DNA of 64,000 nt from Pseudoxanthomonas sp. SE1 (lineage in GTDB: Bacteria > Pseudomonadota > Gammaproteobacteria > Xanthomonadales > Xanthomonadaceae): positions 1,231,001-1,295,000 of the forward strand of contig NZ_CP113783.1 in assembly GCF_029542205.1 (NCBI RefSeq), written 5' to 3'. This document shows positions 1 to 64,000 of this stretch, in pieces. The translations under genes were made by a program, and so were the position numbers. Numbering within the stretch: position 1 is the stretch's first letter; every line of letters starts with the position of its first letter. A model generated the notes under the pieces. That model was given only the letters and a program-made list of their open reading frames with translations. It did no database searches and was not told the origin of the DNA.

Positions 1-33
1 GCGCTGCAGCCGAGGCAGTAGCCACCCCGCCCC

Positions 34-1527
34 TCAGGGCGCGATGGCACCTACCGATACCCGGTTGCGCCCTTCGCGCTTGGCGCCATACAGCGCCTCA
101 TCCGCCGCACGGAGCAGGTCGTCGACGTGACGGAACTGTTCCAGTGCGCCCTGGGTCGCCAGGCCTGCGGAGAAGGTGATGTGCAGTGGCTTTCCGTCGA
201 CATCGGCCATCGCGACGTCGGCCACTTCCGACAGGATGCGCCGCACGACCTGGGCGGCAGCCTCTTCGCCGATGCCGGGCAACACCACCAGGAACTCCTC
301 GCCACCGTAGCGGGCGACGATGTCGCTGCTGCGCACCTGGCGCATCAGCGCCTTGGCGAAATTGCGCAGCACTTCATCGCCGACCAGGTGCCCCCAGCGA
401 TCATTGACCTGCTTGAAGTCGTCCAGGTCGATGAAGGCGATCGACAGCGGCCAGCCATGCCGCGTGGCGGTGTCGAACTCCTTCTCGAGAACTTCTTCCA
501 GCTGGCTGCGGTTGTACGCGCCAGTCAAGGGGTCGCGCCGCACCTCCTCCTCCAGCCGGCGCGCACGGTCTTCGTGCTCGTTGGCTTCCTTGCGGGCACG
601 CGCCGCGTCCTGGATTTCGCGCAGGTTGCGCACGACCAGCAGCTCGCGCGCATGGTCCAGCAAGGCCTGGATGCGGGCGGGCGCTGCGGGCGGCACGTCG
701 AACATCGCGTAGACCTCGGGCAACGCGGCGAGCATTTCCTCTGTCGTGGCGAGGAATGCCGGGTAATCCATCCCGAGCCGCGTCGCCGCCTGCATGGCGG
801 CGTGGCGATGGGCTTCCTCCGTCCGTGCCTCGTCCATGCCGGCCAGCCAGATGTCGGCCACGTGGCCGGACACGGCCACGCAGGCATTGAACGTACTGTC
901 CGACGCCGACATTTCGCTCTCGATGATCGCTTCTCTCAGCAGCGCGGGCAGGTTCCATTGACGGGCCAGCCAGCCCCCTATCGTGGCGTGGTCGCACCCC
1001 AGCCAGTCGCGCTCGGCCGCCAGCAGTTCGGCGTTGCCGGTGGTGCGTTCGATCAGCCGCGCATAGTCGTCGCCGAGGACTTCCAGCAGGGCCAGCATCC
1101 CGATGTCCTGCAGCAGGCCGGCCAGCATCAGCTCTTCTGCCTTGCGCACGCCGGCGTGCTGGCCCAGTACGCGACTGGCCAGTGCGGCGATCACGCTGCG
1201 CCGCCAGACGCGTTCCTGCGCGACCGGGTGGCTGCCGCTGCGGCAGTGGGCAAGCGAGAACCCCAGTGCCAAGGTCAGCGTGGCATTGAGGCCCAGCACC
1301 GTCAGTGCCTGGGAAAGGTTTTCCACCCGGCGGCGGCTGGCGTAGAGCGGAGAGTTCGCGATGCGCAGCATGCGCGCACTCAGTGCCGCGTCCAGGCCGA
1401 TCGTGTCGGCGGCCGTCGCCATTACCACGTCGGGATCCTGGGCAAGCTCGATGATCCGCACTGCAACGCCGGGCGGGCTGGGCAGGTTGCGGCAGTTCAG
1501 CAACTGGGCTTCGAGTTCGGGACGCAT
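34..1527 (-). CDS. HDOD-GGDEF signalling protein (putative diguanylate cyclase)
   Basis: Cytoplasmic signalling protein of 497 aa. An HDOD domain occupies about residues 5-210, a charged helical linker about 303-333, and a GGDEF domain the C-terminal 165 residues. The cyclase signature is intact (GGEEF at 408-412), and an RxxD product-inhibition site (RSSD, 399-402) lies five residues before it, so c-di-GMP synthesis with feedback inhibition is likely. HDOD domains usually serve as protein-interaction or sensory modules; what it senses is unknown. No membrane segment is visible. The frame is open 57 codons further upstream, but those residues are arginine/proline-rich and unlike the family, so I start at the Met that opens MRPELEAQL. 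No clear ribosome site precedes it, so the start is less certain than the function. Confidence 0.85.
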   Translation of the reverse strand: MRPELEAQLLNCRNLPSPPGVAVRIIELAQDPDVVMATAADTIGLDAALSARMLRIANSPLYASRRRVENLSQALTVLGLNATLTLALGFSLAHCRSGSHPVAQERVWRRSVIAALASRVLGQHAGVRKAEELMLAGLLQDIGMLALLEVLGDDYARLIERTTGNAELLAAERDWLGCDHATIGGWLARQWNLPALLREAIIESEMSASDSTFNACVAVSGHVADIWLAGMDEARTEEAHRHAAMQAATRLGMDYPAFLATTEEMLAALPEVYAMFDVPPAAPARIQALLDHARELLVVRNLREIQDAARARKEANEHEDRARRLEEEVRRDPLTGAYNRSQLEEVLEKEFDTATRHGWPLSIAFIDLDDFKQVNDRWGHLVGDEVLRNFAKALMRQVRSSDIVARYGGEEFLVVLPGIGEEAAAQVVRRILSEVADVAMADVDGKPLHITFSAGLATQGALEQFRHVDDLLRAADEALYGAKREGRNRVSVGAIAP

Positions 1528-1689
1528 CCGGGTGCGGGCCACGCAGGTGGGAATTGCAGGCAGGATGCCGGCAATGCGCGACGAAGTGTCACGTTTGAAA
1601 CCAGTTTCGGCACGGGACGTGCAAACTTGAGTCGTGTTCGACGAACGGTCGTGGCGTGCACAGCGCGGCATCCGCCCCGCGATCTTTGC

Positions 1690-1726
1690 AGGCAACAAAA
1701 AAGCCGCGGTTCCCCGCGGCTTTTCC
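1690..1726 (-). terminator. Rho-independent terminator of tsf
   Basis: On the minus strand a GC-rich stem (AGCCGCGG against CCGCGGCT with a short GAA-type loop) is followed by TTTTTTGTTG. It lies about 20 bases after the tsf stop codon. Confidence 0.85.
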
Positions 1727-1747
1727 GTCGAAGCGGAGCGGAAAGGC

Positions 1748-2626
<879 letters not shown>

Positions 2627-2654
2627 GGGATTACCTCTATTTGGATTGGCAAAG

Positions 2655-2775
2655 CCCCTCTCCCGTCGGGAGAGGGGTTGGGGTGAGGGTGCGGTGGAGT
2701 CGCGATGCATGCAGCGTCGACGTGCTCCGTACCCTCATCCACCCTTCGGGCACCTTCTCCCGAGGGGAGAAGGAA
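2655..2775. repeat. Two palindromic intergenic repeats between rpsB and tsf
   Basis: Two hairpin-forming units sit in the rpsB-tsf gap: CCCCTCTCCC-GTC-GGGAGAGGGG followed by TTGGGGTGAGGGTG (2655-2694), and ACCCTCATCC...CACCTTCTCCC-GAGG-GGAGAAGG (2731-2775). Related units recur at 56601-56640 and about 59545-59597. They are REP-like elements. Placed inside an operon, this pair could affect rpsB/tsf mRNA stability, which is inference. Confidence 0.75.
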
Positions 2776-2821
2776 GAACATGGACCGCCGCGCAGCATGG
2801 CGCGGCGGCGTTGCAGCCGGA

Positions 2822-3625
2822 TTACTCGGCGGCGGCTTCGTCGGACTTCTTGCCGGCGGCCTTCTTGGCCGGGGCGCGACGGGCACCCTTGTCGTCGCCG
2901 CCTTCGGCGAACTCTTCCTCGCGCACGCTGGCGGCGTTCGGCTGGGCGGCCTTGCCTTCCAGCACGGCGTCGGCGGCGGCACGGGCGTACAGCTGCACGG
3001 CGCGGATGGCGTCGTCGTTGCCGGGGATGGCGTAGTCGACCAGGGCCGGGTCGTAGTTCGAGTCGACCACCGCGATCACCGGGATGCCGAGCTTCTTGGC
3101 TTCCTTGATGGCGATGTCTTCATGGCCGATGTCGATGACGAACAGCGCGTCCGGCAGACGGTTCATTTCCTTGATGCCGCCCAGCGAGGCCAGCAGCTTC
3201 TCGCGCTCGCGGCGCAGGCCCAGCACTTCGTGCTTGACCAGCTTCTCGAACGTGCCGTCGGTTTCGGCGGCTTCCAGTTCCTTCAGGCGGGCGACCGACT
3301 TCTTCACGGTGGCGAAGTTGGTCAGCGTGCCGCCCAGCCAGCGCTGGGTCATGAACGGCATGCCGCAACGCTCGGCTTCTTCCTTCACGGCCTCGCGCGC
3401 GCTGCGCTTGGTGCCCAGGAACAGGATGGTGCCGCGCTTCTGCGCGACGCCCGAGATGAAGTTCATCGCGTCGTTGAACAGCGGAACGGTCTTCTCGAGG
3501 TTGATGATGTGGATCTTGCCGCGGGCACCGAAGATGTACGGCGCCATCTTGGGGTTCCAGTAACGGGTCTGGTGGCCGAAATGGACGCCGGCTTCCAGCA
3601 TCTGGCGCATGGTGACTTGGGGCAT
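2822..3625 (-). CDS. rpsB: 30S ribosomal protein S2
   Basis: Ribosomal protein S2, a component of the small-subunit head-platform junction; 267 aa. The sequence opens [19 protein letters not shown] and contains the family core [22 protein letters not shown] and [14 protein letters not shown]. An alanine/lysine-rich tail ([12 protein letters not shown]) extends beyond the conserved fold, as is common in this family of bacteria. A ribosome site (GGAG, about 8 bases upstream) supports this start; the frame's upstream extension is intergenic. First gene of the rpsB-tsf operon. Confidence 0.97.
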
Positions 3626-3840
3626 TGCAATGACTCCATCGAAGGGGAACCCACCGTCCGGTTCTATGGAGGACGGCGCCGGTGAGGGCGGGGTTCCGGG
3701 GTTGGGCCTCCCTGCGGCTTCCGTGTCCGAACCCTTCAGCGAAGGGCACCCCGGCACGGGTTGGGGCAGCAGGTGTGGATTCGTCGGTGTCGCCCGACGT
3801 GGGCGGTCCGGCCGGGCGGACCCGGACGCGAAGCCGCGGG

Positions 3841-3870
3841 AGTATAGCGGTGTTGCCCCCGCTGCCGCAA
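3841..3870 (-). promoter_or_regulatory. Probable rpsB promoter with a long leader
   Basis: On the minus strand, TTGCGG (3865-3870) and TATACT (3841-3846) are 18 bases apart. Transcription would start near 3834, giving an rpsB leader of about 210 nt. In E. coli the rpsB leader mediates feedback by S2; whether this one does so is inference. Confidence 0.55.
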
Positions 3871-3893
3871 ACCAAGCTTGCCTGGCCGGAGCG

Positions 3894-3926
3894 GGCGCCC
3901 GGTCCGGGCCGTTCAGCCCGGGCGCC
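3894..3926. repeat. Perfect 9-bp inverted repeat in the rpsB/map divergent region
   Basis: GGCGCCCGG (3894-3902) and CCGGGCGCC (3918-3926) flank 15 bases, just upstream of the probable -10 of map. It may be a regulatory site or a DNA/RNA hairpin; no protein can be assigned. Confidence 0.5.
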
Positions 3927-3934
3927 AAATGGGG

Positions 3935-3940
3935 GATAAT
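3935..3940 (+). promoter_or_regulatory. Probable -10 element of map (leaderless transcript)
   Basis: GATAAT ends only six bases before the map ATG at 3947, so transcription should start at or next to the start codon. No ribosome site lies at usable distance: the only purine run, GGGGG, is 12 bases away and partly within the promoter. The -35 region is weak. Confidence 0.5.
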
Positions 3941-3946
3941 CGGCCA

Positions 3947-4723
3947 ATGGCCATCCAGCTCAAGACTCCCGAAGACCTCGCCCAGATGCGCATCGCCGGC
4001 CGACTGGCCGCCGAAGTGCTGCAGGTGGTCGCCCCGCACGTGAAGCCCGGCGTCACCACCGCCGAACTGGACCGCATCTGCCACGATCACATCGTCAACG
4101 TGCAGAAAGCCATCCCGGCCAACGTGGGCTACAAGGGCTTCCCGGCCACGGTCTGCACCTCGGTCAACAATGTCATCTGCCACGGCATCCCCAGTGAAGG
4201 GAAGGTGCTGAAGGACGGCGACATCCTCAATATCGACGTCACCGTCATCAAGGATGGCTGGCACGGCGACACCAGCCGCATGTACGTCGTCGGCACCCCG
4301 TCGGTGATGGCGAAGCGGCTGGTGGACACCACCCGCGAAGCCATGTTCCGCGGCATCCGCGCGGTGAAGCCGGGCGCCACCCTGGGTGACGTGGGCCACG
4401 CGATCCAGCAGTACGCCGAAGCCGAACGCTTCAGCGTGGTGCGCGAGTACTGCGGCCACGGCATCGGCAAGGTCTACCACGACGAGCCTCAGGTGCTGCA
4501 CTACGGCCGCCCCGGCGAGGGCGTGGTGCTGAAGCCCGGCATGACCTTCACGATCGAACCGATGATCAACGAGGGCGCGCGCCACACCCGCGTGCTGCCC
4601 GACGGCTGGACCGTGGTCACCAAGGACCGCAAGCTGTCCGCGCAGTGGGAGCACACCGTCGCGGTGACCGAGGACGGCGTCGAGATCCTCACCCGCGTGC
4701 CGGGCGACGACAACGACCTGTGA
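3947..4723 (+). CDS. map: Methionine aminopeptidase, type I
   Basis: Removes the initiator methionine from nascent proteins; cytoplasmic metalloenzyme of 258 aa, the normal length. The pita-bread fold is recognisable, with metal-ligand regions [16 protein letters not shown] (two Asp), [13 protein letters not shown] (His), FTIEPM (Glu) and QWEHTVAV (Glu). The start [11 protein letters not shown] matches family N-termini. Its stop codon overlaps the GTG start of glnD (GTGA), implying translational coupling. The mRNA is probably leaderless. Confidence 0.97.
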
Positions 4724-7362
4724 GCAGCCCTCCAGCCGCGAACGGACATGCGACGCGGCTTCCGGACATCGGCCCGGACGTCGCCGATGATGCGGCCTGG
4801 TCGGCGGCGGCGCGCGCGTCGCTGGGCCACACCGACGCGCGGCTGGACAAGCGCTTCGACCAGGACGATGGCATGGACCGCATCCTCGCGCTGCGCGCGC
4901 GGGCGGTCGACCACCTGCTGAAGGACGCCTGGCTGCGCTGCATTCCGCCGGATGCGCCGATGGCGCTGTTCGCGGTCGGCGGGTACGGCCGCGGCGAACT
5001 GTTCCCGCATTCTGACGTCGACGTGCTGGTGCTGGCCGCGCCGGACGTGCAGCAGGCCCATCATGGTGCGGTGGCGCGCCTGTTCGCCCTGCTGTGGGAT
5101 GCCGGCCTGCCGATCAGCCACAGCGTGCGCTCGGCGGCCGAATGCACTGCGGCGGCGGCGGCCGACCAGAGCGTGCTGACTGCGCTGATTGAAGAGCGGC
5201 TGATCGTCGGCGAACCGGTCGACGAAGGCCTGCTGATCGATGCCATCGGCCCTGCGCGGGTCTGGCCGCCACGGGATTTCTTCGTCGCCAAGCGCGAGGA
5301 ACTGCGCATCCGCCATGCCCGGTTCGGCGACACATCCGACAACCTGGAACCCAACATCAAGGAAGGCCCCGGCGGCCTGCGCGATCTGCATACGCTGGGG
5401 TGGATGGCGCTGCGTACGTTCGGCGTGCGCGACCTGGAGGCTCTGGTCGGCCTGGGCCACCTGGGGCCCGACGAAGCCGCCGCACTGGCACGCGAGCGAC
5501 GCGCGCTGGGGCGCCTGCGTTATGGTCTGCACCGCGTGGCGAACCGGCCGGAAGAACGCCTGCGGTTCGATTACCAGAAGACACTTGCGCAGCGACTGGG
5601 CTTCGCCGACGACGCGGAGAGCCTTGGCGTCGAGAAGATGATGCAGGGTTTCTACCGCAGCGCGGCGATCGTGCGGCGCATCAGCGACCGCCTGCTGCAA
5701 CGCTTCGAAGAGCAGTTCGACGGCGAGGCATTGCCCGAACCGCTGGACGGACACTTCGCCCTGCGTCGCGGCTACCTCGCCGCGCGCGATGGCGACTGGC
5801 CAACGGAGGACGTTGGCCGGGTGTTCGCGCTGTTCGCGGTATGGGCTGCCCATCCGCAGGTGCGCGGCCTGCATTCGCGCACCGCGCGTGCGCTGGCCGA
5901 GTCGCTGCCGAAGCTGTCCGCCTATCCCGCCGCGACGCGCGAGCAGCGCGACGCGTTCATGGCCCTGCTGCGCGGTCCGCGCGCGGTGGAAACGCTGACC
6001 CGCATGGCGCGCCTGGGCGTGCTGGGGCAATGGATCCCCGCGTTCGCGCGCGTATCCGGGCGCATGCAGTTCGACCTGTTCCACGTCTACACCGTCGACC
6101 AGCACACGCTGATGGTGCTGCGGAACATCGCCGCGTTCGCCGCCGGGCGCGCGGATGATCGCTTCTCCATCGCGCACGAAGTGTGGCCCCGCCTGCGCAA
6201 GCCGGAACTGCTGCTGCTGGCGGGCCTGTTCCATGACATCGCCAAGGGCCGTGGTGGCGACCATTCGGAACTGGGCGCGGTCGATGCGCGTGAATTCTGT
6301 TCCGCCCACGGACTCAGCGATGCGGACACCGCACTGGTGGCGTGGCTGGTGGAACAGCACCTGCGCATGTCGGTGACGGCGCAGAAGCAGGACATCTCCG
6401 ATCCGGACGTCATCCATGCCTTCGCCGCGCTGGTCGAGGACCGCGAGCGCCTGGACTACCTGTACCTGCTGACCTGTGCGGACATCGCCGGCACCAGCCC
6501 CAAACTGTGGAACGCCTGGAAGGACCGGTTGCTGGCGGATCTGTATTTCGCCGCGCGCCGCGTGCTGCGCGAAGGTCTGGAGAATCCGGTGGCGCTGGAC
6601 GAGCGGCTGGACGAAGCCCGTGGCAGCGTGCGCGCGCTGCTGGAGGTGCAGGGCATGTCGGCCGCGCAGGCGGATGCGCTGTTCGCCGTCATGCCCGAAG
6701 AGAGCTTCCTGCGCTTCCGCCCCGAGCAGTTGGCGTGGCAGGCCCATGCCATCCGTGGCGCCACTGCCGGCGAGACGCGGGTGCGTGCGCGCCGCATCGC
6801 CGACGATGCCGATGCGATGGAAGTGTTCGTCCATTCGCCCGACCGCGACGGCCTGTTCGCCGCCATCCTCGCCACCCTGGACCGCATGGGGTTCGCCATC
6901 CACCAGGCGCGCGTGCTGGTGGGGCCGCAGGGCGCGGTCTACGACACCTTCGAAGTGCTGCCCGCCGATGCGTATGCGCCACGCGATCCCGCTGACATCG
7001 AGCACACGCTCGGCGAGGCGCTGGCGCGACCGCTCGACAGCGTGCGCACGTCGCGGCGCGCAGTGCCACGCCAGCTCAGGCACTTCCGTTTCGCGCCGCG
7101 CATCGAGTTCGGCACCACGCCCGACGGGCGCCGCACCATCCTCGGTCTGGTCGCGCCCGATCGCCCGGGGCTGCTGTCCGACGTGGCCCAGGTGCTGCGC
7201 CGGCAAGGCCTGCGCGTACACGACGCACGCATCGCCACGTTCGGCGAACGCGCGGAGGACGTGTTCCAGATCACCGACGAGCACGACCAGCCACTTACCG
7301 ACATTTCCTTGCAGGATGCGCTGCGCGATGCGCTGCGTGCCGGCATGGACACCCCCACCTGA
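4720..7362 (+). CDS. glnD: [Protein-PII] uridylyltransferase / uridylyl-removing enzyme
   Basis: Bifunctional nitrogen sensor that uridylylates PII when glutamine is low and de-uridylylates it when glutamine is high; about 880 aa. Domains in order: nucleotidyltransferase with GGYGRGEL (about 87-94) and SDVDV (metal-binding Asp near 99 and 101); HD hydrolase domain with [17 protein letters not shown] (near 503); two C-terminal ACT domains (about 699-770 and 806-875) that bind glutamine. I start at the GTG overlapping the map stop (GTGA). The frame is open upstream, but that stretch lies within map. A start further in is possible, since the first 40 residues are poorly conserved. Confidence 0.95.
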
Positions 7363-7388
7363 GACCCGATCATCCGGCAGACCTTTCG

Positions 7389-8240
7389 ATGACCCGCAAA
7401 GCCACCAAGAACGAAGAACTGAAGTCCACCATCGAGAGCGCGTTCGAGCGCCGCGCCGAGCTGACGCCGGCCGAGATCGAGGGGTCCACCCGGGCGGCCA
7501 TCGAACTGGCCATCGAGGGCCTGGAGAGCGGGAAACTGCGCGTGGCCGAGCCCGACGGCAAGGGGGGCTGGAAGGTCAACGAATGGCTGAAGAAGGCCGT
7601 ACTGCTGTATTTCCGCGTCAACGAGATGGAGCTGGTCGAAGCCTATCCCGCGCCGTTCTGGGACAAGGTCGAGGCGCGCTTTGGCACGTTCGACGAGAAC
7701 GATTTCCGCAAGCTCGGCGTGCGCGTCGTCCCGGGTGCGATCGCGCGCCGCGGCACGTACTTCGGCAAGGACGTGGTGCTGATGCCCAGCTTCGTCAACA
7801 TCGGTGCGTACGTGGGTGAAGGCACGATGGTCGACACCTGGGCGACCGTCGGCTCCTGCGCGCAGATCGGCAAGCACTGTCATCTGTCCGGCGGTGCCGG
7901 CATCGGCGGCGTGCTGGAACCGCTGCAGGCCAGCCCGACGATCATCGAGGACCATTGCTTCATCGGCGCGCGTTCGGAAGTCGTCGAAGGCGTGGTGATC
8001 GGCCATCACAGCGTGATCGGCATGGGCGTGTTCATCGGCCAGTCGACGCGCATCTACAACCGCGCCACGAAAGAGATCACCTACGGCTACGTGCCGCCGG
8101 GCAGCGTGGTGGTCTCCGGCTCGCTGCCGGCCGCCGACGGTTCGCACTCCCTGTACTGCGCGGTGATCGTCAAGCAGGTCGACGAGAAGACGCGCAGCAA
8201 GACCAGCGTCAACGAGCTTCTGCGCGGGCTGGCGGACTGA
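7389..8240 (+). CDS. dapD: 2,3,4,5-tetrahydropyridine-2,6-dicarboxylate N-succinyltransferase
   Basis: Succinylates tetrahydrodipicolinate in the succinylase branch of lysine/meso-DAP synthesis; cytoplasmic trimer; 283 aa. The left-handed beta-helix is visible as hexapeptide repeats from about residue 110 ([52 protein letters not shown]). It lies 26 bases after glnD and upstream of dapE, so nitrogen sensing and DAP synthesis genes share this strand and probably a transcript. Confidence 0.96.
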
Positions 8241-8333
8241 CGCGTCCATGCCCGGTTGGGCGGCATCTCATCGCTGCGCGCTGTCTCGCGTCGATACCCG
8301 ATCGGCGTTCTTTCGAGGCGCGTTGAGCGAGGG

Positions 8334-8376
8334 CAGAATCAAGATGGGTCCCGGCGTGCGCTGGGACGACGGCTCA
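8334..8376. repeat. Dispersed GTCC(C/T)-type repeat, single copy
   Basis: This gap sequence (GCAGAATCAAGATGGGTCCC followed by GGCGTGCGCTGGGACGACGG) closely resembles the unit tandemly repeated at 23281-23520. It lies in the 159-base gap between dapD and the ArsC-like gene; nothing else is recognisable in that gap. Confidence 0.6.
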
Positions 8377-8399
8377 CGATATTGCGGAATCGAGCACAC

Positions 8400-8759
8400 A
8401 TGACCACGCTTTATGGTTTGAAGAACTGCGACACCTGCGGGAAGGCGACGAAGTGGCTGGACCGCTTCGGCATCGCGTACGAATTCATCGACTACCGCGA
8501 CAACCGGCAGTCGCCCGAGACCCTGAAGGACTGGGCGGGGAAAGCAGGTGGCTGGGACGCGCTCATCAACAAGTCGTCGACGACCTGGCGGCAATTGCCG
8601 GAGAACCGCAAGTCGCCAGGATCGGATGCGGAGTGGAAATTGCTGCTGAAAGAATACCCGCAGCTGATCCGCCGCCCGGTGATCATCACCGGTGAAGGCG
8701 GGTTTTCACAGGGCTTCAGCGACAATGGCTTCAAGAAGATCTTCGGAGCCGGCGCATGA
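8400..8759 (+). CDS. ArsC/Spx-family reductase-like protein (YffB type)
   Basis: Small thioredoxin-fold protein of 119 aa related to ArsC, Spx and E. coli YffB. It opens [16 protein letters not shown] with a CxxC pair (Cys10, Cys13) and contains the family blocks FIDYRDN and RRPVIIT. Glutathione-dependent thiol reduction is the likely chemistry; arsenate reduction is not established for this subgroup. Its last codons overlap the start of dapE (ATGA), and it sits between dapD and dapE. That order recurs in related bacteria and suggests a link to DAP metabolism or simple co-expression. The true role is unknown. Confidence 0.85.
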
Positions 8760-9901
8760 GCGATGTCGTCGAACTGTCCAGCGAGCTGATCCGTCGCCAT
8801 TCGGTGACGCCCGATGACGCCGGTTGCCAGCAGGTGCTCGCGACACGCCTCGGCCAATGGGGCTTCCATTGCGAACACCTGCGCTTTGGCGACACCGACA
8901 ACCTGTGGGCCACGCACGGAACCGGCTCACCGGTGCTGGTGCTGCTCGGACATACCGATGTGGTGCCGCCCGGCCCGCTGGATGCGTGGACCAGCGATCC
9001 CTTTGTGCCGACGGTGCGCGACGGGGTGCTCTACGGCCGCGGTACGGCCGACATGAAATGCAGCCTGGCGGCGTGCACGATCGCGCTGGAGCGTTTCGTC
9101 GACGCGCACCCGGACCATCCCGGGACGGTTGCGCTGCTGGTGACCTCGGACGAGGAAGGCGACGCGCACGATGGCGTAAAGAAGGTAGCCGCGCTGTTCC
9201 GGGAGCGTGGCCAGAAGATCGACTGGTGCATCACCGGCGAACCCTCGTCCAAGGAGGTCCTGGGCGACCTGCTGCGCGTGGGGCGCCGCGGCACGTTGAC
9301 CGCGACGCTGACCGTGCGCGGTGTGCAGGGCCATGTGGCGTATCCGCACAAAGCTCTCAACCCCATCCACAAGGCGCTGCCGGCGCTGGACGAGCTGGCG
9401 GCGCGGCAGTGGGACGAAGGCTACGAAACCTTCCCGCCGACCAGCCTGCAGATTTCCAACATCCATTCCGGTACCGGCGCCAGCAATGTCATCCCGGGCG
9501 AGTTGCAGGTGGTGTTCAACCTGCGCTTCAATCCCAGCTGGACAGCGGAACGGCTGGAGCAGGAGATCGAGGGCATCTTCCGTCGCCACGGCGTGGACTA
9601 CAGCCTCCAGTGGCTGCGCGGCGGCGAGCCGTTCTACACGCCGGAGGGCCACCTGCGCGCCACCGCGCGCGCGGTGCTGGGCGAATTCGCTGGTGCGCCG
9701 CCGGAGGAGAGCACGGCCGGCGGCACGTCCGATGCGCGCTTCATCGCACCGCTGGGTGCGGAATGCATCGAGGTGGGACCGGTCAACGCCAGCATCCACA
9801 AGGTCGACGAAAACATCCGCGTGACGGATCTCGATGCGCTGCCCGGCCTTTACCAGAAGCTGCTTGAGCGGCTGATGCTGCCGGTTCGCGCTGCTTTGTA
9901 G
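8756..9901 (+). CDS. dapE: Succinyl-diaminopimelate desuccinylase
   Basis: Di-zinc M20 hydrolase that releases succinate from N-succinyl-LL-DAP, giving the precursor of meso-DAP and lysine; 381 aa. Metal ligands and base are in place: [11 protein letters not shown] (His66), the bridging Asp99 in YGRGTADMK, and the Glu pair 133-134 in VTSDEEGDA. The dimerisation domain contains [21 protein letters not shown]. It starts inside the stop codon of the preceding gene (ATGA). Its own TAG stop is formed by the first bases of an intergenic repeat. Confidence 0.97.
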
Positions 9902-9971
9902 GAGCGCCCTGGGGCGCGATGCCTTTCACGCCTGTTCCTCTGAAACATCGCGCCCGAGGGCGCTCCTACAG
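9897..9971. repeat. Palindromic repeat after dapE
   Basis: TGTAGGAGCGCCCTGGGGCGCGATG...CATCGCGCCCGAGGGCGCTCCTACA forms a long imperfect hairpin. Its left end contains the dapE stop codon (TAG, 9899-9901). It may also limit read-through toward asnB. Confidence 0.75.
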
Positions 9972-10007
9972 GGATCTTGGTGGTTGCAGGTGCAACTTTT
10001 GCGGGGC

Positions 10008-10037
10008 TTGCCAAGCGCTGGCCTGAGCGGTTACGGT
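10008..10037 (+). promoter_or_regulatory. Candidate promoter of the asnB leader
   Basis: TTGCCA (10008-10013) and TACGGT (10032-10037) are 18 bases apart. The -10 match is weak (3 of 6). Transcription would start next to the leader-peptide ATG at 10044, so the leader frame may itself be leaderless. Confidence 0.3.
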
Positions 10038-10043
10038 CGCCCC

Positions 10044-10127
10044 ATGCCCTGCCGCACCTACATCAATAACAACCGCAACAACCTGCGCCCGAACAACGGG
10101 ACGCGGGCGATGCGGCTCTGCGACTAG
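10044..10127 (+). CDS. Asparagine-rich leader peptide of asnB
   Basis: A 27-codon frame from ATG to TAG encodes a peptide with the core YINNNRNNLRPNN: seven asparagine codons among twelve consecutive positions (10065-10097). It resembles the leader peptides of classical amino-acid attenuators but is enriched for Asn, the product of the next gene. Between the last Asn codon and the stop lies a segment that can form an antiterminator (10107-10115). No recognisable ribosome site precedes the ATG; a leaderless start is possible. I infer that ribosomes stalling here for lack of charged Asn-tRNA raise asnB transcription. Confidence 0.75.
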   Translation: MPCRTYINNNRNNLRPNNGTRAMRLCD

Positions 10128-10179
10128 GCAAGAAAGACCTGCCGGATTCCAGAAACCCGCATCGCAAGATGCGGGTTTC
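10086..10179 (+). promoter_or_regulatory. Transcription attenuator of asnB (mutually exclusive hairpins)
   Basis: Three alternative pairings can be read. (1:2) CGCCCG (10086-10091) with CGGGCG (10104-10109). (2:3) GCGATGCGG (10107-10115) with CCGCATCGC (10157-10165), nine perfect pairs. (3:4) GAAACCCGCATC (10152-10163) with GATGCGGGTTTC (10168-10179), a 12-bp stem with a GCAA loop followed by CTCGTTTC, the terminator. Segments 1 and 2 lie in the leader frame, segment 2 just after the Asn codons. A ribosome stalled on Asn codons would cover segment 1 and free 2 to pair with 3. A ribosome reaching the stop would cover 2 and let the terminator form. Confidence 0.75.
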
Positions 10180-10226
10180 CTCGTTTCAGGCCCCCGATTC
10201 CGAACCCCACCCAGGAGCTTCCACCC

Positions 10227-11930
10227 ATGTGTTCCATCTTCGGCATCTTCGGGCTGCAGCCCGGCGACGACGTCCAGGCCCTGCGACGGCAGTCGCTGGA
10301 ACTCTCGCAGAAGCAGCGCCACCGCGGCCCCGACTGGAGTGGCGTGTATCACGACCATGGCGCCATCCTGGTGCACGAGCGCCTGGCCATTGTCGATCCG
10401 GCCGGTGGCTCGCAGCCGCTGCGCTCGGCGGACGGCGAGCTGGTGCTGGCGGTCAACGGCGAGATCTACAACCATCGCGAACTGAAGGCGGAACTGACGC
10501 AGGACTACGCGTTCCAGACGGGCTCGGACTGCGAGGTCATCAATGCGCTGTATCGCGAGGACGAACCTGCCTCCTTCCTCAACCGCCTCAACGGCATCTT
10601 CGCGTTCGCGCTGTGGGATCGGGCGAAAGGGCAGGCCTTGATCGCGCGCGACCCGCTGGGCGTCTGCCCGCTGTACTGGGGACACGACCGCGAAGGCCGC
10701 CTGTGCGTGGCCTCGGAGATGAAGGCGCTGGCGCCGATCTGCGCGGACGTGGCGCAGTTTCCGCCGGGCCACTACTACGACACCACCAGCAGGACGCTGG
10801 TGAAGTACTACGAGAAGCCGTGGCGCGACTATGCCGCCGTGGAAGGCGTGGAGCTGGCCAAGCAGGAACTGCGCGAAGCCTTCGAGCGCGCCGTGCATCG
10901 CCAGCTGATGACCGATGTGCCCTACGGCGTGTTGCTGTCCGGTGGCCTGGATTCCTCGCTGGTCGCGGCGGTCGCGGCGCGTTATGCGCGGCACCGCATC
11001 GAGGACAACGACACGACCGAAGCCTGGTGGCCGCGGCTGCACTCGTTCGCCATCGGGTTGGAAGGGTCGCCCGACCTGGCGGCGGCGGAGGTCGCGGCGA
11101 AGGCATTGGGCACCGTGCACCACGGCTTCACGTACACGTTCCAGGAAGGTCTCGATGCGATTCCGGAAGTGATCCGCCACATCGAAACCTACGATGTCAC
11201 CACCATCCGTGCGTCAACGCCGATGTACCTGCTGGCCCGTCGCATCAAGGCGATGGGCGTGAAAATGGTGCTGTCGGGCGAGGGCAGCGATGAGATCTTC
11301 GGTGGCTACCTGTATTTCCACAAGGCACCGAACGCACGCGAATTCCACGAGGAGCTGGTGCGCAAGCTGGACGCGCTGCACAACTACGATTGCCTGCGCG
11401 CCAACAAGTCGATGATGGCCTGGGGCGTGGAGCCGCGCGTGCCGTTCCTCGACGTGGAGTTCCTCGATGTGGCGATGAAGATGGATGCCCTGCACAAGAT
11501 GATCGACAAGGGCAGTGCCGGCGCACAGCGGATGGAAAAGGGCGTATTGCGCGAGGCGTTCGAGGGCTATCTGCCGGAGTCGATCCTGTGGCGGCAGAAA
11601 GAGCAGTTCAGTGACGGCGTCGGCTACGGCTGGATCGACGGGCTGAAGGCACATGCGGAAGCACAGGTCAGCGATCGTGAACTGGCGGCGGCCGACAAGC
11701 GCTTCCCGGTCAACCCGCCGCAGACCAAGGAGGCGTACTTCTATCGCACGCTGTTCGAGCAGCACTACCCCGGGCAGGCTTGTGCGGAGACGGTGCCGGG
11801 CGGAAAGTCGATCGCGTGCTCGTCGCCGGCCGCCATCGCCTGGGACGCCAGCTTCGCGAAGATGGCGGATCCCTCGGGCCGCGCCGTCGCTGGCGTGCAT
11901 GCGTCCGCGCTGCAGGCGACGACGACATGA
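10227..11930 (+). CDS. asnB: Asparagine synthetase B (glutamine-hydrolysing)
   Basis: Converts aspartate, ATP and glutamine to asparagine; cytoplasmic; 567 aa. The N-terminal class II glutaminase begins MCSIFGIFG with the nucleophile Cys2, followed by RHRGPDWSG and VNGEIYNH. The synthetase domain has the pyrophosphate loop LLSGGLDSS (near 237) and LSGEGSDEIFGGY. The sequence tracks E. coli AsnB almost throughout, including the end DPSGRAV. A good ribosome site (AGGAGCTT) lies 7 bases before the ATG. The upstream region carries an Asn-codon leader and attenuator, so transcription is probably controlled by Asn-tRNA charging. Its stop overlaps the next gene (ATGA). Confidence 0.96.
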   Translation: MCSIFGIFGLQPGDDVQALRRQSLELSQKQRHRGPDWSGVYHDHGAILVHERLAIVDPAGGSQPLRSADGELVLAVNGEIYNHRELKAELTQDYAFQTGSDCEVINALYREDEPASFLNRLNGIFAFALWDRAKGQALIARDPLGVCPLYWGHDREGRLCVASEMKALAPICADVAQFPPGHYYDTTSRTLVKYYEKPWRDYAAVEGVELAKQELREAFERAVHRQLMTDVPYGVLLSGGLDSSLVAAVAARYARHRIEDNDTTEAWWPRLHSFAIGLEGSPDLAAAEVAAKALGTVHHGFTYTFQEGLDAIPEVIRHIETYDVTTIRASTPMYLLARRIKAMGVKMVLSGEGSDEIFGGYLYFHKAPNAREFHEELVRKLDALHNYDCLRANKSMMAWGVEPRVPFLDVEFLDVAMKMDALHKMIDKGSAGAQRMEKGVLREAFEGYLPESILWRQKEQFSDGVGYGWIDGLKAHAEAQVSDRELAAADKRFPVNPPQTKEAYFYRTLFEQHYPGQACAETVPGGKSIACSSPAAIAWDASFAKMADPSGRAVAGVHASALQATTT

Positions 11931-12295
11931 CGCCGTCCGAGGTCGTGCGCGAATGGGTCCGTCGCTTCAATATGGCGGACGTCGATGGCTTGGCAGCGTT
12001 GTACGCGGACGAGGCCGTCAACCACCAGGTGGTGACCGATCCGCTGCACGGCCGCAAGGCGATCGCGAACCTGTTCCGCACCGAATTCGCGCGCGCGACG
12101 ATGGTGTGCGAGGTGGAGCAGATCCTTGAGGACGGCGAGTGGGCCGTCATGGAATGGCGCGATCCGCTCGGACTGCGCGGCTGCGGTTTCTTCCAGGTGC
12201 GCGAAGGCCGCATCGTGTTCCAGCGCGGCTACTTCGACCAGCTCAGCTTCTTCCGCCAGCAGGGGCTGGCGGTCCCGGACCACTACCTGGGTTGA
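11927..12295 (+). CDS. SnoaL-like (NTF2-fold) protein
   Basis: 122-aa single-domain protein of the SnoaL/ketosteroid-isomerase-like NTF2 fold. Typical features are the opening helix with VVREWVRRFNMADVDGLAALYADEAVNHQ, and the strand pattern GEWAVMEWRDPLGLRGCGFFQVREGRI. Such proteins bind small hydrophobic ligands or act as isomerases, hydrolases or stress proteins; no substrate can be inferred. It overlaps asnB by four bases and is probably cotranslated with it. Why an asparagine gene carries it is unclear. Confidence 0.75.
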   Translation: MTPSEVVREWVRRFNMADVDGLAALYADEAVNHQVVTDPLHGRKAIANLFRTEFARATMVCEVEQILEDGEWAVMEWRDPLGLRGCGFFQVREGRIVFQRGYFDQLSFFRQQGLAVPDHYLG

Positions 12296-14697
12296 GCGTT
12301 GGCGGGCCGCAGCGTGAGCGTGTGGATGGCGTCGCCCGGCAGGAATGGCGTCGGCCGTCCGTGTACCCAGTCGTCATGGCCTGCGCCCCAGAACGGCGAC
12401 ATCGGGTGGCCACTCTGGCCGCCCGGCATGTGGATGATGCCGTCGGCCTCGTGGCCGGGCGACACCACCATGCGTTCCGAAGCGCCGAAGGCCGGACCCT
12501 GCACGCGCGGCATGGCACCGTCACCAGCGAGCGGTTCGCCCGGCATGCAGAGCTTGGGCTTGAGGAAGGCGGGCAGCGCGTTGGCGAGCGGATGGCAGAT
12601 CTTCGCGGTATTGCGCTCGCCCCAGCGGCGCTCGGCCAGCGGTCCCTGTTCGGCCAGGTCGTCGCGCACTTCCTTCGCGGCATCTTCCAGCAGGGCGTCC
12701 CAGGTCTTGTAGCGGCGGGACAGCAGGTGGGTTGGACGCTGCTCCAGCAGCGGCCACACCACGCCTTCCAGTTGCGGCAGGTCGGGCATGAGGAAGTCGT
12801 CGCCCAGTGCGGCCTGCGCCGGCGCGGTCAGGCCGTCGGCGATGCGCGCATGCACGGCGAGGCGCCAGGCACGCACGACGCGGTAACTGACGGAGTCGAC
12901 GCTGGCGACGCCTTCCCACGTCTTGCCCGCATCCGCGAGCGCTTTCACGGGCGAGTCCGCCGGCGATCTTGCGGCTTCGTCCTGCAGCAGTCGCCACCAG
13001 CGCTGCAGGAACACGGCGCGATCGTCGAGCTGGATGGCCAGCAGATCCTTCTCGGTGAAACGCTCCTTCGCCAGCAGGCCGTCGCGGATCTGTTTCGCAC
13101 GCGCGCCGAGCGCATACCCCCCATCGCCTACCCGCGCCAGCGCATCTCCCTCCAGCACGCGCGCGTTCGCGGTCCATAAACGTTGGTTGGGCGGCGAGGT
13201 CAATACCGGCGTGAGCTGGCTGGAGATGAGCCACGGCGTGCACCGGGTTGGGGGTGCGGGTATGGCTGCGGATGCGTCCGCACTGCCGCGCGTAAACTCC
13301 AGCGAGTGCGTGCATGCACCCTCGCGCGACGCCAGCGGGCCCAGGATGCGCCACGCGACGCGTCCCTTGTGGTCGGCGATGACGAGATTCTGCGCCGGCG
13401 TGGCGGTGCGCTGCGCGACCGAGAGTACGGCGGGAAGATCGCCGGCCGTGGCGAAATCCGCCAGGCCGAAGTTCAGTGCGCCGGGCTGGTGTGCGACCCA
13501 GCGCAGGGCCAGCGCCGGCTTGCCCGGGGCGGCGGGGTGCACGATGGGGCCATAGCGCGTGTCGATGACATCCAGCGTGACGTCATCGGCGCCGGCCGCG
13601 CGGATGGTTTCGGCATGGCGTTCGGTCGCATCGCAGCTGGCCGGATCATCGCCCTTGTTGCAGGGCTTCACCGGATACCAGTCCGCGGTGTCCGCATAGC
13701 TGTTGGTGAACCCCCATGCCACATGCCCATTGCTGCCGACGATGATGGCGGGCAGGCCGGGCAGGCTGAAGCCGGATACATCGACCTTCCCGCCGGGCGC
13801 GCGCGGGTTTGGGTAACGCAGGCGTACGCGGAACCAGATGTTCGGCGCCCGCAGGCCCAGGTGCATGTCATCGGCGACGATGGCGCGGCCGTCGGCGGTC
13901 AGTGCGCCGGCCACCGCCCAGTTGTTGCTGCCGGGCGTGCCCTTGTCGGCCAGGCGCTGGTGCGACTCGGTGTCCGGCATCGGCAGCGCACGCACGTCGA
14001 CGTCCGTCGCGGGGGGAAGCACTGCATTGCCACGTGCCTGTCCGTAGAGAGGCGCGTCCCATTCGGTACCGTCGTGGGTCAGCAGGTCGAACAAGGCCGG
14101 CGGCACGTGCTGGCGGATCTTCCACAGGCCGAGTTCGCGCAGGTTCTCCGAATCCTGCAGGTCGAAGTACATCGCGTACCCGGCCAGCGCGGAGTCGGCC
14201 ACTTCCCATGCGCGCGGCGATTGCCGCAGCAGCAGGTAGGGCCACGGACGCGTGCGCAGGTCGCCGAGTCCGGCGTTGACGCCATCGGCATAGGCTTCGA
14301 GCTGTGGCATGCGGTCGCCCGCGAACTCGCCCAGGTGCGCGGATACCCGTGCGCGGATACGGTGGGTGCGACGCTTCTTGTCCATGTCCACGGCGATCGG
14401 CCCGAACAGTTCCGACAGTTCGCCCGCGGAACTGCGCCGCATGAGGTCCATCTCGAAGTACCTTTCCTGGGCGTGCACATATCCCAGTGCGCGGGTCGCG
14501 TCGGCCTCGCTGGCGGCATCGATGGTCACCACGCCCAGCGCATCGCGCTGGATCGAGACCGGCGCCGACAGTCCGGCCAGGCCCGCCTCGCCTTCCAGCC
14601 GGGCCAGGCTGCCCCGCATCGACCACCAGACCACCAGCACTGCCACGACAACGAGGGCCAACAGCAGCAGCGCGATGCGCCGGGTCCACTTCAGCAT
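12283..14697 (-). CDS. Penicillin acylase family protein (Ntn-hydrolase)
   Basis: 804-aa precursor of the penicillin amidase family, self-cleaving periplasmic Ntn hydrolases that deacylate beta-lactams, acyl-homoserine lactones or related amides. An N-terminal hydrophobic helix (residues 8-25) acts as anchor or signal. The alpha-chain region includes RDALGVVTIDAASEADATRALGYVHAQERYFEMDLMRR. The autocleavage site and nucleophile are at G256-S257 in TPGSNNWAVAG, followed by a beta chain with GSNGHVAWGFTNSYADTADW. The natural substrate cannot be told from sequence; AHL or cyclic-lipopeptide acylase activity is as plausible as beta-lactam activity. Start supported by AAGGAT 7 bases upstream. Its 3' end overlaps the SnoaL-like gene by 13 bases, tail to tail. 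Confidence 0.88.
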   Translation of the reverse strand: MLKWTRRIALLLLALVVVAVLVVWWSMRGSLARLEGEAGLAGLSAPVSIQRDALGVVTIDAASEADATRALGYVHAQERYFEMDLMRRSSAGELSELFGPIAVDMDKKRRTHRIRARVSAHLGEFAGDRMPQLEAYADGVNAGLGDLRTRPWPYLLLRQSPRAWEVADSALAGYAMYFDLQDSENLRELGLWKIRQHVPPALFDLLTHDGTEWDAPLYGQARGNAVLPPATDVDVRALPMPDTESHQRLADKGTPGSNNWAVAGALTADGRAIVADDMHLGLRAPNIWFRVRLRYPNPRAPGGKVDVSGFSLPGLPAIIVGSNGHVAWGFTNSYADTADWYPVKPCNKGDDPASCDATERHAETIRAAGADDVTLDVIDTRYGPIVHPAAPGKPALALRWVAHQPGALNFGLADFATAGDLPAVLSVAQRTATPAQNLVIADHKGRVAWRILGPLASREGACTHSLEFTRGSADASAAIPAPPTRCTPWLISSQLTPVLTSPPNQRLWTANARVLEGDALARVGDGGYALGARAKQIRDGLLAKERFTEKDLLAIQLDDRAVFLQRWWRLLQDEAARSPADSPVKALADAGKTWEGVASVDSVSYRVVRAWRLAVHARIADGLTAPAQAALGDDFLMPDLPQLEGVVWPLLEQRPTHLLSRRYKTWDALLEDAAKEVRDDLAEQGPLAERRWGERNTAKICHPLANALPAFLKPKLCMPGEPLAGDGAMPRVQGPAFGASERMVVSPGHEADGIIHMPGGQSGHPMSPFWGAGHDDWVHGRPTPFLPGDAIHTLTLRPANAQPR

Positions 14698-14860
14698 TGC
14701 GGGATCCTTGCGGTAGGGGGCGTGATGGTCGCGGCCGATTATTCCATGGAAGCCATGACCGTCACTGCCGCAGCGCAACGACGAACGAGACTGATTCCGA
14801 TTCGGTCATGGTGGCGCCGGATGCGGCATCCTGTGCGCCTCGCTACCGGAGCCAAGTGCC

Positions 14861-15346
14861 ATGAAAGGCCACCCCGACGTCGTCGATTACCTCAAGTTCC
14901 TGCTGCGTGGCGAACTTGCCGCGCGCGACCAGTACTTCATCCATTCCCGCCGCTACGAAGACCAGGGGCTGAAGGCCCTGTTCCACCGGCTCGATCATGA
15001 GATGCAGGAAGAAACCCAGCATGCCGACGCCCTGCTGCGCCGCATCCTGTTCCTGGAAGGCGACCCGGACATGCGGCCGGAGCCCTTCGTGGCCGGCACC
15101 ACGGTCGAAGAAATGCTCCAGCGCGACCTTGATGTCGAGTATGCCGTGCGTGCGCATCTGGCCAAGGGCGTGGCGTTGTGCGAACAGCATGGCGACTATG
15201 TCAGCCGCGAGATCCTGCTGGCCCAGCTGAAGGACACCGAGGAAGACCATGCGCATTGGCTGGAGCAGCAGTTGGGCCTGATCAAGCGCCTGGGCATCGA
15301 GCTGTACCTCACGTCCAAGCTCGACGGCGAACCTGTTGCGGAATAA
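14861..15346 (+). CDS. bfr: Bacterioferritin-like protein lacking the haem-ligand Met
   Basis: 161-aa four-helix ferritin-like protein that closely follows E. coli bacterioferritin ([46 protein letters not shown]). Ferroxidase ligands are present: Glu18, Glu51, His54, a Glu near 93, Glu127 and His130. The residue equivalent to Met52, which binds haem between subunits, is threonine (EETQHAD). It can therefore probably oxidise and store iron but not bind haem conventionally, as in the paired Bfr subunits of some bacteria. Standalone gene with an N-terminal start matching the family. Confidence 0.9.
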
Positions 15347-15354
15347 CCGTTCCC

Positions 15355-15431
15355 CGTAGAGCCGAGCTTGCCCGGCTGAGCGCGGCGCGTATGCCGCCGC
15401 GGAAAAGCAGCGGAGCTCGCTCCGCTCTACG
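15355..15431. repeat. GTAGAGC palindromic repeat before the tpm 3' end
   Basis: GTAGAGCCGAGCTTGCCCGG... and ...GCGGAGCTCGCTCCGCTCTAC are inverted arms of a REP-like unit. The right end supplies the TAG stop codon of the convergent tpm gene (15427-15429). It separates two convergent genes and may act as a bidirectional transcription barrier. Confidence 0.7.
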
Positions 15432-16083
15432 GCCGCTGCAGACGGTAGGCCGCGGTCTCCAGCACACTGAGGCCTTCTTCGCGGAAGCGCGGCTCCTGGT
15501 CCAGGATGTCGCGCCGTTCCAGCAGCGTGTGCCGCCACGGTGCGGCGAACAGTGTCTCGACTTCCGCCGGTTCCACCGAGAACGGCGGGCCGGCTTTCTC
15601 GGTCTGCGGATATTCCAGGGTGATCAACAATCCCTGGCACCCTGTGGGCAAGGACGCATAGACCGTATCGCGATAGTGCTGGCGCAGGTCCGGGGGCAGT
15701 GCGATCAATGCGGCGCGGTCATAGACGCCGGCCACATCCGCGAGCAGGGCGGGATCCAGGCCGAAGGCGTCACCCAGGATGATCTCGATCGGGCCGGCGC
15801 TGAAGTGCTGGCCGTAGCGGCTGGTCGTTCGCACGGGATCGAGGTTCGCCTCCTCGAAGAACTGCGTCACCGCCAGCGGCGACAGCTCCACGCCCAGCAC
15901 GCGGTGCCCTTGCGCCGCCAGCCAGTGCATGTCCAGCGACTTGCCGCACAGCGGTACCAGCACGCGCGACCCTTCCTGCAGCTGCAGCGAAGGCCAGTGC
16001 TTCTGCAGCAACGGCATCACGTCGTGGCGGTGGAAGCCGATCTGGCCTTCCTGCCAGCGTTGCAGCCAGAATTCGGCGTCCAT
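15427..16083 (-). CDS. tpm: Thiopurine S-methyltransferase
   Basis: SAM-dependent methyltransferase of the TPMT family, 218 aa, the usual bacterial length. It acts on thiopurines and, in bacteria, on selenium and tellurium compounds. Motifs: the N-terminal MDAEFWLQRWQEGQIGFH, SAM-binding motif I RVLVPLCGKSLDMHWLAAQGH, GVELSPLAV, and the later block VYDRAALIALPPDLRQHY. The start is set by a ribosome site (GAGGGC, 7 bases) and the typical MDxxFW opening. Confidence 0.94.
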   Translation of the reverse strand: MDAEFWLQRWQEGQIGFHRHDVMPLLQKHWPSLQLQEGSRVLVPLCGKSLDMHWLAAQGHRVLGVELSPLAVTQFFEEANLDPVRTTSRYGQHFSAGPIEIILGDAFGLDPALLADVAGVYDRAALIALPPDLRQHYRDTVYASLPTGCQGLLITLEYPQTEKAGPPFSVEPAEVETLFAAPWRHTLLERRDILDQEPRFREEGLSVLETAAYRLQRP

Positions 16084-16128
16084 TCGTGCGGCCCTCATTG
16101 GAAATCCGTGGAGTCGAACTCGCGCGGC

Positions 16129-16202
16129 TGTTGCAGGAGGGGTTTCAGCCCCGATCGCTTTACAGCGCAAAGAGCTTCGGGGCTGAAGCCCCTCCTACAG
16201 CA
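16129..16202. repeat. GGAGGGGCTTCAGCCCC palindromic repeat, copy 1
   Basis: TTGCAGGAGGGGTTTCAGCC...GGGGCTGAAGCCCCTCCTACAGC forms a long hairpin in the gap between tpm and parC. The same family recurs at 55943-55997. Confidence 0.75.
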
Positions 16203-16264
16203 ATGCCGCCCTGCTGCATGCACGTCGTCGCGATGACGAACGCGCCGCAGCGCGTCTCGGTGAA

Positions 16265-18508
16265 TTACTGGACTTCCAGTCCATCGACCTTCTGCCAACC
16301 CCGCGGCAGCAACCCACCCCGCGTCGCGCGCGCACCGACGTAGGCATCCAGGTCCTTGAACGACAGGCTCATCGTGCGCTGGCCGCTCTTCACCTGCAGC
16401 GTGCCGCCCGGCGACACCGCGGCGATGGCGACGACATGCTCGGTGCCCAGCTTGGCCTTCGGGATCTCGATGATCTTGTTGCCTTTGCCCTTGTCCAGTT
16501 CCGGCAGTTCGCTGACCGGGAACGCGAGCAGGTGGCCGGCACTGGTGACGGCGACGATGCGATCTGTCCCGGTGTCGGATACCTGCGCGGGCTGCAGCAC
16601 GTTCGCGCCCGGGGTCAGGTTGAGCATCGCCTTGCCGGCCTTCTGGCGGCCGGTGAGGTTCTCGAAGCGGGTGACGAAGCCGTAGCCGTGCGAAGACGCC
16701 AGCACGAAACGGCTGTCGTTGTCGCCCGTGGCCAACGCCTGGAACGACGCGCCCGCCGCCGGCGAGAAACGGCCGGTCAGCGGTTCGCCGTTGCCGCGTG
16801 CCGACGGCAGTGTGTGCACCGCGGTCGAGTAGCTGCGGCCTTCCGAATCGAGGAAGGCGACCTGCTGGGTACTACGCGAGCGCACCGCGCCCAGCAGGCT
16901 GTCGCCATCGCGATACGACAGGGTGGAAGCATCCACGTCATGGCCCTTGGCAGCACGGATCCAGCCTTTCGCCGACAGCACCACGGTCATCGGTTCGCTG
17001 GCGACCAGTTCGGTTTCGTCCAGCGCCTGCGCGGCGTCGCGCTGCACCAGCGGCGAAAGACGCGCGTCGCCGAACTTCTTCGCATCGGCGGTCAACTCGT
17101 CCTTGATCAGCTTCTTCAGCCTGGCCTTCGAGTCCAGGATGCCGGCGATCTTCTCGCGCTCGGCCTGCAGCTCGTCCTGCTCGCCGCGGATCTTCATTTC
17201 CTCAAGGCGGGCGAGCTGCTTCAGCCTGGTATCGAGGATGTAGTCCGCCTGCTCCTCGCTCAACTGGAAGCGGGCGATCAGCGCGGCCTTCGGCTCGTCC
17301 TCGGTGCGGATGATGCGGATGACTTCATCCAGGTTGAGGAACGCGACCAGCAAGCCTTCCAGCAGGTGCAGGCGGCGCTCGACCTTCTCCAGCCGGTGCT
17401 TGAGGCGGCGGGTGACGGTATCGCTGCGGAACGCCAGCCATTCGGTCAGGAACATCTTCAGGTTCTTCACCTGCGGACGCCCATCCAGGCCGATGATGTT
17501 GAGGTTGACCCGGCAGCTCTTCTCCAGGTCGGTGGTGGCGAACAGGTGGCCCATCAGCTGCTCGGCGTCCACGCGGTTGGAACGCGGGATGAGCACCACG
17601 CGCACCGGGTTGGCGTGGTCGGACTCGTCGCGGATGTCTTCCAGCCACGGCAGCTTCTTGGCGCGCATCTGCGCGGCGATCTGCTCGATCACCTTCGACG
17701 GCGACACCTGGTAGGGCAGGGCATCGATGACGATGTTGGCGTTGTCCTTGCGCCAGGTGGCGCGCGCGCGGACGCTGCCGGTGCCGTTCTCGTACATCGC
17801 GCGCAGATCGGAGGCGGCGGTGATGATCTCCGCCTTCGTGGGGTAGTCCGGGCCGCGCACGTGTTCGCACAGGTCGGCGATGGTCGCGTCCGGATCATCG
17901 ATCAGGCGGATGCAGGCGCTGACGATCTCGTTGAGGTTGTGCGGCGGCACGTCGGTGGCCATGCCGACCGCGATGCCGGTGGTGCCGTTGAGCAGCAGGT
18001 GCGGCAGGCGGGCCGGCAGCCACGTAGGCTCTTCGAGCGTGCCGTCGAAGTTCGGCGTCCAGTCCACCGTGCCCTGGCCGAGTTCGCCCAGCAGCACCTC
18101 GGCGATGGGGGTGAGCTTGGATTCGGTGTAGCGCATGGCTGCGAACGACTTGGGATCGTCCGGCGAGCCGAAGTTGCCCTGACCTTCGATCAGCGGATAG
18201 CGATAGGAGAACGGCTGTGCCATCAGCACCAGCGCCTCGTAGCACGCGCTGTCGCCGTGCGGGTGGTATTTGCCGATGACGTCACCGACGGTGCGCGCGG
18301 ACTTCTTCGGCTTGGCACCGGCATTGAGTCCCAGCTCGCTCATCGCATAGACGATGCGGCGCTGCACGGGCTTGAGGCCGTCGCCGATGAAGGGCAGGGC
18401 GCGGTCCAGCACCACGTACATGGAGTAATCGAGATAGGCGCGCTCGGCGTACTCGCGCAGCGGGATCTGCTCGAAGCCGTGGAAGGTGGGGCGGATCGTT
18501 TCGGTCAT
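16265..18508 (-). CDS. parC: DNA topoisomerase IV subunit A
   Basis: Cleavage/religation subunit of topoisomerase IV, which decatenates replicated chromosomes; 747 aa. The catalytic tyrosine is Tyr127 in [12 protein letters not shown]. The helix [13 protein letters not shown] retains Ser87 and Glu91, equivalent to the quinolone-determining Ser80 and Glu84 of E. coli, so no ParC resistance substitution is seen there. The GyrA-box-poor C-terminal beta-pinwheel is present, distinguishing it from GyrA together with the shorter length. Start [20 protein letters not shown] matches family N-termini. Confidence 0.95.
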
Positions 18509-18566
18509 TGCGGGCGTGCAGTCTGTGGGTCGTGGTCGACCCCGCCATTCTACCCGCCACCCCGTC

Positions 18567-20387
18567 TCACCCGATGCTACCCGGCAGCAGTGGACCGTCC
18601 AGCCACAGCCAGCGCGCCAGCCAGGCCGTGGTGAAGGCGATGGCCAGCGTGAGGGGAATGCCGACCCGCAGGAAATCACCGAAGGTGTAACGGCCGGGAT
18701 TGAGGATCAGCAGGTTGCCGTGGTGGCCGATGGGGGTGAGGAACGACGCCACCGCTCCCATCGCCGTGCACACGACGAAGGGCACCGGATTCAGTTCCAG
18801 CCCCGCCGCCAACGCCAGCGCAATGGGGGCGAGCAATACCGTCGTCGCGGCGTCGGACAGGATCTGCGTGAGCAACGCGGCGGTACCGAACATCACCAGC
18901 AGCAGCACCAGCGGCGACCAGTGCGCGGTGTGGTTGAGCAGCAGGTCCGCCACCAGCGCCGCGGTGCCGGTCTTCTCCATGGCGATGCCCAGCGGGATGA
19001 CGCCACCGATCATCACGAAGATGCGCACATCGATTTCCTGGTAGGCGCGCTCGATGTCCACGCAGCGCGTCAGCACCATGGCGACCGCGCCGGCGAGGAA
19101 GGCGATGTGCGGCGCGAGCACCTCGGTGGCCGCGGCCGCTACCGCCGCCGCCATGATCAGCAGGGCGATGGGCGCGCGACGACGCGGCTTCTCCCTGCCG
19201 CCGAACGGCATCAGCATCAGGAAGCCGTGATGGGCCGCCAACGGTTCGAGGTTCTGCTGCTGGCCCCACAGCACGAGCAGGTCGCCTTCCTGCAGCACCA
19301 TTTCCGAGAGCTCGCCATGCAGCCAGCCTTCGCGGCGCCACAGGCCGACCACCACCACGCCGAGGTTCCGCAGGAAATCGATGTCGGCGACGCTGCGGCC
19401 GACGAACTCGGAGTGCGGCGCGACCACGGCCTGCACCAGTTGCTCTTCGCCCAGGGCTTCGGTCTTCGGTTGCTCGCTCGGTTTTTCGCCGTACTTGGCG
19501 ACCGCGTGCAGGGCCAGGCCTGGTTCGTTGCGGATGGAGGCGATCTCGTCCGGCGAGGCGCGCACCAGCAGTACGTCACCGGCGTCGAGCTTGCCGTCCA
19601 TCCGCTGGTTGCGGCGACGCATGCCCTGGCGCAGCCAGTCCACCACCTGGAGCCGCTTGTCGAACGCTTCGGCGAATTCGCCGCGCGTCTTGCCCACCCA
19701 TGGCGAGGCGTCTTCCACCAGCAGTTCGGTGTAGTAGCGGTCCAGCTTCAGGTAGTCGCCCTGCGGCGTTTCACCCTCGCGCTTGGGCACCAGCCAGCGC
19801 CCCAGCAGCATGTAGGCGGTCCCCAGCACCACCAGGGCGGCGCCGATGGGCGTGATGGCGAAGATGTCCAGCCCCGGCAATCCCGCACGTTTGATCAGGT
19901 CGTTGGAAAGCAGGAAGGCCGGCGCGCTGAACAAGGTCAGCGTGGTGCCGAGCGAGGCCGCCAGCGACATCGGCATCAGCAGGCGCGATGCCGCCAGTTT
20001 CTGCTCGCGCGCGATCCGCATCAGGATGGGCAGCATCATCGCGGTGACCATCACGTGGTGCGAGAACGCCGCCAGCGCGGCCGTGGCGGGCATCACCACG
20101 GCGATGGTTCGCCATTCGCTGCCGCCGGCCGCCCTGCCGATGCCGGCCCCGATGCGATCGGTGATGCCGGTGGCGGACAAGCCGGCCGACAGTACGAACA
20201 CGGCGGCCACGATGATCGCCGGCTCGCTCGCGAAGCCCGACAGCGCTTCCTTCGGGCCGAGGATGCCTGACAGCGTCAGCGCGAGCAGCGCAAGCAGAGC
20301 GACCAGGTCGACGCGGAGTTTCTCGCTGACGAACAGACCCAACGTGATTGCCAGGATGGCAAGGAAGAGGATCTGCTGGAACTCCAT
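18567..20387 (-). CDS. SLC13/DASS-type transporter with two TrkA-C domains
   Basis: 606-aa inner-membrane protein of the divalent anion:Na+ symporter/ArsB superfamily. Blocks of hydrophobic helices (residues 5-180 and 410-600) flank a soluble central part with two TrkA-C/RCK-C-like modules (about 215-290 and 310-385; [40 protein letters not shown]). Family motifs include [18 protein letters not shown] and [15 protein letters not shown]. This architecture is common in proteins annotated as sulfate, citrate or dicarboxylate permeases; the substrate is unresolved. The start MEFQQILFL has AGGGGGCG upstream. Confidence 0.88.
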
Positions 20388-20510
20388 TCGCGCCCCCTGT
20401 TCGATGTCGGGTCGGGTCTCGGGTGCCCAGCCTAACGCGTGTGGTGGCGCGTGCGCCCGGCGTTGCGTTGGGCGGCGGTCGCGCCATGGCGGGATGTGCG
20501 GCGCCGTAAA

Positions 20511-20540
20511 ACAAGAAACCCCCGCTTGCGCGAGGGTTTC
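20511..20540 (-). terminator. Terminator of tRNA-Leu
   Basis: On the minus strand GAAACCCTCGC-GCAA-GCGGGGGTTTC is followed by TTGTTTT, directly downstream of the tRNA gene. Confidence 0.8.
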
Positions 20541-20548
20541 ATGATGCA

Positions 20549-20633
<85 letters not shown>

Positions 20634-20650
20634 AGGTAAGCGAGGCGCGC

Positions 20651-20679
20651 ATTTTGTGGGGAGTGCAGGGGATTGTCAA
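20651..20679 (-). promoter_or_regulatory. Promoter of tRNA-Leu
   Basis: On the minus strand a consensus TTGACA (20674-20679) is separated by exactly 17 bases from CAAAAT (20651-20656). The start point would be about ten bases before the mature tRNA. Confidence 0.75.
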
Positions 20680-20726
20680 CGGTTCCCTTCGCATGGCGTT
20701 GTTCAGGCGGGGTGTACCATCCCCCC

Positions 20727-23234
20727 ATGACCAAGAAGACACCACGCAGCGGCGGCAAGACGCCCGCCGGAAAAGGAAGCAAGCCGGGCGGCGCGCCAGG
20801 TTCCCGCAACGCCGGCAAGGCGGCCCCCCCGGGCAAGTCTGGCAAGTCTGGCAAGCCGGCCAAGAAGAATCTCCCGCCCTGGATGCCTGATGTGCCCGCG
20901 CGGGCGCCTTCCCGCACGCATGCCGGCGGTGCACCCGCCGCCCGCCGGAACCCGGGGTCCGGGTCACGCACGGGCGGTCGTTTCGTCGACCCGCATGCGC
21001 AACGCGAAGCGCAGCGCTATGAACAGCCTATCGCCAGTCGCGAGGCCATCCTCGGTTTCCTCGAAGCCGCGGAGGGTCCGCAGACGGCGGAGGAAATCGC
21101 CGGTCCGCTGGGCCTGGACGCACCAGAGCGTTTCGATGCGCTGTCCAAGCGCCTGGGGGCGATGGTCCGCGATGGCCAGCTCGTGCAGAACCGGCGCGGA
21201 GGCTTTGCGCCGGTGCAGCAGACCGACCTCATCTCCGGCACGGTGATCGCCAATCCGGATGGCTTCGGTTTCCTGCGTCCGGATGCGGGCGGCGACGACC
21301 TGTTCCTGCCGCCCTATGAAATGCGCAAGGTCATGCATGGCGACCGCGCGCTGGCCAATGTCACCGGCATCGATCGCCGCGGTCGTCGCGAAGGCAGCAT
21401 CGCGCGCGTGCTGGAGCGTGGCGTCACCCGCCTGATCGGGCGGTTCGGTTTCGAAGTGGGCATCGCCTACGTGGCGCCGGACGACAAGCGTATCCAGCGC
21501 AATGTCCAGATCCCGCAGGATGCGACCGGTGGCGCGCGCGACGGCCAGCTCGTCGTGGTCGAACTGACCCAGGCGCCGGACACGCGGCGCCCGCCCATCG
21601 GCAAGGTCATCGCCGTGCTCGGCGACAGCCTGACGCCATCGCTGGTGGTCGAGGCCGCGATCCACGGCCACAACCTGCCGCACGAGTTCCCGCAGGAAGT
21701 GCTGGACGAGGCCACCGCGGTGCCGCTGGTGATCGAACCTTCGATGATCGGCGACCGCGTCGACCTGCGCGACATGCCGCTGGTGACCATCGACGGCGCC
21801 GATGCGAAGGACTTCGACGATGCGGTGTATTGCGAAAGCAATCGCCAGGGCCTGCGCATGAAGAACCGCAGCGGCTACCGTCTGGTCGTGGCCATCGCCG
21901 ATGTCTCGCACTACGTGCGCCCCGGCACGCCGCTGGATGATGAGGCGCAGAAGCGCGCGACGTCGGTGTACTTCCCCGGTTTCGTGGTGCCCATGCTGCC
22001 GGAGACGTTGTCCAACGGCATATGCTCGCTGAATCCGAAAGTGGACCGCATGTGTTTCGTCTGCGACATGCAGGTCAACAGCGAGGGCGAAGTCACACAA
22101 TCGAAGTTCTACGAGGCGGTGATGCGCTCGCACGCACGCCTGACCTACGACCAGGTGTGGAAGGCGGTGGGTGAGGGCGACGCCGAGGCGCGCCAGTCCA
22201 TCGGTACGCTGCTGCCGCAGGTCGAACGCCTGCATGAACTGTATGGCCTGCTGGCCAAGGCGCGCGAAAAGCGCGGTGCGATCGAGTTCGAGACGTCCGA
22301 AGTCCGCTTCGAACTGGACAACCGCGGGGAAGTCACCCAGGCCGGCATGTTGCAGCGGAACGATGCGCACAAGCTGATCGAGGAATGCATGATCGCGGCC
22401 AACGTGGAGGCCGCCCGGTTCCTGCTGGGCGCGCGCATTCCCGCGCCGTACCGCGTGCACGACCGGCCACCGGAATCCAAGTACGCGGATCTGCTCGAGT
22501 TCCTCAAGGAATTCAAGTTGAGCCTGCCGGCCTGGAGCAAGGTGCAGCCACGGGATTTCACCCAGTTACTGAAGAAGATCCGCGAGCGTCCCGACGTGGC
22601 CCTGCTGGAATCGGTGGTGCTGCGCAGCCAGAGCCTGGCGGTCTACTCGCCGGACAACGCAGGCCACTTCGGCCTGGCGCTGGAAGCCTACGCGCATTTC
22701 ACTTCGCCGATCCGCCGGTACCCCGACCTGCTGGTGCACCGTGCCATCAAGTACGCGCTGACCAAGGGCAAGCCGGAGAAATTCCTGTATTCCGGGCACG
22801 AGATGGCGGCGCTTTCGCTGCAGTGTTCGGAACGTGCGCGCCGCGCCGACGAAGCCGAGCGCGAGGTCGACGAACGCTACCGCGCGGCGTGGATGGAGCA
22901 GCATGTCGGCGGCCAGTTCGATGGCGTGATCAGTGGCGTCACCAGCTTCGGCCTGTTCGTGGAACTGGACCAGTCCAAGGTCAACGGCCTGGTCCACGTG
23001 ACCCAGTTGCCGCAGGACTACTACCACTTCGATCCGCTGCGCAAGACCTTGTCGGGCGAGCGCCGCGGCATGTCGTTCCGACTGGGCGACCGCGTCCGCA
23101 TCATCGTGCTGAAGGCCAGCCTGGAGGAACGCAAGATCGACTTCCGTCTGGTCGACGACAAGGCGAAAGACGGTGGCACGCCCTCGCCCCAGCCGCGTGG
23201 GCAACCGGCCAAGCGCAGGAAGCAGAAGTACTGA
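20727..23234 (+). CDS. rnr: Ribonuclease R
   Basis: Processive 3'-5' exoribonuclease that degrades structured RNA and takes part in rRNA quality control; 835 aa. Order: a basic Lys/Gly/Pro-rich tail (1-85), winged-helix segment (SREAILGFLEAAEGPQTAEEIAGPLGLD), cold-shock domains, RNB catalytic domain from about 340 with metal-binding aspartates in DGADAKDFDDAVYC, S1 domain (about 728-805; GVISGVTSFGLFVELD) and a basic C-terminus RGQPAKRRKQKY. The frame extends 18 codons upstream, but MTKKTPRSGGK is the natural start. rlmB lies about 900 bases downstream, interrupted by repeats and a GFA gene; rnr-rlmB is a conserved pair. Confidence 0.95.
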   Translation: MTKKTPRSGGKTPAGKGSKPGGAPGSRNAGKAAPPGKSGKSGKPAKKNLPPWMPDVPARAPSRTHAGGAPAARRNPGSGSRTGGRFVDPHAQREAQRYEQPIASREAILGFLEAAEGPQTAEEIAGPLGLDAPERFDALSKRLGAMVRDGQLVQNRRGGFAPVQQTDLISGTVIANPDGFGFLRPDAGGDDLFLPPYEMRKVMHGDRALANVTGIDRRGRREGSIARVLERGVTRLIGRFGFEVGIAYVAPDDKRIQRNVQIPQDATGGARDGQLVVVELTQAPDTRRPPIGKVIAVLGDSLTPSLVVEAAIHGHNLPHEFPQEVLDEATAVPLVIEPSMIGDRVDLRDMPLVTIDGADAKDFDDAVYCESNRQGLRMKNRSGYRLVVAIADVSHYVRPGTPLDDEAQKRATSVYFPGFVVPMLPETLSNGICSLNPKVDRMCFVCDMQVNSEGEVTQSKFYEAVMRSHARLTYDQVWKAVGEGDAEARQSIGTLLPQVERLHELYGLLAKAREKRGAIEFETSEVRFELDNRGEVTQAGMLQRNDAHKLIEECMIAANVEAARFLLGARIPAPYRVHDRPPESKYADLLEFLKEFKLSLPAWSKVQPRDFTQLLKKIRERPDVALLESVVLRSQSLAVYSPDNAGHFGLALEAYAHFTSPIRRYPDLLVHRAIKYALTKGKPEKFLYSGHEMAALSLQCSERARRADEAEREVDERYRAAWMEQHVGGQFDGVISGVTSFGLFVELDQSKVNGLVHVTQLPQDYYHFDPLRKTLSGERRGMSFRLGDRVRIIVLKASLEERKIDFRLVDDKAKDGGTPSPQPRGQPAKRRKQKY

Positions 23235-23240
23235 TTGAGG

Positions 23241-23521
23241 CCCGTCGTCCCAGCGCAGGCCGGGATGACGAGCCTATGCCACACCGTCGTCCCAGCGCAG
23301 GCTGGGACCCAGCTTGATCTTCACTCTCTTCCCACGGGTGTGCGTGCAGAAGCAGAATCAAGGTGGATCCCGGCTTTCGCCGGGATGACGAGCAGAATCC
23401 GCACCGTCGTCCCAGCGCAGGCTGGGACCCATCTTGATCTTTACTCTCTTCGCACGGGTGTGCGTGCAGGAGCAGACTCAAGATGGATCCCGGCTTTCGC
23501 CGGACTGACGAGCAAAAGCCG
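23241..23521. repeat. Tandem 120-bp repeat with GTCGTCCCAGCGCAGG units
   Basis: Two units in exact 120-base register (23281-23400 and 23401-23520) share CCGTCGTCCCAGCGCAGGCT, ACTCTCTT, ACGGGTGTGCGTGCAG and ATCCCGGCTTTCGCCGG, with a few substitutions. A shorter half-unit precedes them (23244-23274). Each contains an internal hairpin (CCCGGC-TTTC-GCCGGG). This fills the 395-base gap after rnr; no gene is seen there. Related single copies lie at 8334-8376 and 41195-41223. Confidence 0.85.
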
Positions 23522-23629
23522 TAACATCGTCCGGCATTTGTGGGGATGACGCGGCCCTTGTCTTCGGGCGCTGCAGGATGGGCGTGGTCCTGCAACGACA
23601 TACGAATCCCATGCCAGGAGCGTCAGCCC

Positions 23630-24103
23630 ATGTCCATCCCGATCCACACCGGCGGCTGCCAATGCGGTGCCATCCGCTTCCGCGTCAGCGGCGAGCTGAA
23701 GGACGCTTCCATCTGCCATTGCCGCATGTGCCAGAAAGCGTTCGGCGCGTATTACGCGCCGCTGGTGTCCACGCGTGGCGCAATGCTGGAGTGGACGCGG
23801 GGCGAACCGAAGCGCTTCCAATCGTCCAGTGTCGTCCGGCGTGGTTTCTGTGGCGAATGTGGCACGCCACTGACCTACGAGGCCCCCGATGGCGTGGCGC
23901 TGGCGGCGGGTGCATTCGATGACCCCTCGGGATTGTCGCCGTGGGTCCAGTACGGGGTGGAAGGCAAGCTGCCTTACGTGGACACCCTGCCGGCATTGCC
24001 GCAGAGGCGCACCGAGGAGGACGAGGCGGCTGCGGCCTTCCTGGCGGGGGTGGTGTCGTTCCAGCATCCGGACCACGACACGGCCGCGTGGTCGCCGCGC
24101 TGA
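23630..24103 (+). CDS. GFA-domain (CENP-V/GFA family) protein
   Basis: 157-aa zinc protein of the glutathione-dependent formaldehyde-activating (GFA)/CENP-V fold. Zinc-binding cysteines appear in order: C10xC12 (GGCQCGAI), C29-H-C31xxC34 (ICHCRMCQK) and FCGECGTPL near residue 80. Most members are not proven formaldehyde enzymes, so a general zinc-dependent thiol-adduct role is the safer reading. Start chosen by AGGAG upstream of MSIPIHTGG. It is inserted between rnr and rlmB together with the tandem repeat. Confidence 0.88.
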   Translation: MSIPIHTGGCQCGAIRFRVSGELKDASICHCRMCQKAFGAYYAPLVSTRGAMLEWTRGEPKRFQSSSVVRRGFCGECGTPLTYEAPDGVALAAGAFDDPSGLSPWVQYGVEGKLPYVDTLPALPQRRTEEDEAAAAFLAGVVSFQHPDHDTAAWSPR

Positions 24104-24154
24104 GCGACCGGTCGGTGCGATAATGCCGGCCTTTCCAACGCGGCCGTACAGCGC

Positions 24155-24898
24155 ATGAGCAAGCAGAATCAATGGATTGTCGGTGTCAACGCGGTCGCTT
24201 CGGCTGTCGAGAACGATGCCGACAACGTGCGCGAAATCCTGCTTGAGGGCGGCAGCAAGAACGCGCGCCTGACCGAGATCGAGGAGAACGCACGCCGCAA
24301 GGGCATCGACGTGCGCCGCGTGACCGGCCAGGCGCTGGACGGCGTGGCGGGGGCGTTGCGTCACCAGGGCGTGGTGGCACGCTATGCCGCTGCCCGGACC
24401 TGGGACGAGAACGAACTGCAGGGCCTGGTGGAAGCCGCCGAAGGCAAGGCGCTGCTGCTGGTGCTGGATGGTGTGCAGGATCCGCACAATCTTGGCGCCT
24501 GCCTGCGCAGCGCCGCCGCGGCCGGCGTCACCGCCGTGATCATTCCCAAGGACAAGTCGGTCGGCGTCAACGCGACCGTGCGCAAGACGTCGGCCGGTGC
24601 GGCCGACCGTATCCCGGTCGTGCAGGTCACCAACCTGTCGCGGTGCCTGCGCGACCTGCAGCAACTCGGGGTGTGGATCTATGGGTTGGCCGGGGAAGCC
24701 GATGCTTCGCTGTATTCCATCGACCTGCGTGGCAACGTGGCACTGGCGCTGGGTGGCGAAGCCGATGGCCTGCGCCGCCTGACCCGCGAACATTGCGACG
24801 GGTTGGTGAAGATTCCCATGCCCGGCGACATCGAAAGCCTCAACGTGTCGGTCGCGGCCGGCGTCACCCTGTTCGAGGCCGTCCGCCAGCGCCAGTAG
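24155..24898 (+). CDS. rlmB: 23S rRNA (guanosine-2251-2'-O)-methyltransferase
   Basis: SPOUT-class (SpoU) methyltransferase that 2'-O-methylates G2251 in the 23S rRNA P-loop; 247 aa. N-terminal L7Ae-like substrate-binding part (VGVNAVASAVENDADNVREILLE), then knot-forming motifs: LVLDGVQDPHNLGACLRSAAAAG (motif 1), LALGGEADGLRRL (motif 2) and IPMPGDIESLNVSVAAGVTLFE (motif 3). A GATAAT lies about 30 bases upstream (24119-24124) and could be its -10 box. Confidence 0.95.
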   Translation: MSKQNQWIVGVNAVASAVENDADNVREILLEGGSKNARLTEIEENARRKGIDVRRVTGQALDGVAGALRHQGVVARYAAARTWDENELQGLVEAAEGKALLLVLDGVQDPHNLGACLRSAAAAGVTAVIIPKDKSVGVNATVRKTSAGAADRIPVVQVTNLSRCLRDLQQLGVWIYGLAGEADASLYSIDLRGNVALALGGEADGLRRLTREHCDGLVKIPMPGDIESLNVSVAAGVTLFEAVRQRQ

Positions 24899-24908
24899 AG
24901 GAGCCCGC

Positions 24909-26102
24909 ATGTCCCGCACGCCGCATCCTTCATTCCTTCGACTGGCGGCGCTGCTGCTGGGGCTGTCCTCGCTCACCGCCATGGCGCAGGAAGCGCCGCG
25001 CGCACGGGCCCGCGACCTCGGTGTCGCCCCCGGCATCTTCGCCCCCGGCACGTACAACGCGATCACCGATGTCGCCGGCGTGCGCATCGGGCAGGTGACG
25101 TTGAAGGAAGGCGACACCGTGCGCACCGGCGTCACTGCGATCCTGCCGCACGCAGGCAACGTCTATCGCTCGCGCGTGCCGGCCGCGGTGCATGTCGGCA
25201 ACGGATTCGGCAAGTTCATCGGCAGCACGCAGGTCAACGAACTGGGCGAGCTGGAAACGCCGATCCTGCTGACCTGCACGCTGTGCGTGTGGAAGGCCGC
25301 CGATGCGATGGCGGCATGGATGCTGGAGCGGCCCGACATGCAGCAGGTGCGTTCGCTCAACGTGGTCGTTGGCGAGACCAATGATGGTGGACTCAACGAC
25401 ATCCGGGCGCGGCCGGTCACGGCGGATGCCGTGCGGCGTGCACTCGAAACAGCGACCGATGGTCCGGTACGGGAAGGCAGCATCGGTGCCGGCACCGGGA
25501 CGGTGGCGTTCGGCTGGAAGGGCGGCATCGGCACATCGTCGCGCAAGCTGCCCGCATCACTGGGCGGCTGGACGTTGGGCGTGCTGGTGCAGAGCAATTT
25601 CGGCGGCGTGTTGCAGGTCTCGGGTGCGCCGGTGGGACGTGAACTGGATCGTTACGCCTTCCAGAACGCCGTCGCCGTGCAGGCCGATGGACGCCGCGGC
25701 CTTGCGGACGACCGTGGCGATGGATCGATCATCATCGTCATCGCCACCGATGCACCGCTGGGCGACCGCAACCTGCGCCGCGTCGCCTCGCGCGCGATGA
25801 TGGGCCTGGGCCGCACCGGCAGTTCCGCGTCCAACGGCAGTGGCGACTACATTCTGGCGTTTTCGACCGCGGAATCGGTGCGGCGCGCCTTCGATGCGCC
25901 ACGGCTGGAAGCCGCAGAACTCGCCAACGAGCAGATGAGCGCGGTATTCCAGGCCAGCGTGGAAGCGGTGGAAGAGGCGATCTACAACTCGCTGTTCATG
26001 GCCACCACCGTCAGCGGCAATGGCGAGACGGTCGAGGCGATTCCGTTGGACAGGGTGCGCGAGGTGCTGCGGCGCCACGGCATTGCGCCACCGGTCCGGT
26101 AA
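24909..26102 (+). CDS. P1 (DmpA/S58) family aminopeptidase, exported
   Basis: 397-aa self-processing N-terminal-nucleophile peptidase of the DmpA family (L-aminopeptidase/D-esterase, beta-aminopeptidases). A signal peptide is clear (hydrophobic core 10-22, AMAQ|E). The expected autocleavage and nucleophile lie at G272-S273 in RGDGSIIIVIATDAPL, matching G249-S250 of DmpA when the signal is allowed for. Other family blocks are VGNGFGKFIGSTQVNELGELETPILLT and SSASNGSGDYILAFST. Probably periplasmic, acting on D- or beta-amino-acid-containing peptides; the exact substrate is unknown. It starts 10 bases after rlmB. Confidence 0.92.
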   Translation: MSRTPHPSFLRLAALLLGLSSLTAMAQEAPRARARDLGVAPGIFAPGTYNAITDVAGVRIGQVTLKEGDTVRTGVTAILPHAGNVYRSRVPAAVHVGNGFGKFIGSTQVNELGELETPILLTCTLCVWKAADAMAAWMLERPDMQQVRSLNVVVGETNDGGLNDIRARPVTADAVRRALETATDGPVREGSIGAGTGTVAFGWKGGIGTSSRKLPASLGGWTLGVLVQSNFGGVLQVSGAPVGRELDRYAFQNAVAVQADGRRGLADDRGDGSIIIVIATDAPLGDRNLRRVASRAMMGLGRTGSSASNGSGDYILAFSTAESVRRAFDAPRLEAAELANEQMSAVFQASVEAVEEAIYNSLFMATTVSGNGETVEAIPLDRVREVLRRHGIAPPVR

Positions 26103-26114
26103 TCCATCGCGCGA

Positions 26115-26654
26115 TCAATGCGCCACGTTGCGGATGAAGCGCAGCGGCATGTCGCCGTCGTTGCGGTAGGCGTAGTCGCGGTCGCTGGGGAAAACGAAAA
26201 AGTCGCCTGCGTCGATGGCATGTTCTCCGTCGGGCAGTTCCACCACCAGCCTGCCTTCGATGACGAAGAACATTTCATGCCATCCGGTCGGGTCGGCTGC
26301 CGACGTGTAGCGGTCGCCGGGCATCAATGTCCACGACCACAGTTCCACCTCTCGAGTGGCCGGCGCACTGGCCAGCAGCACGCCTTTCGAACCCGGCGTG
26401 CGTCCGCTCCAGACCAGGGCGTCGATGCGGTCCCGGTTCGGATTGCTCGGCGCCTTCACCAGATCGGCGAAGGTCACTTCCAGCGCTGCGGCGATCCGGT
26501 CGAGGGTATTCAGGCTGACATTGGCATCGCCGGATTCGATGCCGACCAGCATGCGGCGGCTGACATCCGCAGCATCGGCCAGCACCTGCTGGCTCAGGCC
26601 GGCTTCGGTCCGCAGGCGGCGGACGTTCTCGGCAACGTGTTCAAGTACGCTCAT
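26115..26654 (-). CDS. XRE-family regulator with C-terminal cupin domain
   Basis: 179-aa transcription regulator. A Cro/CI helix-turn-helix (residues about 5-65; GLSQQVLADAADVSRRMLVGIESG) is followed by a cupin sensor (about 95-175; WTLMPGDRY, WHEMFFVIEGRLVVELPDGEHAIDAGDFFVFPSD). HTH-cupin proteins usually repress a neighbouring operon until a small ligand binds the cupin. It is divergent from an RhtA-type exporter. Two near-identical operators in the shared region overlap the -10 boxes of both genes, so it probably controls itself and the exporter. Start MSVLEHVAEN fits the family; upstream codons include the operators and are not coding. Confidence 0.9.
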   Translation of the reverse strand: MSVLEHVAENVRRLRTEAGLSQQVLADAADVSRRMLVGIESGDANVSLNTLDRIAAALEVTFADLVKAPSNPNRDRIDALVWSGRTPGSKGVLLASAPATREVELWSWTLMPGDRYTSAADPTGWHEMFFVIEGRLVVELPDGEHAIDAGDFFVFPSDRDYAYRNDGDMPLRFIRNVAH

Positions 26655-26664
26655 GGGCAGGGGT

Positions 26665-26682
26665 TGCGCAGTATATTGCGCA
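26665..26682. promoter_or_regulatory. Operator 1 of the XRE-cupin/rhtA region
   Basis: TGCGCAGTATATTGCGCA: two TGCGCA half-sites around an AT core. On the minus strand the core contains TATACT (26670-26675), a good -10 for the regulator gene, so binding would autorepress. Confidence 0.7.
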
Positions 26683-26698
26683 CACGGTAAGCTTCGAT

Positions 26699-26716
26699 TG
26701 CGCAATATAGTGCGCA
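26699..26716. promoter_or_regulatory. Operator 2 of the XRE-cupin/rhtA region
   Basis: TGCGCAATATAGTGCGCA; its reverse complement differs from operator 1 at one base. Its centre is 34 bp from that of operator 1, about three helical turns. It contains TATAGT (26706-26711), a good plus-strand -10 for the exporter gene. Confidence 0.7.
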
Positions 26717-26768
26717 TCCCGTTCATCCTTCAAGCGCGGCGCTTCCGGCGTCCGCAGGTAGTGTCTTC

Positions 26769-27656
26769 ATGTCCCGCCAGAATTCCCCCGCGCCCGTCCA
26801 CTGGCAGCCGATCGCGCTGCTGCTCGTCGCCATGCTGTCCATCCAGGCCGGCGCGTCGATGGCGAAGGGTCTGTTCCCGGCGGTGGGTGCCACCGGCGCC
26901 ACCGCGCTGCGGCTGTCGTTGGCGATGTTGATCCTGGTGGCCGTGTTCCGCCCATGGCGCGCACGCATCACGCGGACGCAATGGCCGCTGCTGCTGTTCT
27001 ACGGCGCCTCGCTGGGGCTGATGAACCTGCTGTTCTACAAGTCGCTGGAAACGGTGCCGCTGGGTATCGCCGTCGCGCTGGAATTCACCGGCCCCCTCGC
27101 TGTGGCGCTGTTCGGTTCGCGCCATCTGCGCGACGTCGTCTGGGTGGCGTTGGCCGTCGCCGGGCTGGTGCTGCTGGTGCCGGAGCAGGGCGCCCAGGCA
27201 GTGGACCTCGTGGGCGTGGCGTACGCGCTCGGCGCCGGGGCGTGCTGGGCGATGTACATCGTGTTCGGCCAGAAGGCGGGCAACGCGCACGGCCCGCAGA
27301 CGGTCGCGATCGGCAGTTGCATCGCCGCGGCGGTGGCGGTGCCGTTCGGTGTCGCGCACGCCGGGGCAGCGCTGCTGTCGCCCGCGTTGCTGCCCGTCGC
27401 GTTGGCGGTGGCGCTGCTGTCCACCGCGATTCCCTACAGCCTGGAGATGGTCGCGCTGACGAAGATGCCGACGCGCACCTTCGGCATGCTGATGAGCCTG
27501 GAGCCGGCCATCGCCGCGTTGTGCGGCCTGCTGTTCCTGCACGAGCGCCTGTCGCTGCTGCAGTGGCTGGCCATCGCCGCGATCATCGTCGCGTCGGCGG
27601 GTGCCGCGATGACGGCACGTCCGGTAGTGGCGGCCGCCGGCAGCGGCCAGGGTTGA
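26769..27656 (+). CDS. rhtA: RhtA-type threonine/homoserine exporter (DMT superfamily)
   Basis: 295-aa inner-membrane protein with ten predicted helices (two EamA repeats). It follows E. coli RhtA closely along its whole length: LLVAMLSIQAGASMAKGLFP, LETVPLGIAVALEFTGPLAVALF, ALGAGACWAMYI, HGPQTVAIGS, STAIPYSLEM and MPTRTFGMLMSLEPA. RhtA exports threonine, homoserine and some analogues; substrate here is by homology. The divergent XRE-cupin regulator and shared operators suggest induction by a small molecule, perhaps the exported amino acid. Confidence 0.92.
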   Translation: MSRQNSPAPVHWQPIALLLVAMLSIQAGASMAKGLFPAVGATGATALRLSLAMLILVAVFRPWRARITRTQWPLLLFYGASLGLMNLLFYKSLETVPLGIAVALEFTGPLAVALFGSRHLRDVVWVALAVAGLVLLVPEQGAQAVDLVGVAYALGAGACWAMYIVFGQKAGNAHGPQTVAIGSCIAAAVAVPFGVAHAGAALLSPALLPVALAVALLSTAIPYSLEMVALTKMPTRTFGMLMSLEPAIAALCGLLFLHERLSLLQWLAIAAIIVASAGAAMTARPVVAAAGSGQG

Positions 27657-27666
27657 GATAGCGCGC

Positions 27667-28296
27667 TCAGCCCAGCGGGCGCGGCCACGCATTGGCGATC
27701 TTGCAGAACAGCCGCGCCGTCTGTTCGGCATCGTAGACGGCGGAGTGTGCGTCCTCGGCATTCCAGTCGAAGCCTGCGGCCTGCACGGCGCGCGCCAGCA
27801 CGGTCTGGCCATAGGCCACCCCGGCGAGCGTCACCGTATCGAACACGCTGAAGGGATGGAACGGGTTGCGCTTGTGCGCCACGCGCGTGACCGCCGCATT
27901 GAGGAAGTTCAGGTCGAAGTGGGCGTTGTGGCCCACCAGGATCGCGCGCTGGCACCCGTGCTTCTTCACCGCGGCACGCACCGGCGCGAAGACATGGTCC
28001 AACGCGTCCTTCTCGTGCCTGGCGAAACGGAACGGGTGGTCGAGGTCGATGCCGGTGACTTCCAGCGACTTGGGATCGATTTCGGTGCCGGGCGCCGGAT
28101 GCAGGTGCACGCTGGCGGTCTCGCCGCAGACCAGCAATCCGTTTTCGTCCAGCTCCAGCGGCACCGCGGCCATTTCCAGCAGCGCGTGGCGGTTCCAGTC
28201 GAAACCGCCGGTTTCCACGTCAACCACCACCGGCAGGTAACCACGGAAGCGCTGGGCCATCGGGGTAATGCGGGTGGGTTCGGTGGCGTTTTCCAT
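27667..28296 (-). CDS. rnt: Ribonuclease T
   Basis: DEDDh 3'-5' exoribonuclease that trims tRNA and other stable RNA 3' ends; 209 aa. Catalytic residues: Asp26 and Glu28 in [10 protein letters not shown], Asp in [12 protein letters not shown], and His/Asp in [13 protein letters not shown]. The blocks [18 protein letters not shown] and GQTVLARA match E. coli RNase T. The start [19 protein letters not shown] gives about the same N-terminal length as E. coli; no strong ribosome site is seen, and the second Met (MAQRF) is an alternative. Confidence 0.94.
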
Positions 28297-28360
28297 GCGG
28301 GGAAGGGTAGCAGACGGCGTGGCGCTTCCTCTGCTGGAAGCCCAACCGCGAGCTCGCAGT

Positions 28361-28505
28361 TGTAGGAGCGACGTGAGTCGCGACCGCATGAGATCGGCGT
28401 TCCGGTTCTCCCGGATATTCGCGTAGCGGTCATGCGACACCCGCCTGTCGGACGGGCACGCGTGCGCCCCGGGTCTGCGGTCGCGACTCACGTCGCTCCT
28501 GCAGG
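28361..28505. repeat. GGAGCGACGTGAGTCGCGA palindromic repeat, copy 1
   Basis: TGTAGGAGCGACGTGAGTCG... and ...CGACTCACGTCGCTCCTGCA form inverted arms around about 95 bases. Two more copies of this family occur at 38328-38396 and 44277-44348. It fills the gap between rnt and hvfC. Confidence 0.85.
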
Positions 28506-28507
28506 AG

Positions 28508-29257
28508 TCAGGGGCGCGTACCCAGCAGCGTGCCTTCTTCACGCATGCGGGAAAGCATGGCGCCCCCCTCGTGGACGAAGGCGGGCAGGTCATCCACGCC
28601 CGCTTCGACGGCGAGTTGTCGCAGCGCATCCTTGCCGGTGCGACCGCCTTCGCCCAGCAGTTCCATCAGCCGGTACACCAACGGCGAGATGGCGGCGAAT
28701 CTCACCTGGTGGCGGGCATCGCGTCGGACGAGCAGGAAGGTCGGTTCGGAGGGCGCTGTGTCGGGCAGGTAGTCCGGTCCGATGCGGTGCACGGGCCAGT
28801 GATAGGCGAGCGCCCAGGCGAAGGGCGACACCACCGGCTCACCCGCGACAAGGTCGCCGTCCGGCAGGTGGGGTGGCTCGGGGTCGTCGGCGATCTGCAG
28901 CGCCAGTTCGACCCATTCGTAGTGCGCCAGCTCGCGCAGCCAGGCGGGCAGTGGGTCGTCGCGCTCCGCACGTGATTCCAGGTAGCGGATGAACTCGCGC
29001 GCGACTTCCGGGAACAGCGGCGTCCTGCTGCGATGTTCGGCATAGAACTGCCGTACCAGCGTGCGCCAGGCGTCATCACCCAGGGTCTTGCGGATCACGG
29101 GGAAGTTGCCGGCCAGCAGGTTTTCGACGTTGTTGAAGAACAGGTCACGGTAGATCGCCAGCCGTCGGTCCTCGATGCCGGGCGGCGGCGGATGCGACGA
29201 CGGGTCGCGCAGGTGGCGCGACAGGGCGAACTGCTGGTCGTGCAGCGCGTCAGCCAT
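28508..29257 (-). CDS. hvfC: HvfC-type partner protein (DUF2063)
   Basis: 249-aa protein of the DUF2063 family, annotated elsewhere as a putative DNA-binding domain protein. It is now regarded as the partner (RiPP-recognition/accessory) of DUF692 enzymes in hvf clusters. Family blocks: [62 protein letters not shown] and a C-terminal winged-helix-like part. It overlaps the 3' end of hvfB by eight bases, so the two are probably cotranslated. Expected role: presenting the HvfA precursor to HvfB; no DNA-binding role is implied. Confidence 0.88.
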
Positions 29258-30101
29258 GCAGCGCGTGTCCGTCGGAGGTCGCGTGCGCCGATTGAAGCTC
29301 GCGGATGCGCTGGACTTCCACCGCGAGCTCGGCGAGCGGCGGGAAGTTGAAATCGCGCTCCAGCAGGGTGGGGCGCACACCGTGCGTTGCGTAGGCCAGC
29401 GACAGCAGCGACCACACATCGTCCTTCACCGGCGCGCCATGCGTGTCCACCTTGAGATCATCGGCTTCGTCGTAGTGGCCGGCAATGTGGTACGAGGCGA
29501 TCCGTGCCGACGGCATGCGCGTCAGGAAATCGCGTGCTTCGTAGCCATGGTTGATCGCATTGACGTAGATGTTGTTGACGTCCAGGAGCAGGTCGCAGTC
29601 CGCTTCGGACAGCACCGCGATGATGAAGTCGGCTTCGTCCATCGCCTGGTAAGGCGCGGCGTAGTAGGAGACGTTCTCCACCGCGATGCGCCGGCCGAGG
29701 GCGTCCTGCGCCTGGCGGATGTGCGCCGCGACATGCCGCACCGCTTCCTCGGTGAAGGGAATCGGCATCAGGTCGTACAGGTGGCCGTCGTCGGTGCAGT
29801 AACTCAGGTGTTCGCTGTACAGCGTCACGCCGTGCTGGTCGAGGAAGCGGCGCGTGCGGGCGAGGAACGTGTCGTCGAGCGGCGCCACGCCACCGAGCGA
29901 CAGCGACAGGCCGTGGCAGGTCAGTGCATGGCGTGAGGAAAGGGTCTGCAGCGCTTCGCCGTAGCGGCCGCCCACCCCGATCCAGTTGTCGGGCGCGCAT
30001 TCGAGGAAGTCGAATGCTCCAGCCGGCGCTGCCAGCAGTTCGTCCAGCAGCGCGCGGCGCAGGCCGAGGCCGGCAGAGGCGGGGAGCAGGGAAGCCGTCA
30101 T
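29250..30101 (-). CDS. hvfB: HvfB, MNIO-family RiPP-modifying enzyme (DUF692)
   Basis: 283-aa TIM-barrel protein of the multinuclear non-haem iron-dependent oxidase (MNIO, DUF692) family. Conserved blocks carry the predicted iron ligands: [60 protein letters not shown] and LLERDFNFP. Characterised members oxidise cysteines of precursor peptides to oxazolone/thioamide or thiooxazole groups that bind copper. It follows the Cys-repeat precursor gene hvfA after 60 bases and overlaps hvfC, so modification of HvfA is the natural function. Confidence 0.93.
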
Positions 30102-30117
30102 CGCGCTGTGGTGACGT

Positions 30118-30139
30118 CCCGCCTTCCGGGGAAGGCGGG
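30118..30139. repeat. Hairpin between hvfA and hvfB
   Basis: CCCGCCTT-CCGGGG-AAGGCGGG, an 8-bp stem in the 60-base gap. No T-run follows on the minus strand, so it is not a classical terminator. It could stabilise the upstream hvfA message and raise precursor over enzyme, which is inference. Confidence 0.6.
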
Positions 30140-30161
30140 ATGGTCATTCAATGAGGCCGGA

Positions 30162-30572
30162 TCAGCCTTCCTTCTTCTTGTCGGCCCCGCACTTGCCTTC
30201 GCCACACTTGCCTTCGCCGCATTTGCCCTCGGCGCCCTTGGTGCCCGCGTGGGCCTTGTGCTCGGCCGCGTCGATGAAGCCGTCCTTGTTGGTGTCGATG
30301 CTGGCGAACGTGGCCGTCCTGTCCGGATGGGCAGCGGCGAACTCGACCTGCGAGACCTTGCCGTCCTTGTCGGTATCGGCCCTGGCCATGCCGCACTTGC
30401 CTTCGCCGCATTTGCCTTCCCCGCACTTGCCTTCGCCGGCCTTGGCGGCTTCGGGCGCGGCCAGCAGGTAGCCCTGGGCCAGCGGTTCCATCGCGAAGCT
30501 GGAACCGGCCAGCAGGATGCCGCCCGCCAGGGCAACGGCGATGGCGGCGGGCTTGGTGGTGTTCTTGGACAT
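30162..30572 (-). CDS. hvfA: HvfA-type (bufferin-like) RiPP metallophore precursor with EF-hands
   Basis: 136-aa secreted precursor. Residues 1-28 form a signal peptide (hydrophobic core AIAVALAGGILLAGSS, then FAME). Three EGKCG repeats (Cys50, 55, 60) are followed by two canonical EF-hand loops, D66-E77 (DTDKDGKVSQVE) and D93-E104 (DTNKDGFIDAAE), and then three more EGKCG repeats (Cys118, 123, 128) before a basic tail. EGKCG repeats are the sites modified by MNIO enzymes in bufferins, which chelate copper. The EF-hand pair between two repeat clusters suggests calcium also shapes the protein. The start is supported by GGGAGAGAC upstream. First gene of hvfABC; no DoxX gene follows. Confidence 0.9.
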   Translation of the reverse strand: MSKNTTKPAAIAVALAGGILLAGSSFAMEPLAQGYLLAAPEAAKAGEGKCGEGKCGEGKCGMARADTDKDGKVSQVEFAAAHPDRTATFASIDTNKDGFIDAAEHKAHAGTKGAEGKCGEGKCGEGKCGADKKKEG

Positions 30573-30670
30573 CGTGGTCTCTCCCGGGAATGGGCGGGGT
30601 ATCCGCACCAACGTGGCGGGATTGTAGCTGCGGGACGTTAGCGGTTCGTGTGGGCAGGGGCTGGAACGGA

Positions 30671-30694
30671 AACGCCCCGCGATGGCGGGGCGTT
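30671..30694 (-). terminator. Probable terminator of the pst-phoU operon
   Basis: AACGCCCCGC-GATG-GCGGGGCGTT, a perfect 10-bp stem, followed on the minus strand by TCCGTTCC. It lies 26 bases after the phoU stop and before hvfA. The T-run is short, so termination may be partial. Confidence 0.6.
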
Positions 30695-30720
30695 CCGGGT
30701 GTTGCGGTGCGGCGAAAGGC

Positions 30721-31431
30721 TCAGATGGCGCCGGTGGTGCTGGTCTCGTCGCGCTTGTCGCGCGGGGGCAGGGGCTGCTCGCCGTGCACCAGGAACCAGA
30801 CGTTCTCCGCGATGTTGGTGGCGTGGTCGCCGATCCGCTCCAGGTTCTTGGCCATGAACAGGAGATGCGTGCACGGCGTGATGTTGCGCGGGTCTTCCAT
30901 CATGTAGGTCAACAGCTCGCGGAACAGCGCGGTGTAGTGCGCATCCAGTTCGGCATCGCGTGCGCGCACCTGGACAGCCTGTTCGGCGTCGCTGTTCTGG
31001 TAGGCCACCATCACGTCGCGTACCTGGCGGGCCGCCAGCTTGCCGAGCGCGCGCAGGCCGGTGATCTGCGGCATCGGCGGCGACACGTTGAGGGCGATCG
31101 AGCGCTTGGCGACGTTGGCCGCATAGTCGCCGATGCGCTCGATATCGGCGGGGATGCGCAGGCCGGCGAGGATCTCGCGCAGGTCGCGCGCCATCGGTCC
31201 GCGCAAGGCGAGGTGCATTACGTCATGGCTGACCTGGTGCTCGATGGCGTCGATGGCTTCGTCGTTGGCGATGATGCGCTGGGCGGCCTTGTCGTCGCGG
31301 CGCTCGACCACGTCCAGCGCGGCTTCCAACTGGGCGACGGCGGTTTCGCCCATGCGCACGATCTCGGCCACGATGCGGCGCTGTTCTTCGTCGTAGCTCT
31401 TCACGATATGGTCGTTCGGTTGGGTGTTCAT
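30721..31431 (-). CDS. phoU: Phosphate-signalling protein PhoU
   Basis: 236-aa all-helical protein with two PhoU repeats. Each contains the metal-binding signature: ADIERIGDYAANVAKRS near 95 and NLERIGDHATNIAENV near 205. PhoU links the PstSCAB transporter to the PhoR sensor kinase and keeps the regulon off when phosphate is plentiful. Last gene of pstS-pstC-pstA-pstB-phoU, 8 bases after pstB. The start MNTQPNDHIVKSYDEE matches the family. Confidence 0.96.
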   Translation of the reverse strand: MNTQPNDHIVKSYDEEQRRIVAEIVRMGETAVAQLEAALDVVERRDDKAAQRIIANDEAIDAIEHQVSHDVMHLALRGPMARDLREILAGLRIPADIERIGDYAANVAKRSIALNVSPPMPQITGLRALGKLAARQVRDVMVAYQNSDAEQAVQVRARDAELDAHYTALFRELLTYMMEDPRNITPCTHLLFMAKNLERIGDHATNIAENVWFLVHGEQPLPPRDKRDETSTTGAI

Positions 31432-31439
31432 GGGCGTCC

Positions 31440-32294
31440 TCAGCCGAAACGGCCGGTGATGTAGTCTTCCGTCTGCTGCTTGCCGGGGTTGGAGAAGATC
31501 GTCGAGGTGACGTCGTGCTCCACCAGCTCGCCCAGGTACATGAAGGCGGTGTAGTCCGATACGCGCGCCGCCTGCTGCATGTTGTGGGTGACGATGGCGA
31601 TGGTGTACTGGTGCTTCAGTTCCTCGATCAGCTGTTCGATCTTGCTGGTCGAGATGGGGTCCAGCGCCGAGGTCGGCTCGTCCAGCAGGATCACGTCCGG
31701 ACGCAGCGCCACCGCACGCGCGATGCACAGGCGCTGCTGCTGTCCGCCGGACAGGCCCAGCGCGCTCTGCTTCAGCTTGTCCTTGGCCTCGTCCCACAGG
31801 GCGGCCTGGCGCAGGGCCTGCTCGACGCGGTTGTCCATGTCGGCCTTGCCCAGGCGCTCGTGGTGGCGGATGCCGTACGCGACGTTCTCGTAGATGGTCA
31901 TCGGGAACGGCACCGGCTTCTGGAACACCATGCCCACCTTGCTGCGCAGGCGGTTCATCGGGTACTTGGCGTCCAGGATGTTTTCCCCGTCCAGCGACAC
32001 CACGCCGGTCGCGCGCAGTTTCGGATAGAGCGAGTAGATGCGGTTGAACACGCGCAGCAGCGTGGACTTGCCGCAACCGGACGGGCCGATCAGCGCGGTC
32101 ACGCGCTTCTCCGGGATTTCCAGGTTGATGTTCTTCAGCGCGTGGTAGTCGCCGTAGTAGAAGTCCAGGTCCTTGGCGGCCAGCTTGACGTTGGCATGCT
32201 CGTCGGAGACGGCGCGGTCTGGCATCGCGAGGTTGAGTCGTGCGTCGTTCATGGCCGGGGTCCGGGCAACGGTAGGGGAAGTCAGGTCATTCAT
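31440..32294 (-). CDS. pstB: Phosphate ABC transporter ATP-binding protein PstB
   Basis: 284-aa ATPase of the high-affinity phosphate importer. Walker [10 protein letters not shown] (70-77 region), Q-loop [14 protein letters not shown] signature [14 protein letters not shown], Walker [13 protein letters not shown] and the H-loop VTHNM are all intact. The first 30 residues are variable and less sure; internal Mets at 15 and 24 are alternatives. The frame overlaps the pstA stop by eight bases. Confidence 0.96.
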
Positions 32295-33141
32295 GGGTGA
32301 TCTTGTTCCGCAGGACGATGGCGCGGGCCAGCAGGCTGATCAACAGCACGAACATGGTCAGGACAAAGGCGCCCGCCCAGGCCAGCGTGTGCCAGTTCTC
32401 GTAGGGGCTCATGGCGAACTGGAAGATCACCACCGGCACATTGGCCATCGGCGAGGTGAGATCGGTGGTCCAGTACTGGTTGTTGAGCGCGGTGAACAGC
32501 AGCGGTGCGGTTTCGCCACTGATGCGCGCCAGCGCCAGCAGGATGCCGGTCACGATGCCCGGCAGCGACGAGCGGTAGAGCACCTGCACGATCACCTTCC
32601 ACTGCGGCACACCCAGCGACAACGCGGCTTCGCGCATCTGCGAAGGCACCAGCCGCAGCATCTCGTCGGTGGTGCGGACGACCACCGGCAGCACGATGAA
32701 GGCCAGCGCGATGCCGCCCGCCAGCGCCGAGAAGTGGCCCATCTGCGCGACCACCAGCGTGTACACGAACAGGCCAAGCACGATGGACGGCGCCGACAGC
32801 AGGATGTCGTTGACGAAACGCACGGATTCGCCGATCCAGCTCTTCTGCGAGTATTCGGCCAGGAAGGTGCCGGCAAGCACGCCCACCGGCGCGCCGATCG
32901 CGATGCCCAGCAGGCTCATGGCGGCACTGCCGAAGAAGGCGTTGAGCATGCCGCCGCCTTCATCGCCCGGCGGTGGCGTCATGTGCGTGAACAGGTCCAT
33001 GTTCAGGCTGCTCAGGCCTTTGGTGAACGTGGTCCACAGGATCCACACCAGCCAGAACAGCCCGAACACGGTGGCCGCGATGGCGAGCGTCTGCGCCGCG
33101 ATGTTCTTGAACCGGCGGACACCGTAAAGGGAAGCGCTCAT
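32287..33141 (-). CDS. pstA: Phosphate ABC transporter permease PstA
   Basis: 284-aa inner-membrane permease with six helices and the cytoplasmic coupling loop [27 protein letters not shown]. With PstC it forms the channel of the importer. A large periplasmic loop ([22 protein letters not shown]) is typical. Starts inside the pstC stop codon (ATGA), so translation is coupled. Confidence 0.95.
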
Positions 33142-34112
33142 CAGTTGCCCTCCCGCTTGCTGAGCTGGCGCAACATCAATCGCGCGATGGTCAGTACCAC
33201 GAACGTCACCATGAACAGCACGAAGCCGAGCGCGATCAGCGAGGACAGATACATCGGCGAGTCTGCTTCGGCGAACTCGTTGGCGATGGTGGCGGCGATC
33301 GAGTTGCCGGGTTCCAGCAGCGACAGGGTCAGGCTGTGCGCATTTCCGAGCACGAAGGTCACTGCCATCGTCTCGCCCAATGCACGGCCCAGGCCAAGGA
33401 ACACGCCACCGATCACCGCGGAGCGCGTGTACGGAAGCACGATGTCCCACACGACTTCCCAGCGAGTCGAGCCGAGCGCATACGCCGATTCCTTCAGGCG
33501 GCCCGGCACGGTCAGGAAGACCTCGCGCATCACCGATGAGACGAAGGGGATCACCATGATGGCCAATACCAGGCCGGCCGTGCCCATGCCCAGGCCGAGT
33601 GGCGGTCCGGAGAACAGCGCGCCGACCAGCGGAATCTGACCCATGTTTTCATCCATCCACGGGTAGATGTGTTCCGCCAGGAAGGGCACCAGCACGAACA
33701 GGCCCCACATGCCGTAGATGATGGAGGGAATGCCGGCGAGCAGCTCGATGGCCGCACCGATGGGCGTGCGGAGCCACTTGGGCGCGATTTCGGTCAGGAA
33801 CATGGCGATGCCGAAACTTACCGGCACGGCGATGAGCATGGCGATGAGTGCGGTGACCAGCGTGCCGTAGATCGGTACCAGCGCACCGAAGTCCTGCAGC
33901 ACCGGGTTCCAGGCATCACGCCAGAAGAACTCAAGTCCGAACTTGGCGAAGGCGGCGCGTCCGCCCCACAGCATCGAAAGCGCTGCCGAGGTCAGGGACA
34001 GCAGGACGAGAAGACCCGCACCCGTCACCAGCCAGCGGAATCCGCGGTCGGCACGGGTGTCTTTCACGTCGCGGTCACTGACTTTCGCAGCGGGCAAGGC
34101 AGCAGCATTCAT
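33141..34112 (-). CDS. pstC: Phosphate ABC transporter permease PstC
   Basis: 323-aa inner-membrane permease. Six or more helices and the coupling loop KESAYALGSTRWEVVWDIVLPYTRSAVIGG; GRALGETMAVTFVLGN follows, the typical PstC signature. It lies 82 bases downstream of pstS and overlaps pstA by four bases. The first 25 residues are cytoplasmic and charged. Confidence 0.95.
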   Translation of the reverse strand: MNAAALPAAKVSDRDVKDTRADRGFRWLVTGAGLLVLLSLTSAALSMLWGGRAAFAKFGLEFFWRDAWNPVLQDFGALVPIYGTLVTALIAMLIAVPVSFGIAMFLTEIAPKWLRTPIGAAIELLAGIPSIIYGMWGLFVLVPFLAEHIYPWMDENMGQIPLVGALFSGPPLGLGMGTAGLVLAIMVIPFVSSVMREVFLTVPGRLKESAYALGSTRWEVVWDIVLPYTRSAVIGGVFLGLGRALGETMAVTFVLGNAHSLTLSLLEPGNSIAATIANEFAEADSPMYLSSLIALGFVLFMVTFVVLTIARLMLRQLSKREGN

Positions 34113-34194
34113 CGTGGGGGTTCAACCGGAAGAGTGGTGTGCTGGGGTAAGCGTGCACGGGCCCCATGGTGGCCCGTACACGATGTCGTTCCTG

Positions 34195-35289
34195 TTACAG
34201 CTTGAACTCGGATGCCCAGTAGGCTTCCACCTGTTCCACCAGCGGCTTCGGCAGCGGGACGAAGTGCAACTCGTCCGCTTGCGGCTGCCCGTTCTCGAGC
34301 GCCCACTTGAAGAAATCGAACGCATCCTTGGAACGCTTGGCGTCCTTGGGCTGCTTGTACATCAGGATGAAATTGGTGGCGGCGATCGGCCAGGCATCCG
34401 CGCCGGGTGCGTTGGTGATGACCAGGCTGAAGTCCTTGGCATTGGTCCAGTCGGCGGTGGCGGCGGCCGCCTGGAAGCTGGCGGCGCTCGGCTGTACGAA
34501 CGAGCCGGCGGCATTCTGCATGGCGGTGTACGCCATGCCGTTCTGCGTTGCATAGGCCAGTTCGACGTAGCCGATCGAACCCTTGATCTGCTTGACGTAG
34601 GCGGCGACGCCCTCGTTGCCCTTGCCGCCGATGCCGACCGGCCAGTTGACCGACGTGCCTTCGCCGACCTTGTCCTTCCACTCGGGGCTGACCTTGGACA
34701 GGTAGTTGACGAAATTGAAGGTGGTGCCCGAACCGTCGGAACGCTTGACCACGTTGATCTTGGTGGCGGGCAGGGGCAGGCCGGGATTCAGCGCGACCAC
34801 CGCCGGGTCGTTCCAGGTCGTGATCTTGCCCAGGTAGATGTCCGCCAGCGTCGTGCCGGTCAGGCGCAGCTTGCCGCTCTCGATGCCTTCGATGTTGACG
34901 ACCGGGACCACGCCACCGATGGCGGAGGGGAACTGCCCCAGGCCTGCCTGTGCGAGCTCCTCCGGCGGAAGCGGCTTGTCGGACGAGCCGAAGTCCACCG
35001 TGCCGGCCTTGATCTGGGCGATGCCGCCACCCGAGCCGATGGACTGGTAGTTGATCTTGGCGCCGGTGCTCTTGTTGTAGTCGGCGGACCAGCGGGACAG
35101 CAGCGGATAGATGAAGGTCGCGCCGGCGCCGGTGATTTCGGCGGAAATCTGCTGCACGCCTTCGGCGGGCGCGGATGCGGAGTCGCTGCCTGCCGTCGCG
35201 GCCGGCGCGTCGGTCTTGCCGCCGCAACCGGCGACGAACAGGGCAGTGGCGAGGGCCAGCGTGGCCAAGCGGGCGTTGTGGGCGTGCAT
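34195..35289 (-). CDS. pstS: Phosphate-binding lipoprotein PstS (copy 1)
   Basis: 364-aa periplasmic phosphate-binding protein. It is a lipoprotein: signal peptide ending in the lipobox VAGC (Cys22), followed by a Ala/Ser/Asp-rich linker to about residue 50. Phosphate-contact segments: GAGATFIYPLLSRW, GSGGGIAQIKAGTVDFGSSD and RSDGSGTTFNFVNYL. It is adjacent to pstC and heads the importer operon. A second, non-lipidated pstS lies directly upstream. A Pho box at 35340-35357 precedes it. Confidence 0.95.
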   Translation of the reverse strand: MHAHNARLATLALATALFVAGCGGKTDAPAATAGSDSASAPAEGVQQISAEITGAGATFIYPLLSRWSADYNKSTGAKINYQSIGSGGGIAQIKAGTVDFGSSDKPLPPEELAQAGLGQFPSAIGGVVPVVNIEGIESGKLRLTGTTLADIYLGKITTWNDPAVVALNPGLPLPATKINVVKRSDGSGTTFNFVNYLSKVSPEWKDKVGEGTSVNWPVGIGGKGNEGVAAYVKQIKGSIGYVELAYATQNGMAYTAMQNAAGSFVQPSAASFQAAAATADWTNAKDFSLVITNAPGADAWPIAATNFILMYKQPKDAKRSKDAFDFFKWALENGQPQADELHFVPLPKPLVEQVEAYWASEFKL

Positions 35290-35323
35290 GGGATCTCCGG
35301 GCGTGTCGTTTGTGATCCACGCT

Positions 35324-35357
35324 ATGAAATGATGTTTTTGTTACAGCGTGATGACAT
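35324..35357 (-). promoter_or_regulatory. Pho box and -10 of pstS copy 1
   Basis: Minus strand: ATGTCAT-CACG-CTGTAAC (35340-35357), the 7-4-7 pattern of the PhoB box, then exactly 10 bases and TTTCAT (35324-35329) as -10. The copy 2 promoter has the same box-to--10 distance. PhoB itself is not in this window. Confidence 0.65.
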
Positions 35358-35404
35358 GCTGGTCTCGCGCTGTCATGCGACAGGCCGGGCTTGTTCGATG
35401 GGCA

Positions 35405-35432
35405 CAAAAAAGGCGGGCCCGAAGGCCCGCCT
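35405..35432 (-). terminator. Terminator of pstS copy 2
   Basis: Minus strand: GGCGGGCC-TTCG-GGCCCGCC followed by TTTTTTG. A second perfect 10-bp hairpin (GCCAATGCGC...GCGCATTGGC, 35468-35494) lies between it and the stop codon. Together they separate the two pstS transcripts. Confidence 0.9.
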
Positions 35433-35503
35433 AGCGCATGCAGCTGAGGGAGGGGTGCTGCATGCCTGCCAATGCGCGGAGAGAGCGCATTGGCCTACCA
35501 GCA

Positions 35504-36523
35504 TCAGAACTTGTAGTTCTGCGCCCAGTACGCCTCGATCTGCTTGACCAGCGGATCCGGCAGCGGCACGTAGTCGAGCGACTTGGCCTGGGCGTCACCG
35601 TTGGCGTAGGCCCAGCGGAAGAACTCCTTGGTGGCCTTGGCACGCTCCACGTTCTTCGGCTTCTTGTACATGATGATGAAGTTCGTCGCCGCTACCGGCC
35701 AGGCGTTCTCGCCCGGGGCGTTGGTCATGATCAGGTAGAAGTCCTTCGACTTGGCCCAGTCGGCACTGGCGGCGGCGGCCTGGAACGTCTCCTCGCTCGG
35801 CAGCACGAAGTTGCCGGCAGCATTCTTCATGCGGGCATAGGCCATCTTGTTCTGCAGCGCGTACGACAGCTCGACGTAGCCGATGCCACCCTTGATCTGC
35901 TTCACGTAGGCAGCGACGCCTTCGTTGCCCTTGCCGCCCACGCCGGCCGGCCACTTCACGCTGGTGCCCTCACCGACGGTGGTCTTCCATTCCGGGCTTA
36001 CCTTGGACAGGTAGTTGACCCAGTTGAAGGTCGTGCCCGAGCCGTCCGAGCGGTGCACGACGGTGATCTTCTGTTCCGGCAATTGGACGCCACCGTTCAG
36101 CGCGACGATGCGCGGATCGTTCCACATCTTGACCTTGCCCAGGAAGATGTCGGCCAGCAGCGGACCGTCGAACTTCATCGCGCCAGCCTTGACGCCGGCC
36201 ACGTTGACCACCGGCACCACGCCGCCGATGGCGGACGGGAACTGGCCCAGACCGTACTTGGCCAGTTCTTCCGGCTTCATCGGGGCGTCCGACGAACCGA
36301 AGTCCACCGTCGCTGCCTTGATCTGCGCAATACCACCACCCGAACCGATGGACTGGTAATTGATCTTCGTGCCGGTGGCGGTGTTGTAGTCGGCCGACCA
36401 CTTGGACAGCAGCGGATAGATGAACGTCGCGCCGGCGCCGGTGATATCGGCGGCAAGCACGCCGGTCGAAAGCGTGGCGGCGAACGCCACGGCCGCCGCG
36501 CGGGCTTTGATGGATTTGAGCAC
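35504..36523 (-). CDS. pstS: Phosphate-binding protein PstS (copy 2, soluble)
   Basis: 339-aa periplasmic protein, strongly similar to copy 1 across the binding domain (ITGAGATFIYPLLSKW, GSGGGIAQIKAATVDFGSSD, RSDGSGTTFNWVNYL). It has a cleavable Sec signal (STGVLA|ADI) and no lipobox, so it should be free in the periplasm. The start is a GTG preceded by AGGAG at 7 bases; upstream codons are not coding and contain the promoter. It has its own terminator and Pho-box promoter. The tandem pair probably arose by duplication; separate roles (free scavenging versus membrane-tethered delivery) are inference. Confidence 0.94.
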   Translation of the reverse strand: MLKSIKARAAAVAFAATLSTGVLAADITGAGATFIYPLLSKWSADYNTATGTKINYQSIGSGGGIAQIKAATVDFGSSDAPMKPEELAKYGLGQFPSAIGGVVPVVNVAGVKAGAMKFDGPLLADIFLGKVKMWNDPRIVALNGGVQLPEQKITVVHRSDGSGTTFNWVNYLSKVSPEWKTTVGEGTSVKWPAGVGGKGNEGVAAYVKQIKGGIGYVELSYALQNKMAYARMKNAAGNFVLPSEETFQAAAASADWAKSKDFYLIMTNAPGENAWPVAATNFIIMYKKPKNVERAKATKEFFRWAYANGDAQAKSLDYVPLPDPLVKQIEAYWAQNYKF

Positions 36524-36578
36524 TGAAGTCTCCTGGGTTTGGCAGGGTGAAAGGCACAGGCGTGCCCGTTGGGTGGCC

Positions 36579-36634
36579 ATTCCACGACGTTTGTGTGACA
36601 GCGCCGTGTCGTGATTGCGACAGTCGCGTGACGG
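36579..36634 (-). promoter_or_regulatory. Extended Pho box and -10 of pstS copy 2
   Basis: Minus strand heptamers CCGTCAC (36628-36634), CTGTCGC (36617-36623) and CTGTCAC (36595-36601) lie on an 11-base register, with a degenerate one at 36606-36612. Ten bases after the last comes TGGAAT (36579-36584), the probable -10. This is the typical layout of PhoB-activated promoters. Confidence 0.7.
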
Positions 36635-36796
36635 AACCCGGGCGATCCATGCGGGGTCGCCATGCGCCGCCCCCCGTGACTGAAGGCAAGCAGAGCCGGG
36701 CGGGCAACCGACCATCGGACTCGATCCGCCATCCGATCCCTTCTTTATAGGTGGCTGACCACTGAGGGGCCGCTGGTGGGCGTAGCGGCAGCCTCA

Positions 36797-36825
36797 CTGT
36801 CACACGACGGTCATGAAACTCACAT
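36797..36825 (+). promoter_or_regulatory. Pho box upstream of the porin gene
   Basis: CTGTCAC-ACGA-CGGTCAT (36797-36814), facing the porin gene, with a weaker third heptamer CTCACAT in 11-base register (36819-36825). No convincing -10 follows at the expected distance. The rest of the 36524-36962 divergent gap holds only these signals and the pstS copy 2 promoter. Confidence 0.65.
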
Positions 36826-36962
36826 GTGACTGCAAGATTTCACTCCCATCCTTTAGCGCATCTTTGACGGGCGCTTAATGATTTTCGAAGGTCATCTCGA
36901 AAGTGAAGCACGGCGTCCACGAAGCCAGCGTTCTTACTCCTACTTCCACTCGGAGAGTCACC

Positions 36963-38261
36963 ATGCGTTATTCCCTCCTGGCTGCCGCGCTTGCCGTCGC
37001 CATGGGCAGCACCAGCTTTTCGGCCGCGGCTGCCGACACCCGTGACCAGCAGATCGCCGAACTGAGGGCGCAGCTGGAAGCCATGCAGACCAAACTGCTG
37101 GAACTGGAAGAGCGTACCGACGCGCAGTCGGACGTGAACCTGGACACGGCCGCGCAGCTGGACAAGCTCAACACCGGTTCGCCGAAGATCGACACCAAGG
37201 GCGGCATCAAGGTGACCTCGGCCGACGGCAAGTTCGAAGCCTCCGTGGGCGGCCGCATCCACTTCGACACCTACGCGTTCGATCGCGATATCGCCAGCAC
37301 CACCGGCACCACCGAGTTCCGCCGCGCCCGCCTGACCCTGGGCGGCAAGGCTTACGGCTGGGATTACAAGCTGGAGCAGGACTTCGGCGCCGGCACCAAC
37401 CTGGACGGCCTGCGTGACGCCTACATCGCCAAGTCGGCGCTGGGCGGCAAGTTCACCATCGGTCACTTCAAGCCGTACCGCGCGATGGAAGAACTGACCA
37501 GCTCCAACGAACTGCTGGTGATGGAGCGTCCGTTCGCCTCCGCCACGGGCCTGTTCGGCGGTCGCCAGTTCCAGCAGGGCGTGGGTTACCTGCGTGCCGG
37601 CGACAACTACACCGCCGGTGCCACCGTGTTCAACCTGCGCGGCGCGGCCAGCTCGCGCAACGAAGGCATGGGTGCTTCCGGCCGCGTGACCTTCGCGCCG
37701 ATCAACAACGACAACAACACCCTGCACCTGGGCGCGTGGTACAGCTACGAGAACGCCAACCAGGGTTCGGACAACCTGTCGGCCTCCTTCAACTACGCCG
37801 GTCGTCGCGGTCCGTCGCAGAACATCGCCACCACCACCGGCGCCAGCCGCAATGAAGTCACCGTGTACGCCGTCGAAGCCGCTGGCTCGTTCGGCCCGGC
37901 GTTCTTCCAGGCCGAGTACGCCGACGCCTCGTTCGGTCAGCCGCTGGGCGCGGACCAGGACGTGAAGACGTACTACGTGCAGGGCAGCTTCATGCTCAAC
38001 GGTGGCCACAAGCCGTACAAGGGCGGCACCGGCGTGTTCGGCTCGCCCAAGGTCGCCGACAAGGGCCTGTGGGAGCTGACCGGTCGCTACGACTACGCGG
38101 AGAATGAAACGCTGAACCGCGAAGTCACCAGCTGGATCCTCGGCATGAACTACTACGTCAACCCGAACCTGCGCTTCATGTTCAACTACACGCAGGGCGA
38201 CAACGAAGTCACCGGCGACGAGACCGCCCAGTACGCACTGCGCACGCAGTTCAGCTGGTAA
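36963..38261 (+). CDS. OprP/OprO-type phosphate-selective porin
   Basis: 432-aa outer-membrane porin. Signal peptide (1-24, SAAAA|D), then a heptad coiled coil (about 27-53, QQIAELRAQLEAMQTKLLELEERT) as in trimeric OprP-like porins, then a 16-strand-type beta-barrel with alternating hydrophobic strands, ending in aromatic Trp (TQFSW). OprP-family features include FRRARLTLGGKAYGWDYKLEQDF, LRDAYIAKSALGGKFTIGHFKP and MEELTSSN. It diverges from pstS copy 2 and has a Pho box, so phosphate uptake across the outer membrane under starvation is very likely. Start by GGAGA upstream. Confidence 0.93.
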   Translation: MRYSLLAAALAVAMGSTSFSAAAADTRDQQIAELRAQLEAMQTKLLELEERTDAQSDVNLDTAAQLDKLNTGSPKIDTKGGIKVTSADGKFEASVGGRIHFDTYAFDRDIASTTGTTEFRRARLTLGGKAYGWDYKLEQDFGAGTNLDGLRDAYIAKSALGGKFTIGHFKPYRAMEELTSSNELLVMERPFASATGLFGGRQFQQGVGYLRAGDNYTAGATVFNLRGAASSRNEGMGASGRVTFAPINNDNNTLHLGAWYSYENANQGSDNLSASFNYAGRRGPSQNIATTTGASRNEVTVYAVEAAGSFGPAFFQAEYADASFGQPLGADQDVKTYYVQGSFMLNGGHKPYKGGTGVFGSPKVADKGLWELTGRYDYAENETLNREVTSWILGMNYYVNPNLRFMFNYTQGDNEVTGDETAQYALRTQFSW

Positions 38262-38281
38262 GCACCGCACAGGCTGCAAAC

Positions 38282-38313
38282 GAAAAGCCCCGGGCATGTC
38301 CCGGGGTTTTTTT
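38282..38313 (+). terminator. Terminator of the porin gene
   Basis: CCCCGGG-CATGT-CCCGGGG followed by seven T residues, 25 bases after the stop codon. Confidence 0.92.
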
Positions 38314-38327
38314 ATATAGGGTTTCAC

Positions 38328-38396
38328 TGTGGGAGCGACGTAAGTCGCGATGAGGCTTTACCCGCGCCCCCATCGCGACTTACGTCGCTCCCACAC
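38328..38396. repeat. GGAGCGACGTNAGTCGCGA palindromic repeat, copy 2
   Basis: GTGGGAGCGACGTAAGTCGC... and ...GCGACTTACGTCGCTCCCAC: same family as 28361-28505 and 44277-44348. The palindromic arms have compensating changes (TAAG here, TGAG in the others), which suggests the hairpin itself is selected. Confidence 0.85.
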
Positions 38397-38438
38397 AGGG
38401 TTGCCTCCGAGGCCTGCCACGGACATACCTGCGGGCGT

Positions 38439-39107
38439 TCACGGAGGCAGCGTCTTGTCCTTGAACCGGCAAAGGTCCCGGATCACGCATTGCGGACAAT
38501 CCGGCTTGCGCGCCTTGCAGACGTAACGGCCATGCAGGATCAGCCAGTGATGCGCATCCTGCATGAACTCCGCCGGCACCACCTTCACCAGTCTGTCCTC
38601 CACCGCCCGCACATCCTTGCCGGGTGCGAGCCCGGTCCGGTTGGCGACGCGGAAGATGTGCGTGTCCACCGCCATGGTGGGCTCGCCGAACGCCGTGTTC
38701 AGCACCACGTTGGCGGTCTTGCGGCCCACGCCGGGCAAGGCTTCGAGTGCTTCGCGCGAACGTGGCACTTCGCCGCCGTGCTCGTCGAGCAGGATGCGGC
38801 AGGCGGCGATGACGTTCTTCGCTTTCGCGTTGAACAGGCCGATGGTCGAGATGTACTTCTTCAGCCCATCCTCGCCCAGCGCCAGGATGGCCGCCGGCGT
38901 ATTGGCCACGGGAAACAGGCGCCGGGTCGCCTTGTTGACGCTCACGTCGGTTGCCTGCGCCGACAAGGTCACCGCGACCAGCAATTCGAATGGCGTGCCG
39001 TATTCCAGCTCGGTGGTCGGCTTCGGGTTGAGCTCGCGCAAGCGCGAGAAGAGTTCCACGACTTCCGCGCGCGTCAACGTGGCATTGCGCCGGGGCGCGC
39101 GCGTCAT
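38439..39107 (-). CDS. nth: Endonuclease III (DNA glycosylase/AP lyase)
   Basis: 222-aa base-excision repair enzyme that removes oxidised pyrimidines. Helix-hairpin-helix ALPGVGRKTANVVLN with the catalytic Lys, the catalytic Asp in AVDTHIFRVANR, and the C-terminal [4Fe-4S] motif C-x6-C-x2-C-x5-C (CKARKPDCPQCVIRDLC) are all present. It overlaps a small upstream gene by four bases (ATGA), so the start at MTRAPRRN is likely and coupled. Confidence 0.96.
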   Translation of the reverse strand: MTRAPRRNATLTRAEVVELFSRLRELNPKPTTELEYGTPFELLVAVTLSAQATDVSVNKATRRLFPVANTPAAILALGEDGLKKYISTIGLFNAKAKNVIAACRILLDEHGGEVPRSREALEALPGVGRKTANVVLNTAFGEPTMAVDTHIFRVANRTGLAPGKDVRAVEDRLVKVVPAEFMQDAHHWLILHGRYVCKARKPDCPQCVIRDLCRFKDKTLPP

Positions 39108-39493
39108 CGCTTCATCCTGTCGGCCGCCTTGGCCTGGGCACGCGCCAGGATCGCTGCGGCGCTGGCGGGCAGTGCGGGACGTTTGGGTGCGGAACATGCG
39201 GTGTCCGTGGTGGCCGGCGCCGCGGCCAGGCGTCGGGCTTCGCGTTCCTGGGCGCGTCGCGCCAGGCGCGCCTGCCGCAGCCGGTAGCGGCGGCGGGCGT
39301 CCCAGGCGGTACGCAGTCGCGCCTGTGCCTGCATCACCGACGTGATGGTGACGGTGTCGTCGTTGGTGCAATCGCAGGCAGCGAATGACATCAGGCCTGC
39401 CTCGATGGCGCCATCCACATCGTCTGCCATGAGCAGGGCGTGTAGAGACTGCGCGAGGTCGCACGTCGGGCAACGAGATGGTGTCAACGCCAT
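39104..39493 (-). CDS. Conserved-looking hypothetical protein upstream of nth
   Basis: 129-aa protein of no family I recognise. The N-terminal part has a CPTC pair (SRCPTCDLAQSLHALL), then MSFAACDCTNDD with another Cys pair. The C-terminal half is Arg/Ala-rich and probably helical ([22 protein letters not shown]). The N-terminal cysteines could bind metal. Its stop overlaps the nth start (ATGA) and it begins 10 bases after the end of the crotonase gene, a tight operon-like layout. Start at MALTPSRC; 25 further codons upstream fall inside the crotonase. Confidence 0.65.
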   Translation of the reverse strand: MALTPSRCPTCDLAQSLHALLMADDVDGAIEAGLMSFAACDCTNDDTVTITSVMQAQARLRTAWDARRRYRLRQARLARRAQEREARRLAAAPATTDTACSAPKRPALPASAAAILARAQAKAADRMKR

Positions 39494-39503
39494 GCCCTTC
39501 CGC

Positions 39504-40286
39504 TCAGCGGCCGGTGAAGGCCGGCTTGCGGCGCTCGATGAAGGCGCGGGTGCCTTCGCGCATGTCATCGGTGGCGAACATCAGGCCGAACTGGGCGGTT
39601 TCGTACTGCAAGCCTTCTTCGATGCCGCACTCGCCACCGACATTCACTGCATCGAGCGTGGCGCGCAACGCCAGCGGCGCGGACGCTGCCAGCTGGGCCG
39701 CGATCTTCGCCGTCTCCGCTTCCAGCTCCGCCACCGGCACCACGCGGGTCACGATGCCCAGTTGCAGCGCACGCTCGGCGGTAACCGGCGCGCCGAGCAG
39801 GCAAAGTTCCAGCGTGGCCGAGCGCCCGGCCAGGCGCAGCAATCGCTGGCTTCCACCGAAACCGGGGATCAGGCCGAGGTTGATCTCCGGTTGGCCCACC
39901 TTGGCGGTATCCGCGGCAATGCGGAGATGGCAGGCCATGGCCAGTTCCAGCCCACCGCCCAGGGCGAAGCCATTCACCATCGCGATGACCGGCTTGGGCA
40001 GCGTCTCGATGCAGCGCATCAGCTTTTGGCCACGCAGGGAGAAATCGCGGCCCTCCGTGGCGCGCAGGTCCGCCATTTCAGCGATGTCGGCACCTGCGAC
40101 GAATGCCTTGGGGCCGGCGCCGGTCAACACTACGACCCTGACAGTGGTGTCGGCGGCCGCCGCGTCGAACGCCATCTGCAATGCATCCAGCGTGGCGGCA
40201 TTGAGGGCATTCAGCTTGTCGGGGCGGTTCACGGTGATGCGGCGGACGCCTTCCGCATCGGAAACAAGGACGAGACTGTCGGACAT
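39504..40286 (-). CDS. Enoyl-CoA hydratase/isomerase (crotonase) family
   Basis: 260-aa crotonase. Oxyanion-hole segments AFVAGADIAEMADL and NGFALGGGLELAMACHLRIA, and both catalytic glutamates (GGGLELA and GQPEINLG), are in place, so it can probably hydrate short or medium trans-2-enoyl-CoA. It is close to typical short-chain enoyl-CoA hydratases (IPGFGGSQRLLRL). First gene of a minus-strand group with the hypothetical gene and nth. The pathway is not clear from context. Confidence 0.9.
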   Translation of the reverse strand: MSDSLVLVSDAEGVRRITVNRPDKLNALNAATLDALQMAFDAAAADTTVRVVVLTGAGPKAFVAGADIAEMADLRATEGRDFSLRGQKLMRCIETLPKPVIAMVNGFALGGGLELAMACHLRIAADTAKVGQPEINLGLIPGFGGSQRLLRLAGRSATLELCLLGAPVTAERALQLGIVTRVVPVAELEAETAKIAAQLAASAPLALRATLDAVNVGGECGIEEGLQYETAQFGLMFATDDMREGTRAFIERRKPAFTGR

Positions 40287-40449
40287 GGGGTTTTCTGCAG
40301 TGAATTGTAAAATTTGAGTGAAGCGGGAACTCTGCCATGAAGGCCCGGTCAGACCAGGCTGTCGTCAGTGGCGGTTAAGCGCCCCGGCGGCTATCCTAGC
40401 GCGTCCATTTCCAGGCGGTATGCCGCCGCCCAATCCGGAGAGTGTGTTG

Positions 40450-41151
40450 ATGAAGGTGCGTTCGTTAGTGGTCGCAGTTGCGGCATTCGCCATGGCCGGT
40501 AGCGCCCTGGCCCAGGACGTCTCGTCCGAGAAGGGCAAGTTGAGCTACTACTTCGGTTACGACTATGGCAACAATCTGGCCGAGCTGACCGCGCGTGGCG
40601 AACAGCTGGACATCAATTCGGTGGTGAAGGGCCTGCAGGACGCCTACGCCAAGCAGAAACCGGCGCTGACGTCCGAGCAGCTGAAGCCCGCGCTGGAGGC
40701 CTTCCAGAAGCGCGAGCAGGCCCGTGCGCAGCAGGCCAAGGCCGAGTACGACAAGGTGGCGGCCGAGAACAAGACCAAGAGCGACCAGTTCATCGGTACC
40801 TTCAAGGGTCAGCCGGGCGTGAAGTCGTTGGCCAGCGGCGTTCCCTACAAGGTGCTGGAGAATGGCAACGGTGCCAAGCCGACCCAGGCCAGCACGGTTG
40901 AACTGCTGGTGTCCGGCCCGTATCCGTTCGGCCAGCGCCCGGCCGAGGCACGCCCGGCGCAGCAGATGAAGGACCTGAAGGTCAGCGCCGTCGAGATGCC
41001 GGCCATGCGTGAAGCCCTGCTGCAGATGCCCGCAGGCGCCAAGTGGGAAGTCGCACTGCCGCCGGACAAGGCCTATGGTGCCGATCCGCGCACCGGTTTC
41101 CCGCCCAACGTGGCGGTGGTCTTCGAGATCAAGCTGGTCAGCGTCAAGTGA
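40450..41151 (+). CDS. FKBP-type peptidyl-prolyl isomerase-like protein, degenerate active site
   Basis: 233-aa periplasmic protein resembling FkpA/Mip. Signal peptide (AMAGSALA|Q), helical dimerisation domain (about 20-125; KLSYYFGYDYGNNLAEL, LKPALEAFQKREQARAQQAKAEYD), then an FKBP domain with QMPAGAKWEVALPPDKAYG and a closing VVFEIKLVSVK. The stretch that in active FKBPs reads roughly Y-x-G...DG-x-x-FDSS is replaced by VSGPYPFGQRPAEARPAQ, so the usual Tyr, Phe and Asp of the active site seem absent. It may act as a chaperone rather than an isomerase. Confidence 0.85.
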   Translation: MKVRSLVVAVAAFAMAGSALAQDVSSEKGKLSYYFGYDYGNNLAELTARGEQLDINSVVKGLQDAYAKQKPALTSEQLKPALEAFQKREQARAQQAKAEYDKVAAENKTKSDQFIGTFKGQPGVKSLASGVPYKVLENGNGAKPTQASTVELLVSGPYPFGQRPAEARPAQQMKDLKVSAVEMPAMREALLQMPAGAKWEVALPPDKAYGADPRTGFPPNVAVVFEIKLVSVK

Positions 41152-41194
41152 CGCAATGACGCGTCCGCGCACCGCGCGGGCGCCTTGGTCACCG

Positions 41195-41223
41195 CGTCAT
41201 CCCCGCGCAGGCGGGGATCCAGT
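41195..41223. repeat. Dispersed CATCCCCGC-type hairpin repeat
   Basis: CGTCATCCCCGCGCAGGCGGGGATCCAG, a short hairpin related to the units at 23241-23521. Confidence 0.6.
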
Positions 41224-41325
41224 GGCTGTCAAAGCAACGTTCCGTCTGCGCCGGCCTTGTGCCGGCGCAGTGCTTTCCAGCGCCGGGCAGCGTTTCCGCG
41301 CTACCCTCCGCAGGTGCCAGATGAA

Positions 41326-42129
41326 ATGAATACCGCTTTCCGCGCCGTGCTCAGCCCATGCATCGGCGTCTGTACGCTGGACGACAACGGGTTGTGTGAA
41401 GGCTGCCTCCGTACCACATCCGAGATCGCGCGCTGGTCGCTGATGAACGATGACGAACGCCTGCGTCTGATGGAGTACGTGCTGCCTGCGCGCGAACGCG
41501 TGCGCTCGCCGCTGGAGCAGCGCTTGCGCGAAGGCGGTGCACTGCGCCGTGCACTGCATCCGCTGGGCGCCATGCCGGCCGAAGCGGGCTGGAATCACGA
41601 TGATCTGGCCGACCTGCTGCCGCCGGGACCATTGGCCGAAGCCGCCGTGCTGGCGGGACTGGTTCCTCGCGACGAGGGCACCCAGGTGCTGCTGACCCGC
41701 CGCACCGATGGCCTGCGCCACCACGGCGGGCAGGTGAGCTTCCCGGGCGGACGCATCGAGCCGACCGATGCCGATGCCGTCGCGGCGGCCTTGCGCGAAA
41801 GCCACGAGGAAATCGCGTTGCCGGCGTCGCAGGTGACGCCGCTGGGCTTCCTCGATCCATTCACGACCATCAGCGGATTCCGCGTGGTGCCGGTGGTCGC
41901 GTTGGTCGATCCGGCGTTCGTGCCGGTGCCCGAACCGAATGAAGTGGCCGATGTGTTCGAAGTGCCGCTCGACTACCTGCTGTCGCCGGACAACCTCCGC
42001 CGCGTCGAAGTCGACTATCGCGGGCGCCGGCGCGTCGTGCTGGAGTACGCGTGGCCGGGACAGCGCATCTGGGGTGCGACGGCGGCCATCCTGTTCAACC
42101 TGCGACAACGGCTGGAGCAGCTTGCATGA
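41326..42129 (+). CDS. DUF1289-Nudix (CoA pyrophosphatase-type) fusion protein
   Basis: 267-aa two-domain protein. Residues 8-58 form a DUF1289 module with four cysteines (SPCIGVCTLDDNGLCEGCLRT) and EIARWSLMNDDERLRLM. Residues 95-260 form a Nudix hydrolase of the CoA diphosphatase type (LLTRRTDGLRHHGGQVSFPGGRIEPTDAD... and the Nudix helix AALRESHEEIAL). Likely reaction: cleavage of CoA to 3',5'-ADP and phosphopantetheine. The role of DUF1289 is unknown; its cysteines suggest metal binding. It overlaps sseA by four bases (ATGA). A second in-frame ATG five bases earlier is not in this frame. Confidence 0.9.
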   Translation: MNTAFRAVLSPCIGVCTLDDNGLCEGCLRTTSEIARWSLMNDDERLRLMEYVLPARERVRSPLEQRLREGGALRRALHPLGAMPAEAGWNHDDLADLLPPGPLAEAAVLAGLVPRDEGTQVLLTRRTDGLRHHGGQVSFPGGRIEPTDADAVAAALRESHEEIALPASQVTPLGFLDPFTTISGFRVVPVVALVDPAFVPVPEPNEVADVFEVPLDYLLSPDNLRRVEVDYRGRRRVVLEYAWPGQRIWGATAAILFNLRQRLEQLA

Positions 42130-42989
42130 ACACGAACTGGACCACCCTGGTCGATGCGCCTGCATTGTCCGCCGTTCTCGGTGATCCGGGCCTGCGGCTG
42201 GTGGATGCGCGTTTCGTGATGCTCAACGCGGCGCCGGATGCGGGTCGCCAGGCCTACGCCGCGTCGCACCTGCCGGGCGCGGTGTACGCCGATCTGAATC
42301 TCGACCTGTCGGATCTGTCGAAGGTCGGCGAGGGTCGCCATCCGTTGCCCGACAGCGAGGTGTTCGCCCGCAGGCTGGGCGAATGGGGGATCGGGCCGGA
42401 ACACCAGGTGGTGGTCTACGACGCCGGCGACGGCAGCATGGCGGCCGCGCGCCTGTGGTGGTTGTTGAGGTTGATGAGGCATCCGCGCGTGGCGGTGCTG
42501 GATGGAGGACTGGCCGCATGGCGTGCCATCGGCGGAGAGGAAACCGCGGAGGTGGCCGCGCCGCCAGCCATCGCCGCATATCCGTCGCGTATCGATGGCC
42601 GTCAGCTCGTCAGTGCGGACGAAGTCCTGGACCGGCTGGACGAGGACAGCGGCTGGCTTGTGGATGCGCGGGCGGCCGAGCGCTTCCGTGGCGACGTCGA
42701 GCCCATCGATCCGGTCGCCGGACACGTACCGGGCGCGCTCAACCGGCCGTTCGCACAGAACCTGCGCGAGGGCCGTTTCAAGCCGGCCGGGGAGCTCCAC
42801 CTCGAGCTGTCTTCGCTGCTGGGCACGCGCGCTCCCGGCGACAGCGTGTTGATGTGCGGATCCGGCGTGACGGCCTGCCACCTGTTGCTTGCCTTCGAAC
42901 ACGCCGGCCTGCGCGGTGCGCGGGTGTATCCCGGTTCGTGGAGCGGCTGGATCAGCGATCCATCGCGTCCGGTCGCCCGCGGCGACTGA
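42126..42989 (+). CDS. sseA: 3-mercaptopyruvate sulfurtransferase
   Basis: 287-aa tandem rhodanese. The inactive N-terminal domain contains LVDARFVMLN and LPGAVYADLNLDLS. The C-terminal domain carries the active-site loop CGSGVTA (Cys244), the sequence that marks mercaptopyruvate sulfurtransferases rather than thiosulfate-specific rhodaneses. Cytoplasmic, transferring sulfur from 3-mercaptopyruvate to acceptors such as thioredoxin or cyanide. Start inside the stop of the preceding Nudix gene. Confidence 0.93.
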   Translation: MNTNWTTLVDAPALSAVLGDPGLRLVDARFVMLNAAPDAGRQAYAASHLPGAVYADLNLDLSDLSKVGEGRHPLPDSEVFARRLGEWGIGPEHQVVVYDAGDGSMAAARLWWLLRLMRHPRVAVLDGGLAAWRAIGGEETAEVAAPPAIAAYPSRIDGRQLVSADEVLDRLDEDSGWLVDARAAERFRGDVEPIDPVAGHVPGALNRPFAQNLREGRFKPAGELHLELSSLLGTRAPGDSVLMCGSGVTACHLLLAFEHAGLRGARVYPGSWSGWISDPSRPVARGD

Positions 42990-43001
42990 CGGCGCGACGC
43001 T

Positions 43002-43778
43002 TCACTTCTTCAGCTTGTCCACCAGCGCCCGCAACGCCTGCTGCGTATCGGGCGCGTGCCATGCATCGACGAAGCGTTCCAGTTGGATCAGGGAAGGATC
43101 CAGGGCCTCGACCAGGTCGCGACGGGCGAGGGCGCGTGTCTGCAACATCGGGTGGTGCGGCAGGCGCAGCAGTTGCTGCAGCCATGCGGCGGCACGTGCG
43201 GTGACTTCGTCCTGACCGACCAGTTCATCGACCAGGCCGATCTCCAAGGCGCGTTCGGCGGGCACCATCTCGCCCGCGACCAGCAGGCGTTCCGCGCGGT
43301 AGGTGCCCACGACGCGACGCATCAGGCGCTGGATGCCCTCCGGTACGACCAGCCCCACCTGGGTCTCGTTGAGGCCCAGAGCGAAGGGACGGGCGGGATC
43401 CGCGCTGCGCGCCATCACGCGGTAATCGCAGCACAGCGCCAGGACGCAGCCGCCAGCCGGCGCGTGGCCGGTGATGGCCGCCACTACCGGGACGCGTGAT
43501 TCGGCCAGCGTGCGCGCCGCGCCGAAGAATGCCTGCCAGGCGTCGAGGAGTGCCTTGCGGTCGTCGCCCAGTGACAGCAGATAGGGAACGTCCATGCCGG
43601 CAGAGAAGATCTTCGGGTTGCCGGCCAGCACGATGCCGCGCACCCCATGGTCCAGCGCGGCGTTGAGCGCGTCGATCAGGGCGCGGCACAGCTCTGTGTT
43701 CAGAGCATTGACGGGCGGGCGCGCCAGCCGGATCTCGCGGATGTCGCCATGGTCGAAGGTGTCGATGAGTCCGGTCAT
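43002..43778 (-). CDS. Crotonase, probable delta3,delta2-enoyl-CoA isomerase
   Basis: 258-aa crotonase with the mitochondrial ECI1-like blocks GHAPAGGCVLALCCDYRVM and LGLNETQVGLVVPEG; the Glu in LNETQ is the isomerase base, while the hydratase-type first Glu is absent (APAGGCVLA). It therefore should move double bonds in unsaturated fatty acyl-CoA rather than hydrate them. Convergent with sseA. Confidence 0.85.
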   Translation of the reverse strand: MTGLIDTFDHGDIREIRLARPPVNALNTELCRALIDALNAALDHGVRGIVLAGNPKIFSAGMDVPYLLSLGDDRKALLDAWQAFFGAARTLAESRVPVVAAITGHAPAGGCVLALCCDYRVMARSADPARPFALGLNETQVGLVVPEGIQRLMRRVVGTYRAERLLVAGEMVPAERALEIGLVDELVGQDEVTARAAAWLQQLLRLPHHPMLQTRALARRDLVEALDPSLIQLERFVDAWHAPDTQQALRALVDKLKK

Positions 43779-43816
43779 TCATCCGCTCCCTGAAGTCAGG
43801 CCGGTATCATAGGCGC

Positions 43817-44260
43817 ATGAACCATCGCACTGGAATGATCGGCCTGTCCGCGCTCTTGATCGCCTGCATCGGCTCCGCCAACGCGGCAGAGTGCCTTCCC
43901 GTGGTGAAGGCTGCCTGGGTGCGCCTGCCGCCGGTCGCGATGCCGATGATGGCGGGCTTCGGTCGCATCGAGAATCCGTGCAAGGCGCCGGTAAGCATCG
44001 TCGGTGCCGAGAGCCTCGCCTTCGACGACGTGTCCTTGCACGAAACGCGCGAAGAGAACGGCGTAAGCCGGATGCGCGAAGTGGCCGCGCTGCCCATCGC
44101 GCCCGGCAAGGTGGCAGAGCTGAAGCCGGGTGGCCTGCACCTGATGCTGCACGGTCCCTACCAGTCGTTGGCCGCCGGCGAGAAGGTCGTGATCACGCTG
44201 AAGCTGGCCGATGGCCGCTCGTTGCCGGTGCAGTTCGAGGTGCGCAAGTCGTCGCCCTGA
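43817..44260 (+). CDS. PCuAC periplasmic copper chaperone
   Basis: 147-aa PCu(A)C-family protein. Signal peptide to about residue 23 (IGSANA|A). Copper ligands in the family spacing: Met in PMMAGFGRI, His in VSLHETREENGVSRM with the Met 10 residues on, and GGLHLMLHG with the His-x-Met pair. Delivers Cu(I) to cytochrome oxidase and related targets in the periplasm. Single gene, opposite to the crotonase; distant from the hvf cluster, though both point to copper handling. Confidence 0.92.
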   Translation: MNHRTGMIGLSALLIACIGSANAAECLPVVKAAWVRLPPVAMPMMAGFGRIENPCKAPVSIVGAESLAFDDVSLHETREENGVSRMREVAALPIAPGKVAELKPGGLHLMLHGPYQSLAAGEKVVITLKLADGRSLPVQFEVRKSSP

Positions 44261-44276
44261 GATCCTGGAGTGCAGG

Positions 44277-44348
44277 TGTGGGAGCGACGTGAGTCGCGAA
44301 TGCAACCGCGCCAGATCACGCATATCGCGACTCACGTCGCTCCCACAG
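44277..44348. repeat. GGAGCGACGTNAGTCGCGA palindromic repeat, copy 3
   Basis: TGTGGGAGCGACGTGAGTCG... and ...CGACTCACGTCGCTCCCACA, in the gap after the PCuAC gene; convergent genes flank it. Confidence 0.85.
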
Positions 44349-44363
44349 GGTTGCTTGCTGGAC

Positions 44364-44785
44364 CTATTCCGACACCGCCCTGATCGCCGCCGGCAGTGGC
44401 GCGCTGTGGCCGGTCTGCGTGTCCATCCAGACCACCACCACGTTGCCGTCGGAATACAGCACGCTGTCGTCCTTGGCCGACACGATGCGGTGGCCGATGG
44501 TGACGCTGCTGGTGCCCAGCCGGTCGACGTAGAGTTCAACCACCACATCATTCGGCCATGTCAGCGGGCGCTTGTAGTTGATGTTGTTGGCCGCCACGAC
44601 CGGCGCGATGCGGTCGGTCATCGACACTTCCGGCACCGTCAGCATCCAGCGCACACGGGCTTCCTCCAGGTACGAAATGTACTTGGCGTTGTTGACGTGG
44701 CCCATGCTGTCCATGTCGCGCCAGCGCACGCCGATCGGAATCTTCGCCAGCAGCTTGCGGCCGGCGGCGTTGGGATCGGTTGCGC

Positions 44786-44789
<4 letters not shown>
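44364..44789 (-). CDS. Acyl-CoA thioesterase (4HBT hotdog family)
   Basis: 141-aa single hotdog domain of the 4-hydroxybenzoyl-CoA thioesterase family. The signature [23 protein letters not shown] contains the catalytic Asp and the following GHVNN turn. [24 protein letters not shown] follows. The acyl substrate is not predictable. It overlaps uvrA by four bases (ATGA), so it is the translationally coupled last gene of the uvrA unit. Confidence 0.88.
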
Positions 44790-47731
<2,942 letters not shown>

Positions 47732-48175
47732 CGGGTGGGGGGTCCGGAAAGCGAACAAGGAAGCGTAGCGATCTGCCTAAGTGGGGGCAAATACCGCCAT
47801 TGCCAGCGAAGTGGCGGGTTCGGGTGGGCAGTTCAGTCAGGCGGGGCGCGACGACCCGGGTGGGGTGGCGGGCCAGGCCGCCGCCGTGCCCGCGACCGCC
47901 GTCGGCAAGCCGGGCCACGGGAAGCGATCCATCCAAGTCATTGATCTACAATGGTCTGCCCCGTTGCGGGCGGGACCTGCGACCGCCTTCAGGCAGCAGT
48001 CTGCGCGCAGATGCGGACAATTCCTGTCCGTGAAGGCGGTGCCTAGGGCGCCGGTGATGGTTCTGCGCGAGGGCGGGGTTGACCGTAACTCGCTGAATCC
48101 ACTAAAATTCCGCTTCTGTCCGCCCTCGATGGCAGGCAGGCTCCAGAAAATAACTACAGAAACCAAGGAATCCAC
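47732..48175. other. Divergent uvrA/rplU regulatory region
   Basis: 444 bases without a gene. Besides the rplU promoter (48079-48108) I see a TACAAT (47947-47952) of uncertain use. A short palindrome TCTGCGCGCAGA (about 48000-48011) does not resemble known Xanthomonas or Gammaproteobacterial LexA sites. No clear SOS box was found before uvrA. Confidence 0.5.
48079..48108 (+). promoter_or_regulatory. Promoter of rplU-rpmA
   Basis: TTGACC (48079-48084) and TAAAAT (48103-48108, 5 of 6 consensus bases) are 18 apart, giving a leader of about 60 nt before rplU. Confidence 0.7.
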
Positions 48176-48484
48176 ATGTACGCAGTCGTAGTCACGGGCG
48201 GTAAGCAGTACCGCGTGATGAAGGGCGAGACGCTCCGCGTCGAGAAGCTCGAAGCCGAAGCCGGCAACGAGCTCACCTTCGACAACATCCTGATGCTGGG
48301 CGATGGCGAGACCATCAGCCTGGGTGACGCCCTGAAGGGCGCCACGGTCACCGCGAAGGTCGTCGGCCATGGCCGCGCCGACAAGGTGCGCATCATCAAG
48401 TTCCGCCGCCGCAAGCACCACATGAAGCGCCAGGGTCACCGGCAGCATTACACCGAAATCGAAATCACCGGCATCAACAAGTAA
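48176..48484 (+). CDS. rplU: 50S ribosomal protein L21
   Basis: 102-aa large-subunit protein that contacts 23S rRNA near L20. [25 protein letters not shown] and the C-terminal [24 protein letters not shown] are diagnostic. Ribosome site AAGGA 6 bases before the ATG. First gene of rplU-rpmA, ahead of obgE. Confidence 0.98.
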
Positions 48485-48496
48485 GGAGAAGCAGTC

Positions 48497-49944
<1,448 letters not shown>

Positions 49945-49955
49945 GTGTCGAACAG

Positions 49956-49980
49956 AACCCGCCGGATGGCGGGTTTTTTC
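49956..49980 (+). terminator. Terminator of obgE
   Basis: AACCCGCC-GGAT-GGCGGGTT followed by a T-run (six T in all), 11 bases after the stop. Confidence 0.9.
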
Positions 49981-50012
49981 ATGTGGCCGTTCCGCCATCG
50001 CCAGGGCACAGG

Positions 50013-50042
50013 CAAAAAGAAACCCGCCTTTCGGCGGGTTCC
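50013..50042 (-). terminator. Terminator of rpsT
   Basis: Minus strand: AACCCGCC-GAAA-GGCGGGTT then TCTTTTT. Nearly the same stem as the convergent obgE terminator 40 bases away. Confidence 0.85.
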
Positions 50043-50071
50043 CGTGTCTTCGCGTTGCGTACCGCCGTGAA

Positions 50072-50341
50072 TCAGGCCGCTTGCAGGGCCTTGATGCGGG
50101 CGTTCAGGCGGCTCTTGTGGCGGGCAGCCTTGTTCTTGTGGATCAGGCCGCGCGAGCTCAGGCGGTCGAGGATCGGCTGGGCCGAGACGAACGCGGCCTG
50201 GGCGCCGGCGGCGTCGTTGGCGTCGAGCGCCTTCAGGACTTTCTTGACGGCGGTGCGCAGCATCGAACGCTGACCGGCGTTGCGCGCATTGCGCACGACG
50301 GTCTGCTTGGCGCGCTTCTTGGCGGACTTGATATTTGCCAC
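50072..50341 (-). CDS. rpsT: 30S ribosomal protein S20
   Basis: 89-aa basic helical ribosomal protein that binds 16S rRNA at the base of the body: [21 protein letters not shown] and the end [18 protein letters not shown]. Divergent from murJ with 127 bases between, as in related bacteria. Confidence 0.97.
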
Positions 50342-50468
50342 GGTGGGATTCCTGGTGAATACCTGAGAGAATTCAGGGGGTGAACGGAAGACGGGTAATT
50401 GAGCCGGAAATTATGGGGCATTCAATGGGTTGCGTCAACCGGGGTCGTCCCCGGGAAAAGGGGGGGCG

Positions 50469-52079
50469 ATGAGCGGCAGGTTGCTGCGTTCGGCCGCCGT
50501 CTTCAGCTCCATGACCTTCCTGTCCCGGCTCTCCGGCTTGGTCCGGGACCAGGTTTACGCGCACGTCTTCGGCGCCAGCGCGATGATGGACGCCTTCTTC
50601 GTGGCGTTCCGCATCCCCAACTTCATGCGGCGGCTGTCGGCCGAGGGCTCCTTCTCGATGGCCTTCGTCCCGGTCCTGGCCGAGTACAAGGCCACCCGCA
50701 GCGCGCAGGAGGTCAAGGCCCTGGTCGACCGGGTAGCCGGCACACTGGCTGCCGCGCTGATGGTACTGACCGCCATCGTCATCCTGATTGCGCCGCAGAT
50801 CGCCCGGCTCATCGCGCCGAACTTCGATGCCGGGCAGACGGCGATGTTGACCGATCTGCTGCGGATCACCTTCCCCTACGCGCTGTTCATCTCGCTGGCG
50901 TCGCTGGTCGGCGCCATCCTCAACAGTTACCAGCGCTTCGCCATCCCGGCGCTGTCGCCGATCCTGCTGAACGTGGCGATGATCTCGGCGGCGCTAGCCG
51001 CCAAGGAATGGTTCGGCAGCTCGGTCATGGTGCTGGGCTGGGGTGTATTCGTCGCCGGCCTGCTGCAGCTGGGTTTCCAACTGCCCTCGCTGTTCCGGAT
51101 TGGCCTGCTGCCACGACCCAGGCTGGATGTGGCGCACGCGGGCGTCCGCAGGATCATGACCCTGATGGTGCCCACGTTGTTCGGGTCCTCGGTGGCGCAG
51201 TTCAACCTGCTGTTGAACACCTGGGTGGCCACGCTGCTGATCAGCGGCAGCGTCAGCTGGCTTTACTACAGTGACCGTCTGCTCGAGTTCCCGCTGGGCA
51301 TGTTCGGCGTCGCCATCGGCACGGTGATCCTGCCGCACCTTTCCAGCCGGCATGCCGAGACCGATCCCGAGGGCTATTCGAAGGGGCTGGACTGGGGTTT
51401 CCGGCTCTGCCTGCTGATCGGTCTGCCGGCCTGCGCAGGGCTGATCCTGTGCGCCCAACCGCTGCTGTCCACCCTGTTCCAGTACGGCAAGTTCGGGGAC
51501 CTCGACGTGCGGATGGCCAGCTGGAGCCTGATGGCGCAGTCGATCGCGATACCGGCGTTCCTGCTGGTCAAGGTGCTGGCGCCGGCGTTCTATTCGCGGC
51601 AGGACACCCGCACCCCGGTGAGGGCGGCGGTGGTGGCGGTGCTGACGAATGCGCTGTGCCTGCTGCTGTTCTTCGCGCTGCTGCTGCACGCCACGGAACC
51701 TGGCCAGCAGGCGCTGCGGGCGACCGGCGGCAATCTGATGCTGGCCCTGGGTCAGGTGCAGGGCGCGCACACACTGCTCGCGCTCGCCATCGCCATCGCC
51801 GGCTGGGTCAACGCGCTGCAGCTGGCCTGGCTGCTGCGCAAGGCCGGCGTGTACCGGCGTCAACCGGGATGGGCCCGGTTCCTGCGGCAGATCATCCTTG
51901 CGACGGTGGCGATGACCCTGGTGGTGGTCGCGTTCCGCTTCGTCTGGGTCGACTGGACCCCATGGGCCTGGTGGGAGCGCGGCTGGCGGCTGGCAGTGAT
52001 GGTCGGCGCGGGCGGTGGACTGTATGCCGGCCTGCTGTACCTGCAGGGCATCCGTCCACGTGACCTGCGTGGGCATTGA
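50469..52079 (+). CDS. murJ: Lipid II flippase MurJ
   Basis: 536-aa MOP-superfamily membrane protein with about 14 helices; flips lipid II to the periplasm for peptidoglycan synthesis. Typical segments: SMTFLSRLSGLVRDQVYAHVFGASAMMDAFFVAFRIPNFMRRLSAEGSFS and LLLNTWVATLLISGSVSWLYYSDRLLEFPLGMFGVAIGT. The start MSGRLLRSAAVFSS has a purine-rich GGGGGGCG upstream. Followed at 79 bases by ribF with a likely separate TATACT -10 (52096-52101). Confidence 0.96.
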   Translation: MSGRLLRSAAVFSSMTFLSRLSGLVRDQVYAHVFGASAMMDAFFVAFRIPNFMRRLSAEGSFSMAFVPVLAEYKATRSAQEVKALVDRVAGTLAAALMVLTAIVILIAPQIARLIAPNFDAGQTAMLTDLLRITFPYALFISLASLVGAILNSYQRFAIPALSPILLNVAMISAALAAKEWFGSSVMVLGWGVFVAGLLQLGFQLPSLFRIGLLPRPRLDVAHAGVRRIMTLMVPTLFGSSVAQFNLLLNTWVATLLISGSVSWLYYSDRLLEFPLGMFGVAIGTVILPHLSSRHAETDPEGYSKGLDWGFRLCLLIGLPACAGLILCAQPLLSTLFQYGKFGDLDVRMASWSLMAQSIAIPAFLLVKVLAPAFYSRQDTRTPVRAAVVAVLTNALCLLLFFALLLHATEPGQQALRATGGNLMLALGQVQGAHTLLALAIAIAGWVNALQLAWLLRKAGVYRRQPGWARFLRQIILATVAMTLVVVAFRFVWVDWTPWAWWERGWRLAVMVGAGGGLYAGLLYLQGIRPRDLRGH

Positions 52080-52158
52080 AGCGGGCCCGGACGGCTATAC
52101 TTCAAGGTCTTGCAATATCCCGGATCCGCCGTGGGCGCATCCGTTCTGACAGGAATCC

Positions 52159-53106
52159 ATGAGCAGGCTGTTCCGTGACGTCGATGGCGGGTCTCTGTGC
52201 CCGCACGGTAGCGTGGTCTGCATCGGCGCCTTCGATGGCCTGCACTCGGGCCACCGTGCGCTGGTGCGGCATGCCGTCGCCCGTGCCCGCGCGCTCGGCG
52301 TGCCGGCGGTGGTAATCACCTTCGAGCCGCTGCCGCGCGAGTTCTTCTCGAAGGACCATCCGCCGCCGCGCCTGACCCTGGCGCGCGCCAAGGTCAAGGG
52401 CCTGCTGGACCTTGGCGCTGATCGCGTCGGCCTGCTGCGCTTCGATGCCAAGCTTTCGGCGATGTCGGCAGAGGACTTCGTCCGCACCCTGCTGGTCGGC
52501 CGGCTGGCAGCCCGCGAGGTTTGGATCGGCCCGGAATTCCGCTTCGGCCATCGCCGTGGCGGCGACGTCGGCCTGTTGCAGGCGATGGGGAGCGAACTCG
52601 GCTTCAGTGCCGACTCGATCCCGCCGGTCGAAGTGCAGGGCGACCGCGTCTCCAGCACCCGCATCCGCGAAGCGCTGAAGGCCGGCGACTTCACCACCGC
52701 CACCCGCCTGCTGGGTCGGGCGTATGCGATCGGCGGCCGCGTCGTGCGCGGCAAGCAGCTCGGACGCACGCTCGGGTTTCCGACCGCCAACCTGCGCTTC
52801 CCGAAGACGCCGGCCCTTTCCGGCATCTACGCCACCTGGGTGCACGGCGTGGGCGACCAGCCCTGGCCGTCGGTGTCCAGCTTCGGCACGCGGCCGACCG
52901 TCGAAGGCGTGGAGCCGTTACTTGAAGCCCACCTGTTCGATTTCGCCGGCGACCTCTACGGGCGCCATATCGAAGTCGAATTCGTCGCCAAGCTGCGCGA
53001 CGAACTGAAATTCCCCGATCTGCCCAGCCTCACCGAGCAGATGCATCGCGATGCCGAGCAGGCGCGCGCACTCCTTTCCGAACACAAAGAACGAGCGACG
53101 GCGTGA
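52159..53106 (+). CDS. ribF: Bifunctional riboflavin kinase/FMN adenylyltransferase
   Basis: 315-aa enzyme making FMN and FAD. N-terminal FAD-synthetase (nucleotidyltransferase) domain: [16 protein letters not shown] with the GxH motif and STRIREAL near 180. C-terminal kinase: [24 protein letters not shown] and [27 protein letters not shown]. Stop codon overlaps the ileS GTG (GTGA). The ribF-ileS-lspA-ispH order is conserved in Gammaproteobacteria. Confidence 0.96.
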
Positions 53107-55934
53107 GCCAGGACTACAAAGCGACCCTCCATCTGCCCGCCACGGATTTCCCGATGCGCGGCGACCTGCCCAAGCGCGAACCCGACACGCTGGCGCGCTG
53201 GGAAAGCCAGGGCCTGTATGCGCAGTTGCGCGACAACGCCAAGGGCCGCCCGCTGTTCGTGCTGCACGACGGCCCGCCGTACGCCAACGGGGCCATCCAC
53301 CTCGGTCACGCGGTCAACAAGATCCTGAAGGACATCATCGTCAAGTCGAAGTACCTGGCCGGCTTCGATGCGCCTTACATCCCGGGCTGGGACTGCCATG
53401 GCCTGCCGATCGAGATCGCCATCGAGAAGAAGTACGGCAAGGTCGGCGTGAAGCTCGATGCGGTCGAGTTCCGGCAGAAGTGCCGTGAATACGCCGAGTC
53501 GCAGATCGACATCCAGCGCAAGGACTTCAAGCGCCTGGGCGTGATCGGCGACTGGGACAACCCGTACAAGACGCTGGATTTTCGCTTCGAGGCCAACGAG
53601 ATCCGCGCGCTGGCCAAGATCGTCGCCAACGGCCACCTGACGCGCGGCGTGAAGCCGGTGCACTGGTGCTTCGACTGCGGCTCGGCGCTGGCCGAGGCGG
53701 AGATCGAATACGCCGACAAGGTCTCGCCCGCCGTCGACGTCGCCTACGCCGCGCGCGATGCGCAGGCAGTGGCGAGGGCGTTCGGCGCCACCGTGCCTGC
53801 CGATGTCGAGGTCGCGCTGCCGATCTGGACTACCACGCCGTGGACGCTGCCGGCCTCGCTGGCGATCTCCATCGGCGGCGATCTGGAATACGCCCTGGTC
53901 GAAGGTCCCGCGCACGACGGCAAGCGCCGCTGGCTGGTGCTGGCCGATGCGCTGGCCGCGCGCGCGCTGCAGCGATACGGCGTCACCGACGTGGTCGTGC
54001 ATGCACGTGTGAAGGGCAGTGCGCTGGAAGGCGTGCTGTTCGCGCATCCGTTCTACGACACGCGCGACATCCCGGTGCTGCTGGGCGACCACGTGTCGGC
54101 CGAAGACGGTACCGGCGCCGTGCACACCGCGCCCGGCCACGGCCAGGAGGACTATGTCGTCAGCAAGCAGTACGGCCTGCTGGACACGTACACCGCCGCG
54201 CAGCTCAACCCGGTCGATGGCCGTGGCGTGTACCTGCCGTCCACGCCGGCCGCGCGTGGCGTGGAGCTCGCCGGCCTGCATATCTGGAAGGCCAACGACA
54301 TCATCATCGACGTGCTGAAGCAGGACGGTACGCTGCTCGCTTTCAGCAAGATGGAACACAGCTACCCGCACTGCTGGCGCCACAAGACGCCCATCGCGTT
54401 CCGTGCCACGCCGCAGTGGTTCATCTCGATGGAACAGGCCAACCTGCGCGCCGACGCGCTCGAGGCGATCAAGCAGGTCGGCTGGTTCCCGCAGTGGGGC
54501 GAAGCCCGCATCGCCGGCATGGTCGATGGCCGTCCGGACTGGACCATCTCGCGCCAGCGCACCTGGGGCGTGCCGATCGCGCTGTTCGTGCACCGCGAAA
54601 CCGGCGAGCCGCACCCGCGCAGCGTCGAGCTGATGCGTGCAGTGGCGGACAAGGTGGAGCAGGGCGGCGTCGATGTCTGGTACACGCTGGACGCCGCCGA
54701 ACTGCTGGGCGACGAAGCGAAGGACTACGACAGGATCACCGACATCCTCGATGTCTGGTTCGATTCCGGCGTCACCCACGAAGCGGTGCTGCTGGACCGT
54801 GGCATCGGCAAGCCGGCCGACCTCTACCTGGAAGGCTCGGACCAGCATCGCGGCTGGTTCCAGTCCTCGCTGCTGACCGGCGTGGCGATCGACAAGGCGG
54901 CGCCGTACAAGCAGTGCCTCACCCACGGCTTCACCGTGGACGAGCACGGCCGCAAGATGTCCAAGTCGCTGGGCAACGGCATCGAGCCGCAGGACATCAT
55001 GAAGACCCTGGGCGCGGACATCCTGCGCCTGTGGATCGCCAGCGCCGACTACAGCAACGAGATGTCGCTGTCGCAGGAAATCCTGAAGCGCAACGCCGAC
55101 GCCTACCGGCGCCTGCGGAACACCGCGCGCTTCCTGCTCAGCAATCTCAACGGCTTCGATCCCGCGCGCGATCGGGTGGCCCCGGCCGACATGGTCGCGC
55201 TGGACCGCTGGATCGTGCATCGCGCCTACGAGGTGCAGGAGAAGATCAAGGCCGCCTACGACCGCTACGACTTCGCCGAGATCGTGCAGGCGCTGCTGAA
55301 CTTCTGCAGCGTCGACCTGGGCTCGCTGTACCTGGACGTCACCAAGGACCGCCTGTACACCATGCGCGAGGATTCGCGCGGGCGCCGCAGCGCGCAGACG
55401 GCGATGTTCCATATCGCCGAAGCCTTCGTGCGCTGGATCGCGCCGGTGCTCAGCTTCACCGCCGAGGAGATGTGGGGCTATCTGCCCGGCGAACGCGCCG
55501 GCAACGTGTTGTTCGCCACCTGGTACGACGGCCTGGTGCCGCTGCCGGAAGATGCCGCGTTGAATGCTGCCGACTTCGACGAACTGCTGGCGCTGCGCGA
55601 GCAGGTCGCCAAGGTGCTTGAGCCGATGCGCGCCAACGGCCTGATCGGCGCCGCGCTGGAAGCCGAGATCACGGTGTCGGTGAATGCCGCCACTGCGGTG
55701 AAGTGGCAGCCGCTGGCCGAAGAGCTGCGCTTCCTGTTCATCAGCGGCGACGTCACCGTATCCGAAGTCAGCGCCGACGAGGTCTTCGTGCTGGCTACGC
55801 CGACCACCAAGAGCAAGTGCGTGCGCTGCTGGCACTACCGCGCCGATGTCGGCGCGCATGCCGGGCATCCGGAACTGTGCGGCCGCTGCGTCAGCAACAT
55901 CGATGGTGCTGGCGAAGACCGCCGCTGGTTCTGA
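53103..55934 (+). CDS. ileS: Isoleucyl-tRNA synthetase
   Basis: 943-aa class I synthetase. HIGH motif as HLGH in [15 protein letters not shown], the editing (CP1) insertion with [19 protein letters not shown] in [11 protein letters not shown] near residue 620, and a C-terminal zinc motif [12 protein letters not shown]...CGRC. Starts on GTG overlapping the ribF stop. The E. coli-type (IleRS1) zinc tail suggests mupirocin sensitivity is the default, but that is inference. Confidence 0.97.
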
Positions 55935-55942
55935 GTTTCCTC

Positions 55943-55997
55943 TGTAGGAGGGGCTTTAGTCCCGATCGAGGCATCGGGGCTGAAGCCCCTCCTACAG
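55943..55997. repeat. GGAGGGGCTTCAGCCCC palindromic repeat, copy 2
   Basis: TGTAGGAGGGGCTTTAGTCCCGATCG and ATCGGGGCTGAAGCCCCTCC form a hairpin with G-T pairs, lying between ileS and lspA in an otherwise tight operon. Confidence 0.8.
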
Positions 55998-56018
55998 GTT
56001 TCTTCCAACAGGAATGCG

Positions 56019-56519
56019 ATGAACAAACACCCCAAACCAAACGCACTCATCTGGCTGCTGCTGTCGGTGGTGGTGATCGGCCTTGACCAGTGGTCCAAGG
56101 CATGGGTGCTGGCCTCGCTGCCGGAATACACCGCCATCCCGGTGATCGAAGGCTTCTGGAACTGGTATCGCACCTACAACACCGGCGCGGCCTTCAGCTT
56201 CCTCGCCGATGCCGGCGGCTGGCAGTTGTGGTTCTTCACCGTGCTGGCGGTGGGCATCAGCAGCCTGCTGGGCTTCTGGCTGTCGCGCACTGCGCGCGGC
56301 GACTGGCGCCAGGCGCTGCCGTACGCACTGGTCATCGGCGGTGCACTGGGCAATGTCATCGACCGCCAGATCCACGGGCACGTGATCGACTTCATCCAGT
56401 GGTACTACTGGCCCGGCAAGGAATGGCCCGCGTTTAACATCGCCGATTGCGCGGTGGTCGGCGGCGCCATTGGCATTGCGCTGTTCGGCCTGTTCGACGG
56501 CAAGAAGAAGGCCGCGTAG
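56019..56519 (+). CDS. lspA: Lipoprotein signal peptidase
   Basis: 166-aa inner-membrane aspartic peptidase that cleaves prolipoproteins. Four helices; catalytic aspartates in the two family motifs [14 protein letters not shown] and [21 protein letters not shown] also conserved. Processes the lipoproteins of this window (PstS copy 1, PHP protein). Confidence 0.96.
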
Positions 56520-56600
56520 GGCGGGCCCCGGCCCGCCGCTCGGTGACACACCCCTACGGTGGGCCAGGGCGCACCCTACGGGGCGCATCGCGGCGGTTTG

Positions 56601-56640
56601 CCCTCACCCCGCTCCCCTCTCCCGCGGGCGGGAGAGGGGC
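56601..56640. repeat. CCCTCTCCC palindromic repeat
   Basis: CCCTCACCCCGCTCCCCTCT followed by CCCGCGGGCGGGAGAGGGGC; same family as 2655-2694. The rest of the 196-base lspA-ispH gap holds the ispH promoter. Confidence 0.7.
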
Positions 56641-56701
56641 GTAGGCGCCATGCGGAATAGGCACCGGCAACACGTTTAGCGTTTCATTTTCCTGCCTTCG
56701 G

Positions 56702-56707
56702 TATTAT
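56702..56707 (+). promoter_or_regulatory. -10 box of ispH (near-leaderless transcript)
   Basis: TATTAT ends eight bases before the ATG at 56716, implying a leader of only a few bases; no ribosome site is present in TCGGATTCT. The -35 region is weak. Confidence 0.5.
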
Positions 56708-56715
56708 CGGATTCT

Positions 56716-57666
56716 ATGGACGTCCTGCTCGCCAATCCCCGTGGTTTCTGTGCCGGCGTCGACCGCGCCATCGAGATCGTCAAGCGCGCCATCGAGACGC
56801 TGGGCGCGCCGATCTACGTGCGGCATGAAGTGGTGCACAACCGCTTCGTCGTCGATGACCTCAAGCAGCGCGGCGCGATCTTCGTGGAAGAACTCGACGA
56901 AGTGCCCGACGGCGCCACGGTCATCTTCAGTGCGCATGGCGTGTCCAAGGCCGTGCGCAACGAGGCTGAAAGCCGTGGCCTGAAGGTGTTCGACGCCACC
57001 TGCCCGCTGGTCACCAAGGTGCACCTCGAAGTGGCGCGTCATTGCCGTGCCGGCCGCGATGTGGTGCTGATCGGCCACGCCGGCCACCCCGAGGTGGAAG
57101 GCACGATGGGCCAGTGGAGCCGCGAGGGCGGCGACGGCCACATCTACCTGGTGGAAGACATCGAGCAGGTGGCCACGCTGGACGTGAGCCAACCCGAAAA
57201 CCTGTTCTACACCACCCAGACCACGCTGTCGGTGGACGACACGGTCGGCATCATCCAGGCGCTGCAGGGGCGGTTCCCGGCCATCCAGGGGCCGAAGAAC
57301 GATGACATCTGCTACGCCACCCAGAACCGCCAGGACGCCGTGCGCGATCTGGCCAAGGAATGCGATCTCGTGCTGGTCGTGGGTTCGCCCAACAGCTCCA
57401 ACTCCAACCGCCTGCGCGAGCTGGCCGAACGTGATGGCGTGGAGTCGTACCTGATCGATGGCGCGCACGAGATCGATCCGCGCTGGGTCGAGGGCAAGCA
57501 GCGCGTCGGCGTGACCGCCGGTGCGTCCGCGCCCGATGTGCTGATCGAAGGGGTCATCCAGCGCCTGCGCGACCTGGGCGCGGGTGGTGTCAGCGAACTC
57601 GCAGGCGAGCCCGAGAACATGGTCTTCGCACTGCCCAAGGAACTGCGGCTGCAACTGGTGTCCTGA
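56716..57666 (+). CDS. ispH: 4-hydroxy-3-methylbut-2-enyl diphosphate reductase
   Basis: 316-aa iron-sulfur enzyme that makes IPP and DMAPP at the end of the MEP pathway. The three cluster cysteines are at Cys12 ([12 protein letters not shown]), [10 protein letters not shown] and [12 protein letters not shown]; substrate residues include [11 protein letters not shown] and the conserved His of [10 protein letters not shown]. Last gene of the ileS-lspA-ispH cluster. Confidence 0.97.
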
Positions 57667-57846
57667 CGGCTCCTGGCGCCGGCCCCGGACGGACCGGGGA
57701 ATGGAGCCGCGAAGAACGCAGCGGCTTCAAACCCGCCATGCGAGGAGCGTACTCTCCGTGCGACCGCGCCCGGATGAGAGACAGGAAAGCGCCCGCGGCC
57801 TCGTCACCGCGGGCGCCAGCCGGCACCTGTCCCGGGGCAGGTGCGC

Positions 57847-58206
57847 TTAGCGGTACACGCGCTCGCAACGGCGTTCCACGATGCGGTCGCCCTTGTCTTC
57901 CTGGCTGTTGCCCTGCACCTTGCGGCCGATGGCGCCGCCGGCCACAGCGCCGCCGACAGTGGCGACTTTCTTGCCGCTGCCACTGCCGACCTGATTGCCC
58001 AGCAGGCCGCCCACGACCGCGCCGATGGCGGTGCCCGCCACGCGATTGGGGTCCTTGCTGTTCTTCTGCACTTCCACGTTCTTGCAGACGACCTTGCTGC
58101 CGTCGTTGAAACGGCGGCCTTCGTCTTCCGGGCCATACGTCTGCGCTGCAGTGGCCGACATCATCGACATCAGGCCCAGCGACAGCAGGAGGCGAGGGGT
58201 GTTCAT
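57847..58206 (-). CDS. Glycine-zipper 2TM domain envelope protein
   Basis: 119-aa exported protein. Signal peptide to about residue 21 (SATAA|Q), a hydrophilic segment with Cys41, two glycine-zipper hairpins (about 58-98; GTAIGAVVGGLLGNQVGSGSG and VATVGGAVAGGAIG) and a basic tail with Cys114 that could pair with Cys41. This is the Rickettsia 17-kDa/SlyB-like fold, inserting in the outer or inner membrane; several are stress-induced. No lipobox, unlike SlyB. Function unknown. The 180-base gap to ispH has a hairpin at about 57823-57845 but no T-run. Confidence 0.85.
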   Translation of the reverse strand: MNTPRLLLSLGLMSMMSATAAQTYGPEDEGRRFNDGSKVVCKNVEVQKNSKDPNRVAGTAIGAVVGGLLGNQVGSGSGKKVATVGGAVAGGAIGRKVQGNSQEDKGDRIVERRCERVYR

Positions 58207-58420
58207 GGCGAATCTCCTTGGTGGGTATCGCCATGCGAGCCTGCGCGGCCCGTCGCGAACGACAAGTGAAATCCGCGTTGCGCGTTCATGCCCCGGTTCG
58301 CTGTGCGTGACGATCCCGCCACAAACATGACGGCGGGCTGACGGATGGCGGGCGATATTGACGTACGCACCACACCGGCCGCCTTACGTTGCAGGCAACG
58401 AGACGAGAGGAGTCGCGCCC

Positions 58421-58921
58421 ATGCATACCCCCGAAGAACTGGAAAAGAAGCTCTGGAAAGCAATCAAGTCCGATCGCACCTTGATGCTGGGGCTCGATGG
58501 TGCGGAGGCGGGCCATACGCGGCCGATGACCGCGCTGCTGGAACATGAAGGCCGTGGTCCGCTGTGGATCTTCACCGCCACCGACAACCAGCTTGCCCAG
58601 CGCACGCGATCCCCGCAGCGCGCATTGGCCACGTTCGCGTCGATGGGACACGATGTGTTCGCCAGCCTGCAAGGCATGTTGGTTCGCGATGATGATCGCG
58701 CGGTGATCGATCGCTTGTGGAACCCCTTCGTCGCCGCATGGTACGAGGGCGGCAAGAATGATCCCAAGCTGGCGCTGCTGCGCTTCGATGCCGAACATGC
58801 GGAGATATGGCTCAACGAGCAGAGCCTGCTGGCCGGGGTGAAGCTGCTGTTCGGTGTGGACCCCAAGGAGGACTACCAGGACAAAGTGGCCGACGTGGAC
58901 CTGCGTACGCACCCGGCGTGA
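58421..58921 (+). CDS. Pyridoxamine 5'-phosphate oxidase-like (general stress) protein
   Basis: 166-aa flavin-binding split-barrel protein of the general stress protein 26 group. Opens MHTPEELEKKLWKAIKSDRTLMLGL, followed by RPMTALLE, GPLWIFTATDNQLAQ and a C-terminal LWNPFVAAWYEGGKNDPKLALLRFD, all characteristic of this group. Real PNPOx activity is unlikely. Start fixed by GAGGAG nine bases upstream. The divergent glycine-zipper gene is 214 bases away. Confidence 0.88.
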   Translation: MHTPEELEKKLWKAIKSDRTLMLGLDGAEAGHTRPMTALLEHEGRGPLWIFTATDNQLAQRTRSPQRALATFASMGHDVFASLQGMLVRDDDRAVIDRLWNPFVAAWYEGGKNDPKLALLRFDAEHAEIWLNEQSLLAGVKLLFGVDPKEDYQDKVADVDLRTHPA

Positions 58922-59071
58922 TCCGGGGGCATCGATAGGCCGGAAGTCACGCCTTCCCCAACGGCGCCTGACTCCGGCCGCGCCGGTTTGGCCGGCGCGC
59001 GTTGTGACGCCCGTGAACAGGGAAAACCAACGCGCTGGAACAGGGGCCAGGCCGCGGTGATCACTCACCGG

Positions 59072-59389
59072 ATGTCATGCCCCATGTTGTTGTATTCGCA
59101 AACCCATCTGCACAACCTGCTGGACCGACTGGAAACCAGCGACGCCCGTACCACCGGCCAACTCGAAGCGCTCACCGTGTGGGTGGCGGCGCTGGTACAG
59201 ACCCATCCCGACGGTGAACGCCTGCGCGCCACCGCACAGGCATTGTCCGCATGCAGCCCATTCCGTGCGCTGTGCCAGTACCAGGAGGAGGTGGCTGCCT
59301 ACGACGCCACGTTCTGCCAACTGCAATCGCTGGCCGCGCCCGCCGATGGCGCGCCGCGCGTGCGCATGCCGTTGCCGCCCAACGTATGA
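59072..59389 (+). CDS. Small hypothetical protein
   Basis: 105-aa open frame with coding-like composition in its centre (LHNLLDRLETSDARTTGQLEAL, AALVQTHPDGERLRATAQAL), probably helical, with cysteines at CSPFRALC. I recognise no family. The frame is open further upstream, and MLLYSQTHL four codons on is an alternative start. No ribosome site is obvious, so existence is moderately supported. Confidence 0.45.
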   Translation: MSCPMLLYSQTHLHNLLDRLETSDARTTGQLEALTVWVAALVQTHPDGERLRATAQALSACSPFRALCQYQEEVAAYDATFCQLQSLAAPADGAPRVRMPLPPNV

Positions 59390-59874
59390 GGCGCGCCTCG
59401 CCTGATGCTGGCCGCCGTCGCGTACTGCGCACGCGCCGCCATTGCGAAGGTAGTGCCCCCGCGCTGACACCCCTGCGCGCCGCAGGCCTGCTGGCTGTGG
59501 CGGTGGTGGCGATGGGCGCGGTAGCTGCGCCGGATGCATCGCGCTCGCCCCTCCTCCGGCCTTCGGCCACCTTCTCCCCGCAATGCGGGGAGAAGGGACT
59601 TCGCGATGCACTGCATCAGGAAGAGGGTACCGCGCCAGCGATCCTTCGACGGGGACGCACTTGCAGCCAAGCTGGGCGAAGCTAGGGCTTCGCACAACGG
59701 TACCCGCGTGGTCGCCGTGGCTGTTTCACCGGATCCGGCAGGCCGCTGCTGCGGCATCGACCACGCGTGCAGTGTCGCGCGCGATTCGCAAAGACCACGT
59801 CAACGCGCGGGGCCGAATCGGCCTGAAGTGCGGGCCGGGTCACACCGCGGCGTGAACGCGTGCTGTCTTGCGCA
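59390..59874. other. Gap with a palindromic repeat, no gene seen
   Basis: 485 bases without a convincing frame on either strand. It contains a repeat of the 2731-2775 type (GCCCCTCCTCC...CACCTTCTCCCCGCAATGCGGGGAGAAGGG, about 59545-59597). The remainder is not recognisable; it may be decayed sequence. Confidence 0.5.
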
Positions 59875-61275
59875 TCAGTGCGTGGCTGTCTGCGACGAGG
59901 TGCCGGTGACGTCGATGAAGACAGGGTTGGAATAGAACCACAGGTCCTGCCAAGGATCCTCGCCGGGCACATCCGCCTGCGCCGTCGCCTCGTGCGTGCT
60001 GCTGCCACGCGCGCGCACGAATGCGCCGCGAGCGGGTACCGGCACCTCCCACGTGACGGACAGCCAGTCGCCGTCGCGCCGCCAGGTGCCCGCGCCCCAA
60101 CGGCGCGTCTGCATGACCGGGATGCCGTCGTCGCCGGGCGTGCCGACGATCAGCTCCATCTGCGCCAGCAGGGGGCGTTCGCCATGGGCATTCGGAGTTG
60201 CCGGTTGCCGTACGCGCAGCTCGATACGCATCGTGCTGGCCGCCGGGAGCACGAGCGTGTCGCCCAGGGTTGCGACGTGTGCAGCGCCGTCGGTGCTGCG
60301 CACCTTCAGTTCCAGTGCATCGATCAGGTCGCCGGTGACGGCGAACATGCGGCCCTCGCGCAGGCCGTCGAGGATGTCGCCGGCATCGCGCCGTGCCCAC
60401 ACGTAGGTCTTGCTGTATTCGCCCGGATCGTAATCGCGTCCGCCGTCGCGCAGGTTGTGGTGCGAGTCGGAGGTGGCGGTGATCCAGAAACGACGGCCCT
60501 CCGCGAGCAAGGTGTCCCACACGCCGCCCACCTGCGTGGTCATCTGGTCGAAGCCGCCGAACGTCGGCGCGGCGGCGTTGCGGTACAGGCCGCGCTCGGT
60601 GCGCGTGGCCTGGTGGCCGGGCGCGCCTTCCATGCCCACCAGGACGTGCGGCGCGGCGTCATGCCAGGCGCGCAGTTCGGCCGGTTCCACCTCGCCCCAC
60701 TGGCCCACGCCGGTGGCGGTGCGCGAGGGGTGGTTGACGAACATCAGCGGCGGCGCGGGCAGGGTGCGCATGTGCACCAGCGCATCGAGCATGGTTTGCG
60801 TGTCGTCGCGCTGCACACCGTCGGTGGGTTCGTTGCGGCTGAAGCGGCGTTCGATCTCGACCAGTTGATCGCGCTCGCGCGGGCCCGGAGGGATGATCAG
60901 CGAGGCGTGTTCGGCGGCCGGTACGTCGAACTCCATGCCGTTGAACTGGATCAGCGCCGGCACGTCCCTGCGCGCCTGTTCCAGCGCTGGCCAGGCGTGG
61001 TCGCGGGTCACGGCGGAGTGACCGGGGCCGCCATGATCGGTATGCACCATCCAGGTGAGGCCGAACGCCAGCGCCTGCCGTGCGTTGCGGCTGCGCGTGT
61101 ACGGCGAGTCGCCACCGCGGATGGGCGTGGGCGGTGAGGTACTGCGATCCCAGTCCACGCTCCACTCGCTGTGCACGTGGTGGTCGCCGGCTTGCCAACC
61201 GCGACCGGCGTGGGGATCGGTGGCGCAGGCGGAAAGGAGGAGGGCCGACAGGGCCGGCAGGAAGAGGAAGCGCAT
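59875..61275 (-). CDS. PHP-domain metallophosphoesterase-like lipoprotein
   Basis: 466-aa exported protein. Lipobox LSAC (Cys17), then a PHP-like metal-binding start GDHHVHSEWS (His32, 33, 35), HTDHGGPGHS, LIQFNGMEFDVP, FVNHPSR, ATSDSHHNL, and a C-terminal beta-rich domain (about 340-466). Similar PHP proteins hydrolyse phosphate esters or related bonds at a trinuclear metal site. Start by GAGGA six bases upstream. It follows the TonB-dependent receptor by 95 bases and is probably in the same transcript, so the pair may take up and process a common substrate. Confidence 0.82.
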   Translation of the reverse strand: MRFLFLPALSALLLSACATDPHAGRGWQAGDHHVHSEWSVDWDRSTSPPTPIRGGDSPYTRSRNARQALAFGLTWMVHTDHGGPGHSAVTRDHAWPALEQARRDVPALIQFNGMEFDVPAAEHASLIIPPGPRERDQLVEIERRFSRNEPTDGVQRDDTQTMLDALVHMRTLPAPPLMFVNHPSRTATGVGQWGEVEPAELRAWHDAAPHVLVGMEGAPGHQATRTERGLYRNAAAPTFGGFDQMTTQVGGVWDTLLAEGRRFWITATSDSHHNLRDGGRDYDPGEYSKTYVWARRDAGDILDGLREGRMFAVTGDLIDALELKVRSTDGAAHVATLGDTLVLPAASTMRIELRVRQPATPNAHGERPLLAQMELIVGTPGDDGIPVMQTRRWGAGTWRRDGDWLSVTWEVPVPARGAFVRARGSSTHEATAQADVPGEDPWQDLWFYSNPVFIDVTGTSSQTATH

Positions 61276-61370
61276 CGAAGTCCTCGCGAAGCAGGATGCC
61301 GCCGCGGCGTGCGGCGGTATCGCGGGAAGAAGAAGCGCGCCGCGGGCATCCGCCGGCGGCGCGCAGGTAC

Positions 61371-64000
61371 TCAGAAGTCCGCGCGCAGGCCCAGGCTGAT
61401 GCGGCGGCCCGACTTCTCGTACATCGTCGGGAACGACGGGTCCATGGTGTAGCCGCTGGTCACTTCGTCCGTCAGGTTGATGCCCTTCAGGCTCAGCTTC
61501 AGGTGGTCGCTGATGCGGTAGCCGATCGATACGTCCAGCTGGCCGTAGGCGTCGCGCCAGATCGGGTACATGTTGTAGCCGATCGACTCCACGTACTCGT
61601 CCTTGTGGTTGTACGACACGCGCGCATCGAAGTGCTGGTTCTCGTAGTAGGCGGTCAGGTTCCAGGTCTTCTCCGCCAGGCCCGGCATCGGCGTGCGGAT
61701 GCCCAGGTCGGATTCGCCGGCCAGCGAACTGTCCAGCATCGTGTAGTTGGCATTGATGCCGAAGCCGTCCAGGGATGCGTGCAGCGCCGACAGCGGCAGG
61801 TTGGCGATCAGCTCGATGCCGTCCACGTCGTACGAGCCGCTGGCATTCACCGGCTGGTACACGTCGAAGTCGTAGTAGCCGTTGAGCGTGCCGTTGGCGT
61901 TGTAGACGGCCACGTCCTCGACCACGCCGGTCAGCGCGTTCACCACCACGCCGTCGATCTTCTTGCGGAAGTACGACGCCGCCAGCAGGCCGCCGTTGTC
62001 CAGGTACTTCTCCAGGCCGATTTCCCACTGTTTAGCGTAAGTGGGCTTCAGGTCCGGGTTGCCGTCGGTGAAGCGGAACGAGCTCCAGCTGGCGGTGCGT
62101 TTGTAGGCCACGTCGGTCAGTGCCGGACGGATCAGCGTCTCGGAGCCGGCGGCGCGCAGCAGCAGGCCGTCGGCGAGTTCGGCGGTCAGGTTGAAGCTGG
62201 GCAGTACGTCGGTGTAGCCGCCGTCGCTCGACACCGGCGTGTCGGTATAGCCGGTGCTGCCGTCCGGGTTCTGCACCGGGTGGTAGCCGAACGACACCAC
62301 CGAGGTGTCGACGTAGCGCGCGCCCGCGTTCACCGTGACCGGCACACGACCAAGGGTGAAGTCGAAGTTGGTCATCGCGTACAGCGCGGCGACCTCTTCG
62401 TCCACGCGGTAGTACTGCGCGTCGTCGAACGGCGTGGCGAAACCGGGGTACCGGAAGTAGCCGCGGGCGAAGTCGTTGGACACCTGCTGCCAGTCGAGGT
62501 CCTTCACGCTGTAGGCACCGCCGGGGACGATGTCGCCGATCCATTGCAGCGGGCTGTCGGCCAGCGTGCGCGTATTGACCCAGGACGTGTCGCCGGGGCC
62601 CGGACCGGTGATCTTGAGTTCGCCGTACTGGCGCTCCTTGCTGCGGTCGGTGTAGCGGCCGCCGAACTGCACGCTGCGCAGCGCAGGCAGGAACGGCAGG
62701 TCGAGCTTGCGGGTGACGTCGAGCTTGGCGGCGTACTTGTCGTCGTCGATCTTCTCCAGCGTGGTTTCATACGCCTCGAACAGGTAGCGCTCGGGCGAGG
62801 CGTACATGTCGAAGCCGGCGGAACTCGCACTGGGAATGGTCTCGCCGCTGCGGCCGGTCCAGCGCGTGCGCGACGGCGCATAGGCGACGTGCTTCAGGTT
62901 GGAATAGTCCAGCGTCTTCTCCGCACCGGAGTAGCCGGCCATCGCTTCCACGTCCCAGAGATCGTTGTTCCAGTCCAGCGCCAGGCTGTACTGGCCGTAG
63001 TCGGTCTTGTTGATGCGCTCCTTGCTGAGGAACTCATGCTGGGTGGCGGTGTAGGACACGTCGCGCAGCACCAGCATGCCGTACTCGGACAGGGTGGTGT
63101 CGTCGTACTCGTGGATCGTTTCCAGCGTACTGCGGCTGGAGGCGGAGTAGGCGGCGGCGTCGTATTCGTCTTCGGTCGTGTCGTAGCCACCCACCATCGC
63201 GTCGAACGTCAGGCTGAAGGTGCTGCTGGGCCGGTACTGCAACGAGGCGGTGGCGCCCCACTTTTCCTGGTCGTTGAGGTAGACGCGGTCGCCCACCTTG
63301 TCCTGGAAGATGATCAGGTTGCTTTCTGCGGTATCCGCGCGGTTGTCGATGGTCCAGCCGGTGTCGCGCTCGACCACGGCCTCGGCCTGCGAGCCGCGGG
63401 TGCCGGAGGCGCCCAGGAAGCGCGACAGCGGGCGGAAGTTGATGCCCGAGGTGGAGTCGGTGCGGTTGGTGCGCTGCGCATGCGCGAAGGAGACCAGTGC
63501 GCCCCAGTCGCCCCAGGTGTCGCTGGCCAGGAAGGCGAACTTGGGGTCGGTTTCTTCGGAGATCGAGTTATGCGCGCCCTCGGCGGAGAACACCAGCTTG
63601 CGATCGCTGTAGTCGAAGGGCCGCGCGGTGGAGATCTTCACCGAACCGGCGATGCCGCCTTCCTCGTCGGCGGCGGTGGGCGATTTCTGTACGGTGACCT
63701 GCTGGATGATCTCCGAGGCGAACAGGTCGAATTCGACATCGCGCCCGCCGCTGCCGGAGGCGGTGGCCAGGTCGTTGATGGAGACATGGGTGTATTCGGA
63801 AGGCAGGCCGCGCACGTTGACCTTGCTGCCCATGCCCTTGTTGCGCTCGATGGTCACGCCGGGCATGCGCTGCAGCGCTTCGGCGAGGTTCTGCTCGGGA
63901 AAGTCCGCCACGTCGGTGGCGACGATGGAATCGGAGAAACCCACGTTGTAGCGCTTGATGTCGACGGCCTGTTCCAGGCTGCGGCTGTAGCTGCCGACCA
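61371..64000 (-). CDS. TonB-dependent receptor (5' end outside the window)
   Basis: At least 875 residues, open to the window edge; signal peptide and TonB box are not seen. The plug domain is present (SIVATDVADFPEQNLAEALQRMPGVTIERNKGMGSKVNVRGLPSEYTHVSIND), followed by a large beta-barrel with regular aromatic strands and the terminal signature SLGLRADF. The ALQRMPGV and VNVRGL blocks resemble TonB receptors of the carbohydrate-uptake type common in Xanthomonads. Substrate unknown; the adjacent lipoprotein suggests a phosphorylated or ester compound. Confidence 0.93.
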   Translation of the reverse strand, partial: VGSYSRSLEQAVDIKRYNVGFSDSIVATDVADFPEQNLAEALQRMPGVTIERNKGMGSKVNVRGLPSEYTHVSINDLATASGSGGRDVEFDLFASEIIQQVTVQKSPTAADEEGGIAGSVKISTARPFDYSDRKLVFSAEGAHNSISEETDPKFAFLASDTWGDWGALVSFAHAQRTNRTDSTSGINFRPLSRFLGASGTRGSQAEAVVERDTGWTIDNRADTAESNLIIFQDKVGDRVYLNDQEKWGATASLQYRPSSTFSLTFDAMVGGYDTTEDEYDAAAYSASSRSTLETIHEYDDTTLSEYGMLVLRDVSYTATQHEFLSKERINKTDYGQYSLALDWNNDLWDVEAMAGYSGAEKTLDYSNLKHVAYAPSRTRWTGRSGETIPSASSAGFDMYASPERYLFEAYETTLEKIDDDKYAAKLDVTRKLDLPFLPALRSVQFGGRYTDRSKERQYGELKITGPGPGDTSWVNTRTLADSPLQWIGDIVPGGAYSVKDLDWQQVSNDFARGYFRYPGFATPFDDAQYYRVDEEVAALYAMTNFDFTLGRVPVTVNAGARYVDTSVVSFGYHPVQNPDGSTGYTDTPVSSDGGYTDVLPSFNLTAELADGLLLRAAGSETLIRPALTDVAYKRTASWSSFRFTDGNPDLKPTYAKQWEIGLEKYLDNGGLLAASYFRKKIDGVVVNALTGVVEDVAVYNANGTLNGYYDFDVYQPVNASGSYDVDGIELIANLPLSALHASLDGFGINANYTMLDSSLAGESDLGIRTPMPGLAEKTWNLTAYYENQHFDARVSYNHKDEYVESIGYNMYPIWRDAYGQLDVSIGYRISDHLKLSLKGINLTDEVTSGYTMDPSFPTMYEKSGRRISLGLRADF

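Follow-up and report, generated by a model that had tools for sequence, protein, structure and literature searches.

The interval between dapE and asnB in Pseudoxanthomonas sp. SE1 very probably contains a ribosome-mediated transcription attenuator that senses the charging of tRNA-Asn and controls asnB, the gene for the glutamine-hydrolysing asparagine synthase B. This reading had been put forward in a first-pass annotation of a 64,000-nt stretch of the genome (here called the window), which made it depend on the conservation of Asn codons and competing stems in related bacteria. Comparison supported it: the Asn codons of a small leader ORF, the terminator and the antiterminator were all found to be kept across three families. 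The Asn-rich ORF, the terminator, the antiterminator pairing, their spacing and the genomic setting together support an attenuator, as far as sequence comparison can. From these features we infer the start of transcription, the translation of the ORF, the stalling of ribosomes and the response to asparagine, and asnB would be regulated through the sensing of Asn-tRNA charging.

Layout of the dapE-asnB region

The genome is a single contig of 4.23 Mb, and its AsnB is 95-96% identical to relatives in Pseudoxanthomonas genomes. NCBIfam matches revealed glnD, dapD and dapE upstream of asnB (10227..11930; on the forward strand, as are the leader elements described below), which is the proposed regulated gene and whose product scored above cut-off with both PRK09431 (880.7 bits, cut-off 499) and TIGR01536. 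The dapE-asnB gap contains, successively, a putative promoter, the leader ORF, a 12-bp hairpin, a Shine-Dalgarno sequence (AGGAG, 10213..10217) and the asnB start. The leader ORF (10044..10127) begins with the ATG at 10044, ends with a TAG and lacks a Shine-Dalgarno sequence; its 27 codons encode MPCRTYINNNRNNLRPNNGTRAMRLCD, in which seven Asn codons are found (10065, 10068, 10071, 10077, 10080, 10092 and 10095). Direct reading of the window bore out both this frame and the 47 bases that separate the terminator hairpin from the asnB start, and the numbers in the first-pass annotation were correct. Directly 3' of dapE there is also an inverted repeat at 9898-9971 (TAGGAGCGCCC...GGGCGCTCCTAC), which is REP-like or a bidirectional terminator.

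The intrinsic terminator, hairpin 3:4 (10152..10179), has a 12-bp stem (10152-10163 with 10168-10179) and a GCAA loop. Its T-run lies mostly inside the stem and is short outside it, and a simple terminator scan of the window misses this site. Region 2, the 5' strand of the antiterminator (GCGATGCGG, 10107..10115), is located inside the leader ORF and forms 9 bp with region 3, the 3' strand (CCGCATCGC, 10157..10165), which overlaps the 5' arm of the terminator. None of 100 shuffles gave a 2:3 pairing as good as that in the window, and relatives reach 11 bp. In addition, a possible protector pairing 1:2 of 6 bp can be drawn (10086..10109; CGCCCG at 10086-10091 with CGGGCG at 10104-10109). The three pairings of 6, 9 and 12 bp described in the first-pass annotation are therefore present, and the 9-bp one excludes each of the other two. 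RNA folding of 10030-10200, which had been proposed there as a check, gave an unusually stable structure (z = -4.0), with none of 200 shuffles being equally stable.

Leader family, pairings and the proposed switch

Comparison of asnB upstream regions yielded leader ORFs at 162 of 169 loci, which correspond to 131 distinct leaders. The remaining seven were left out for various reasons: L042, L133 (contig end), L139 (masked bases), L176 and L181 (start unmatched by the pattern), L061 (GTG start) and L056 (no Asn ORF). For this set the ORF threshold was only 3 Asn in 20 codons, and two loci without an Asn ORF (L190 and L191) lie outside it.

An apparent leaderless start, which was absent from the first-pass annotation, emerged from this set. 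In the window, a putative -35 element (TTGCCA, 10008..10013) and a putative -10 element (TACGGT, 10032..10037) are separated by an 18-nt spacer, and the latter ends 6 nt before the leader ATG. This promoter is a poor sigma-70 match, and a strict consensus scan of the window called no sigma-70 site. Among the 131 leaders, 107 have their best -10-like hexamer 6 or 7 nt upstream of the ATG, compared with 9-19 in 20 sets with shuffled upstream regions; position -35 is T in 80% and position -36 in 62%, and C is found at position -1 of the ATG in 95%. SD-like words preceded the leader ATG in only 10 of the 131 (all AGGA) versus 125 for asnB itself. L061 has the same layout apart from its GTG start. 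The position of the -10-like hexamer predicts a transcription start at or beside the A of the leader ATG, and the leader ORF thus looks leaderless.

The 131 leaders comprise 18-43 codons with 3-10 Asn each. Asn accounts for 21.7% of their residues, and an Asn-Asn pair is present in 126. The peptide is almost wholly different between lineages (for example, MTAAAAAAGEHARVLNNNNANNNTRIHGWAGV in family f12), and mainly Asn is constant. Both Asn codons are used; at the 91 loci compared, AAT makes up 47% of them in leaders versus 14% in asnB itself, an excess that perhaps keeps the codons unpaired or slows decoding.

A terminator hairpin was found between leader and asnB for all 131 distinct leaders. 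The lowest real terminator score (29.7) was higher than the highest score among one shuffle per leader (24.4), and a stricter rule was passed by 128 real versus 5 shuffled sequences. With regard to the antiterminator, the 3' part of the leader and the 5' arm of the terminator reached a mean duplex score of 24.1, compared with 15.1 in shuffled leaders; at most 5 of 100 shuffles were as good in 93 leaders, whereas 38 missed that mark. In most leaders, 9-20 nt separate the end of region 2 from that of the stop codon. Arm and leader often differ in step between lineages (CCCGCATC/GATGCGGG, CCCGCGT/ACGCGGG, GGCCTGC/GCAGGCC and GGCCCGCC/GGCGGGCC). Region 3 departed from the consensus in 158 cells, in 94 of which region 2 was Watson-Crick paired (72 with both sides changed), compared with a row-shuffle expectation of 44.8 for those cells (sd 4.6, maximum 60 in 500); here, the register of each row was that of the best duplex, which favours pairing, the shuffles kept this register and the rows are related. 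In the three GGCCTGC rows, the changed arm can form no more than a G-U pair with the 3' arm, yet the leader base keeps A-U. Swapping leaders and arms between classes gave a clear result for the largest class only, and leaders of the small CCCGCGC class scored better with GGCCCGC arms than with those of their own class.

The comparison of all three stems proposed in the first-pass annotation thus had a mixed outcome, in that the terminator and the antiterminator are conserved, whereas the 6-bp pairing appeared weak as a family feature (median z -1.09; z < -2 in 24 of 131). In RNA that ended at region 2, however, this region was paired upstream by more than half in 123 of 131 leaders. A protector 1:2 that is broken by the stalled ribosome is a classical feature of attenuators, although not a universal one.

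Counted from its first base, the last Asn codon of the 131 leaders lies at a median distance of 12 nt (10-90%: 12-16) from region 2 and of 33 nt from the end of the stop codon; in the window, 9 nt separate the end of this codon (10095-10097) from region 2. A ribosome covers approximately 12-15 nt past the first base of its A-site codon. Thus, a ribosome stalled at the last Asn codons should just about reach region 2 and leave most of it free, whereas a ribosome at the stop codon should cover it. We propose that transcription begins at the A of the leader ATG and that ribosomes load on the leaderless message. With ample asparagine, a ribosome would pass the Asn codons, reach the stop at 10125-10127 and cover region 2, so that the terminator (10152-10179) could form and transcription would stop before asnB. 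Under asparagine shortage, it would stall at the Asn codons and region 2 (10107-10115) would stay free to pair with region 3 (10157-10165) once the latter is made, and RNA polymerase would continue into asnB.

In the folding model, RNA ending after region 3 formed the 2:3 pairing with a probability above 0.5 in 114 of 131 leaders when a ribosome was placed at the last Asn codon and in 103 when no ribosome was present, which makes read-through the predicted default. With the ribosome at the stop codon the count was 0 of 131, a value that is set by construction (masking was assumed) and is no evidence by itself. For the full-length RNA at equilibrium, the terminator exceeded 0.5 in 105 of 131 with the ribosome at the last Asn codon and in 83 with the ribosome one Asn codon earlier; in the window, the terminator wins (P 1.0) even with the ribosome at the last Asn codon. 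Since equilibrium favours the terminator, the proposed switch relies on the order of folding.

The ribosome-free pairing in 103 leaders also bears on another explanation, namely that the device responds to translation in general, or to transcription and translation becoming uncoupled, and that the ORF need only be translated to its stop: any failure of translation would then switch asnB on. We consider this unlikely, as it leaves unexplained both the narrow range of spacing from the last Asn codon to region 2 and the 21.7% Asn of the leaders, compared with an Asn share of 0.8-2.5% of codons in four genes of the window.

It is likewise unlikely that the leader acts as a regulatory nascent or free peptide, by arrest or in trans, with Asn mattering as residue rather than as codon. 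The block NNRARPMRVCD, which is conserved in many loci, might suggest such a role, but it is the coding side of antiterminator region 2, and lineages with other terminators end in ASLPRAGD, WAGV or RARA instead, with mainly Asn in common; Arg and Ala are also shared by the leaders, as is usual in GC-rich frames. Arrest peptides conserve specific residues and not composition, which further counts against this explanation.

Distribution, controls and the route to Asn-tRNA

To judge the leader against its genomic background, we counted every frame of 15-45 codons that begins with ATG on either strand of the window, whose GC content is 66.6%, with nested starts counted separately. At least 6 Asn in 20 codons occurred in 1 of 477 such frames, the asnB leader only. 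When the ORF filter was dropped, one further stop-free stretch of the window reached this level, at 37701 (INNDNNTLHLGAWYSYENAN). A DNA search for a second copy of the leader in the genome returned the query alone at E <= 0.001.

Among named relatives (Pseudoxanthomonas, Xanthomonas, Stenotrophomonas, Luteimonas, a few others and metagenome-assembled relatives), 78 of 79 usable loci carry, in the 400 nt upstream of asnB, a small Asn-rich ORF that reaches 5 Asn in 20 codons, and the remaining one has 3. One of 80 loci had been left out (L133, contig end), and L139 was kept although its ORF crosses masked bases. On the antisense strand of the same 79 loci, no ORF reached 5 Asn; the maximum was 3, in four loci. 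A count by family, which left out seven loci from genomes counted already and L042, found the ORF at the same threshold in 67 of 79 loci of f1, 12 of 15 of f12 and all three of f2, the f1 sample being biased to the best AsnB matches and sharing strains with the 79-locus set, so that the two counts are not independent. The f1 remainder consists of eight loci with 4 Asn in 20 codons, two with 3 and two without an ORF (L056 and L190), and that of f12 of one locus with 4, one with 3 and one without (L191); in the three families jointly, 12 loci reach just 3 or 4.

In five other families of the order (f4, f5, f7, f9 and f10), none of 34 loci had an ORF before asnB that reached this threshold of 5 Asn in 20 codons, and a terminator-like site was found in 4 of 34. 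The corresponding antisense controls gave 0 of 97 in f1, f12 and f2, and 1 of 34 in the five other families. One of the four loci with a terminator-like site, L202 in f7, has a lone Asn ORF (MFAIYNTINTTNNRLLRSAGSF) and a strong terminator before asnB, which the other 17 f7 loci examined lack. Thus, the attenuator may predate f1, f12 and f2 or may have evolved again. Outside the order, a sample of 151 genomes from the class contained, among the matches listed, one close AsnB relative from another family (G536, locus L221; 63% identity, the next listed being G442 with 40%), and no Asn leader was seen upstream of it; nor was one found within 397 nt upstream of asnB in E. coli K-12.

That the Asn-rich frame arose by chance beside an ordinary terminator that serves the dapE transcript upstream could be entertained from a single genome, as the region is GC-rich and folds easily, but its probability is negligible in view of the single such frame in the window, the conservation in three families, the empty antisense controls of their loci and the near absence of both ORF and terminator in the five other families, and we regard it as ruled out.

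A T-box or another Rfam leader was rejected as well, since no family scored above its gathering threshold in the window leader or the loci of eight relatives; the weak matches were to the terminator hairpin (e.g. Thr_leader, 17.4 bits versus 55) and to the stretch after dapE. Asn-specific T-box leaders of Firmicutes respond to tRNA-Asn charging and control asparagine genes. They bind uncharged tRNA directly without a translated ORF, whereas the asnB leader has an ORF that is predicted to be translated.

Sensing of asparagine through tRNA-Asn charging requires that the tRNA be charged with the free amino acid. In the genome studied here, asnS was found above cut-off, gatA only as a gatA-like match below cut-off and asnA not at all, and tRNA-Asn should therefore be charged from free asparagine. 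Among 31 genomes, 30 had asnS and 6 had gatA above cut-off, and none had asnA; no gatA match was above cut-off in the 19 genomes of the genus. Outside the genus (12 genomes), the six with gatA above cut-off had no close AsnB (best E 1e-15 to 1e-35, or none), and the six without it had one (E < 1e-220). Such mutual exclusion is what one would predict if genomes use one of two routes to Asn-tRNA. Where AsnB exists, free asparagine thus probably charges tRNA-Asn, as the attenuator model needs.

Relation to known attenuators and other leaders

Ribosome-mediated attenuators of the Yanofsky type are known from the trp, his, thr, ilv, leu and phe operons of proteobacteria. The asnB leader has in common with them a leader ORF rich in codons for the product, an antiterminator competing with a terminator and a biosynthetic gene downstream. 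It differs from them in the amino acid (asparagine) and the target (an asparagine synthase gene), in the position of region 2 inside the leader ORF near its stop, in that no strong 1:2 protector was seen across the family and in the apparently leaderless start. If the attenuator reading is correct, asparagine would join the amino acids sensed by leader-peptide attenuation, and the device would be a candidate for asnB control in Xanthomonadaceae and neighbouring families. It would also apparently link leaderless initiation to a transcription switch, and the 131 distinct leaders offer a natural series for comparing codons, stems and spacing.

Several leaders described elsewhere resemble parts of it. 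According to PMC7298713, the trpL/rnTrpL leader transcript of Sinorhizobium meliloti starts at the leader ATG, so that both systems combine transcription attenuation with a start at the ATG (predicted for asnB); in contrast to the asnB leader, rnTrpL concerns Trp in an alphaproteobacterium, with trans roles reported there for RNA and peptide. Mycobacteria have leaderless polycysteine ORFs (Canestrari et al., 2020, as cited in PMC9031893), and earlier leaderless Cys-rich candidates appear in PMC4633059. Like the asnB leader, which itself looks leaderless, these are small ORFs with runs of one residue upstream of genes; unlike it, they are described in PMC9031893 as regulating the translation of genes downstream, whereas an intrinsic terminator precedes asnB.

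The first-pass annotation had supposed Asn-specific attenuation to be undescribed, and in keeping with this, no Asn-specific attenuator was found among the matches listed in open-licence literature. One literature match for Asn attenuation concerns mistranslation. Asparagine goes unmentioned in the main text of PMC2965389, on premature terminators, and of PMC1262725, on Actinobacteria. Thus, the kind of control is known, and the amino acid and the combination of features appear to be new within the literature searched.

A wider interpretation, which we put forward only tentatively and think less probable than not, is that leaderless leader ORFs serve as a general means of amino-acid attenuation in Xanthomonadaceae and related families, with read-through as the default, a finishing ribosome turning the gene off and a terminated RNA that may act in trans like rnTrpL. 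Without a strong protector hairpin, read-through would be the default and the ribosome that finishes the leader would switch the gene off. Frames fitting Thr, and perhaps Ile/Leu/Val and Trp, can be cited for this interpretation; in this genome they precede a thrA-type gene, ilvC and trpE.

These three sites differ in detail. Upstream of trpE (L261), a GTG frame with WRWW begins 6 nt after TAAAGT and runs past the trpE start, with no terminator apparent by eye. Upstream of ilvC (L255), the leader frame VLVLVLI is followed by a strong terminator (CCCCGCAC...GTGCGGGG, with a T-run), and this site is likely to be a branched-chain attenuator. Finally, the frame TTLITTITTLT (L258) lies upstream of an aspartate-kinase gene, probably thrA. 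An in-frame ATG is located there approximately 8 nt after a -10-like GGTTTT, itself 17 nt behind TTGACA, and this leader may also be leaderless.
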